Source: Verrucomicrobiota bacterium
GTDB lineage: Bacteria; Verrucomicrobiota; Verrucomicrobiia; Chthoniobacterales; UBA10450
Direction: 5' to 3'
Length of the DNA stretch: 43,389 nucleotides
Assembly: GCA_003219415.1 (NCBI GenBank)
Contig: QHOS01000035.1
Span: 1 to 43,389 of the forward strand
Shown here: positions 1 through 43,389 of the stretch, piece by piece
How the letters are laid out: each line of letters begins with the position of its first letter
How positions within the stretch are numbered: position 1 is the first letter of the stretch
The notes under the pieces: model-generated
Database searches by the model: none
Told to the model about the DNA's origin: nothing
The model's input: only the letters and a program-made list of their open reading frames with translations
Made by a program: the position numbers and the translations under genes

Positions 1-1049
1 ATGATACCGGCAATGGCCTCGTAGTTCACATGGCCGGCTTTGCCCGCAATGATTTCCACGCAGGCGATCCCTTCGTCCTCGGCCTTGTGCGCCAGCATCG
101 GACCCGCAATCACATCACCGATTGCGTAAATCCCCTCTACGTTCGTGCGGAAATGTTCGTCTACTTTGATGCGCTTCTTTTCGTCAAACTCCATGCCCAC
201 CTTTTCCGCGCCCAAACCGTCCGAGAACGGGCGACGTCCGACTGACACAAGCACCTTGTCGGCTTCGAATTTCAGTTCTTCCTTGTCTTTGGTCGCAATT
301 ACCGTGACGCGACCATTGTCGATCTTCACAGCGCTAACCTTTGTTTCCAGGTGAAATGTCATGCCCTGAGCGGTAAGCAAACGCTGAAGCAGGTTCGAGA
401 GCTCTAGGTCGAACCCGAGCGCGATGCGGGGGAGAAATTCCAATAGAGTGACTTCTGAACCAAGGCGGTTCCAAACGGAGCCTAGCTCCAACCCTATCGC
501 GCCGGCGCCGATCACAATGAGCTGCTTTGGAGCTTCGGCGAAAGTAAGTGCTTCGGTGCTACTAACGATTGTTTTGCCGTCAAATTTCGCGAATGGCAGT
601 TCGATCGGTGCGCTACCCGTAGCGATGACAATATTTTTCGCCTCGATCTCCTGCGTCTCGCCTTTGGAAGATTTAATGGAAACCTTTCCAGGCGCGGTGA
701 TCGTGGCCATGCCTTCGAGGACCGTCACCTTGTTCGTCTTCATCAACGAGCGCACGCCGCCGTTAAATGTCTTCACAACTTTGTCCTTGCGCTGCTGCAT
801 CTTCGCCAGATCGACATGCGCGTCGTCGATCACAATGCCGTGCTTGGCTGCTTCCTTCTTAACGAACATGAAATGATCGCTCGAAGTCAGAAGCGCTTTG
901 CTCGGGATACAGCCCACGTTGAGGCAAGTGCCACCAAGCTCCTTGTCCTTTTCGACCAGGGCAGTTTTCAAACCGAGCTGACCTGACCGGATCGCAGCAA
1001 TGTAACCGCCCGGCCCTGAACCGATGATAACGACATCAAATTTTTCCAT
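1..1049 (-). CDS. lpdA: Dihydrolipoyl dehydrogenase (E3), C-terminus cut by window edge
   Basis: This is the FAD-dependent E3 that reoxidises dihydrolipoyl groups of 2-oxo acid dehydrogenase complexes, passing electrons to NAD+. About 349 codons are visible, starting MEKFDVVIIGSGPGG, the N-terminal FAD-binding GxGxxG. The redox-active disulfide lies at residues 42 and 47 (GGTCLNVGCIPSK). The second nucleotide-binding site (VIGAGAIGLELG) and the FAD-binding YAIGDV stretch follow. The dimerisation domain is beyond position 1. The ATG at 1049 was chosen because the FAD motif begins immediately after it. The gene lies downstream of sucA and sucB on the same strand, separated from sucB by a strong hairpin, so it may be partly transcribed on its own and may also serve pyruvate dehydrogenase. 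Family assignment is secure. Confidence 0.95.
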   Translation of the reverse strand, partial: MEKFDVVIIGSGPGGYIAAIRSGQLGLKTALVEKDKELGGTCLNVGCIPSKALLTSSDHFMFVKKEAAKHGIVIDDAHVDLAKMQQRKDKVVKTFNGGVRSLMKTNKVTVLEGMATITAPGKVSIKSSKGETQEIEAKNIVIATGSAPIELPFAKFDGKTIVSSTEALTFAEAPKQLIVIGAGAIGLELGSVWNRLGSEVTLLEFLPRIALGFDLELSNLLQRLLTAQGMTFHLETKVSAVKIDNGRVTVIATKDKEELKFEADKVLVSVGRRPFSDGLGAEKVGMEFDEKKRIKVDEHFRTNVEGIYAIGDVIAGPMLAHKAEDEGIACVEIIAGKAGHVNYEAIAGI

Positions 1050-1095
1050 ATGTTATTTTGTCATTCGGGACGAAGATGAGCAATCATCGAGAACT

Positions 1096-1122
1096 AAAAG
1101 CGGCGGAGTACCGCCGCTTTTT
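1096..1122 (-). terminator. Hairpin terminator after sucB
   Basis: An 11-bp perfect stem (AAAAGCGGCGG paired with CCGCCGCTTTT) with a 4-base loop AGTA sits directly after the sucB stop codon. A-runs and T-runs flank it on both sides, so it could act in either direction. It would reduce read-through from sucAB into lpdA. Confidence 0.75.
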
Positions 1123-1125
1123 GAT

Positions 1126-2475
1126 TCAAAAATCCAACGGCAGTTTTTTCGGATCGTCGATGCAATCCTTCACTTTGATTAGAAAAGTGACGGCTTCCTT
1201 CCCGTCGATTGCGCGGTGATCGTAACTCAGTGCCAGATACATCATCGGCCGAGCTTCCACTTTCCCGCCTACGGCAACGGGTCGCGGCATGATTTTGTGC
1301 ATGCCGAGGATTCCGCTTTGTGGCGGATTCAAAATCGGCGTGGCGAAAAGCGATCCGTACACTCCGCCGTTTGTGATGGTGAATGTGCCGCCCTGTAAAT
1401 CTTCAATCTTTAGTTTTCCGTCGCGCGCTCTGATGGCGTAATCGGCGATGTCGCGCTCCAAGTCCGAGAAACTTTTTTTGTCCGCATCGCGCACGACCGG
1501 AACCACGAGCCCTCGCTCCGTGCCGACGGCTACGCCAATGTCATAGAAATTGTTTTGGATGAAATCTTCATCCTCAATGCGGCCGTTGACTACCGGCACG
1601 GCTTTTAGCGCCTCTACGCATGCTTTAACGAAGAACGACATCAAACCGAGTTTAACTCCGTTCTTTTTCGTAAACTCATCCTGTTTGTTCCGGCGCAACT
1701 CCTGGACGGCGCTCATGTCGCATTCGTTGAAAGTCGTCAGGATTGCCGCCGTGTGCTGGGCCATTACAAGCTGCTGCGCGATCTTGCGGCGCAGCGGCGA
1801 CATCTTTTTGCGGACAAACCGCCCGTCGCCCGATGGTTCAACTTCGCGAGCTTCAACCCTTTGTTCCGCCTTCGCCGGGGCTACGGCGGACAAGTCAGCT
1901 TTGCCGCGCTGTTGCGCCGCAGCCAGTACATCTCCCTTCGTTAGGCGACCTCCTTCGCCTGTGCCGCGAATTGTCCCGGGCTCAAGCTTTTCCTCTTCCA
2001 TAATCCGGCGGACTGCGGGCGAAAGCGTTGTAGGCGCTGCCGTTGGCTGCGGCCTGCCGCGGTCATCCGCCTTCGCCGAGGCTACGGCGGACAAGTCGCC
2101 CGCGGCTACAGGAGCTTTTGCTTCTGCGACCTTTTTTTCTGCTTCGGGTTCCCTCTCTTTCTCCTCAGGTTCTTTCTTTTTTTCCGCAGACTTCTCAGCC
2201 TTCTTTGCTTCGGGGACTTTCTGTTTCTCTGATGGCCGTTTTGAATCGTCGATTATGGCAACTATCTCGCCGATCTTCACCTCCTGGCCCTCGGGTACTT
2301 TCGTCTCGAGTATGCCTGTTTTTTCAGCGACGATTTCGGTAGAAACCTTATCGGTCTCGAGCGTGAAGAGGGCTTCGCCTTCGCTTACGAGCTCGCCGGA
2401 TTTCTTGTGCCAGGCAGAGACAACACCGCTGGTGATCGATTCACCTACCGAGGGAATTTTAACTTCAATCGCCAT
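1126..2475 (-). CDS. sucB: Dihydrolipoyllysine succinyltransferase, E2 of 2-oxoglutarate dehydrogenase
   Basis: This core E2 subunit (449 aa) transfers the succinyl group from lipoyl-lysine to CoA. The start ATG at 2475 places the lipoyl domain at the very N-terminus ([13 protein letters not shown]); a longer TTG start at 2553 overlapping the sucA stop would only add a non-conserved leader. The lipoylated lysine is K43 in ETDKVST. A Lys/Glu/Ala-rich linker (about 80-135) is followed by the peripheral subunit-binding domain (about 151-187, [12 protein letters not shown]) and the catalytic domain ending in HRAIDG with H420 and D424. Two in-frame copies of a 32-bp palindromic repeat encode DLSAVAxAKA segments on either side of the subunit-binding domain. 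The gene follows sucA by 74 bp. Confidence 0.95.
1865..1896. repeat. 32-bp palindromic repeat, copy 1, in frame inside sucB
   Basis: The element begins TCCGCCTTCGCC and ends GGCTACGGCGGACAAGTC; its ends TCCGCC and GGCGGA form an inverted repeat. It differs from the copy at 2066-2097 only near its centre. On the coding (minus) strand it encodes the E2 linker segment [12 protein letters not shown], residues 193-204. Confidence 0.85.
2066..2097. repeat. 32-bp palindromic repeat, copy 2, in frame inside sucB
   Basis: This second copy has the same orientation and reading frame, 201 bp from copy 1. It encodes [11 protein letters not shown] (about residues 127-137) in the linker between the lipoyl and subunit-binding domains. 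Both copies avoid folded domains, as expected if insertion is tolerated only in flexible linkers. Confidence 0.85.
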
Positions 2476-2549
2476 AGGTGGAATTACGTAAGCTAATCGA
2501 GCGTCGCGGTCGAGATGCGTTTCGTCAACAAATGGGGCGAATCGCCGGC

Positions 2550-5285
2550 TCAAACCGCAAACGCGTCAGCTACCAAGCGGGCCTGTTCGCGCTTGTGGCG
2601 AGCCAGCGCGCCGACAGCTGGGCTGGCGCTGGCTTCGCGACCTGCGTAGGCAATTTCGCTGCAAAAAATCGTGCGCAACAGGGGTTCGATGAAAGTCCAT
2701 GCCCCCATGTTTTCTGGTTCTTCCTGGCACCAGACGAGCTTCGCGTTCTTTGAAAATGGCTTGAGCATTTCGCGCAGTTTCTTTTCAGCCAGCGGATAAA
2801 GCTGCTCTACGCGAATGATCGCAGCGTCGTCGATTTTGCGCTGGGTCCGGTAATTGAGCAGATCATAATAAACTTTGCCGGAGCAAAAGATGATCCGCTT
2901 TACTCTGTCGGCGGGAGTCACTTCGGGCGAGCCGAGGATTTCTTCGAAACGGCCATGGACGAATTCTTCAGCAGGCGAGGAAGCAAAGCTGGCACGCAAC
3001 AGACTTTTCGGGGTCACGATGATCAGGGGCTTGATGAAGTCGCGCTTCATCTGACGCCGCAACACATGAAAATACTGCGCGGCCGTGGTCAGATTGCAGA
3101 CCTGCATGTTGTCCTCGGCGCAGGCCTGGAGAAAACGCTCGAGGCGCGCGCTGGAATGTTCGGGGCCCTGACCTTCATAGCCATGCGGAAGCAGCAATAC
3201 AATCCCACTCGGCCGCTGCCATTTGGATTCCGCTGACACGATGAATTGATCGATAATAGTCTGCGCGCCATTGGAGAAATCACCGAATTGCGCTTCCCAC
3301 AAGCAAAGCATCTTCGGATAATCGAGGGAGTACCCATAATCGAACCCGAGGACCGCACCCTCTGAAAGCGGACTGTTGTAAATGCAAATGCGTGCTTGTT
3401 TCTGGGCGAGATGCATGAGTGGCACGTAGGGTTTTCCCGTCTTTGCGTCGTAAAGCACGGAGTGCCGTGTGCTAAAAGTGCCGCGTGAGCTATCCTGGCC
3501 TGACAGTCGAATCGGAATACCCTCCAGAAGCAGCGATCCAAACGCGAGCGCTTCGGCATAATGCCACTCATAGGGACCGCCCTCCTCGAAAACTTTGCGC
3601 TGATGATCAAGCACGATGCGCTTGATCTTCGGCTGGATTTCGAAGCCTTCTGGAACGCGGGTGAGACCATCGACAATGGTCTTAAGCGTTTTCTGGCTGA
3701 TCGCAGTTGGCTCAGACTCGCTCGAGTACTCAGGTTGAAATATCGCTGTGGATTCTCTGAACCTGGCTTTCTCGCTGGCCTTGCGTTTCTCGATGGCGTC
3801 GACTTCATCTCGCGTCATTTCGAGCCGCAAACCGAACTCGGTTTCCAGCGAGACGGCATCGTCTTCGCTCAGCGTTCCTGCTTCCAGCAACTCGCGCTTG
3901 TAAAGCTGCGTGACTGATGGGCGCTTCTCGATTTTTGCGTAAAGATCAGGCTGGGTAAATGAGGGCTCGTCGCCTTCGTTGTGGCCATAGCGGCGATAGC
4001 AATACATGTCGATTACCACGTCGCGCCCGAATCGTTGGCGAAAATCGAACGCCATATCGCTAACAAATTTAACGGCCAATGGATCGTCCCCGTTCACGTG
4101 AAAGATCGGCGCCTCGATCATTTTCGCGATATCGGTCGAGTACATTGAGGAACGCGCATCTTTGGGAAGTGTAGTGAACCCAATCTGGTTGTTGACAACG
4201 ATGTGGATGGTTCCGCCGGTGCTGTACCCGGGTAACTGCGACAAATTGAGCGTCTCAGCCACGATACCCTGCGCGATGAAAGCAGCATCGCCGTGCACCA
4301 AGAGTGGTAAAACATTGCGGCGATGCTCGGTGTCACCGCGAAGTCGTTGTCTGGCACGCGCTTGTCCTTCGACTACTGGATCGACAGCTTCCAGGTGGCT
4401 GGGATTCGATGAGAGCCGGATCTCGACCTCTGCTCCGGAAACGAGTCTCCGTACCGAGTGATAACCGAGATGATATTTCACGTCGCCGTCGCCGGCTGCC
4501 AACTCGGGAACATAATTTTCGCTAAACTCGGTAAAGATGATCTTGAGCGATTTGCGCAGAAAATTTGCAAGGATATTGAGTCGACCGCGATGCGCCATGC
4601 CCATGCAAATCTCCTCGACGCCGCCTTCCGGGCATTTGTGCAGGATGGTGTCGAGAATCACCATGAGCGATTCTGAACCCTGAAGTGAGAACCTTTTCTG
4701 CCCCACGTAACGTGTATGCAGGAAAATCTCGAAGGATTCTGCTTCAAGCAGCGCCCGCAATAGGGCCACCTGCACCGCTGCTGGAGTCGAATGCTTGTGC
4801 GGTCGCGTCTCCAATCGCTTGCGGATCCAATCACGCACTCGCGGATCCTGAATGTGCATGAATTCGGAACCGATGGAGTCGGCATAAATTCTCTCCAGCC
4901 CGGAAACCATCTCGCGCAAAGTCATCGACTGATTGTCGAGGAAGAATTTGGATGAAACGCGAAGGTCCAGGTCCGACTCGCTGAAACCGAATTCGCGAAG
5001 ACTCAGCAATGGATTTTGCGGGCGCGTCTCTGCCAGGGGATCGACCCGCGCAATGGTATGACCAAGCGAACAATACGCGTAAATGAGACCATCAACCCGT
5101 GTCTGTAAGGCCGCTTCGCGAGCCGCAGCAGCCGTCGCGCCATCGCGCTGCGGTAAATTTCCAAGCTCGAACCCTTCGAAAAAGGCTGACCATCCAGAAT
5201 CGACCGACTGAGGATTCCGCTGCCAGCGGCGATAATTCTCTTCGATCAGTTCTAAATTTGCGCGAGCACCAATTGAAGTGCGCAT
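2550..5285 (-). CDS. sucA: 2-oxoglutarate dehydrogenase E1 component
   Basis: This is the thiamine-diphosphate-dependent E1 (911 aa) that decarboxylates 2-oxoglutarate and succinylates the E2 lipoyl group in the TCA cycle. The short N-terminal E2-binding region is present ([16 protein letters not shown], with [11 protein letters not shown]). Further on are [14 protein letters not shown], the thiamine diphosphate/Mg region ([14 protein letters not shown] followed by [10 protein letters not shown]), [17 protein letters not shown], and the pyrimidine-binding and C-terminal domains ([32 protein letters not shown]). Length is normal for the family. An SD-like GGAG lies about 10 bases before the ATG at 5285. 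It heads the sucA-sucB-lpdA module. Confidence 0.97.
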
Positions 5286-5346
5286 AGTGAAATTAATCTC
5301 CGACGATTACGCGGTGCGGCAAGTCATCGCCGGCCACTTTGCTTTT

Positions 5347-5439
5347 TGTCATTCTGAGCGAAGCGAAGAACCTCTGATCAGTTCTGGGCCGCTCCCAACG
5401 GAAATAAATCCGAGATGTTTCGCTTCGCTCAACATGACA
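5347..5439. repeat. Long inverted-repeat element, copy A (93 bp)
   Basis: Two arms of about 28 bp form an imperfect palindrome: the left arm starts TGTCATTCTGAGCGAAGCG and the right arm ends TTCGCTTCGCTCAACATGAC. The roughly 37-bp centre is unrelated to the centres of the copies at 10177 and 23077. It lies between divergent sucA and the htrA-like gene. No ORF is inside, so it resembles a MITE/REP-type non-autonomous element. Confidence 0.85.
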
Positions 5440-5538
5440 GGATGATATGGCCGGGCAAGGTTGACAGTGCACAGGCAGCCTCGTTACTTGCTGCGCAAGG
5501 TTCCAACAGAGATCGTAGAATTTGGAAGCGATCTGAGG

Positions 5539-6690
5539 ATGAAAACAAACCCACACCAAAATGCGTTAGTTGCGCTACTGATTCTGGCGCAAACAGGCGT
5601 TTGTTTTGGCCAGGCCGATCCGGCTTCGGAACCATCTGTACTGGCAGTGGCAAAGGTTTTGCCTGCGGTTGTGAATATTAATACCGAACGCGTGGTGAAG
5701 CGCACGGTGCGCGATCCGGTTGAGGATTTTTACGCGCAGTTCTTCGGCTACAATCGCGTCCGCCCCCGCCAAATTCGCCAAACCCTGCAAAGCCTCGGCT
5801 CGGGTTTTATTGTGGATCCGGCAGGCTACATCGTTACCAACCAGCACGTGGTTGAGCGCGCCGCGGACTTGAAGATTCACGTCACGACGGACGACGGCAA
5901 GACCTACAATGCGCACTACATTACCGGCGATGATAAGACCGACCTGGCGTTCATCAAGATCGATGCCGAGACCGCATTTCCCTTTATTAACCTTGATAAT
6001 ATTTCGCCGAACCTGCTGGGCCAGACGGTAATTGTGGTAGGCAATGCGGTTGGATATGGTAGTTCGATCAGCCGCGGAGTTCTTAGCGCGGCCAAACGCG
6101 ACATCACCGTGGACGATACGGAGTATAAGGGACTGGTACAGACCGACGCGGCAATTAATCCGGGTAATAGCGGCGGACCAGTGATCGATCTATCGGGCCG
6201 GCTGGTCGGTATCAGCTCGGCGAAAATGGCTTTCACACCGCAAGGCGTGCCCACTCAGGGAATGGGTTTTGCAATTCCGGCGGACGTAGTGCGCGATAGC
6301 GTAAATCAATTCAAGAAGGTCGCACAAAAACAGGGCACACCAAAGAACCAGCCTGCATCCACCGCCGATAGTTCCGCATCGAATGCAGGAAAGCTGTTTG
6401 GACTGCAGTTACAGGATTTGAATCAGGAACTAAGCGATGCGCTGGGGTACATCCGAGGACGTGGCGTTTTGATTACCGCAGTCGAACCGGATAGCCCTGC
6501 AGACGAGGCAGGACTTGAGCGCGGTCTGGTCATTTATCGCATGGGCAAATCCGAAACGAACTCCGTCAAACAAATCGAGGAATTGCTTCGAAGTGTGCAG
6601 AGCGGCGCGAAACTCGAATTCACAGTTGGCGTCATCCGTACCGGGCGACAAACCCGGCAGCTCGGCACTTTGAGCATGACGGCGCGTTAA
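5539..6690 (+). CDS. HtrA/Deg-type periplasmic serine protease with one PDZ domain
   Basis: This is a trypsin-fold protease (383 aa) for envelope protein quality control. An N-terminal signal peptide (MKTNPHQ, then a hydrophobic stretch ending near VCFGQA) indicates export. The catalytic triad is visible as H103 (IVTNQHVVERA), D135 (DKTDLAFIKI) and S211 (NPGNSGGPVI). One PDZ domain follows (about residues 290-380, with GVLITAVEPDSPADEAGL), the DegS-like number, rather than the two of DegP. A TTG 78 bases upstream keeps the frame open, but the ATG at 5539 has TGAGG just before it and begins the signal peptide. The repeat at 5347-5439 lies in its upstream region. Confidence 0.93.
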   Translation: MKTNPHQNALVALLILAQTGVCFGQADPASEPSVLAVAKVLPAVVNINTERVVKRTVRDPVEDFYAQFFGYNRVRPRQIRQTLQSLGSGFIVDPAGYIVTNQHVVERAADLKIHVTTDDGKTYNAHYITGDDKTDLAFIKIDAETAFPFINLDNISPNLLGQTVIVVGNAVGYGSSISRGVLSAAKRDITVDDTEYKGLVQTDAAINPGNSGGPVIDLSGRLVGISSAKMAFTPQGVPTQGMGFAIPADVVRDSVNQFKKVAQKQGTPKNQPASTADSSASNAGKLFGLQLQDLNQELSDALGYIRGRGVLITAVEPDSPADEAGLERGLVIYRMGKSETNSVKQIEELLRSVQSGAKLEFTVGVIRTGRQTRQLGTLSMTAR

Positions 6691-6742
6691 AAAAAAACGG
6701 CAACGCAATCGAGCTTCAGTTGTCTCATGGAAATATTGCGAA

Positions 6743-7678
6743 ATGATTAAAGTTGAAAATCTGACAAAACGCTATGCTGGCCAGCCTGCCATCCGGGATT
6801 TGAATTTCGAGGTTAGCCGCGGCGAAATCATGGGGTTTCTCGGGCCCAACGGTGCTGGCAAAACCACCACCATGCGAATTTTGGCAAGCTTCATGCCGCC
6901 AACCTCCGGCCGCGCCACGATCGCGGGATTCGACGTTTTTGAACAATCACTGCAGGCCCGAGCGCATCTCGGTTACATGCCGGAAAACGTGCCGCTCTAC
7001 AGCGACATGCGCGTCACAGAATACCTGCGTTATCGCGCAGCCCTCAAGGGTGTCCACCATCGTCGCATCACCGAACGTATTGGCGACGTAAAAGAACTTT
7101 GTGGTCTCAAGAGCGTAGAGAACAAGCTGATCGGGGCCCTATCCAAGGGATTTCGGCAAAGGGTGGGACTCGCGGACGCGCTGGTCGCTGAACCGGACCT
7201 GCTGATTCTGGATGAGCCGACAATCGGCCTCGATCCCAACCAAATCCGGCAGGTGCGCGAGCTAATCAAGAACCTGGGCGAGCAGCATACTATTTTGCTT
7301 TCGACGCATATCCTGCCCGAGGTGGAAATGACATGTAGCCGCGTGATCATCATTCACAAAGGACGAATCGAGGCATGTGATACTCCGGGAAATTTACTGG
7401 GAAAAATCAGGCAGGCCGGCGGTGTTGTTCTTGAAGCAAAAGTGGGAATGGATAACGGCGCAGATGAGCTAAAGAAGATTTCAGGTGTGCGGGAAGTAAT
7501 CACCGACGGGGAGGATGATTGGAAGAGATTTTCCCTGCGGGTGGAATCAGGAGTCGATGTGCGCGAAGAGATTTTTCGTCTCGCCACAGAGCGACACTGG
7601 GCCCTGCGCGAGCTGACTCAGCGTCGGGCGACGCTTGAGGATGTGTTCGTGGAAATCACGCATTCCGACGCAGTCTGA
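6743..7678 (+). CDS. ABC transporter ATP-binding protein, GldA/ABC-2 type
   Basis: This is the ATPase subunit (311 aa) of an ABC-2 exporter. It shows Walker A GPNGAGKTT (residues 34-42), a variant signature LSKGFRQRVGLADAL (from 133) and Walker B LLILDEPTIGLDP (from 153), followed by a switch histidine in STHILPE. The C-terminal extension of about 90 aa is typical of the GldA/NatA/CcmA subgroup. It begins 53 bp after the protease and is the first gene of a four-gene cluster with a permease, a GldG-like protein and a DUF4340 protein. The GldA resemblance does not by itself imply gliding. The substrate is unknown. Confidence 0.93.
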   Translation: MIKVENLTKRYAGQPAIRDLNFEVSRGEIMGFLGPNGAGKTTTMRILASFMPPTSGRATIAGFDVFEQSLQARAHLGYMPENVPLYSDMRVTEYLRYRAALKGVHHRRITERIGDVKELCGLKSVENKLIGALSKGFRQRVGLADALVAEPDLLILDEPTIGLDPNQIRQVRELIKNLGEQHTILLSTHILPEVEMTCSRVIIIHKGRIEACDTPGNLLGKIRQAGGVVLEAKVGMDNGADELKKISGVREVITDGEDDWKRFSLRVESGVDVREEIFRLATERHWALRELTQRRATLEDVFVEITHSDAV

Positions 7679-7775
7679 TCATATGCCACTAGCAAACGCC
7701 GAACGCTCAATGCCCAACGCTCAATGTCCAATGCAGAGCTGCCCTCTTGCCCGTGCTCCTGCTCGATTCACTGGC

Positions 7776-7892
7776 TGTCATCCTAAGCGAAGGGAAGGAT
7801 CTCACATGGACTCGAGGCGTCGCTTCGGGATCGCTTGTATGATCAACCGCCTTACGCGAGGTCTCTCGTCGTCTGTGCGACTCGGGATGACA
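7776..7892. repeat. Degenerate long inverted-repeat element between ABC ATPase and permease
   Basis: The left arm TGTCATCCTAAGCGAAGGGA and right end GACTCGGGATGACA are related to, but diverged from, the element at 5347, 10177 and 23077. The centre is unrelated. It separates the ATPase and permease genes within one operon, leaving a 228-bp gap (7679-7906) in an otherwise compact cluster. The left part of the gap (about 7683-7735) contains the near-repeats CGCTCAATGCCCAA and CGCTCAATGTCCAA. Confidence 0.65.
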
Positions 7893-7906
7893 CACTGGTT
7901 GTACCT

Positions 7907-8662
7907 ATGAGGAAATTCTACGCTCTCCTTTCGCGCGAAGTACGCGGCTATTTCCATTCTCCGATCGCCTACATCGTGCTCATCTTTTTCCTGATAGTCA
8001 GCGGGATCGATTTCTATTTCCAGATCTCCTTTATGAACCAGCGCCAGGTACAGTATACGGTACAGGAGGCATTTTTTAACTCCGTCTTCTTCTGGTTTGC
8101 CTTTGTTCTAATTTTTCCGCTCATCACGATGCGTCTGTTTGCTGAAGAATTTAAGCTCGGCACGATTGAGCCATTGACGACTGTCCCGGTACGTGACTGG
8201 CAGGTAGTACTTGCGAAATTTTTTGGCGCGCTGGTTTTCTACGTGGTTCTCTGGATCCCGACGCTGCTTTACTTTGCCATCTTCCTTAAAGTCACCAACG
8301 AGCCGGCTGCCCATTCTGCCGGGGCATATGCCGGGTCTTATCTGATGCTCTTGTTACTCGGAATGTTTTATCTCTCGATCGGTTGTCTAACATCCGTTTT
8401 AACCCGAAACCAGATCATCGCGGCGGTCATCTCTTTTTGCGCAATTACGCTGCTTTTTTTCCTCGGTCTGGTTCAGTTCATTCTGCTCGATGTGAGCTCC
8501 GAAACGCGCGACCTACTGGGGTACTTCTCTGCGATCGAACATATGGGGACGTTCTCGCGTGGAGTGATCGATACACGGCCAATCATTCTCTACGTGAGCA
8601 TGACCATCGTGATGCTGGTGCTCACGCACCAGGCATTTCAATCCCGCAAATGGAGGCTTTGA
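7907..8662 (+). CDS. ABC-2 type permease, GldF-like
   Basis: This is a polytopic inner-membrane permease (251 aa) that pairs with the ATPase at 6743. Six hydrophobic segments can be picked out at about residues 18-38, 58-78, 103-125, 142-165, 168-195 and 226-245. The N-terminus MRKFYALLSREVRGYFHSPI and the FAEEFKLGTIEPLTTVPV stretch match the ABC-2 permease pattern seen in GldF. The ATG at 7907 was preferred over an in-frame start at 7835, because the upstream codons fall inside a repeat element and would precede the natural N-terminus. The stop is 3 bp before the next gene, indicating co-expression. Confidence 0.9.
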   Translation: MRKFYALLSREVRGYFHSPIAYIVLIFFLIVSGIDFYFQISFMNQRQVQYTVQEAFFNSVFFWFAFVLIFPLITMRLFAEEFKLGTIEPLTTVPVRDWQVVLAKFFGALVFYVVLWIPTLLYFAIFLKVTNEPAAHSAGAYAGSYLMLLLLGMFYLSIGCLTSVLTRNQIIAAVISFCAITLLFFLGLVQFILLDVSSETRDLLGYFSAIEHMGTFSRGVIDTRPIILYVSMTIVMLVLTHQAFQSRKWRL

Positions 8663-8665
8663 GCG

Positions 8666-10168
8666 ATGGCTGAGGAAACAAACGCGCGCCAAACACGTCC
8701 TCGGAAAAAAATTCGACGGGTTCGAATCGGTTTCAACGTTCTCGCGCAAATCGTGCTCGTCTTATTTCTCGTCGCGATGGTGAACTCGATCGCCTTTAAA
8801 CACTACGCTCGCTGGGATTTTTCCCGCGATCAAAAATATGCGCTCTCAGATAAGACGAAGCGTTTCCTCGATACACTCAAGGGCAAGATGCGCATCACCG
8901 TTTTCTTTCCGCCTAACACGCCGATTGCCACAGATGTTCAGAATTTGCTGACGGAATATCAGTATGCTGGTAAAGGAAAAATCGATATCGAGCACCTTGA
9001 TCCCGAGCGCAATCTTTCCCGGGCAAAGGAGTTGTTCGACAAATACAAGGTCGTTACCGACGAGCCTCTCCTGGTAGTCGATTACGAAGGACGCAACAAA
9101 ACGGTCAAGGCGTCCGAGATGGCGGACATCGACCAGAGCGGAATGGCCTTAGGTGAAGGCCCTCGTGTAGCCGCGTTCAAAGGCGAACAAGCCATCACCA
9201 GCGCAATGATCGATCTTGTGGAAGGTAAAAAGAAGACTCTTGGTTACGTCCTCGGTCACAAGGAACCACCACTCACGGAAGGGAGCGCGATCTCCGTCCT
9301 CAAGACGTTCATCGAAAACGAAAACATCCAGTTCAAAGAACTGAATCTTCTCGATCTGGATGCGATTCCCGAAGACGTAAGAACCGTGATGATAATTGGG
9401 CCGCAGTACGATTTTTCGGACCGCGAAATGAAATTGCTGCGCAACTTCTGGGATAAACAGGGGCGGATCTTGCTTCTCCTCGATCCTGCAGCGAAAACGC
9501 CGAAGTTAGGCGCGTTTGTCAGCGAGCTGGGCGTAAGGGTAAATGACGACAGATTGATGGTTTTTTTGCGAACGGGGATCCAGGAACTGGCACTGACACG
9601 AGATGTTCAAGCGCGTTTCCTGGGCGACAGCCCGATTACAAGACGACTAGCCGATGTGCGGGCGCTCTTTTTAGGTGGCACTTCCTCGCTCACGCTCGAG
9701 CCCGATCGCGCCCGCGCTGCCAACATCGGGATCGAACGGCTAATCCAGGCAGAAAAAGGCTATTTTGCCGAAACTGATTATAACACAGACAATCAGGCGA
9801 AATTCCAGGCTGACGCGAAACGGGATGACAACACGCCAATAACAATAGGGGCAGCGATTGAAAAGGGGGGTAGCGCCGACGAACGAGTACAGGTGAACTC
9901 ATCGCGCCTGGTGGTTGTTAGCAATGCCACGTTCGTTCAGGACAACGCAATCACGCAAGATCAGCAGGGACTCGATTTCATATCCGGCAGTGTGAACTGG
10001 CTGCTGAGCCGGGAACAGCTGATTGGTATTGCACCAAAAGTTTCAAAACCTCTCACGTTCAGTCTGAATGCCGACGCATTGGCTCGTCTGCGCTGGATCG
10101 TTCTCGTTTTTATGCCGTTGATCCCCGCGTTGATCGGAACGGTGGTTTGGTGGCAACGGCGCGTGTAA
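8666..10168 (+). CDS. GldG-like ABC-2 auxiliary membrane protein
   Basis: This protein (500 aa) has a TM helix at about 23-43, a large extracytoplasmic domain, and a second TM helix near the C-terminus (about 477-496) followed by WWQRRV. The domain starts with the family hallmark RWDFSRDQKYALSDKTKRFL and continues with ITVFFPP, as in GldG/ABC-type uncharacterised transport proteins. Conserved stretches such as GYVLGHKEPPL fit the family. It starts 3 bp after the permease. The soluble domain probably works with the DUF4340 protein encoded next. Molecular function is unknown. Confidence 0.88.
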   Translation: MAEETNARQTRPRKKIRRVRIGFNVLAQIVLVLFLVAMVNSIAFKHYARWDFSRDQKYALSDKTKRFLDTLKGKMRITVFFPPNTPIATDVQNLLTEYQYAGKGKIDIEHLDPERNLSRAKELFDKYKVVTDEPLLVVDYEGRNKTVKASEMADIDQSGMALGEGPRVAAFKGEQAITSAMIDLVEGKKKTLGYVLGHKEPPLTEGSAISVLKTFIENENIQFKELNLLDLDAIPEDVRTVMIIGPQYDFSDREMKLLRNFWDKQGRILLLLDPAAKTPKLGAFVSELGVRVNDDRLMVFLRTGIQELALTRDVQARFLGDSPITRRLADVRALFLGGTSSLTLEPDRARAANIGIERLIQAEKGYFAETDYNTDNQAKFQADAKRDDNTPITIGAAIEKGGSADERVQVNSSRLVVVSNATFVQDNAITQDQQGLDFISGSVNWLLSREQLIGIAPKVSKPLTFSLNADALARLRWIVLVFMPLIPALIGTVVWWQRRV

Positions 10169-10176
10169 GCCTTTGT

Positions 10177-10269
10177 TGTCATGTTGAGCGAAGCGAAACA
10201 TCTCTGGCTATTGTTTGGCTGCGCCGCAAGGAGAATGATCCGAGATTCTTCGTTTCGCTCAGAATGACA
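10177..10269. repeat. Long inverted-repeat element, copy B (93 bp), opposite orientation
   Basis: The left arm begins TGTCATGTTGAGCGAAGCGA and the right arm ends CGTTTCGCTCAGAATGACA. The asymmetric ATG-TT and AGAATG features are swapped relative to copies A and C, so this copy is inserted the other way round. Its centre is unrelated to theirs. It occupies almost all of the gap between the GldG-like and DUF4340 genes. Confidence 0.85.
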
Positions 10270-10280
10270 AGAATCGAATC

Positions 10281-12152
10281 ATGAATTGGAAAACTACGCT
10301 AATTCTCGCTGTCGTTGTGCTCGGCGTGTTCGCCTACCTCAGGTTCTTTGAGATGAAACAGCCGAGCACCGGAGAAGCGAGACGGCAGGCGCAAAACGTC
10401 GTGAATTTCGATCGAAATAAGATCGATGGGGTGGTCATTCAAAATGGCGATGAAAAGGTAGAAATACGACGCCACGACAACAAATGGCGGCTCGAAACGC
10501 CATTCAAGGATCAAGCAGATGGTGCCTTGGTCGAAAATTTGTTGTCGGACCTGGAGAGCTGGCAGAAAGAGGGAATAATCCCGGCGAAAGATATCGACGC
10601 CGATAAGAGCAAGCTGAATGAATACGGCCTGAACCGGCCAAAGCTTAAGCTAAAATTGATCGGCTCTGACAGACCACCGGAAATCTTGTTCGGAAAGGAC
10701 GCTGCGTTGGAAGGCCGGATGTATATCCGCTTTGAGAATTCCAAGGAAACCTTTCTTGCCAAACAATCGGTCAAGAAGGACATCGACAAAAAGGCGGAAG
10801 AATTCCGTGACAAAAAATTAACTGATCTGACCACTGCGCAGGTGCGCCGCACGGCGTTAAAGACGCCTGCTGGTGAAATGGAGTTGGAGAAGCAGGGCGA
10901 TCATTGGGATATCGTGAAACCGCTTCGCGCACGGGCGGATGACGAGAAAGTCGGCGATTTGATTGCACAAGTCACAACGGCGCGCATCCAACAATTTGTG
11001 ACCGACGATCACGGCGACCTGCGACCTTACGGACTGGCCGAGCCACGCGGGGCGATCACGCTATTTAGCCAGGAAGGAAAAAAGGACCAAAAGGTTGAGA
11101 TCGCTGACTCGATTAAAGTCTTTGGCCAGGAGGACAAAGGTCAAATGCTGCAAATCGGCAGCGTGCCTGAGAAAGAAAAGGATCAGGTATATGTCCGGTT
11201 TGCTCCTCGCGGGGCCGTTTACACATTGCCCAGGAAGATTGAAGAGGTCCTCAACATTAAGCCAGCGGATCTGCGCGACTATCATTTGGTCCGGATTGAC
11301 ACAAACGTTCTCGATCGCATCACGATCGATGTTCCAGGTAAGGGTAAGACTGTTCTTGCGCGCAAGGATGGAAATTGGACCATCGCCAGCCGAAATAATG
11401 CGCCCGCAGATTCGGGCGCCGTCCGACGCTTAATTGATACGTTGCAAAACCAGCGAGTCACAAAGTTCGTGGAAGATGTCGCTTCGAATCTGCCAAAATA
11501 CGGCCTGGACAAACCGCATCTGCAATTAACGTTCAGCTCGTTCGCGTCGGAGAACACTGCCGAGACTAAAGCGGGTGAGCAGCCGTTTGCTACACTTGCC
11601 TTTGGAAAGGAAGACGGAGACAATGTTTTCGCGCGACTTACCGATGAGCCGTTTGTCGTGGCAGTCCGTCGCGGTTTGCTGGACCGGATCTCAGCCGATC
11701 CTTTGCGATGGCAGGAGTTATCGATCTTTAAGTTTAAACCTGACGAGATTCATCGCCTGAGCATAATGACGGACAAAGAGCTGTCGCTGGAACGCGGCGA
11801 AAATAACCAGTGGCATTGGCTAAAAGGCAGTGGTGAGATCGATAGGACAAATGTGCAGTCGCTACTCAACACGTTGTCGACCTTGCATGCAGTGCGTTGG
11901 CTCGGAGCAACGAAGCCTCAAGATGGCTTGGAAAAGCCGCAGCTGACTCTTGCATTCACAACTTCGCCTGACAATAAGGCATCACACAAGTTGATCATCG
12001 GCGCTCCGGCCAGCGACGGAACATGGTGCGCTCACGTAGACGGCCGCGAAGGTACGTTTGTGATTAGCAATTCGGATTTGAATAACTTGAGGGTACCTCT
12101 CGTGGCACAACCGTTGCCCATGCCAAGTCCGACACCGAGCGTTACGCCGTGA
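10281..12152 (+). CDS. DUF4340 domain protein of the ABC-2 exporter cluster
   Basis: This 623-aa protein has one N-terminal TM helix (about 4-20, TTLILAVVVLGVFAYL) and a large extracytoplasmic part. It contains repeated modules of the DUF4340 type: GVVIQNGDEKVEIRRHDNKW, then MELEKQGDHWDIVKPLRARA, then KTVLARKDGNWTIASR, and LSLERGENNQWHWLKGSGE. Each ends near a motif such as YGLNRPKLKL, YGLAEPRGAI or YGLDKPHLQL. A Pro/Ser/Thr-rich tail closes the protein. Association with GldG-like genes is well known in Verrucomicrobia and Planctomycetes. No enzymatic motif is visible; a scaffold or substrate-binding role is inference. Confidence 0.85.
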   Translation: MNWKTTLILAVVVLGVFAYLRFFEMKQPSTGEARRQAQNVVNFDRNKIDGVVIQNGDEKVEIRRHDNKWRLETPFKDQADGALVENLLSDLESWQKEGIIPAKDIDADKSKLNEYGLNRPKLKLKLIGSDRPPEILFGKDAALEGRMYIRFENSKETFLAKQSVKKDIDKKAEEFRDKKLTDLTTAQVRRTALKTPAGEMELEKQGDHWDIVKPLRARADDEKVGDLIAQVTTARIQQFVTDDHGDLRPYGLAEPRGAITLFSQEGKKDQKVEIADSIKVFGQEDKGQMLQIGSVPEKEKDQVYVRFAPRGAVYTLPRKIEEVLNIKPADLRDYHLVRIDTNVLDRITIDVPGKGKTVLARKDGNWTIASRNNAPADSGAVRRLIDTLQNQRVTKFVEDVASNLPKYGLDKPHLQLTFSSFASENTAETKAGEQPFATLAFGKEDGDNVFARLTDEPFVVAVRRGLLDRISADPLRWQELSIFKFKPDEIHRLSIMTDKELSLERGENNQWHWLKGSGEIDRTNVQSLLNTLSTLHAVRWLGATKPQDGLEKPQLTLAFTTSPDNKASHKLIIGAPASDGTWCAHVDGREGTFVISNSDLNNLRVPLVAQPLPMPSPTPSVTP

Positions 12153-12172
12153 TCCTGTAAGCAGCTTCGCTG

Positions 12173-12868
12173 TCAGAGACTCTGCGCGGTGTAAATCGTT
12201 ACGATGCCGAAACTCAACGGCTGGAGCGTCGCGCGCCGAAAGCCGCTCGCTTCGATTAAATCGATCATTGCACAGCCACTGGGAAATTCTTCGATCGAAT
12301 CCCCGAGGTAGTCGTAGGCACTCTTTCTTCCAGTCAAAAAAGAGCCCAGCATTGGCAGGCAGCGATGCAAATAGAAACGATAGATGGTACGCACAATCGA
12401 TATTGTTGGCAGCGAGAACTCAAGCACTAACAAATGGCCGTCTCGCCTAAGCACCCGCGACATCTCAGCAAGCGCGCCTCTCCAATTCTCCATGTTACGC
12501 AACCCGAAAGCGATGGTAACGCAATCAAAGGAACCATTGGGGAATGGCAGCTTCATCGCATCGCCAAGGATGGTTTGGCGAACCCCTTTCCTCTGCGCCA
12601 GTTCCAGCATTTCAGGCAGGAAATCCACGCCCGTGACTTCCGCATCCGGCAGCTTCTTCTGCAGCGCAAGCGCCAAATCTCCTGTGCCGGTAGCAAGATC
12701 GAGAATTTTGCACGGGCGCCAGCTTGCGACCGTGTTGGCAGCACGTTTTCGCCAATAAAAATCGATCCCGCAGCTAAGAGTGTGATTAGCCAGATCATAC
12801 CGTCTGGCAATGCCGCCAAACATTTGCCGAACTCGTGCAGGCTCTGTTGCGGTACCGGATTTTGTCAT
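12173..12868 (-). CDS. ubiE: UbiE/MenG-type demethylmenaquinone methyltransferase
   Basis: This SAM-dependent class I methyltransferase (231 aa) carries out the C-methylation step of menaquinone/ubiquinone biosynthesis. It shows the N-terminal UbiE signature VRQMFGGIARRYDLANHTLS, the SAM-binding glycine motif LDLATGTGDLALAL (about residue 56), and the family block FDCVTIAFGLRNMENW. LVLEFSLP follows near residue 150. Length matches the family. The gene converges with the DUF4340 gene, 20 bp apart, and is transcribed alone as far as can be seen. Which quinone is made cannot be decided from this gene. Confidence 0.92.
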   Translation of the reverse strand: MTKSGTATEPARVRQMFGGIARRYDLANHTLSCGIDFYWRKRAANTVASWRPCKILDLATGTGDLALALQKKLPDAEVTGVDFLPEMLELAQRKGVRQTILGDAMKLPFPNGSFDCVTIAFGLRNMENWRGALAEMSRVLRRDGHLLVLEFSLPTISIVRTIYRFYLHRCLPMLGSFLTGRKSAYDYLGDSIEEFPSGCAMIDLIEASGFRRATLQPLSFGIVTIYTAQSL

Positions 12869-13033
12869 TTTGAAGGTGGATAAAACGTCAGCTCACAATG
12901 CTATGATAGCTCACTTCTTGTTTACCACATGGATGTAACTAATGCGCGCGAGAGCCACGAGTCAGAAATGTTAGACATAAAGTTTGTTATAAAAAAGGAT
13001 TGCCAATGCAACGAACCCGGCTATGTCACAAGC

Positions 13034-13519
13034 ATGGATATATCTGTTAAAGCTTTAGAAGAAGCAGTTTCAATACGCCGGCAAATTGACAATCTGGAAA
13101 GACAGCTTTCCTCAATCCTGCGAGGTGCGCCTGCCAGACCCACAACGGCCGCCAGACCCACAACGGCCGCCAGACCCACAACAGCGGCCAGACCCACAAC
13201 AGCCCCTAGGCAGGCCGGGCGTTACTTTTCGCCTTCAACCCGGGCCAAGCTTGCAGCCGCTGCCAGGGCCCGTTGGGCGAGACTCAAGGGAGGGACCAAA
13301 CCAACCGCTACCAGAAAAAAAGGCGCACTTACGCCTGCTGGTCGGAGAAAGCTCTCGGAACTCATGAGGGCACGCTGGGCGGCAAGAAGAAAGACCGGAG
13401 GAACGAAGGCAGCACCTTCAGCAAAGAAAGGTGGACTCACACCTGCCGGAAGAAAAAGGCTGTCGCAGTTGATGAAGGCTCGCTGGGCGGCTCGACGGAA
13501 AACTGCGGGGCGAAAGTAG
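13034..13519 (+). CDS. Small basic modular protein, histone-H1-like
   Basis: The N-terminus (MDISVKALEEAVSIRRQID, then NLERQLSSIL) predicts a short coiled coil. A tandem RPTTAA linker is encoded by an 18-bp repeat. Three related basic modules follow: FSPSTRAKLAAAARARWARL, then LTPAGRRKLSELMRARWAAR, then LTPAGRKRLSQLMKARWAAR, each ended by Lys/Arg clusters. This 161-aa form starts at the ATG at 13034, which begins the coiled coil; an ATG at 12929 would add 35 unlike residues. No clear SD is seen for either. The strong positive charge and modular helices suggest nucleic-acid binding. Function is inferred only. Confidence 0.75.
   Translation: MDISVKALEEAVSIRRQIDNLERQLSSILRGAPARPTTAARPTTAARPTTAARPTTAPRQAGRYFSPSTRAKLAAAARARWARLKGGTKPTATRKKGALTPAGRRKLSELMRARWAARRKTGGTKAAPSAKKGGLTPAGRKRLSQLMKARWAARRKTAGRK
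13133..13204 (+). repeat. Tandem repeat, 4 x 18 bp, coding
   Basis: Four copies of GCCAGACCCACAACGGCC occur with two variable positions near the unit end. They encode a repeated RPTTAA linker within the basic modular protein. Such arrays commonly vary in copy number between strains. Confidence 0.9.
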
Positions 13520-13590
13520 TCGATCAATACAACCGGAATCCGCAGCTTACCGATAGTCTTCGCTTCCAAATAGGTTGCGGAGTCAAGCAC

Positions 13591-13672
13591 TGCTCGCGAG
13601 AGGACTCGAACCTCCACGGGTTTCCCCATACGGTCCTGAGCCGTACGCGTCTGCCAATTCCGCCACGCGAGC
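13591..13672 (-). tRNA. tRNA-Leu (anticodon CAG)
   Basis: The minus strand folds as a class II tRNA of 82 nt. The acceptor stem GCTCGCG pairs with CGCGAGC. The D-arm contains GGCGGAATTGGCAGACGC. The anticodon stem TACGG/CCGTA encloses the loop CTCAGGA (anticodon CAG). The variable arm is a short GGG-AAA-CCC hairpin, and the T-arm reads GGTTCGAGTCC. The discriminator is A and no CCA is encoded. It reads CUG codons. Confidence 0.95.
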
Positions 13673-13762
13673 AAAACCGGTGGCCCTTACAATGCGCGCG
13701 TGCCAGTCGCCTGCAAGGCCAAACCCGGGCAATGCAAACGACGAAGGCTGGATGGTCAGAAG

Positions 13763-14641
13763 TTAGCCCGAACTCTTCTTCCGTGCGCGAACTTCCAATT
13801 GGTGCGCCTTGCGTACTTGGCCAAGGGAGCGCAAAAGGTCAGCATAATTGGATACAACGATCTCGTAATCCTTTAGCGGTTTATCCTTCACTTGCTCCCA
13901 CATTTTGAGAGAAGCCTGATAAAGCTCTGCTGCTTTGGCATAATCGCCGCGCGAATGATAGACGACCGCCAGATTGCATTTTGACTGCGCAATGTCGGCA
14001 AGCGGAGGTGGGTTTAAATTCTCGCGAATGGCCAGCGCGCGAAGATGTATTTTCTCTGCTTCAGTAAAACGACGTTCATTGGTGTAAAACACAGCGAGGT
14101 TATTCAGCACTGACGCCACATCGGCATGGTCCGGCCCGAGTTGTTTCTCGTAAATGTGCAATGCGCGCAAGTAGCACGGTTCAGCTGCCTTTTGTCGTCC
14201 CGACTTGCGCAAAATCAGAGCAACATTGTTTAACATGGTGCCGAGATCCGAATAATGAATATCTTCGATCTCGGCACCGGCGGCGATTGCTTTCTGATAG
14301 AAATTAATGGCCTCTTCAGACTGGCCAAGACTATCGCATAGAAATGCAAGACGCCTCGCGGAACGGTAGATGGCACGCTGATCTGGCGGGTTTACCTTTT
14401 CGAGAATTGTATGCGCCTTGAGCAAATATCCTTTGGCCGCCGCGCGATCTCCCTTTTGATCGAGAAGCTGTCCTAGTTTCTCAAAACTGGTCGCCAGCGA
14501 AAGGTCGGTGCCGCTAAAGGCGCGCTTGGCGATTTCCAGCGCTGTTTCGGCCACGCGAATCGCCTGGGGCAACCGGTTTGTAGCGCGCAGCGTATCGAGT
14601 TTGTCGTTGAGGATGGTCCAAAGCTTTTCTTCACCTTTCAT
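13763..14641 (-). CDS. Tetratricopeptide repeat protein (kinesin light-chain type repeats)
   Basis: This 292-aa protein consists almost wholly of about five 42-residue TPR units of the kinesin-light-chain type, for example AEPCYLRALHIYEKQLGPDH and AEKIHLRALAIRENLNPPPL. Such repeats mediate protein-protein contacts. No signal peptide or membrane segment is seen, so it is likely cytoplasmic. It begins 6 bp after the lptE-like gene and is therefore the third gene of the bamD-like operon. The partner is unknown. The biological role remains open. Confidence 0.85.
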   Translation of the reverse strand: MKGEEKLWTILNDKLDTLRATNRLPQAIRVAETALEIAKRAFSGTDLSLATSFEKLGQLLDQKGDRAAAKGYLLKAHTILEKVNPPDQRAIYRSARRLAFLCDSLGQSEEAINFYQKAIAAGAEIEDIHYSDLGTMLNNVALILRKSGRQKAAEPCYLRALHIYEKQLGPDHADVASVLNNLAVFYTNERRFTEAEKIHLRALAIRENLNPPPLADIAQSKCNLAVVYHSRGDYAKAAELYQASLKMWEQVKDKPLKDYEIVVSNYADLLRSLGQVRKAHQLEVRARKKSSG

Positions 14642-14647
14642 TACTCA

Positions 14648-15151
14648 TCACCAACCCTCGCTTATTTGGGTAACCAGCCGGGTGGCGAGGTCCTCAGTCG
14701 CAAGCGGCAAAGCCTGACGCTCATCACTAGTCACGTCGCTGCTCACAAAGAAGGTGGTCGTTCCGATCACATCGTTCGGCGGCACCAGTTGTTTGCCGTC
14801 CCGTCCAGTTAACGAGTACTTTACCACCAGCCAGAGACTAAATTCGGTCGTGGCGAGGACGTTGCCACGCACCGAGCGCGCCGGTGCTCGAGTGATACGG
14901 GCTATTTCAGCTGACAGAGTAGCATCCGCTTTATCCCCATTGGTAATCTGGAACGTCCCGTCTTGTTGTAACTGCTTGATCACAGTATCGGTAACCAACA
15001 CTTCGATCCGAGGGACGAGCGTGCGATTCTTAAAAGTCGGTACTGCGATCGTGTGAACATCGCGAAGATAATATGGCTTTACTGGACCAATGTGATAGCC
15101 AAGGCAACCACCCAGGGCGAAGCAGAATAGGGTGGCAAATAAGGCTTTCAA
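14648..15151 (-). CDS. lptE: LptE-like LPS-assembly lipoprotein
   Basis: This 167-aa lipoprotein has a signal peptide ending in the lipobox ALGGC, so C16 would be lipidated. The mature part starts YHIGPVKPYYLRDVHTIAVP, followed by TFKNRT and VTDTVIKQLQQDGTFQI, and later SLWLVVKYSLTGRDGKQL. This is the LptE/RlpB pattern; LptE plugs the LptD barrel that inserts LPS in the outer membrane. Its ATG overlaps the stop of the bamD-like gene by 4 bp, so the two are translationally coupled. The family is weakly conserved, so the name rests on the N-terminal pattern plus context. Confidence 0.75.
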   Translation of the reverse strand: MKALFATLFCFALGGCLGYHIGPVKPYYLRDVHTIAVPTFKNRTLVPRIEVLVTDTVIKQLQQDGTFQITNGDKADATLSAEIARITRAPARSVRGNVLATTEFSLWLVVKYSLTGRDGKQLVPPNDVIGTTTFFVSSDVTSDERQALPLATEDLATRLVTQISEGW

Positions 15152-16410
15152 GGCGCCGGTGAGGCGGACGCTCCGGGAGAAGCCGATGCCTCGGAAGTGG
15201 GCAACGTACTGGAGCTTGTGCTTGTACCCGGCGGAGCCAGTAGTGGGTCAGGTGCGGTAGTGGTATCAGGAGAAAGCGAAGCTGGTGGCGGAAGCGAATT
15301 ATCGCTCTCCGACGTCGGCAACGGTGCTTCGTTATTTGCCGGACCTGGTTTCGCCGACCCGCTTTCGGCAGTTCGCGCGCCGTGCATGTCACTCTTTTTC
15401 TTGCTGGCCTGACCCATAGGAAGCGCCGGCTGAAGCGCCGCATCTCCAAATTTTGCGCGTAGTTGATCAATCCGTTTCTTTGCCTCGTTGCTTTCCTGAG
15501 AACCTGGCTGCTGGCGAATCACCTCGTTGTAGTAGATAACCGCGGCGCGATAATATTTCTGCTTATCGTAGAATTTTGCGACCTTGTATGAGTTAGCTAT
15601 TTGCTTGTGCTCGAGAATTTCGAGGTTAGCGCGCGCCTGGGTTGCCTTCTCACTCTTGGGATAATGGAAGAGGAAATCTTCAAACGCAGTCTTGGCGTTC
15701 GTTGCGGCGGCGGCGTCCTTTGCGCCTAATTTCGCAGCGGTAAACCAAATGTAGCCGATTTGGTATTGGGCATCCACGGCGATAGGCTCGTTAGGAAACT
15801 TGTCCACAACAGCCTGGTATGCCTGAATGGCTGCGTCATTGGCGCCTTGTTTCTCGCGAGCCAGACCGATATCGAATTGCGCCCGGGCGGTATATTTTCC
15901 ATAGGGCGCGGTTCGGACCACGTTGGCGAAAACAGTTACAGCACGATCCAATGCCGAGGCAACCGGAATGCCAAGGAACCTCAACTTCTTCCCGTTAAGA
16001 TAAATTTCGCCGATTCGGAACTGCGCCTCGATTGCTTCGTCGAAATGCGGACTGCCGGGATATTTTTCGACTAACTGCGAAAATGAATCCGCCGCCGCAA
16101 AAAAAAGATGCTCTTGTTCCTGTAATTGAGCGGCCCGATAAAGCGCATTGGGGGCCACCTTGTCTTTGGGATGGCGTTTGACGAGACTTTTGTAAGCTCT
16201 GATTGCGCGCTTGGTGTTGCCTTCTTTTTCGGCAGCCTGACCAATCTGGAATAGGTCCACAGCATCGCCGCTCAGTTCTTCTTCTACTCCGTCCGGGCCA
16301 ACGTACTCCGGTTTTTTACCCGGTTTGAAGACAACAGAGGCCTTGCCGGATTCGGGCAAAAGAAATGCGGCAACGCCCAAAACTAGAAGCACACGAATAG
16401 CAAAATGCAT
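15148..16410 (-). CDS. BamD-like TPR outer-membrane assembly factor
   Basis: This 420-aa exported protein has a signal peptide (MHFAIRVLLVLGVAAFLLP) but no lipobox cysteine, unlike canonical BamD. Residues 48-290 hold TPR-like units spaced as in BamD: QIGQAAEKEGNTKRAIRAYK, FSQLVEKYPGSPHFDEAIEA, QFRIGEIYLNGKKL, FPNEPIAVDAQYQIGYIWF. A Ser/Pro/Ala/Thr-rich tail of about 90 residues (from about 330) has low complexity. It heads an operon with lptE-like and TPR genes, which supports an envelope-assembly role. An alternative is a general YbgF/CpoB-like TPR protein. Confidence 0.7.
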   Translation of the reverse strand: MHFAIRVLLVLGVAAFLLPESGKASVVFKPGKKPEYVGPDGVEEELSGDAVDLFQIGQAAEKEGNTKRAIRAYKSLVKRHPKDKVAPNALYRAAQLQEQEHLFFAAADSFSQLVEKYPGSPHFDEAIEAQFRIGEIYLNGKKLRFLGIPVASALDRAVTVFANVVRTAPYGKYTARAQFDIGLAREKQGANDAAIQAYQAVVDKFPNEPIAVDAQYQIGYIWFTAAKLGAKDAAAATNAKTAFEDFLFHYPKSEKATQARANLEILEHKQIANSYKVAKFYDKQKYYRAAVIYYNEVIRQQPGSQESNEAKKRIDQLRAKFGDAALQPALPMGQASKKKSDMHGARTAESGSAKPGPANNEAPLPTSESDNSLPPPASLSPDTTTAPDPLLAPPGTSTSSSTLPTSEASASPGASASPAP

Positions 16411-16547
16411 GGGTGTGGCAGGGTAGTTGACTTATGCGCTCAGTCAAGTTTTGGAGGCCACCGTCGCACGCGTGGAATATTGACCAAGTTTTCCAAAAGT
16501 GAACCCTTTTCCAAGGACAGAAGATTGGCTAACGTTGCAATCTCGTT

Positions 16548-17426
16548 TTGAATCTGACCGATCAGCAGAAGATACGCATCGGCTCGTGCGCATGGAGCTT
16601 TGAAGACTGGCGCGGCGTTTTTTACCCGCCGGATTTGCCAGAGGGTCACTGGTTGGAATTTTATGCCAACTATTTCACGGCAGTTGAAGTGGATTCGACT
16701 TTTCATGCTGTTCCGCCGGAAAAGAGCGTTTGGCGTTGGGTCCAGATGACCCGCACTGACTTCCGTTTCACCTGTAAACTTCCCCGTCAGATCACACATA
16801 CTTCCCGACTACACGATTGCACCGCCGAGCTAAATTCGTTTCTCCGCGCCATCGAACCGCTTGGAGCAAAACTCGGCGTTATCCTGATCCAGCTTCCACC
16901 TTCCTTCGCGCCAAAGGATGGCAAGCTGGCGCTGCGCAATTTTCTTGGCCAACTGCCAGGGGATTTCCGCTTCGCGGTTGAATTTCGTCACGCCGGATGG
17001 CATCGGCCGCAGTTCATCCGGCTTTTGGAAAAGCATCGCATCTGCTGGGTCTGGGCGGACACCACTCCCCTTAACGAGCGAAACCTTGCACCTTTCGAAT
17101 TCCTACCACGCACTTCAGATTTTCTCTATCTGCGTCTGCTTGGCGATTACACAACCAAATACGATGTCGATGGCGGACACATCCATCGCTACAAAAAGTT
17201 GCTATGGAAACGCGAAGCTGCACTTGAAAGCTGGTCGCTTAAGATTGAGCGGCATCTTTCCGAAGTCCGCAATGTCTGGGCATTCGTTAGCAATCATTTC
17301 GAAGGATTTGCGCCTGAAACCTGCCAGCGCCTCGCCCAACGTTTGGGGCTTAAGGCAAGCCTGCCTTCGGAAACGGAACAAGCGACCTCAGCGCAGAAAC
17401 AATCGCAGCTCGATCTTCAGTTATAG
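16548..17426 (+). CDS. DUF72 family protein (YecE-like)
   Basis: This 292-aa protein has the DUF72 fold signature IRIGSCAWSFEDWRGVFYPP near the N-terminus, EVDSTFHAVPPEKSVWRW, FRFTCKLPRQITH, the strand GVILIQLPPSF, and a later FLYLRLLGDY block. DUF72 proteins are TIM-barrel-like with unproven activity. The only available start is TTG at 16548, because an in-frame stop lies 15 bases upstream. No SD is evident. It converges on the PHP gene with a 6-bp overlap. Divergent transcription from the bamD-like gene leaves a 137-bp shared promoter region. Confidence 0.85.
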   Translation: MNLTDQQKIRIGSCAWSFEDWRGVFYPPDLPEGHWLEFYANYFTAVEVDSTFHAVPPEKSVWRWVQMTRTDFRFTCKLPRQITHTSRLHDCTAELNSFLRAIEPLGAKLGVILIQLPPSFAPKDGKLALRNFLGQLPGDFRFAVEFRHAGWHRPQFIRLLEKHRICWVWADTTPLNERNLAPFEFLPRTSDFLYLRLLGDYTTKYDVDGGHIHRYKKLLWKREAALESWSLKIERHLSEVRNVWAFVSNHFEGFAPETCQRLAQRLGLKASLPSETEQATSAQKQSQLDLQL

Positions 17427-18251
17427 CAGCGGTTCGGCACAAACCGCGCGCATAACGCGTCGGTGGTTTTCGAAAATGCTGATCTGGCGAACCCCAAAGG
17501 CCGCCATCTTTTCTGCAAGCCTTGGGTAATTGTGGCCCAGTTGCGCATGCGAGTGCGCGTCAGAGGCAATCGTAAAAGGGATCCGCTTCTCTATTGCCAG
17601 TTCAATGATCCGGTCGCCGGGATAGAGTTCGTTCACCGGCTTGCGCCATCCAGCGGTGGAAAGTTCAATTGCGAGATTCCGCGCGCGAATAAAATCGAGC
17701 GTTTCATTGACGATGGCTCCGATTTCCGCACGGGGGCGATGACCATGAATCTTAATAAGATCGAGATGAGCAAGGCAATCGATTAAGCCCGTTGCCGCTA
17801 TTTCGCGAACACGGCGCAAATAATCGGCGTAAAGTGCATCGACATCTTGGCCTTCGAATTGCTGTGCGCCATCTGGCACGCTATCGAACATTTGGTCGTC
17901 GCGATTAAGGAAGTGCACGGAGCCAAGGACAAAATCGAGTTTGTCCCAGTGTTTCTCAATCCATTTTCGGCCGGCCGCCGAGTGAATGGGATCGTTATCG
18001 AGCTCAATGCCAGCGCGGATTCTCAGATCGGGATTTCTCTCCCGTAAACGATCGATTTCATCGAAGTCGATTCCGGCGTGATAACGATCGTGATCGGTAA
18101 AGGCTATGTCAGTCAAACCGAAGTTACGCGCAGAATCGGCCCAGGGCTGAAGCAATGCTGGCGTGTAACGCTGCACCCGATGTCCCTGTGGATGAGTATG
18201 GTAATCAGAGAAGAGTTGAAAGTTCGAAGTTGATAGTGGATTGGGGGACAC
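17421..18251 (-). CDS. PHP-domain histidinol-phosphatase-type hydrolase
   Basis: This 276-aa metal-dependent phosphoesterase shows PHP motifs: DYHTHPQGH at residues 16-24, FTDHDRYH (about 51), an acidic GIELDNDP block, DFVLGSVHFL, a CLAHLDLIKIHGHRP motif, and SDAHSHAQLGHNYPRL near the C-terminus. It resembles HisK-type histidinol phosphatases, which dephosphorylate histidinol phosphate. No other histidine gene is nearby, so the substrate is inferred. The GTG at 18251 is the only start before the first metal ligands, and it falls inside a small inverted repeat (TTGATAGT at 18230 with ACTATCAA at 18267) that has reshaped the first dozen codons. Confidence 0.85.
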   Translation of the reverse strand: MSPNPLSTSNFQLFSDYHTHPQGHRVQRYTPALLQPWADSARNFGLTDIAFTDHDRYHAGIDFDEIDRLRERNPDLRIRAGIELDNDPIHSAAGRKWIEKHWDKLDFVLGSVHFLNRDDQMFDSVPDGAQQFEGQDVDALYADYLRRVREIAATGLIDCLAHLDLIKIHGHRPRAEIGAIVNETLDFIRARNLAIELSTAGWRKPVNELYPGDRIIELAIEKRIPFTIASDAHSHAQLGHNYPRLAEKMAAFGVRQISIFENHRRVMRAVCAEPLL

Positions 18252-18300
18252 GATTCAGCTCTATCGACTATCAACACCGAACGCATTCGGGGTCAACCTC

Positions 18301-18834
18301 TCACGGCACAGCCAGGAATTTTTGCCGAACACGCAGCTCCGGGTACTGAGGGAAAAAGACCTCGGCGATAAAGACCTTGTTTGGCGTCAGGTCCCGCGTT
18401 GCGATTGTTTCGTTATACTCAATCCGCTCCTGCGGGTTAATCAAAATCGTGGCGGGTTTTTCTGCGATAGCGTGGTTGTCGGACCATTTTGTCAGGATAT
18501 TTCCTTCGGAATTCATTAGATAAATTTCAATCCGCTGGTTGGTCGGAAAATCGAGGGTCACCGGTCGCTTGGATATGTTTGCCAGTGTCAATTTTATCCC
18601 AAGCTGGCGCACTTCAGACAGCTTGATGCTTTGCGGTGTGATTTGCAGATCAACTGTAAGGCCGCGAAGTCTGGCATCCTTGTATTGGGGAATCGCCTCG
18701 GGAGAAAATGGGTGGAGGAGGCGGCCCAGCCAACCGCGCTTGCGTAGGGGTGTGGACGTCGGTAGTGCGTCCTGAGCAAATATGCTCCCGACGAGGAAAA
18801 GCATCAGAATGTGCAAAACTGCTCGTCCCTTCAT
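18301..18834 (-). CDS. Secreted protein with BsuPI-like beta-sandwich domain
   Basis: This 177-aa protein has a signal peptide (MKGRAVLHILMLFLVGSIFA). After a basic WLGRLLHPF linker, residues 75-175 match the pattern of BsuPI intracellular-proteinase-inhibitor domains: LTLANISKRPVTLDFPTNQR, then IEIYLMNSEGNILTKWSDNH, then INPQERIEYNETI. In that family the beta-sandwich often appears in secreted proteins of unknown role. It is divergent from the small secreted gene at 18905, sharing a 70-bp upstream region. Protease inhibition has not been shown and is not claimed. Confidence 0.65.
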   Translation of the reverse strand: MKGRAVLHILMLFLVGSIFAQDALPTSTPLRKRGWLGRLLHPFSPEAIPQYKDARLRGLTVDLQITPQSIKLSEVRQLGIKLTLANISKRPVTLDFPTNQRIEIYLMNSEGNILTKWSDNHAIAEKPATILINPQERIEYNETIATRDLTPNKVFIAEVFFPQYPELRVRQKFLAVP

Positions 18835-18904
18835 AGTCGGGTTAAAACAGACCCGAAAGCTTTCGAGGTTGCAAAAACCCTGTCACACCCTTTATCCAAT
18901 CCGC

Positions 18905-19372
18905 ATGAAAACTCTCTGTGCATTCGCGTTTTGCCTGTTTTTCGCCGCTACCGAAGGCGCGGCGAAACAACGACATTGCACGTTCCGGTTGCATGCACAA
19001 GCAAACCCTCGGGATACGGAGGTATTCGCGACATCTGTTCGGGCCCAGGTGTCAGGTAAAAACGTGGCAATCGAAAAAATGCCGTGGATTTCGGAGCGCG
19101 ATGTCATAGCGTTTTCCTCGTACCCGGCCGCGAACGGGACTTATGGCGCGCTGCTTCAACTCGACGAGCATGGGCGAGTCGTGCTCGACACTTTAAGCGT
19201 TGAACGTCGCGGCAGTCTTCTTTTTGTGTTCATCAATGGCCGCCCGATTACCGAACTCGAAATCGACAAGCGCGTTTCCGACGGAAAAATCTACATCCCT
19301 TCCGGGCTAACTTCGGCGGATATCGAATTAATGAAAAAGGACTGGCGCATGATTGGACAACGGAAGCGATAA
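18905..19372 (+). CDS. Small secreted protein, SecD-P1-head-like
   Basis: This 155-aa protein begins with a signal peptide (MKTLCAFAFCLFFAATEGAA). The mature part contains YGALLQLDEHGRVVLDTLSV, then LLFVFINGRPITELEIDKRV, then SDGKIYIPSGLTSADIELMK. That order (hydrophobic strand, LDEHGR, then a FVFINGRPI turn followed by IYIPSGLTSADIELM) resembles the P1 head subdomain of SecD, where the pattern is LNDEGA, then VLDGKVISAP and ITGNFTxEEA. No transmembrane domains follow, so it is not SecD itself. The ATG at 18905 was chosen over longer upstream starts because it begins the signal sequence. Function is unknown. Confidence 0.7.
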   Translation: MKTLCAFAFCLFFAATEGAAKQRHCTFRLHAQANPRDTEVFATSVRAQVSGKNVAIEKMPWISERDVIAFSSYPAANGTYGALLQLDEHGRVVLDTLSVERRGSLLFVFINGRPITELEIDKRVSDGKIYIPSGLTSADIELMKKDWRMIGQRKR

Positions 19373-19409
19373 CATGCTACCGGGAACTGACTGGCGTCTC
19401 TTGTAACAC

Positions 19410-20453
19410 ATGAATCGTCTTTTGACGGTGACTTTTTTCACGTTCGCTTTCGCTTTGGTGTGCTCCACAGCGATGGGAGAGAATCAGGCTGTCGATCTCG
19501 GCCTGCCGACTGACAATGATTCCCTGTTTTCAGGCGGCGGGGCTGCCTTTTACCAGTACATCGAACGCAACTACAACGGCGTGAAATCCACGCCATGGGA
19601 AGGCGGTCAATACGGTTTTGTGCGTGATCCAACGGACACAGCAGGGGGCGTCGTTTATACCCGTTTTCATGAAGGGATCGACATTCGCCCCCTGCACCGT
19701 GATGCACATGGTGAACCACTGGATGAAGTGCGCGCCATTGCCGACGGGAAAGTAACGTACACCAATCTCGTGCCCGGCTACTCGAACTACGGGAAATACA
19801 TCGTGATCGAGCACCACTGGGACAGCTCAAGTTACTACAGTTTGTACGGCCACCTGAGTTCGATCGCAGTGCAATCCGGCGACACAGTCAATCGCGGCCA
19901 GCGAATCGCCGTGATGGGGTACACGGGAACGGGACTAAACCGGGAACGCGCGCATCTCCATTTGGAATTGAACCTGATGCTCAGTCATCAATTCGAGGCC
20001 TGGTACAACACATTCTTTAGAAACGATCCCAATCACAACGGCATTTATAATGGCATGAACCTAATCGGGCTCGATATCGCGCGGCTGTACCTTGCGCTAC
20101 ACAAGAATCCTTCGCTGACTATTCCTCAATTCCTCAGTCGCGAAGAGATATTTTACAAGGTGACCGTTCCCAAATCGCGACATTTCGAGCTCCCAAAACT
20201 TTATCCCTGGATGCTCACTGAAGGAAACCGAAGCGAGAAGTCCTCCTGGGAGGTCTCATTTGCACAATCCGGTGTGCCCCTGAGAATAGAATCCAGCGAT
20301 AAAAACGTGACGCAGCCGGAGCTCAGTTATGCCAGGAAAAGTTCGGTTGATTATTCCCATACGACCCGAGACGTAATTTCCGGCCATGGCGCAAGTGCAC
20401 ACCTCACAGATTACGGCAGGCAATTGATGCGGCTGCTGATTTGGCCAGACTAA
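19410..20453 (+). CDS. M23 family metallopeptidase (LytM-type)
   Basis: This 347-aa exported peptidase is likely to cut peptidoglycan cross-links. A signal peptide is present (MNRLLTVTFFTFAFALVCST). Zinc-site motifs are H87 and D91 in RFHEGIDIRP and the HxH at H182/H184 in AHLHLEL, with H148 in LYGHLSSI. GKYIVIEH and GDTVNRGQRIAVMGYTGTG fit the fold. About 150 residues follow the catalytic domain without a recognised motif. It begins 37 bp after the small secreted gene. Complete conservation of the zinc ligands suggests activity, unlike degenerate EnvC/NlpD-type activators. Confidence 0.9.
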   Translation: MNRLLTVTFFTFAFALVCSTAMGENQAVDLGLPTDNDSLFSGGGAAFYQYIERNYNGVKSTPWEGGQYGFVRDPTDTAGGVVYTRFHEGIDIRPLHRDAHGEPLDEVRAIADGKVTYTNLVPGYSNYGKYIVIEHHWDSSSYYSLYGHLSSIAVQSGDTVNRGQRIAVMGYTGTGLNRERAHLHLELNLMLSHQFEAWYNTFFRNDPNHNGIYNGMNLIGLDIARLYLALHKNPSLTIPQFLSREEIFYKVTVPKSRHFELPKLYPWMLTEGNRSEKSSWEVSFAQSGVPLRIESSDKNVTQPELSYARKSSVDYSHTTRDVISGHGASAHLTDYGRQLMRLLIWPD

Positions 20454-20468
20454 AGTCGGAACCGTGCG

Positions 20469-20499
20469 GGAACTTGACTGTTTAAAGGAGTCGAGTTCC
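20469..20499. terminator. Hairpin between convergent M23 peptidase and mog genes
   Basis: An 11-bp stem with one G-T wobble (GGAACTTGACT paired with AGTCGAGTTCC) and a 9-base loop lies between two convergent genes. There is no T-run, so factor-independent activity is doubtful on either strand. Confidence 0.4.
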
Positions 20500-20511
20500 G
20501 GCTGGTGATGA

Positions 20512-21003
20512 TTAGCAGGAAGTAGGCGTGCCTTGCGCGAGCGCAACTCCGTGCGGGATCGCTTCCTTCACGAAGCCGAGACACTCGACGGCGCCGCTCG
20601 GCTTTCCCGGAAGGGCGATCACGAGCGAAAGGTCGACGATCGCTGCCAAACTGCGCGACAGAATGGAATTGGGCGTGATCTTCATGGATTCAGCGCGCAT
20701 CACCTCACCAAAACCGGGCAACTCCACGCGCATAATTGCGCGAATCGCTTCGGGTGTGACATCGCGCGATCCGACGCCCGTTCCACCCGTCGTCAGGATT
20801 AAACCACAGCCTTGTTGTGAAAACGAACGGATCGTCTGCTTAATCCGTTCCGCGTCATCGGGAACAGTTGCTTCCGATAAGACTTGCCATCCCTCCTTTT
20901 GCGCCGCTTCTCTGAGCGCTGGTCCGCCAAGATCCTCATAATGACCTGCGCTGGCGCGATCTGAGATCGTGATAATACCAACAATTTCGTTCCGATTTGT
21001 CAT
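20512..21003 (-). CDS. mog: Molybdopterin adenylyltransferase, MogA/MoaB type
   Basis: This 163-aa enzyme activates molybdopterin with AMP before molybdenum insertion. Family motifs are VGIITISDRASAGHYEDLGG at the N-terminus, LILTTGGTGVGSRDVTPEAI (about 67), LPGFGEVMRAESMKITPNSI, and the C-terminal VIALPGKPSGAVECLGF. The length is typical. It is the last gene of the minus-strand run moaA-moaC-CPBP-mog, starting 14 bp after the CPBP gene, so it is most likely co-transcribed with moaA and moaC. Confidence 0.93.
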   Translation of the reverse strand: MTNRNEIVGIITISDRASAGHYEDLGGPALREAAQKEGWQVLSEATVPDDAERIKQTIRSFSQQGCGLILTTGGTGVGSRDVTPEAIRAIMRVELPGFGEVMRAESMKITPNSILSRSLAAIVDLSLVIALPGKPSGAVECLGFVKEAIPHGVALAQGTPTSC

Positions 21004-21017
21004 ACACTCTCAGTAAC

Positions 21018-22601
21018 TTATGTCGCAGGCAAAAAGGTCAATGCCAACAGTGCAGTCGCATTATTCAAGCCGTGAATTGCGATCGGAAGGCCGAGTGAAC
21101 CGGATCGCCACCGTGCCCACGCCAAGATCACGCCGATACAAAATAGATAAACAAATCCTACGACTTGTAGATGGACGCACGCAAACAAGAAAGCACTACC
21201 TAAAATTGCTCCTCGAATTCCCCATCGTTTTTCGAAAACCCCGTAGAACAAACCCCGAAATAGAATTTCTTCGATGACCGGAAGCACAAGAGGAACAGCC
21301 AGCCAAGCTATTAATGGATTTGTCCGCAGTGCCTTTTGTATTAACGGAATGCTGTGCTGAAGCGGCAGGGGTTTATGCATGATCTCCACGTAGAGCCATG
21401 AGAACGCAGCGCTCATCAAAAAGAGCAGGAGCAACAGTAGGAGTGAGATCGCCGCTACTTTCCACGGTCCGAAACGTAATGGCCATTGAAACGACATTCC
21501 CCAAGGTTGGCGGGCAAATCCAATCGCCGCCACAAAGATAATCGGCAATGCAGCAACCATCAGGCCTGAAAACACGCTCTCATTCAACCCAAGCGGTGGA
21601 AACAATGTGAACAGGAGGAAGAATGCGCTTTGGCCTACAAAGAAAAGAACCAGCCAGGCGACAGAAAAACGCAATCCCGGAAATGTCGCGGAGCGTATTG
21701 GCAAACTAAAGGCCAGAAGGAGGGCAAAACCGACTAGGTAAACCACTGTGAGCACGCCCCCCAAAGCGGCTACGAAGAAGGGAAAGATTCGAGCCCCCTT
21801 TTGAAACTGTTGAGTTGCCAAATAACAAGTGAAAAGCTCGTCGCGAGAGGCTTTGTCTTGCGGCTTTATCTCGCGCGCTTTCTCAAAACTCGGAATAGCT
21901 TCGAGAAATTTACGCGCGCGGACCAAACTCATGCCTCCCCAAAAATTGGCGTTAAAATCTGACGGTCGAAGCTCACCCGCTTTGCCTAACGAATGAGAGG
22001 CCTCTTCAAATCGACCTGCGCGCAACGAACTCAAGCCGCGCCAATACTGTGCGTCAAAATCTTTCGGATCGAGTTTGAGCGCTTCGCCCAGTGCGTTGCT
22101 GGCTGCGTCGTAATTTTGCGATCGGTACAAAGCATAGCCCAAATACAGATGGCTGAAAAAATCCGAAGGATCTAACGAAAGAGCTTGCCGGAGCGCTTTG
22201 ATTGCCTTCTCGAGCTGCAGCTTGGCATAATAGCCGATGCCTAACTCGCGATAGGCGTAGCTATCCTTCGGATCGAGCGAAATGGCCCGATTAAGTATCT
22301 CAATTGCCTCGTCGTAACGCTCAAGTTTCTGCAGACAAAATGCCAGATCGTCATAGTAGAAACTATTCTTTGAGTTGATCGAAATCGCTCTTTGAAACTC
22401 CCGTGTTGCATCTTCGTACCGCGCTTGTTCTTCCAAGGATCGTCCAGCTTCATAATGCTCGTTATCGCTCTTTGATTCTACAGGGACGGGGCCCCCGTTT
22501 CGTTGGCGCTCATCGCGGGGGTTTTGCTCCCGCGCAACGCCAAATGAACAGAGGGTCAAAAAAACGGCGAGAAACCGGACGCAAACTTTACTCTGAATCA
22601 C
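21018..22601 (-). CDS. TPR protein fused to a CPBP-family intramembrane protease
   Basis: This 527-aa fusion has a signal-like N-terminus (about 5-22) and about six TPR units at residues 48-265. A TM helix at about 274-300 starts a polytopic region ending in a CPBP (Abi/CAAX-type) glutamic protease domain. Its motifs are EEILFRG with E444, E445 and R449, FACVHLQ with H477, and HGLNNA with H510. All expected catalytic positions are present. It begins with GTG at 22601, 4 bp after moaC, and mog follows by 14 bp. The TPR part is probably periplasmic, assuming export. The substrate is unknown. Confidence 0.88.
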   Translation of the reverse strand: MIQSKVCVRFLAVFLTLCSFGVAREQNPRDERQRNGGPVPVESKSDNEHYEAGRSLEEQARYEDATREFQRAISINSKNSFYYDDLAFCLQKLERYDEAIEILNRAISLDPKDSYAYRELGIGYYAKLQLEKAIKALRQALSLDPSDFFSHLYLGYALYRSQNYDAASNALGEALKLDPKDFDAQYWRGLSSLRAGRFEEASHSLGKAGELRPSDFNANFWGGMSLVRARKFLEAIPSFEKAREIKPQDKASRDELFTCYLATQQFQKGARIFPFFVAALGGVLTVVYLVGFALLLAFSLPIRSATFPGLRFSVAWLVLFFVGQSAFFLLFTLFPPLGLNESVFSGLMVAALPIIFVAAIGFARQPWGMSFQWPLRFGPWKVAAISLLLLLLLFLMSAAFSWLYVEIMHKPLPLQHSIPLIQKALRTNPLIAWLAVPLVLPVIEEILFRGLFYGVFEKRWGIRGAILGSAFLFACVHLQVVGFVYLFCIGVILAWARWRSGSLGLPIAIHGLNNATALLALTFLPAT

Positions 22602-22605
22602 GAGG

Positions 22606-23070
22606 TCATTGATCGGGCGCAGTCTTTATCTTCTCGAGCAGATGCACGTCCAAAATCCGCATTTCTTTGTCCACTGCCTTGCACATGTCGTAGATCGTGA
22701 GCAGGGCAACCGTCGCGCCGACGAGCGCTTCCATCTCTACTCCGGTCTGCGCAATGGTTTGTGCGGTGCATTTCACTTCTGCGCCATCGTTCGACGTAAC
22801 AATATCGACTTTAACTTCACCGAGCGGCAGAGTGTGGCAGAGCGGAATCAGCTGCGCGGTCTGTTTCGCGGCTTGAATACCGGCGATCCGCGCGGTGGCT
22901 AAGACGTTTCCCTTCGCGACTTGATCGTTCGTAATCAGCTCGATCGTGTCGCGTTGAAGCTGAATCTTTCCACTCGCAACAGCTTTTCTCTTACTCATTG
23001 GCTTGGCCGAAACATCGACCATCTGCGCGCGACCATCAGCGCCGACATGACTGAGTTGTCTCATTTTCAT
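22606..23070 (-). CDS. moaC: Cyclic pyranopterin monophosphate synthase
   Basis: This 154-aa MoaC acts after MoaA to form cyclic pyranopterin monophosphate in Moco synthesis. Visible signatures are RQLSHVGADGRAQMVDVSAK at the start, LIPLCHTLPLGEVKVDI, GVEMEALVGATVALLTIYDM and CKAVDKEMRI, which include the active-site Lys, His, Glu and Asp positions known from the family. The ATG at 23070 is preferred; an upstream ATG at 23082 exists only because the dispersed repeat at 23077-23167 supplies it. No convincing SD is seen. Reading frame and length are normal. Confidence 0.93.
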   Translation of the reverse strand: MKMRQLSHVGADGRAQMVDVSAKPMSKRKAVASGKIQLQRDTIELITNDQVAKGNVLATARIAGIQAAKQTAQLIPLCHTLPLGEVKVDIVTSNDGAEVKCTAQTIAQTGVEMEALVGATVALLTIYDMCKAVDKEMRILDVHLLEKIKTAPDQ

Positions 23071-23076
23071 CACGCT

Positions 23077-23167
23077 TGTCATTCTGAGCGAAGCGAAGAA
23101 TCTCTGATCATTCTTCTATCAGGTACTAAGGACTAATCAGAGATGTTTCGCTTCGCTCAACATGACA
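23077..23167. repeat. Long inverted-repeat element, copy C (91 bp)
   Basis: The left arm begins TGTCATTCTGAGCGAAGCG and the right arm ends TTCGCTTCGCTCAACATGAC, in the same orientation as copy A. The centre is unrelated to the other copies, but TGATCA near the left arm and CTAATCA near the right partly pair. It lies between moaA and moaC inside the Moco operon, where its left end creates an alternative moaC start codon. Confidence 0.85.
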
Positions 23168-23191
23168 GAAAAGCGTTCAATCGCCTAATGC

Positions 23192-24214
23192 TTAACCGCC
23201 GATGGCGATCATCCTGCGGTTTGGTTGGTAGTTATTTCGAAAGTCGTGCTGCTCCGGTTTTCGATCGACCACATCCAAGAAGAATTGCTTTAACTCCGCG
23301 TCGCTAGCACCGGCTCGCAGCGGTTTCATGATGTCGAACTCCAGATAGCTGCCGAGACAGGGACGCAATTTACCGTCGCATGTGAGACGCAGCTTGTTGC
23401 AGCTTTCGCAGAAATGAAGGTTTGTCATTGCTCCGATAAAGCCGATGCGCTGTGGGCGTCCCGGGATTTGGTAGTAAGTCGCCGGGCCATTGGTTCGAAA
23501 CTCAGCTTCAGGAATCAAAACACCATAACGCGATTCGATGATCCTCTTCGCCTCGCGGACCGGCATGAAGTTTTTATCATCGAGCACTTCGGTTGTGCTA
23601 ACCGGCATCATCTCGATGAAACGAAGAATCAAACCCCGCGACGCTGCGAATTCTATCAACGGAATCAGCTGATCCTCATTTCGGCCGCGCATGAGGACCG
23701 TGTTCAACTTAATTTGCTCGAAGTCCGCGGCGATGGCTGCATCAATGCCACGGAGAACCTGTTCATGGAAATCGCGTCCGGTAATTTGCGAATAGGTCGC
23801 CGGATCTAATGTATCGAGTGAAATATTGACTGATCGCACGCCGCCCCCTCGCAGAGCGCTAGCCATTGTTTCTCCAGAGGGGATTCCGCGCGCGAGCAAT
23901 GTTCCATTTGTCGAAAGACCGATGCTTCCGATGCCGGGGATTCCAGGGATTTGCCTGATGAAATCGAGCACATCGCGTCGCGTCAACGGCTCGCCCCCGG
24001 TAATTCGCACTTTCGAAACGCCCAACTCTGCCGCAATGCGAATGAGGCGGAGCGTTTCTTCGAAGGTCAGAATTTCCTCACGCGGTAACCACTCCTGTAA
24101 TTCCTGCGGCATGCAATAGGTGCAACGCTCGTTGCAACGGTCCGTGATCGAGACGCGCAGATAGGAAATCCGATGACCGTAGTGATCTTGCACGCAGCAA
24201 GACGTTAACGGCAA
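23192..24214 (-). CDS. moaA: GTP 3',8-cyclase (radical SAM)
   Basis: This 340-aa enzyme begins Moco synthesis by rearranging GTP with radical SAM chemistry. The N-terminal cluster motif CNERCTYC provides C27, C31 and C34. KVRITGGEPLTRRDVLDFIR, VNISLDTLDP and LRFIEMMPV follow. The C-terminal [4Fe-4S] site is seen in FCESCNKLRLTCDGKLRPCL. The protein ends with the functional double glycine (IGG). It is the first gene of the minus-strand Moco run; copy C of the inverted-repeat element sits between it and moaC. Confidence 0.95.
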   Translation of the reverse strand: MPLTSCCVQDHYGHRISYLRVSITDRCNERCTYCMPQELQEWLPREEILTFEETLRLIRIAAELGVSKVRITGGEPLTRRDVLDFIRQIPGIPGIGSIGLSTNGTLLARGIPSGETMASALRGGGVRSVNISLDTLDPATYSQITGRDFHEQVLRGIDAAIAADFEQIKLNTVLMRGRNEDQLIPLIEFAASRGLILRFIEMMPVSTTEVLDDKNFMPVREAKRIIESRYGVLIPEAEFRTNGPATYYQIPGRPQRIGFIGAMTNLHFCESCNKLRLTCDGKLRPCLGSYLEFDIMKPLRAGASDAELKQFFLDVVDRKPEQHDFRNNYQPNRRMIAIGG

Positions 24215-24280
24215 GCAGATGTTGAATCAAGAATTCACAATCGTTGACTCGACTTCCAGGGAACGTATGGTCGTAGCGCT

Positions 24281-24712
24281 ATGAAGCGTCGAGTCCCGTG
24301 GGTCGCGCTGACATTCGGGATAGCAGCCACCGCGTTGCTTTTCACCAGTTGTGGAACCACAGGCCAGCGTATTTCCCAACATCCGGAAATCTATCAGCGT
24401 CTTTCTCCGAGGGACCAGGCGCTGGTCAGTCAAGGACAGATCCGACCGGGTATGACCATGGACGCGGTATGGCTGGCCTGGGGTACACCAGAGCAAAAGA
24501 TCCCGGGCTACGGGCGTGGTCGTCCCACCGAGACGTGGGTGTATCTGCGTTATGAAACACCGCCCAGCTACGGGGGGCCGTACTATTACGGGCCATTCGA
24601 CTGGTCGTATATTCCGCCGAAGTTCCCCTACCCATCCAAAGGAGTCACTTTCGCGAACGGCAGAGTTGTTTTTTTCCGGCACCTGCCGTCGCCACCGCCA
24701 TTAGGCTGGTAA
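24281..24712 (+). CDS. Small lipoprotein with SmpA/BamE-like region
   Basis: This 143-aa protein has a signal peptide ending in a lipobox (LLFTSC, C24). The region LVSQGQIRPGMTMDAVWLAW, then GTPEQKIPGYGRG and ETWVYLRYE, follows the SmpA/OmlA (BamE) pattern of a short helix, the IRPGMT turn and beta strands. The tail is rich in Tyr, Gly and Pro. It is divergent from moaA (66 bp) and precedes the UbiD-family gene by 56 bp. A BamE-like fold in an outer-membrane lipoprotein is the best reading; membership of the BAM complex is unproven. Confidence 0.7.
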   Translation: MKRRVPWVALTFGIAATALLFTSCGTTGQRISQHPEIYQRLSPRDQALVSQGQIRPGMTMDAVWLAWGTPEQKIPGYGRGRPTETWVYLRYETPPSYGGPYYYGPFDWSYIPPKFPYPSKGVTFANGRVVFFRHLPSPPPLGW

Positions 24713-24768
24713 ACAATTTCGTTCGCATTCCGCCAGGAAACGAATCAGTGTAGCGTGACGCCTCAGCA

Positions 24769-26235
24769 ATGGCTTACCGCTCATTCCGCAGTTTCCTCGA
24801 CGCTCTTGAGAAAGCGGGCGACCTGAAACGCATCGCAGTTCCGGTCGATACCGATTTGCTCATCGCAGAGTGGGCTGATCGCGAGATGAAATCACCAGGT
24901 GGCGGAAAGGCGCTTCTGTTCGAGCAGCCGATTGTCGATGGAAAAAAATCAGAATTCGCTGTTGCGATTAACACGATGGGATCGCGCCGCCGCATGGCAA
25001 TGGCGCTTCAAGTTGAAGACATCGAAGATGTCGCCCGGGAAATTCAACTCATCCTGAAAGCAAAACCGCCTACCGATCTTCGCGAAGGCTGGAACTTGCT
25101 CAAACAGGGAATTCATCTCCTGCATGCGCGCCCAAAATCCGTACACGATGCGCCGTGTCAGGAAGTCGTCCATCGCATGGAAAATGGAGATTTTTCCCTG
25201 GAAGATCTGCCGATCCTCAAATGCTGGCCGAAAGACGGCGGACGTTTCATCACGCTGGCAAATGTGCACACGCGCGACCCCGAGACCGGGGCCCGCAACG
25301 TCGGCATCTACCGGATGCAAGTTTACGATAGACACACGACCGGCATGCACTGGCAGCTTCACAAGGTCGGCGCGCGACACGGCAAGCGATATTACGAGCG
25401 CGGGGAGCGCATGCCGGTTGCAGTCACACTGGGTGGCGATCCCGTATATACCTTCGCTGCAACTGCACCACTGCCGGATGGGCTGGACGAGCTTCTGTTC
25501 GCTGGTTTTCTGCGAAGAAAATCAGTTGAGCTTGTCCGCTGCAAGACGATCGACCTTGAGGTACCAGCGGACGTTGACTTTGTCTTGGAAGGATACGTCC
25601 AACCTGGCGAGCTGCGCCCGGAGGGGCCGTTCGGTGATCACACCGGTTATTACACTGCCATCGAGGATTATCCCGCGTTCCATCTAACGGCAATCACGCA
25701 CCGACGTGACGCAGTTTATCCAACAACAATCGTCGGTATCCCACCGATGGAAGACTATTACATCGGGGAAGCGTGCGTGCGTATTTTTCTGCCGGTCTTC
25801 AAAATGAATTTTCCAGAACTTGTGGACATGGCGCTGCCGCCCGAGGGCGTTTTTCACAACCTGGTCTTCATCAGCATCCGGAAGCAGTATCCTTACCAAG
25901 CGTTTAAGGTGATGCATGGCCTCTGGGGCATGGGTCAGATGATGTTCAGCAAGTACATCGTGGCCGTGGACGAAGATTGCGATGTGCACAATACAAGCGA
26001 AGTGCTCTTCCGGTTGTGCGCCAATACCGATCCCGCGCGCGACACAACCGTCATCAAGAATCCAAGCGATTCGCTCGATCACGCCCCGAGCGAACAAAAC
26101 ATCGGCTCACATATGGGGTTTGATGCGACGCGCAAATTGCCTGGCGAAAATTATCGTCGTCCGTGGCCGGAATTGTTGAAGATGACCGATGAAGCGAGAG
26201 CGCTGGTGGATGCACTCCAAGCGCAAGCGCGCTGA
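24769..26235 (+). CDS. UbiD-family prenyl-FMN-dependent decarboxylase
   Basis: This 488-aa member of the UbiD family decarboxylates aromatic or unsaturated acids using prenylated FMN. Features include FRSFLDALEKAGDLKRI at the start, NVGIYRMQVYDRHTTGMHWQ, EGPFGDHTGYYT (the conserved glycine/acidic region) and VFHNLVFISIRKQYPYQAFK. UbiD itself works in ubiquinone synthesis, and paralogues serve menaquinone synthesis by the futalosine route. No UbiX-like flavin prenyltransferase is in the window, so the exact substrate is undecided. The gene converges with the glycine-zipper gene, 19 bp apart. Confidence 0.9.
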   Translation: MAYRSFRSFLDALEKAGDLKRIAVPVDTDLLIAEWADREMKSPGGGKALLFEQPIVDGKKSEFAVAINTMGSRRRMAMALQVEDIEDVAREIQLILKAKPPTDLREGWNLLKQGIHLLHARPKSVHDAPCQEVVHRMENGDFSLEDLPILKCWPKDGGRFITLANVHTRDPETGARNVGIYRMQVYDRHTTGMHWQLHKVGARHGKRYYERGERMPVAVTLGGDPVYTFAATAPLPDGLDELLFAGFLRRKSVELVRCKTIDLEVPADVDFVLEGYVQPGELRPEGPFGDHTGYYTAIEDYPAFHLTAITHRRDAVYPTTIVGIPPMEDYYIGEACVRIFLPVFKMNFPELVDMALPPEGVFHNLVFISIRKQYPYQAFKVMHGLWGMGQMMFSKYIVAVDEDCDVHNTSEVLFRLCANTDPARDTTVIKNPSDSLDHAPSEQNIGSHMGFDATRKLPGENYRRPWPELLKMTDEARALVDALQAQAR

Positions 26236-26254
26236 TCCGATCTTTGGCAGTCAG

Positions 26255-26644
26255 TTATGGTTTGCGAAAAAGGCGGCCGGTATCTACGTCGCGCGTAAGT
26301 CCACCGGGTGGAACTCCTCGAAGGTCATAGACGCGTCCTGTGTATGGACTGTAATACAAGCCTGGCGTCCCGGCCCAGCGCGCGTATGGAAAGCCACCCG
26401 GCGGAGGCGGGCCATAACGCTCAGCTTGATCCTGCTCAATGGCTGCGCCGGTTAACGCGCCTGCTGCGGCTCCTGCGGCGGCGCCAATTGACGCGCCGCG
26501 AACATGACCCGTCGCCGCACCGCCGATGATCGCCCCGGTCGCAGCACCCCATGCTGCGCCCTGACCAACCGGAGTGTCGCATGAGGCGAGCGCGAGACAA
26601 ACTAGACCGATAGCCGAGGTAACCCTAAGAATCTTCGTTCCCAT
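26255..26644 (-). CDS. Glycine-zipper lipoprotein
   Basis: This 129-aa protein has a signal peptide and lipobox LALASC (C22). Residues about 27-75 form a glycine-zipper segment (GAAWGAATGAIIGGAATGHV, then RGASIGAAAGAAAGALTGAA), a motif of membrane-embedded or membrane-apposed proteins. The C-terminal half is Gly/Pro/Tyr-rich. The ATG at 26644 was chosen because it begins the signal peptide directly; an ATG 21 bases upstream would add CKRNCT. It is the last gene of the minus-strand run from lepA. Confidence 0.8.
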   Translation of the reverse strand: MGTKILRVTSAIGLVCLALASCDTPVGQGAAWGAATGAIIGGAATGHVRGASIGAAAGAAAGALTGAAIEQDQAERYGPPPPGGFPYARWAGTPGLYYSPYTGRVYDLRGVPPGGLTRDVDTGRLFRKP

Positions 26645-26733
26645 AGTGCAATTCCGCTTGCACATTAAACTGCGCAGCCCGCCGGGTGTTGCGGGAATGC
26701 TCTCAAGACAGCCTTTGTCGGCCCGGACTGGTA

Positions 26734-27063
26734 CTAGGGGTACACAAATACGTGCTTTGCACGCACGTCCAAGACTAGCCCGCCATGCGCAACTTTCGAG
26801 CAGTCATACTGTTGATATGGCGGATATGGGCTCGTTACAACTCCCGAAGGATCATGCGGGCTACGGGTCCCAGGCGGATAGTGGCCTCCTGATGGCGGGT
26901 ATTTTTTTTCCGCATCTGCTTTAGTGATCGCGCTCGCCGTCATGACCGGGTGGGTCGTTCGGGAATCAACTGCATCCCTTCCTCCTTGCGCGTACAAACT
27001 CGTGCCCAGCACAAACAGACCAGTTACAACTGCTGACAGAATTTTCAGTGAATTTGCTTTCAT
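26734..27063 (-). CDS. Small secreted protein of unknown function
   Basis: This 109-aa protein starts with a signal peptide (MKANSLKILSAVVTGLFVLG). The mature part is hydrophilic and Pro/Tyr-rich (KKYPPSGGHYPPGT and PYPPYQQYDCSKVAHGG) with one cysteine. I do not recognise the family. It sits 29 bp downstream of the synthase gene and 89 bp upstream of the glycine-zipper gene, on the same strand. Confidence 0.65.
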   Translation of the reverse strand: MKANSLKILSAVVTGLFVLGTSLYAQGGRDAVDSRTTHPVMTASAITKADAEKKYPPSGGHYPPGTRSPHDPSGVVTSPYPPYQQYDCSKVAHGGLVLDVRAKHVFVYP

Positions 27064-27092
27064 ATTGGTAAGTTAGGTTCGCAATCGGGAAG

Positions 27093-27941
27093 TCAGACGG
27101 ACGTTTGCCGCGGCGGATTCAAAAAAGATTTGAAAAGTTCCGCGACGATCCGACCTGCCTTCTCCATCTTGTTTAGCTGGTAATCTTTTTCAAAGACACG
27201 AAACTTGTCCAGCTCAATTCGCCGGAGCAAACCGCGGTAAACCGAGCCCATGATTTCCGCCGGCGTCATCGCTCTCCGGTCCTCAGCGGGCAGAGCCGCG
27301 GCTGCGTTAGCGAAAAACTGACGGGCCCGCCGTGCCTGGAACTCCATCAATTGAACAAAGCGCTCGTTGTAACGCCGCTGTGTCAGCTCGCTCTCGGAAT
27401 AATGAAACCGCGCCAGGTCTTCTTGCGGAAGATAGATCCGGTTATTTTGCATATCCTTCCAAACGTCACGGATGATGTTTGTCATCTGTAAAGCCAGCCC
27501 CAGCTCGATCGCGTATTGCTTACAGCGCTGGTTCTGATAGCCAAAAATCTCGATGCTTACCAAGCCGACTGCGCTGGCGACTCGATAGCAATAAATCCGG
27601 AGCTCTTCGAACGTGGAATATCGCAGCGTGCTTAGGTCCATTTCTACGCCGGCAATGATTTCCTCCAGCATGTCGGACGGCAGCGAGTATTTGGCAATCA
27701 ACTGCCTTACGTCGCGAGCAAGAAGCGGCTCGTCCTGGGTCGTGGCGTGAAGCATCTGGCGCCATTTTGCCAGACGCACTCGCTTTTCCACCACGCTTAG
27801 CTCTGAGGAATCAGCGATATCGTCGATGACGCGGCAGAACGCGTAGAAAACGGTGATATCGAGTTTCCGCTCGCGACCTAAGGAAACGAACGCGAGTGCG
27901 AGATTCGATTAGCTCTGGCGCGTAATTGTCGCCGCGTTCAC
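27093..27941 (-). pseudogene. Squalene/phytoene synthase family gene broken by one in-frame stop
   Basis: The intact reading would be about 282 aa, from a GTG at 27941 preceded by a good SD (GGAAGGG, 5 bases before). Ten codons later comes TAA at 27909-27911, then the same frame continues as SNLALAFVSLGRERKLDITV and FYAFCRVIDDIAD, which includes the first Asp-rich site of the family. Further on is the second Asp-rich site in QMTNIIRDVWKDMQNNRIYL, with the usual PQEDL after it. Apart from that stop, the frame shows no other defect. This family joins two prenyl diphosphates to make squalene or phytoene (HpnC/HpnD type). Whether it is truly dead or read through is open. Confidence 0.8.
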
Positions 27942-27966
27942 GGTTGCCCTTCCAAAGCCTGCTTTT

Positions 27967-29145
27967 TTAATACTGAATCCATTTCTCGCCGCTAATGCGG
28001 CCAGTTTCGCAGTGGCGAAACAAACAGACCCACGAAGCTAAAAGCCAGCCGGTGATTACTCCCCGAAGAAAGGCGAAACTCAATTTCCAAAGGAACAGTG
28101 CGCCTAATCGATCAGCAATTGCGCTGCGCACGATGGCATCGCAGACCATGATACAAAAAAAATGGATGCCGCAGATAACTAAAAACCACCCAAGGCGAAC
28201 GGCGTTTCTCCGGATAAACAGACTGTGGGCCCGCATTGCTTCGATGACCGTCTCATTATGGAGAGCCAGAGAGATTTGGACCGAGCAAAAGGCAATAATC
28301 AAAATACTCATCAGCACTCTGGCAATTGGCAGATAATCAAGGACGCCGGGAATGTTAGTGAAATAGGCAAGAAGCAAGGGCAATCGGACGATCAGCATGC
28401 TTACCGCAACGACAATCCCAGCCCATTCCAAGACATAACTGAAGCGGCGCATGGCGAAGCGAAAGAGTTCTCCTTCTTCGAAGCTGACTCCCTTGATCCA
28501 GGCCAGACAAACGGTAATGAGGTAGACTTGGATATAGACTCCCAGAAGGTATTCGAAAATGAACGCGGTCGCATCGACCGTGGCTGAGATCCGCAGGAGC
28601 CCGGCAGCCGAGACCAAACCACTCCACTCCGGCAATTGCCAGAACACAATTGGTTTCAAGAGTGACGCCAGTGCGCTCAGCAACAGAATCAAATAGGTAA
28701 GATGACCCCAGAAACGATAACGCTTCCACAAAGCTCGAAGCAATGCGCCGTGCAGTCCACGCCAGTTAGCCAGCAGGAACACGGCAGCCACGACAGAAAG
28801 CGGATAAGTTGTCGTAGCGTTATCGAAAATGCCTGCCACTCCCTCGAGGGCGGGCAACGGCGTTTCGCGCCATATCTCCACGAATCGTGGCCAATACCAG
28901 CGCGGTAGAGAGATGATCTGGTTTAAATCAAGATCGGCCCAGTTTCGGATCGGGGTAAAAGTGACGAACTGGAAAAGGAAATAGCCAAACCCAAGAAGCG
29001 CAAAGGTAATCCAGATGCGTTTATAGCGCCGAATGCAACGAAACCCGTCTCCCAGTGCCCGCCGCACCGGATTGAAGAACATCACAATCGCATAGCCACC
29101 GCAAAGTCCAAGCAGCGGATACAGGGGCGGCAGGTGTCGCCACAT
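27967..29145 (-). CDS. Multipass membrane protein of unknown function
   Basis: This 392-aa protein has about nine hydrophobic segments spread over its length, for example near residues 10-28, 46-66, 115-130, 148-170, 196-220, 235-260, 270-295, 312-335 and 350-375. The N-terminus MWRHLPPLYPLLGLCGGYA and the FNPVRRALGDGFRCIRRYKR motif are followed by a long membrane domain. I do not recognise a catalytic motif. It is followed by the squalene-synthase-like gene after 25 bp, so the two may be functionally linked. The lepB gene lies 100 bp upstream. Confidence 0.75.
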   Translation of the reverse strand: MWRHLPPLYPLLGLCGGYAIVMFFNPVRRALGDGFRCIRRYKRIWITFALLGFGYFLFQFVTFTPIRNWADLDLNQIISLPRWYWPRFVEIWRETPLPALEGVAGIFDNATTTYPLSVVAAVFLLANWRGLHGALLRALWKRYRFWGHLTYLILLLSALASLLKPIVFWQLPEWSGLVSAAGLLRISATVDATAFIFEYLLGVYIQVYLITVCLAWIKGVSFEEGELFRFAMRRFSYVLEWAGIVVAVSMLIVRLPLLLAYFTNIPGVLDYLPIARVLMSILIIAFCSVQISLALHNETVIEAMRAHSLFIRRNAVRLGWFLVICGIHFFCIMVCDAIVRSAIADRLGALFLWKLSFAFLRGVITGWLLASWVCLFRHCETGRISGEKWIQY

Positions 29146-29245
29146 GCTAGCAAGTGATGTTTCGGTAGGGCGGGATCGCCGGGCGCGCCGAACACGAACG
29201 GATGTCCTCGCGCAATTGGGAGATCCCTGCCAGTTCTAAAATCAT

Positions 29246-30337
29246 CTACCGAATCAATCCCCAGTGCGGAGCAAACGGCCAGTAAACTAACAAACCTCTG
29301 CCCACGAGGTTTTCTTCAGGCACGGCTCCCCAATAGCGGCTATCATAGCTGTTGTAACTGTTGTCCCCCAAAGCAAAGTAGCCATCCCGTGGCACGGTGA
29401 ACGTACGATCTGGTTGCGACAAGTTATCGCGGCCTAACGCATAACCGCGATAAGGAGGTTTCGCCGACATGACCCGCTCAAAACCGTAACCCTCTGCTTT
29501 CTTGCCATTCACGTAGAGAAACGGCGGGTCGATTCTCAAACGATCGCCGGGCAGTCCGGCCAGCCGCTTGATATAAAATGGCGAACCGGCCTCAGGATCT
29601 TCGCGAATACCCGGAATGTGATTTGTCCGAAAAACAAAAACGTCGCCACGATGCGGCTTAACAAAGTTGTAAGTAAACTTATCGACGAACACCTGGTCTC
29701 CGGTATCAATCGCGCCTCTGGCAATGATGTCGCCACGATGATAAATGCGGCCTGGGAAAACATTGAAATCATGGCTGAGAGTGTCGGGCGGCGCATAGAC
29801 CAGATATTTTTGCCGCTGGCAGATCAACTGTGAAAGCGTAAAGAAAAAAAACATTTTCCTTGGCTGAATTTCAAGAAGCTGATCATCCTCGCGGGAAACA
29901 ACATTGATGTAGTTGCGACCCCGGACGATGAACTCGCCAATCTGTCGCAGAAGGTTCGGCCCGGGAGCTGTGCTCGGATAACCAATAATCCCGTTCAAGG
30001 TCGGCTGCATCGAGCCTGTCGGAATCTTAAACGGCTGCAAGAAATAAGAGCGAATGCCCACTGCCACAACGATGGCCACCAAAATCACCTCGCAATTCTC
30101 GCGCCAATGCGACTCCCACGTCACCGGTGTCAGCCTGTGAAGAGTTTTATCCAGCGCATCGGCTGTGCTGTGTATTCTCTCGCGATCTCTCTGCCATAGC
30201 GCTTCGCGGAGATCCTTCATGCCCGCAGTGATTTGGTCGCGGTCCGCGCTACTGAGCTGATCGTCCTTATAGCGCAAATACTTCCGGGCGTGTCGCAGGA
30301 GCAGTCGGCTATGTTTCAATTGGCGCGATGTAAACAT
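29246..30337 (-). CDS. lepB: Signal peptidase I
   Basis: This 363-aa membrane protease removes signal peptides from exported proteins. The catalytic serine is S109 in IPTGSMQPTL and the lysine base is K257 in YIKRLAGLPGD. One TM helix (about 83-98) precedes the catalytic domain. The first 80 residues are a charged, mostly helical extension (LRHARKYLRYKDDQ) not found in the E. coli enzyme. The C-terminal GDNSYNSYDSR motif is intact. It follows lepA on the same strand after a 116-bp gap that holds a repeat element. Confidence 0.95.
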   Translation of the reverse strand: MFTSRQLKHSRLLLRHARKYLRYKDDQLSSADRDQITAGMKDLREALWQRDRERIHSTADALDKTLHRLTPVTWESHWRENCEVILVAIVVAVGIRSYFLQPFKIPTGSMQPTLNGIIGYPSTAPGPNLLRQIGEFIVRGRNYINVVSREDDQLLEIQPRKMFFFFTLSQLICQRQKYLVYAPPDTLSHDFNVFPGRIYHRGDIIARGAIDTGDQVFVDKFTYNFVKPHRGDVFVFRTNHIPGIREDPEAGSPFYIKRLAGLPGDRLRIDPPFLYVNGKKAEGYGFERVMSAKPPYRGYALGRDNLSQPDRTFTVPRDGYFALGDNSYNSYDSRYWGAVPEENLVGRGLLVYWPFAPHWGLIR

Positions 30338-30346
30338 GAATTAGAA

Positions 30347-30458
30347 AATGACGAAGCAGGAATGTCGAATGACGATGAATGTTGAAGCCCTAACAGGTGA
30401 GGCAACAAGGGAAATAAACGGGCCGACGTTTCAGATTTATCATTCGGATTTCGTCATT
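30347..30458. repeat. Inverted-repeat element with AATGACGAA ends, overlapping the lepA stop codon
   Basis: AATGACGAA at 30347 mirrors TTCGTCATT at 30450-30458; internal copies of AATGACG and TCATTCGG extend the symmetry. The right end contains the TGA that stops lepA, so the insertion may have altered the lepA C-terminus. A related sequence lies at 37049-37102. Confidence 0.65.
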
Positions 30459-32250
30459 GTGCTTTTAGCACTTCAATAAACGCCTCCTGAGGAATGTTGA
30501 TCTTTCCAATGCTCTTCATCCGTTTCTTTCCTTCCTTTTGTTTCTCCAGCAGCTTCCGCTTGCGCGTAATATCGCCACCGTAGCATTTCGCGGTTACGTT
30601 TTTTCGCAATGCCGAAACGCTTTCACGCGCAATAATTTTTCCGCCGATAGCCGCCTGAATCGCCACCTGATAGAGCTGTCGCGGAATTACTTCCTTTAGT
30701 TTGGCCGCCAGCTGGCGTCCCCTCGCCTCCGCGCGATCTTTGTGCACGATCGTAGAAAACGCATCCACCGGCTCGCCATTAACGAGCACATCCAGTTTTA
30801 CCAATTTCGCCGCGCGATAGCCGGCATGCTCGTAATCCATGGAGCCGTAGCCGCGTGTAATGCTCTTAATCTTGTCGTTAAAGTCGACGAGAATTTCGTT
30901 TAGCGGCAATTCGCAATGCAACATGACCCGTCGTGTATCGAGCGACTCGGTGCGTGCCATTTGGCCGCGTTTCTCCAGAATCAATTGCAGGATGTCGCCG
31001 ATATTTTCATTTGGGCACAGTACGTACGCCTTTACAATCGGCTCACGAATTTCCTGGATCGTTGTCGGATTAGGCAGGTGAGCGGGATTATCGATCAACA
31101 ATGTTTCTCCCTGCGTAGTCAGCACTTCATAGACGACGCTTGGACTCGTGGCGATGATGTCCATGTTATACTCGCGCCGGAGTCGTTCCTGGATGATCTC
31201 CATGTGTAGCAATCCCAGAAATCCGCAGCGAAATCCAAATCCGAGCGCAACGGAACTCTCCGGTTGATAGATGAACGCGGAATCGTTCAGACGCAGCTTT
31301 GCGATTGCCGTCTTCAAATGTTCGAAGTCGCCGGTATTGATGGGATAGATCCCACTGAAGACCATGGGATGAATTTCCTGGAAACCCGGAAGCGCTTCGC
31401 GGGCGGAATGACGCTGATCGGTGATGGTATCCCCGATCTTCATGTCTGCAGTCGACTTAATGTTTGCGATGAAATAACCGACGTCGCCAGGATTTAGCTT
31501 TTCCTGTGCGAGCATCTTCGGCGTAAAGACGCCCACCTCTTTGATCTCAAAGCGCGCATTATTACTCATCAATGTGATTGCGTGATTCGCTTCCATTGTT
31601 CCGGAAACGACACGCACATAACCGACCACGCCGCGATAAGCATCAAAGACCGAATCAAAAACTAGCGCGCGTAATGTCTGGTCTACCGGTGGTCGCGGCG
31701 GGGGGACGCGTTTCACGATTGCCTCAAGAATTTCCTCGATCCCGATCCCCATCTTTGCGCTCGCATCGATTGCTTCCTCGGCAGGGATCGCGAGAATTTC
31801 TTCCAACTGGCGATGCACCGAGGCCACATCGGCATTCGGCAGATCAATCTTATTGATGATCGGCACAATGGTGAGTCCCTGTTTGTGCGCGAGGTGAACA
31901 TTCGCTACGGTTTGCGCTTCGACTCCCTGCGCTGCATCGACAATCAACAACGCGCCCTCGCACGCAGCAAGGCTACGCGAAACTTCATAGCTGAAATCGA
32001 CGTGCCCGGGAGTGTCGAGCAGGTTCAATCGATAGTTTTGCCCGGATTTGCTCGTGTAACGCATCGCCACTGGATGCGCTTTGATCGTGATCCCGCGCTC
32101 CCGCTCCAAGTCCATTGAGTCAAGAAGCTGGTCCTGCCTTTCCCGCTCGTGGATCGTCCCGGTGCGCTCGAGCAATCGGTCCGACAACGTCGTTTTGCCG
32201 TGATCGATGTGCGCGATGATGCAGAAGTTGCGCGTAAACTCAATTCCCAT
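30454..32250 (-). CDS. lepA: Elongation factor 4 (LepA)
   Basis: This 598-aa ribosome-binding GTPase promotes back-translocation or ribosome biogenesis under stress. It shows the P-loop AHIDHGKTT (G1), the RGITIKAHPV region (G2), LLDTPGHVDF (G3) and INKIDLPNAD (G4), then domains II and III, and the LepA-specific C-terminus (VTAKCYGGDITRKRKLLEKQ and KEGKKRMKSIGKINIPQEAF). The ATG at 32250 starts the conserved MGIEFTRNFCIIAH; an upstream start would add 13 unlike residues. It appears to head the minus-strand run lepA-lepB-membrane protein-synthase. Confidence 0.97.
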   Translation of the reverse strand: MGIEFTRNFCIIAHIDHGKTTLSDRLLERTGTIHERERQDQLLDSMDLERERGITIKAHPVAMRYTSKSGQNYRLNLLDTPGHVDFSYEVSRSLAACEGALLIVDAAQGVEAQTVANVHLAHKQGLTIVPIINKIDLPNADVASVHRQLEEILAIPAEEAIDASAKMGIGIEEILEAIVKRVPPPRPPVDQTLRALVFDSVFDAYRGVVGYVRVVSGTMEANHAITLMSNNARFEIKEVGVFTPKMLAQEKLNPGDVGYFIANIKSTADMKIGDTITDQRHSAREALPGFQEIHPMVFSGIYPINTGDFEHLKTAIAKLRLNDSAFIYQPESSVALGFGFRCGFLGLLHMEIIQERLRREYNMDIIATSPSVVYEVLTTQGETLLIDNPAHLPNPTTIQEIREPIVKAYVLCPNENIGDILQLILEKRGQMARTESLDTRRVMLHCELPLNEILVDFNDKIKSITRGYGSMDYEHAGYRAAKLVKLDVLVNGEPVDAFSTIVHKDRAEARGRQLAAKLKEVIPRQLYQVAIQAAIGGKIIARESVSALRKNVTAKCYGGDITRKRKLLEKQKEGKKRMKSIGKINIPQEAFIEVLKAQ

Positions 32251-32570
32251 GGAAGTGGGCACTATGCGGGTGCGGCTGCGCAGGGTCAATTAGTGCACAG
32301 TGATCTGCTAGCCGAAATCCCAGAGAAAATCGCTCGACCGCGCAGTCAGGTGTCGATGTACGTTCGATGTGCGCAACGTCTCCCTTCCGTCGAGATCGTG
32401 ACAATTAGAATCTAGACACCGCCGCAAGTGAGCGCACAGTGAGAAGCGAGCAAACCCGCACTGCAAACGGTCATCAATTACCGCTAAACTGCTAAGAGTC
32501 GGCGCTCATGGCTTCCTGGCCTTCTTTTGGAATATCTTCTGGAACTTTGCTTCCCGATTTCCGGAGAAGA
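32251..32570. other. Region without a supported gene
   Basis: This 320-bp stretch upstream of lepA and of the small secreted peptide holds no coding sequence I can support. A minus-strand frame running through 32492-32698 has no start signal or recognisable motif. The promoter of lepA should lie in its left part, but no convincing -10/-35 pair is visible. Confidence 0.5.
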
Positions 32571-32714
32571 ATGTTGAAAGCAGGTACGATGAAGTGTGTA
32601 GCAATGTTTTTGATCGTTTCTTTTGCGTGCTTATCGCACACATTCGCGGTTTTACGGCCGCTGTTTCCGATCAAGCCAGGGCCACCATTTGCAAACACAG
32701 ACCGTAAGCTATGA
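32571..32714 (+). CDS. Possible tiny secreted peptide coupled to the next gene
   Basis: This 47-aa reading frame has GGAG just before its ATG and a hydrophobic signal-like stretch (MKCVAMFLIVSFACLSHTFA) followed by VLRPLFPIKPGPPF. Its stop overlaps the ATG of the next gene in the ATGA arrangement, which argues that both are translated. An internal ATG at 32589 preceded by AGG is an alternative start. Function is unknown. It is short enough that chance cannot be excluded. Confidence 0.45.
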   Translation: MLKAGTMKCVAMFLIVSFACLSHTFAVLRPLFPIKPGPPFANTDRKL

Positions 32715-32923
32715 ATCGGCCCACGCGTAAAACCGACTTCTGGATTTTGCCGCAGGGAACGCTAACGCTCGTTAGGCCGCTCACTCAGAGGGCGAGTGAA
32801 TGGATTAGCCAACACGCCCAGGATGATTCTCAGTGGTTTGGCCCTGCGCTCGTCATCGAACACGACTACGTCGCAAACCTACTCAACGGGATGATCCAGG
32901 ATGGACTGCAAATCACGCAATGA
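32711..32923 (+). CDS. Small conserved-type hypothetical protein
   Basis: This 70-aa protein carries the pattern LTLVRPLTQRASEWISQHA, then QWFGPALVIEHDYVANLLNG and GMIQDGL. I recall similar short proteins from other soil bacteria, with the WFGxALxxEHRYV core, but no function is known. It overlaps the stop of the preceding peptide by 4 bp. It has neither a signal peptide nor a TM helix. Its distance to the GYD gene (minus strand) leaves 232 bp without features. Confidence 0.6.
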   Translation: MNRPTRKTDFWILPQGTLTLVRPLTQRASEWISQHAQDDSQWFGPALVIEHDYVANLLNGMIQDGLQITQ

Positions 32924-33155
32924 TTCTCGAAGAACTACTGGAATAGTAGTGGGAGATACTGCACGCAAATCCGGTCCAGCACCGAGGCCGGCGCCGCGCG
33001 TCTAGTCGACTCGTTGCTAGGCCATAGCCAATGACGATGGAACGGCGTTAGAGTTCACTCTCACTGACCAGCGTCGACGGTAAACCTCGCCCCAGCCTAC
33101 TCCTGCGGTTTTCGCGCTGTTGCGGCTCACAATTGCAGAAGCTGCCTCGGCGTGG

Positions 33156-33449
33156 TCAGGGCATCTTGGCCAGGATGTTCTCCATCTCGGACGAGGTGAA
33201 AGCGCGTAATGTCTGCGTACGAATGTTGCCCAGCATATCCGCCCCCAGCAATACGCTGGCCGCCGTCTCGTCGTCCGGAGCGTCGAACACGCAGACTTGG
33301 TCATATTGCCCAAGTGTCCAATACATTTGCTTAATGGTTACTCCCATCGACTCCACCTTGGAGGCCCAGTCAGCTACCCGGTGGGTCGTTTCCTTTGCGG
33401 CCTGGATACCCTTGTCAGTAAATTGCACCAAACTGATGTACGTCGCCAT
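33156..33449 (-). CDS. GYD domain protein
   Basis: This 97-aa protein begins MATYISLVQFTDKGIQAAKE and contains GQYDQVCVFDAPDDETAASV, the GYD-type dimeric alpha+beta (ferredoxin-like) pattern; here the signature triplet reads GQYD. It ends with a short helix. Such proteins are small stand-alone domains of unknown role. It is transcribed divergently from the FHA gene, with 147 bp between them. Confidence 0.85.
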   Translation of the reverse strand: MATYISLVQFTDKGIQAAKETTHRVADWASKVESMGVTIKQMYWTLGQYDQVCVFDAPDDETAASVLLGADMLGNIRTQTLRAFTSSEMENILAKMP

Positions 33450-33596
33450 ATTGTTATTCCTTTCAGTATTCTCCGGGTTCGTTTCGATCCGACTGAGATA
33501 AAGCGAATGCTAGGGCTGCCGACTCCGAGGGTCAAATGACAGGGAATACCGACGCTCAATTCCGTTGCTTTCGGACCGAAAGAATCACTCGACCGC

Positions 33597-34115
33597 ATGC
33601 CAAATTTCCAGATAGATTCCAACATGCCAAAGCTCATTATCAGCGGGACTACGTATGAACTTGTTGACGACCTGATCACAATCGGGCGCGGTCCGGACAA
33701 CACGATAGTCATTAATAACCCTTCGGTCTCGGCGCGGCACGCGCATTTGCAGTTGGCCGGCGAAACATACCGGTTGAAAGATCTCGGTTCGACCAACGGG
33801 ACACACGTTAATGGTAAGCCGGTTACCGAAACCCTACTAAGCTTTGATGATCGGATCCGATTTGGCGCGACCGAAGCCCGCTTCGAATCGGATGCGAGCG
33901 GATCGCGACCGCTTCCCCAGCTCGAGGAGATCAAAGCAAGACCAGCAGAACTGAGCGCCGCCCCTGCGGATTTTACCAATGTTTCTCCGTTCCGTCGCCA
34001 GAAACAACAGACCGACCCGCTTCGCAATGGAATTTTTATCGGTTTGGCAATCGTGGCGCTCGTGTTTCTCGGCAGCATGATCGCAGTGCTAATGATGCAC
34101 GCCCCAAGTTTGTAA
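33597..34115 (+). CDS. FHA domain protein with C-terminal membrane anchor
   Basis: This 172-aa protein contains a phosphothreonine-binding FHA domain at about residues 10-100, with the motifs ITIGRGPDNTIVINNPSVSA, RHAHLQL, LKDLGSTNGTHVNGKPV and DDRIRFG. A linker and a C-terminal TM helix (about 147-168, GLAIVALVFLGSMIAVLMM) follow, so the FHA domain is likely cytoplasmic. The ATG at 33624 is an alternative start, beginning MPKLIISG; neither shows a clear SD. No Ser/Thr kinase is in the window, though a STAS and an HAD gene follow. Confidence 0.88.
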   Translation: MPNFQIDSNMPKLIISGTTYELVDDLITIGRGPDNTIVINNPSVSARHAHLQLAGETYRLKDLGSTNGTHVNGKPVTETLLSFDDRIRFGATEARFESDASGSRPLPQLEEIKARPAELSAAPADFTNVSPFRRQKQQTDPLRNGIFIGLAIVALVFLGSMIAVLMMHAPSL

Positions 34116-34154
34116 GTCCGGGCGATCCTGTGGCAAACTCGAGGATGATGCACC

Positions 34155-34183
34155 GGGATCCCTCGACTTCGCTCGGAATGACA
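34155..34183. repeat. Right-half remnant of the long inverted-repeat family
   Basis: This segment matches the right arm type of the elements at 5347, 10177 and 23077, with GACTTCGCTCGGAATGACA at its end. The left arm is missing. Its final ATG is the most probable start codon of the HAD gene. Confidence 0.6.
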
Positions 34184-34870
34184 AAACGTATAAAGCGCCT
34201 TTTGCTTTTCGATATCGACGGAACGCTGATCCATTCTGGCGGGGCGGGTGTGCATGCGCTTAAATCGGCTTTCAAAGAACGTTTCGGTGTCGCCGATGAT
34301 CTGCACGACATCGAAATTGCCGGTATGACCGACTCGGGCATCGTCGTCAGCATATTGAACAAGCATAAGATTCCGGCGACGAACGAAAACATGAGCGCCT
34401 TTCTCGATAGCTACGTGCATTTTCTTTCGCTCGAATTGCCACGTCGCAAAGGCAAACTGCTTCCGGGCGTTCTGCAATTGCTTCGTCGTCTCAAGTCGCG
34501 GCCGCATCTCGTGCTGGCTCTTCTGACTGGCAATGTCTCCCGCGGCGCGCAGCTCAAGCTCGAGCATTACGGTGTCTGGCACTTTTTCGAATTTGGCGCG
34601 TTCGCCGATGATCATCGAGACCGAAACCGGCTCGGACCGTTCGCTCGTGCGCGCGCATTTGAGAAGCACGGCCGCGAATTCGCCGCCTCCGAGATTGATG
34701 TAATCGGAGATACGCCGCGCGATATTGCTTGTGGTAAGGCCTTAGGGGCGCGCACCGTCGCCGTGGCGACCGGCACCTGGAGCCGCGATCGACTTGCCCA
34801 ATATCACCCGGATTTCCTGATCGATGACCTTTCAAATGTGGAAAAGGTGATCGATACGCTCGGATGGTGA
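34178..34870 (+). CDS. HAD-superfamily hydrolase, phosphoglycolate-phosphatase-like
   Basis: This 230-aa phosphatase has HAD motif I LLFDIDGTLIHSGG with its two catalytic aspartates, motif II in LALLTGN, a cap domain between them, and motif IV in VIGDTPRDIACGKALGARTV. The architecture resembles phosphoglycolate phosphatase (Gph) and beta-phosphoglucomutase relatives. The ATG at 34178 sits inside a repeat remnant; a GTG at 34130 and ATGs at 34145/34148 are also in frame. The substrate is unknown. The STAS gene starts 22 bp later. Confidence 0.85.
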   Translation: MTKRIKRLLLFDIDGTLIHSGGAGVHALKSAFKERFGVADDLHDIEIAGMTDSGIVVSILNKHKIPATNENMSAFLDSYVHFLSLELPRRKGKLLPGVLQLLRRLKSRPHLVLALLTGNVSRGAQLKLEHYGVWHFFEFGAFADDHRDRNRLGPFARARAFEKHGREFAASEIDVIGDTPRDIACGKALGARTVAVATGTWSRDRLAQYHPDFLIDDLSNVEKVIDTLGW

Positions 34871-34892
34871 TCCGTTGACGAATGAAGGGTTG

Positions 34893-35246
34893 ATGAAAAA
34901 GAAGGACGCCTCCCCACCTGCTCCGAAGCCGTATCGAGACCGGCCCGATGTGCTGCCACTCAAGGGCGAAATCGATCTGCACGTTTCTCCCGTCGTCACG
35001 GCATCGCTCACCGCAATGATCGAAAAAAAACCGCAACGCATGGTGATCGATCTTTCGGATGTGACCTACATCGATAGCGCGGGCCTGGCGGCTCTTATTC
35101 AGGCCATGCAAAAAGTGGAAGCGTACGGTGGAAAATTTTCGCTCGCTGGCTTGCAGGAGACTGTGCGCTCAATTTTCGAAATCTCGCGGCTCGATCAGGT
35201 GTTCCAGATCTTCCCGGACACGGATACCGCGCTGGCCGCCACATGA
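34893..35246 (+). CDS. STAS domain anti-anti-sigma factor-like protein
   Basis: This 117-aa protein matches the SpoIIAA/RsbV type: VLPLKGEIDLHVSPVVTASL, then MVIDLSDVTYIDSAGLAALI with the phosphorylatable serine in DSAGL. Such proteins bind anti-sigma factor kinases when unphosphorylated. The ATG at 34893 is preceded closely by GAAGGG; a TTG at 34875 is also in frame. No anti-sigma kinase or sigma factor is encoded in the window, so the partner must be elsewhere. Confidence 0.88.
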   Translation: MKKKDASPPAPKPYRDRPDVLPLKGEIDLHVSPVVTASLTAMIEKKPQRMVIDLSDVTYIDSAGLAALIQAMQKVEAYGGKFSLAGLQETVRSIFEISRLDQVFQIFPDTDTALAAT

Positions 35247-35303
35247 AACGGCCTCAAGCGTAGAACCAAGGCGGAAAGATCGCGCCTCTCCGGCTGCTAT
35301 ACG

Positions 35304-35888
35304 ATGGGAGTCCACGCATATTCGTCGGGGCTCGGGGTCATTCGTGTCTGTTGGATAATCTTCATCGTAGTCTGGTTGGTGGGAGCCATTTCGACCAAGC
35401 GCACGATCTATCGCGAGAGCAGCGCGGAGCGAGCCCGCTATTGGCTAGTGCTGCTAATCGGCTATTTTCTGGTGATCAAATCGAGCGTTTTGCCGGCCCC
35501 GTTCAATTGGATCGTCATTCCGCACACCACATTAAGCGCCTGGGTTGGTGTCTTTCTGTGCGTTAGCGGGCTCGTATTTGCCATTTGGGCAAGAGTGATA
35601 CTCGGAAGAAACTGGAGCGGCGTGATCACGTTGAAAGAAGGACACGAACTCATTGAGCGCGGGCCTTACCGCGTCGTGCGTCATCCTATTTACACAGGAA
35701 TCCTTGCCATGTTTGCCGGCACCGCCATCGCCGTGGGATATTTAGGCGGATGCTTAGGCTTGTTGCTCGTGTTCGTAAGTTTCTGGCTGAAACTCAAACG
35801 CGAAGAAGATTTGATGCTCAAACATTTTCCGGAAAAATACGCCGTTTATCAGCGCAGAGTGAAACGCATCATTCCGTTTCTTGTTTAG
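35304..35888 (+). CDS. Isoprenylcysteine methyltransferase-type membrane protein
   Basis: This 194-aa membrane protein of the ICMT/PEMT-like group shows helices at about 10-30, 48-65, 75-97 and 130-160. The diagnostic RGPYRVVRHPIYTGIL motif is present, with the C-terminal KREEDLMLKHFPEKYAVYQR. In bacteria these enzymes methylate various acceptors, and the substrate here is unknown. The gene's 3' end overlaps the convergent GT4 gene by 20 bp. Confidence 0.87.
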   Translation: MGVHAYSSGLGVIRVCWIIFIVVWLVGAISTKRTIYRESSAERARYWLVLLIGYFLVIKSSVLPAPFNWIVIPHTTLSAWVGVFLCVSGLVFAIWARVILGRNWSGVITLKEGHELIERGPYRVVRHPIYTGILAMFAGTAIAVGYLGGCLGLLLVFVSFWLKLKREEDLMLKHFPEKYAVYQRRVKRIIPFLV

Positions 35889-37002
35889 CCACGCTGCATA
35901 GGATCGCGAGCGTCTCGTTGATGTTTTGTGAGATATCGAATTGCGCCGCGAGCCGGCTGTTTGTCGATCTCACTGCCGCGCGCCGCGAAGGATCGGACCA
36001 AAGTCGAATCGCATCGCGCAAAGCGAGAAGATCCCGTGCGTGATCGACAATTGATCCGTGGACACCATCCTCGATGATTTCGCTAAAACCGTTGGAACGC
36101 GTGGTGATCACGGGCAAACCACAGGCAAGCGCTTCCAGACAGGCATTGGAAAATGGATCGTAAATCGTAGGCAAAATAAAAATGTCCGAGGCGGCGTAAA
36201 TACGCAGCATATCCGCAACTTCACCGAGAAATTGCACCGGGTCTTCGCGCCAAAAACGCAGGCGCTTCGTCTTGTGAAGCCTTGCATTTCCGCGACCGGC
36301 AACGAGCAGCCGGATCTTGCGATCCTTGCAAAGGGCCGCCGCCTCGATAGCAAAAAGCAGCCCCTTGCGTTCCCATCCAGAGCCAGCAAATAACAGTGCG
36401 ATTTGGTCTGACTTCAAATTCAATTGCTCGCGCGACTTTTCGCGAAGCTCCGGGCCGAATCGGAATTTCTCAAGCGGGACACCGTTGCGAACAATGTCGA
36501 TCTTGTCTGCTGAATAACCATAAAGATTGACGATTTCATCCTTGACCATTTGCGAGCCGGCAATCACGCGCTTGGTGTTGCCACCGGAAAAAAGCGATTG
36601 CTCCAGCCGTAACAGATCCTGATGCTTGGAATTGAGACTCCGGACAAATCGTTTCAGAGGCAGTTCGAACTTTCTTCTCCGCTCAAGCCAGGCGCGATGG
36701 ACTCCGTCGCCAGCCCGATAAACGTCGCAGCTCCAGACGCGCTCAAGACTGAACAGGATATCGACCCGAAGTTGGGCACGCATTTGTTCCAGCTCGCTGG
36801 CAAATTCGATCGGCGATTTAGAACGCAAGTGCGTGATCGATCCAAACGGCCATTCATTATCCGGCCAGTCATGAGTAGCTACAAGCTGCAGGTCATGTCC
36901 GGCTTCCATCACGCCACGCGCGAGGCGTTTCAAGTACGCCTCCGCGCCGCCAGTCGGCGAATAACCGCGCCGGACAAAAACGATGCTCAGATTCTTCGGC
37001 AT
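35869..37002 (-). CDS. Glycosyltransferase family 4, WaaG-like
   Basis: This 377-aa GT-B glycosyltransferase starts with MPKNLSIVFVRRGYSPTGGA, an acceptor-side glycine-rich loop. It carries the WaaG-like block YRAGDGVHRAWLERRRK. The donor-binding domain has FAGSGWERKGLLFAIEAA and the EX7E stretch DPFSNACLEALACGLPVITT. WaaG adds the first glucose to inner-core heptose of LPS; a role in LPS core assembly is supported by the GT9 and MsbA-like genes nearby, but the sugar is inferred. It is divergent from the next GT4 gene. Confidence 0.87.
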   Translation of the reverse strand: MPKNLSIVFVRRGYSPTGGAEAYLKRLARGVMEAGHDLQLVATHDWPDNEWPFGSITHLRSKSPIEFASELEQMRAQLRVDILFSLERVWSCDVYRAGDGVHRAWLERRRKFELPLKRFVRSLNSKHQDLLRLEQSLFSGGNTKRVIAGSQMVKDEIVNLYGYSADKIDIVRNGVPLEKFRFGPELREKSREQLNLKSDQIALLFAGSGWERKGLLFAIEAAALCKDRKIRLLVAGRGNARLHKTKRLRFWREDPVQFLGEVADMLRIYAASDIFILPTIYDPFSNACLEALACGLPVITTRSNGFSEIIEDGVHGSIVDHARDLLALRDAIRLWSDPSRRAAVRSTNSRLAAQFDISQNINETLAILCSVAKQETE

Positions 37003-37038
37003 GCTGCGTAGGGTTATATCAACAGAGCCAAAACCGTG

Positions 37039-37137
37039 GCACCTCTCTTCGTCATTCGTGCTTTGTCATTCATTCAGCATTCGTCATTCGTGCTTCGTCA
37101 TTTAGCCAACGATTTTATTGGTCAAAACGAGAGGTGT
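37039..37137. repeat. Direct and inverted repeats between two divergent glycosyltransferase genes
   Basis: Two 23-bp direct copies beginning TTCGTCATTCGTGCTT lie at 37049-37071 and 37080-37102. They are flanked by CACCTCTC (37040-37047) and GAGAGGTG (37129-37136), an 8-bp inverted repeat. The TTCGTCATT core is shared with the element at 30347-30458. The divergent promoters should lie around it. Confidence 0.6.
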
Positions 37138-37193
37138 CTCGACATAACACGCCTCTTTACACGCCTCACGTTCGCCAGAATAGTTGTAAGCCG

Positions 37194-38417
37194 ATGCTGG
37201 GTGAAACCCTAAACGCTCCTCAGTCATTACGTTCCGCTTCACCTGCAGTTCGTACTTTGCCGAGGCATTTGCTTTATTCGATTTTTGCCCGCATCGGCGG
37301 TTCCGGCCTGGATACGGATGCATTTGAGACCCTGCGTGCATCTTATCGCGGGGGATTTCTTGGCAAAGCGATCGCTTATGATAACAGGCAGAAGGAAATT
37401 CCTGCTTCGTTGATCCATTCTTTGCGCTGGCATCCGGTGCGACTTATCTCATTTTTCGATCGGCCCTACTACTACGGCGCGAAGAAAAAGTACCTTGATT
37501 GGATCGCATCCCGGCACCTCGACACCGGCCGCTACGATCTGTTTCATAGCTGGTCGGGCGACTGTTTGCGGTCGCTACAAGTAGCAAAACAACGCCGCAT
37601 CCCTTCCATCGTCGAGATTCCGACCTGGCATCGCGATGGTGGCAAAAAGAAAGTGGATTGGCCAAAGAATACCGAATCGGCGAGCAAGACTCCCGGGGTC
37701 CCGTCATGGAAAGCCAGGCTGTTGCTCCAGCGAAAGCGTTTCATAGAAGAATACCAACTGGCTGACCTCCTGCTTGTCTTATCAGAGAGGGCGGCTAACA
37801 CCTTTCGCGTACGTGGTTTTCCGGAGGAAAAACTTTTTTACCTGCCCCGCGGGGTGGACGTGGAACGATTCAAGCCAGGAAATCGGCCGGCCAAATTTCG
37901 CGCCGTCTTCTCGGGTGCTTTGATCAAACGCAAAGGCATCCAACATGTGCTCGAGGCATGGCATCGCCTCAACCTGCCTGATGCGGAGCTATGGTTGGTT
38001 GGACATGTGCATGACGAAGCGAAGCCCTTTCTTAAACAATTCTGGCGCGATAACATCCGGGTAATGGGATTTGCGCGCGACCCTGAGAATTATCTTAGCC
38101 AGGGCACGGTACATATTTTTCCCTCGCAATGGGAAGGCAGCGCCAAAGTGACATATGAAGCCGCGGCATGTGCGCTGCCCCAAATCACCACGCGCGAAGC
38201 AGGCGATGTGGTGCGCGATGGCGTGGAAGGAATTATCGTGAAGCCCGGTGACGTCGACGCGATCGCAGCGGCACTCCAGCATCTGCATCGACATCCCGAA
38301 ATTGTTCAGCAAATGGGCAGCGCCGCGAGACGTCGCGTGGTTGAAAATTTCACGTGGGACCATTTTCGGACGCGATTACTCGACGCATACGAAACCGCCA
38401 TACGAATGGCGCGATGA
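37194..38417 (+). CDS. Glycosyltransferase family 4
   Basis: This GT-B enzyme (407 aa from the ATG at 37194) has SGALIKRKGIQHVLEAWHRL in the donor domain and FPSQWEGSAKVTYEAAACAL as the nucleotide-sugar binding EX7E region. The N-terminal half is unusually rich in tyrosine and arginine (PYYYGAKKKY). A GTG at 37134 keeps the frame open but overlaps the repeat region. The 51-bp gap to the next gene holds a palindromic repeat. It probably acts in LPS or another surface glycan; the acceptor is unknown. Confidence 0.85.
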   Translation: MLGETLNAPQSLRSASPAVRTLPRHLLYSIFARIGGSGLDTDAFETLRASYRGGFLGKAIAYDNRQKEIPASLIHSLRWHPVRLISFFDRPYYYGAKKKYLDWIASRHLDTGRYDLFHSWSGDCLRSLQVAKQRRIPSIVEIPTWHRDGGKKKVDWPKNTESASKTPGVPSWKARLLLQRKRFIEEYQLADLLLVLSERAANTFRVRGFPEEKLFYLPRGVDVERFKPGNRPAKFRAVFSGALIKRKGIQHVLEAWHRLNLPDAELWLVGHVHDEAKPFLKQFWRDNIRVMGFARDPENYLSQGTVHIFPSQWEGSAKVTYEAAACALPQITTREAGDVVRDGVEGIIVKPGDVDAIAAALQHLHRHPEIVQQMGSAARRRVVENFTWDHFRTRLLDAYETAIRMAR

Positions 38418-38430
38418 TCGTGGTGTGACC

Positions 38431-38469
38431 GGTGGCCTGCCTGTCGCGCCTTAGTAGAACGAAGGCGGA
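38431..38469. repeat. Palindromic repeat ending in the start region of the GT9 gene
   Basis: The sequence runs from GGTGGCCTGCCTGTCGCGCC to AACGAAGGCGGA. Its end CGAAGGCGGA is the reverse complement of the TCCGCCTTCG that begins the sucB repeats, so it looks like a relative. The final AAGGCGG lies where an SD is expected for the ATG at 38469. Confidence 0.6.
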
Positions 38470-39485
38470 TGAAAATTCTTCTCCTGCAACTTAAGCGAAT
38501 CGGCGATCTGATCCTGACAACTCCCGCGATCGCGGCTTTGCGCGAACATTTTCCGCAAGCGGAACTGACGATTGTGGTTTCCAGCGAATGCGCTGATCTG
38601 CTCCCAGCCATTGCAGGTGTCGATCGCATCTTGATGGCGCGACGTAATCTGAGTGATCTCGCCGCCTTTCTCGCCGTCGCAGGCAATAAGTTTGATTATT
38701 GCATCGATTTCACACGAAACGACCGCTCCGCATTTCTGGTGTTCTTATCCGGAGCCGGGAAACGCATCGTGTCATACCGGGTGCGCGATCAGTCGAAAAG
38801 CCGCGCCCGGCTTTACACTGATTTTGTCAATGTCCGCATGCGCGACCTGCATACCGTCGATTACAATCTGTCCTTGCTTAAACCGCTCGGCATCGGGAGT
38901 GTTTCCTCCTCGCTGCATTTGCAGTTGCCCCAATCGGCGCATGAGAAAGCCGACGCGCTCCGACGCAATTCGAACGTCAGAAAGTCCTACATTGTTTTGC
39001 ATCCCGGTTCGGCGCGCCAGGAAAAGCTTTGGGAAGCCGGACGATGGGCGCGAATAATCGAACGGTTCGGTCGAGACAATGACCTGGATCTCATTCTGAC
39101 AAGTGGGCCATCGAAGCACGAGCAGGCGCACATTGCCTCGATCAAGAACGAGACCAAAATCATCGATCTTTCCGGGAAAACAGATTTGCTTACTCTTGCG
39201 GCCTTAATTGGCGAGGCACGGCTCCTGGTTACGGTCGATTCAGCGCCGGTGCATCTTGCAGCCAGCACACATACACCACAGGTGATCCTGTTCGGGCCCA
39301 CGAACCCGTTTCATTGGCGACCGAGGGAAAGTCCTGCGCTCATTCTGCAGGGGAAAACACCCCAACCGGTCACTGAGTTTTTCCCGGTCCAGCCGCGCCT
39401 TCCAATGAGTCAAATCTCGACGGAAGCCGTGATTAGTGCTATGGATTTCCTGCTGTCGCAGCATGCGACGGCCCGAACGTCATGA
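38469..39485 (+). CDS. Glycosyltransferase family 9, heptosyltransferase-like
   Basis: This 338-aa enzyme begins MKILLLQLKRIGDLILTTPA, the heptosyltransferase N-terminus, and contains YIVLHPGSARQEKLWEAGRW and the donor-site LVTVDSAPVHLAASTHTPQV followed by ILFGPTNPFHWRP. GT9 enzymes add heptoses to the inner core of LPS. It overlaps the ABC transporter gene by 4 bp (ATGA), so the two are translationally coupled. An SD-like AAGGCGG is provided by the repeat in front. Confidence 0.9.
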   Translation: MKILLLQLKRIGDLILTTPAIAALREHFPQAELTIVVSSECADLLPAIAGVDRILMARRNLSDLAAFLAVAGNKFDYCIDFTRNDRSAFLVFLSGAGKRIVSYRVRDQSKSRARLYTDFVNVRMRDLHTVDYNLSLLKPLGIGSVSSSLHLQLPQSAHEKADALRRNSNVRKSYIVLHPGSARQEKLWEAGRWARIIERFGRDNDLDLILTSGPSKHEQAHIASIKNETKIIDLSGKTDLLTLAALIGEARLLVTVDSAPVHLAASTHTPQVILFGPTNPFHWRPRESPALILQGKTPQPVTEFFPVQPRLPMSQISTEAVISAMDFLLSQHATARTS

Positions 39486-41359
39486 GCGGCGCAAAAGCGG
39501 CTAAGAAAAAACTGTCATTCTGGGAAACGTTACGTGCAGCCTCCGGCTCTTACGGACGGCTGTACGGTTACGTCAAACCGTACAAGGCCCGCTTTATCAC
39601 GGGGCTGGTACTGGGTCTTGCCTACGGCGGCGTCAATTCGCTTTTTCCGTTAGCGATTGCCCGGGTGACAAGCACGATTTTCCATGGTGCCGCTCCCAAT
39701 CCGATGGCAGTGCGGCATAATCTTGGAGCTCTCGATACCGGCCCGAAGATCAATTCGATTTTGCTTATTTGTCTCGCCATCCCGGCGATCATGACGCTCC
39801 GTAGCCTTTGTTCCTACGGAAGCACCTATTGCATGCAGTGGGTGAGCAACAAGGTCGTGACCGATATCCGGAGCCAGCTCTTCAACAAGATGGTTCGCAA
39901 CTCGATGGATTTCTTTAACAAGGCGCGTTCTGGGTTTTTGATGTCGCTTATCACGAACAATACCCGCGTTATGCAGATGGCTTTGACCACCATCGGTAGC
40001 GACGTTTTCAAGCAGCCAATCACGATTGTTGGCGCAATCAGCGTTCTGCTAGTGATGGATTGGAAATTTACTCTGGTCACACTCGTTCTTTTTCCGATGT
40101 GTTTGCTGCCCCTTCGCATTTATGGCCGGCGCGCGCGTAAGGCGGTGCAGAACGAACAGGCTGGCATGGCCGAGATGGTCGTGACGATGCAGGAAACATT
40201 CGCTGGCATTCGTGTGATCAAGTCATTCGCGCGTGAAGCGCATCAGGAAAAAGAATTCAAGCGCAGCAACCAGATGCAGTTTTCGCAGATGATGCGCATC
40301 ATCCGGTCATTGGAGGCTGTGGGGCCGCTGGTCGAAACTATGGCCGCAATCGGAGTGGGAATCGCGTTGCTCTACGTTTATGCGGCAAACCTGAGCGTCG
40401 GCAGATTTTTCGGATTGATCTCGGGAATTTTCATTCTCTATGACCCAATCAAAACGCTCAGCAGGATCCATCTCGTCATGCAGCGCTCAATCGCCGCTAC
40501 CGGCAGTATTTTTTCGATCCTTGATTCACAGCCAACGATCCGGGACGCGCCAAATGCTTTTGCGCTTGGTTCGTCACAGGGGCGGATTGACTTTGAAGAC
40601 GTGACATTCCGTTATGCCAACACGGTCACTAATGCGATCAGCGATCTGACTCTGCATATCGAGCCCGGCAAGACCCATGCCCTGGTCGGCGCCAGCGGCG
40701 CGGGCAAAAGCACGATTCTCTCGCTCATCCTGCGTCTATACGATCCGACTTCCGGCGCTGTAAAAATCGACGGTCGCAATCTGTGCTCGGTCACACAGAA
40801 ATCATTGCGCGAACAGATCGGACTCGTTACTCAGGAGACGTTCCTGTTTCACGACACGATTTTCAACAATATCCAATTTGGCAGGCTGGATGCGACGCCG
40901 GAAGACGTTCGCGAAGCAGCGCGAGCCGCCTATGCACACGACTTTATTATGGCCCAGCCGAAGGGCTACCAAACTGTCATTGGCGATAAAGGCTGTCTTC
41001 TCTCTGGCGGACAGCAACAGCGCCTTGCCATCGCGCGTGCCGTTCTGAAAAACGCACCAATTCTTTTGCTGGATGAAGCCACCTCATCACTCGATTCCGA
41101 ATCCGAGCAACAAATTCAAAAAGCCCTGGCCGAGCTGGCGGCTGGCCGTACGGTAATCGCCATCGCTCATCGGCTATCGACTGTTTTGTCCGCCGACAAA
41201 ATCATTGTAATGGACGGCGGCCGCATCAAGGAGATTGGAACGCACGCCGAGCTTCTCGGAAAATCCGGATACTATCGGCGGTTGTACGATCACCAATTCA
41301 ATCGTTTTCCAGAGGAACCAGCCACTGAGTCAACCTTTGTTGTTGAAGAGTTGGTCTAG
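39482..41359 (+). CDS. MsbA-type ABC transporter (fused membrane and ATPase domains)
   Basis: This 625-aa half-transporter has a six-helix membrane domain (residues about 38-330) with the coupling region MVVTMQETFAGIRVIKSFAR. The nucleotide-binding domain has Walker A in VGASGAGKST (403-411), the Q-loop in GLVTQETFLF, signature LSGGQQQRLAIARA (507-520), Walker B in ILLLDEATSSLDSE (D531, E532) and the switch H in IAHRLSTV. It is a member of the lipid/peptide exporter group that includes MsbA, which flips lipid A-core. Coupling to a heptosyltransferase-like gene supports that role. Confidence 0.9.
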   Translation: MSGAKAAKKKLSFWETLRAASGSYGRLYGYVKPYKARFITGLVLGLAYGGVNSLFPLAIARVTSTIFHGAAPNPMAVRHNLGALDTGPKINSILLICLAIPAIMTLRSLCSYGSTYCMQWVSNKVVTDIRSQLFNKMVRNSMDFFNKARSGFLMSLITNNTRVMQMALTTIGSDVFKQPITIVGAISVLLVMDWKFTLVTLVLFPMCLLPLRIYGRRARKAVQNEQAGMAEMVVTMQETFAGIRVIKSFAREAHQEKEFKRSNQMQFSQMMRIIRSLEAVGPLVETMAAIGVGIALLYVYAANLSVGRFFGLISGIFILYDPIKTLSRIHLVMQRSIAATGSIFSILDSQPTIRDAPNAFALGSSQGRIDFEDVTFRYANTVTNAISDLTLHIEPGKTHALVGASGAGKSTILSLILRLYDPTSGAVKIDGRNLCSVTQKSLREQIGLVTQETFLFHDTIFNNIQFGRLDATPEDVREAARAAYAHDFIMAQPKGYQTVIGDKGCLLSGGQQQRLAIARAVLKNAPILLLDEATSSLDSESEQQIQKALAELAAGRTVIAIAHRLSTVLSADKIIVMDGGRIKEIGTHAELLGKSGYYRRLYDHQFNRFPEEPATESTFVVEELV

Positions 41360-41366
41360 CGAAGAC

Positions 41367-41461
41367 AGTTAAAGAGTTACAATGTTAAAAAGGGGCACGG
41401 GAATAGCGTGTTGTGACATCGCGGCAACTCAACTTTTCAACCATTTAACTTTTTTAACTTC
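41367..41461. repeat. AT-rich inverted repeat with GTTAAA/TTTAAC motifs, left of the PHP fragment
   Basis: The segment begins GTTAAAGAGTTACAATGTTA and ends ATTTAACTTTTTTAACTT, with a GC-richer centre. It resembles the reverse complement of the sequence at 42012. It occupies most of the gap before the truncated PHP gene. Confidence 0.6.
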
Positions 41462-41480
41462 TTACTCTGCTTTTTGAGCT

Positions 41481-41858
41481 ATGGCGTTTAACATCGACCT
41501 GCATACACATTCCTTTTTTTCCGGGGACGGTATCTCCAGTCCAGAAGATTTGATTGCAGCTGCACGCGCTAAAGGTTTGCATGGCCTTGCCATTACCGAT
41601 CACAACACATGCGATGCGGTCAATTACCTTCTGCAAAAGGGCTTGATGCGACTGGATGGATTGCCGGTCGATGATTTTCTCGTTCTCCCAGGAGTGGAAG
41701 TGACGACCGCCGACGGCCATCTTCTCTGCATCGGTGCGGAGCTTCCTTACCTCAAGGGAAAACCGGCACGCGAAGTCTGCGACATAATCCACCAGCGCGG
41801 CGGGCTCGCGATTCCTCCGCATCCGTATGATTTGTTTCGCGCAGGGATCCGTTTTTAA
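41481..41858 (+). pseudogene. Truncated PHP-domain phosphoesterase
   Basis: The first 125 codons are intact PHP: DLHTHSFFSGDGISSPEDLI, then AITDHNTCDAV, VLPGVEVTTADGHLLCIGAE and IPPHPYDLFRAGIR. A TAA then stops the frame. Full-length members continue for roughly 100 more residues with further metal ligands and a substrate-closing region, none of which is visible downstream. In another frame, a stretch from 41870 to 41995 (about 41 codons, ending in a basic WLRLRRRKKIPEL tail) looks protein-like but is not PHP, as if a deletion had joined two genes. Repeats flank both sides. Confidence 0.65.
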
Positions 41859-42011
41859 AGAGCAATGAATTGACTCAAAAATATCAGACCCCGCGCGACA
41901 GTCTTCGCAAAACCTGGAACAACTGGCTGCGACTGCGGCGCCGAAAAAAGATCCCCGAGCTAGCTGCGAAAGACAGGAGCCATAACGGCCACTGATCCGA
42001 AGCGCAGTTAG

Positions 42012-42127
42012 AAGGTTAAAAAAGTTACAAAGTTAAATGGAATGATCTTGTTACGATGTGTCGTCTTAACGTTTCGATGCTTCAACGCTTTAACGCTTTA
42101 ACGCTTTAACGATTTAACGATTTAACG
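42012..42127. repeat. AT-rich repeat with tandem CTTTAACG octamers
   Basis: GGTTAAAAAAGTTACAAAGT at the left resembles the inverted repeat at 41367-41461. The right part (42087-42127) contains CGCTTTAACGCTTTAACGCT followed by CGATTTAACG repeats, i.e. five near-identical octamers. It ends right before the DUF1330 gene, whose SD GAGG lies just beyond it. Confidence 0.75.
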
Positions 42128-42138
42128 AGGCGATGGTC

Positions 42139-42435
42139 ATGCCTGCTTACATCATTGTTGAAATCGACATCGTCGACCCTATTGACTACGAAGAATACAA
42201 GAAGCTCGCCGGTGCGACCGTGGAGAAATACGGCGGGAAATACATCGTTCGCGGCGGCAAAACCGAAGTGTTGGAAGGCGACTGGAAACCGAAGCGTATT
42301 GTGGTCTTAGAATTCGAATCAGCTGACCGCGCCAAGGAATGGCTCAATTGCGAGGAATATCGCGAACCACGCAAGATGCGCCACCGCACAGCGAAGACAA
42401 ACATGGTCCTGGTCGAAGGGCACACCGAGGGATAA
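42139..42435 (+). CDS. DUF1330 family protein
   Basis: This 98-aa protein starts MPAYIIVEIDIVDPIDYEEY and contains YGGKYIVRGGKTEVLEGDW, then IVVLEFESADRAKEWLNCEE, the DUF1330 dimeric alpha+beta pattern. The ATG at 42139 is 8 bases after GAGG; an ATG at 42133 adds two residues. The family has no established function. It stands alone between repeat elements. Confidence 0.9.
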   Translation: MPAYIIVEIDIVDPIDYEEYKKLAGATVEKYGGKYIVRGGKTEVLEGDWKPKRIVVLEFESADRAKEWLNCEEYREPRKMRHRTAKTNMVLVEGHTEG

Positions 42436-42452
42436 CCAACAAGTTTCATATT

Positions 42453-42572
42453 GTCGCCTCTCCCCTAGGCAAAGGGGAGAGGATGAAGGTGAGGGGTCTG
42501 AACTGCACCTCCCAGTTAGCGAACTTTTTCGAGACCCTCACCCTCCCCTCTCCCTGGCCAGGGAGAAGCGAC
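42453..42572. repeat. Palindromic element with GTCGCCTCTCCC ends
   Basis: The ends GTCGCCTCTCCC and GGGAGAAGCGAC are inverted repeats matching at 11 of 12 positions. Inside, GGTGAGGG and CCCTCACC, and the CCCCTAGGCAAAGGGG hairpin at the left plus TCCCTGGCCAGGGA at the right, give further symmetry. It is a repeat of the intergenic REP/MITE kind rather than a simple terminator, though either arm could end transcription of the DUF1330 gene. Confidence 0.75.
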
Positions 42573-42688
42573 TCGTATCGTGTAGGACACTCAACCGGCC
42601 TAACATCCGAACCGACAATCTCGCTCTAAGCGTCTACAAAAATTAAGATTGCTTTTGCCCACGGCCTCTTGCGAATCTGGCCTCTCGT

Positions 42689-42868
42689 ATGCGACTGCTC
42701 ATTGAAATAGTAATTGTTGCTGCCTTGATTTATCTTGGGTGGAGCAGGCCCTTCAAAGACTGGGCCGCTCAAGGGAGCGCAATGGCAACCACTAGAATTC
42801 ATGCGCCAGCATGGGAGGATCATTCGGCTACGCCAACGCCACCCGCACCAAGAAGAAACCCACGCTGA
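42689..42868 (+). CDS. Tiny single-helix membrane protein, copy 1
   Basis: This 59-aa frame encodes MRLLIEIVIVAALIYLGWSR, then PFKDWAAQ and a Pro/Thr/Arg-rich tail. Residues 4-18 form one hydrophobic helix. A clear paralogue lies on the opposite strand at 43169-43389: 14 of 24 positions are identical in the shared core (EIVI, ALI, LGW, DW). Matching amino acid patterns in two copies is good evidence that both are translated. No clear SD is visible. Function is unknown. Confidence 0.7.
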   Translation: MRLLIEIVIVAALIYLGWSRPFKDWAAQGSAMATTRIHAPAWEDHSATPTPPAPRRNPR

Positions 42869-43168
42869 TCGGACGCTCATCGCTCCAAGTGGCAATGAAC
42901 ACTCACTGCAACTAAAAGCGAGGAGAGTTAAAGCCTGACCGTAGCCTCGCACAAACGCCTTCTAGCTCAGCACGACGTCAGGAGTAGGTGGGATCGTTGA
43001 TCTCAATCGGACCAGGGAGCTTCCCACACAATCAAGAGAACTAGGCGACTGACCACTGACGGACGAGAGTCGAAACTACTGCTTGGTCGCAATCTTAACC
43101 CTGACGGAAAGCGTCGAGTTGCGAACGTGATGTCTTCGCGTGAAGCCTTTCACGGCACCAGAGCGCTT
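42869..43168. other. Gap between the two tiny membrane-protein genes
   Basis: This 300-bp stretch separates the two convergent small genes. I see no coding frame with a recognisable motif and no obvious terminator hairpin. It could hold both 3' untranslated regions. Confidence 0.5.
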
Positions 43169-43389
43169 CTATCGACCGGGAGGTAATTTTCGTACTGCAC
43201 TTTTCCCAAGAGTTCCCTCTCTTTCCCGCGGAGCGGTGGGAGCTGGGATGGTGGTCACAACCGAAGGTTTCTCCCGCTTGGAGTGCAGCAACGTTTGTAC
43301 TGTCGTGGTTGCCCGGCCGCTCCAATCTCTAAGTGGCGTGTCCCATCCCAAAGAAATCAGCGCACCGATAATAACTATTTCAACTAATA
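43169..43389 (-). CDS. Tiny single-helix membrane protein, copy 2, N-terminus cut by window edge
   Basis: The visible 72 codons begin LVEIVIIGALISLGWDTPLR, followed by DWSG, then a Thr/Arg/Lys/Pro-rich tail ending PPGR. The core is homologous to the protein at 42689. The true start lies beyond position 43389, since the frame is still open; a TTG at 43351 would remove the whole helix and is rejected as the start. The two paralogues face each other across 300 bp. Function is unknown. Confidence 0.7.
   Translation of the reverse strand, partial: LVEIVIIGALISLGWDTPLRDWSGRATTTVQTLLHSKREKPSVVTTIPAPTAPREREGTLGKSAVRKLPPGR

Follow-up and report, generated by a model that had tools for sequence, protein, structure and literature searches.

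AcrZ, KdpF and MgrB are small bitopic membrane proteins of E. coli. YohP of E. coli is another (PMC7549839, PMC12719787), and DinQ is a known single-transmembrane toxin (PMC3567139). The DNA analysed here (the window, 43,389 nt) is one contig, C161, of a 3.6-Mb verrucomicrobial genome assembled in 253 contigs, and it stops exactly at nt 43389. Two small frames, called copy A and copy B, lie at that end.

42689–42868, plus strand: copy A, an ATG ORF of 59 aa, MRLLIEIVIVAALIYLGWSRPFKDWAAQG..., a single-helix membrane protein with the core MRLLIEIVIVAALIYLGW and then a Pro/Thr-rich tail
43169–43387, minus strand: copy B, the second family member, of which 72 codons are present; 5′ end open

The 3′ ends of the two frames face each other across about 300 bp, which agrees with the convergent pair of the preliminary description. 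The 5′ end of copy B is open because nt 43389 is the contig end; since its relatives begin MRLLVEI.., it misses only about 3 residues. In a whole-genome search the two proteins matched at 43% over residues 4–55 with E = 8e-9, so their similarity is not due to chance. They have a common hydrophobic-helix core and can be aligned together with 24 further members, so the proposed relationship is confirmed; the single hydrophobic helix is supported. That the core is shared also holds, with the motif itself amended to xxEIVIxxALIxLGWxxPxxDW. The frames had been described as below the usual gene-calling size; at 59–75 aa they are small, yet above the 30-aa limit of common gene callers. Judged by their sequences, both tiny genes are real and related, and are part of an undescribed family of single-helix membrane proteins.

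With single sequences as queries, relatives turned up in most congeners and no convincing match beyond the genus. A profile search detected members in 25 of 35 congeners, the other ten, whose assemblies are incomplete, giving no detected member. Extended to 213 genomes of the order, the profile added 12 genomes from five other genera of the same bacterial family; outside it, the sole match was weak or borderline (E 5.8e-4) and came from a different family of the same order. The small-protein family thus covers 37 genomes of six genera, and the profile search suggested earlier as a check has returned homologues with a conserved core. The alignment of copies A and B with the 24 congener members gives the constant core (M/V)RLLxE(I/L)xxxxxLIxLGWxx(P/S)(F/L)K, in whose helix R2, E6 and W18 are conserved, while the tails differ widely. 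The longer members carry in the tail a conserved WMWDPxHRSPLD motif and a YWID..GVRHY hairpin, both absent from copies A and B.

For the small proteins, Pfam, NCBIfam, PHROGs and PDB gave neither a match close to a curated cut-off nor any other significant one, in agreement with the preliminary description, where no characterised family was named. A DUF4124-like C-terminus was set aside as a mere resemblance (E 4.1). With the 59-aa protein as query no match was found in the contig collection; a 130-aa member found three Verrucomicrobia MAG records only. The scaffold names of these records carry sampling depths of 30–40 cm, which suggests soil cores as their source.

Orthologues of copy A that are 83–85% identical occur in the congeners G006, G017, G027 and G029; those of copy B, found in G029 and G017, are 78–87% identical and keep the convergent arrangement. 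By the Nei-Gojobori method dN/dS is 0.07–0.33 for copy A (five orthologues, one per species) and 0.33–0.65 for copy B (three orthologues). Copy A is clearly under purifying selection, and copy B less clearly so; the selection on protein suggested in the preliminary description is thereby borne out. The DNA conservation at copy A begins about 45 bp before the ATG and drops soon past the stop codon. This highly conserved upstream block is what one would expect if the promoter region alone were functional and the frame incidental. The dN/dS of copy A and the conservation at protein level over six genera largely refute that explanation for copy A, and we regard it as very improbable.

The conserved upstream block contains a promoter-like element.

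42649–42678, plus strand: promoter-like element of copy A, conserved in five copy-A orthologues

It consists of TTGCTT (42649–42654), a spacer of 18 nt ending in TGC (an extended -10), and GAATCT (42673–42678), and the ATG follows 10 nt past the GAATCT hexamer. Aligned upstream regions show that the pattern TTGMYY-N16..19(TGN)-NANNST precedes most family members of the genus. The second base of the -10-like hexamer is A and the sixth is T, and the hexamer mostly lies 6–11 nt before the start codon. In 446 kb of congener DNA the strict form, followed by an ORF of at least 50 aa, matched 22 times; 20 matches precede family members, against 0–2 in the shuffle control; the pattern was derived from the same family sequences that are counted here. 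The loose form occurred at 1 of 1049 candidate starts of 258 nearby ORFs of at least 200 aa. In a genus-wide scan, 10 of 16 pattern matches were family members (reversed control, 1); of the six remaining matches, two are placed about 55 nt before the starts of secreted-protein genes, at loci L204 and L210. The proteins at these two loci are large and secreted-looking. Upstream of copy-B genes and of members in other genera the alignment showed no clear pattern. An extended -10 at 6–11 nt from the start codon implies that most members within the genus would be expressed from a nearly leaderless transcript of their own. The signature provides a handle for finding missed members and for testing leaderless expression.

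The preliminary description explained the pair by a local duplication with inversion; a recent event of this kind is not established. In the tree the nearest relatives of each copy are elsewhere: copy A is nearest to the clade linked to exosortase operons, described below, and copy B to the one copy present in the congener G028. Yet one clade of A and B is not rejected (p-AU 0.075), and the two copies share part of the upstream sequence around the -10. A duplication is therefore possible but unproven from the sequences, and an inversion is not shown. The arrangement that several genera have in common is a small gene facing a pseudopilin cassette in convergent orientation; in G029 copy B sits between copy A and that cassette. 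There a secreted-looking protein with a Pro/Arg-rich tail precedes copy B, and in G017 the end of a similar tail precedes it. Such repetitive tails may be a cause of the contig breaks at this place. A large secreted-looking protein with a Pro/Arg-rich C-terminal tail is also encoded at L065 17461–18447 (minus strand).

On the other side of copy A, the gene order in the lineage of the window is ABC exporter, PHP, DUF1330 and then copy A.

41481–41858, plus strand: PHP-domain gene (PF02811), truncated here
42133–42435, plus strand: DUF1330 protein (PF07045, E=1.9e-32)

DUF1330 stays upstream of copy A in G006, G017, G027 and G029. The PHP gene (41481–41995) lacks residues 131–200 of a 247-aa relative and its frame is shifted, so that it is probably a pseudogene in the window. 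A long imperfect inverted repeat occupies nt 42455–42573, between DUF1330 and copy A. Its predicted fold, at -60.4 kcal/mol, is far more stable than those of shuffled versions (z -3.8), and parts of it recur in other congeners, in the manner of a MITE or REP element. In another genus, at L158 954–1499 (minus strand), a Txe/YoeB-type toxin gene adjoins a family member.

The commonest neighbour of the small gene is the minor-pseudopilin-like set D-B-C-A known as the Verru_Chthon cassette. The 3′ end of cassette A, or a remnant of it, lies beside the small gene in 16 of the 29 loci that have 400 bp or more of flanking sequence (15 by profile and one by NCBIfam). These loci come from five genera, the two genes are always convergent, and in the closest cases they are 8–54 bp apart. 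Such a neighbour could mean that the small protein serves the cassette as a dedicated accessory, with a helix that packs as the N-terminal helix of a pilin does and has its Glu in the same register; the LxE register does agree with the pilin helix FTLLELL. Against this, the proteins begin MRLLxE and have no pilin or pseudopilin leader with Gly or Ala before a prepilin cleavage site. PF07963, the N-methylation helix, gave no Pfam match, and the profile comparison with the cassette-D pilin helices was not significant (HHalign probability 14% at best), and the relation to the pilin helix was dropped. With its own promoter-like element and a convergent gene, the small gene is not co-transcribed with the cassette. 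It is also retained where the cassette has decayed, and the genome of the window gave no cassette-A match, so that the synteny may reflect ancestry, not function. A dedicated cassette role thus appears rather doubtful. L079, L080, L078, L071 and L169 carry short leftovers of the C-terminal end of cassette A, in some cases a series of them, which suggests repeated decay of pseudopilin cassettes beside the small gene.

A second neighbourhood is found in seven congener loci, where exosortase, PEP-CTERM protein and TPR protein genes are followed by the small gene; at most of the seven a WecG-type glycosyltransferase gene is divergent. These are all but one of the operons assembled at the 3′ end past the expected place of the small gene, and they could indicate a component of the exosortase/PEP-CTERM sorting system. 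In G003 the operon has no adjoining small gene, and the family member is elsewhere in the genome. The linkage is not consistent beyond the seven loci: the genome of the window has only an exosortase of another sub-type, on another contig, whose assembled surroundings contain no small gene, and the other genera show no exosortase linkage. Because the small gene has its own promoter-like element, co-transcription with the operon is not required. Membership in the sorting system is therefore judged unlikely.

Hydrophobic peptides of type I toxin-antitoxin systems, which are small multi-copy loci under antisense-RNA control, offer another comparison. The short-tailed clades, with single-helix proteins of 55–75 aa, sometimes two copies adjoining, and with their own tight promoter-like element, would suit such toxins. 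The longer members with conserved, extracytoplasmic-looking motifs and a hairpin would not, nor would a synteny retained over several genera. Moreover, Rfam gave no match in the small-gene region, and a crude scan of the antisense strand showed no promoter-like site, although it missed the sense promoter as well. A type I toxin is accordingly quite unlikely.

The AF2 model of copy A is one long helix, residues 2–37, with good confidence for about residues 1–17 only and low confidence beyond about 20. For the 130-aa member it gives a confident helix 2–19, a helix 22–41, a disordered linker and a C-terminal hairpin. Our preferred reading, held tentatively and at somewhat less than an even chance, is that both genes encode small bitopic inner-membrane proteins that serve an envelope complex for secretion or surface display as its membrane-anchored adaptor or regulator. 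The N-terminus would lie inside and the Pro/Thr-rich tail on the periplasmic side, while Glu6 and the GW..PFK collar might provide helix contacts with a larger membrane partner. In the longer members the tail would reach the periplasm, where the WMWDPxHRSPLD motif and the YWID..GVRHY hairpin may bind something in the envelope; the short-tailed copies of the window would keep only the membrane part of the adaptor job. A bolder and rather improbable extension is that throughout the family an envelope adaptor, made of one helix with an exchangeable periplasmic tail, links inner-membrane secretion machinery (the pseudopilin cassette, the exosortase) with the surface of soil Verrucomicrobiota cells, and that its expression is driven by its own leaderless promoter, of the kind also found upstream of some secreted-protein genes.

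Overall, these small membrane proteins form a real, undescribed family that looks ordinary and whose promoter-like element is unusually specific; the function of the family is inferred only. It adds a selected small membrane-protein family to the soil Verrucomicrobiota, known mostly from metagenomes, and the neighbours of its genes point towards systems of envelope secretion in the phylum.

Among the known systems, the E. coli small bitopic proteins (YohP etc.) are alike in tiny size and one short hydrophobic helix; no sequence relation to them was found, and most family members differ by much longer, Pro-rich, motif-bearing tails. TatA/Tha4 have in common with the family a short helix with a polar residue and a hinge-like Gly/Pro segment, followed in some members by a helix and a flexible tail. 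Unlike them, the family has no Pfam match and lacks an amphipathic helix conserved across its members (the mean z of 31 members was 0.54, and copy A scored mostly negative); for the latter reason the TatA-like architecture was dropped. To our knowledge, the small gene is not part of the described EpsH/exosortase PEP-CTERM system. Compared with the EpsH/exosortase PEP-CTERM operons (PMC1569441), it has its own promoter-like element and is absent beside the exosortase of the window's genome as assembled, but it adjoins such operons in one sub-group of the genus. From the Verru_Chthon cassette proteins A–D (TIGR02596, TIGR02598, TIGR02599, TIGR02600) the small protein differs in having neither prepilin leader nor pilin domain and in its convergent gene, whereas the cassette genes are its conserved neighbours and its Glu takes the same register in the N-terminal helix.
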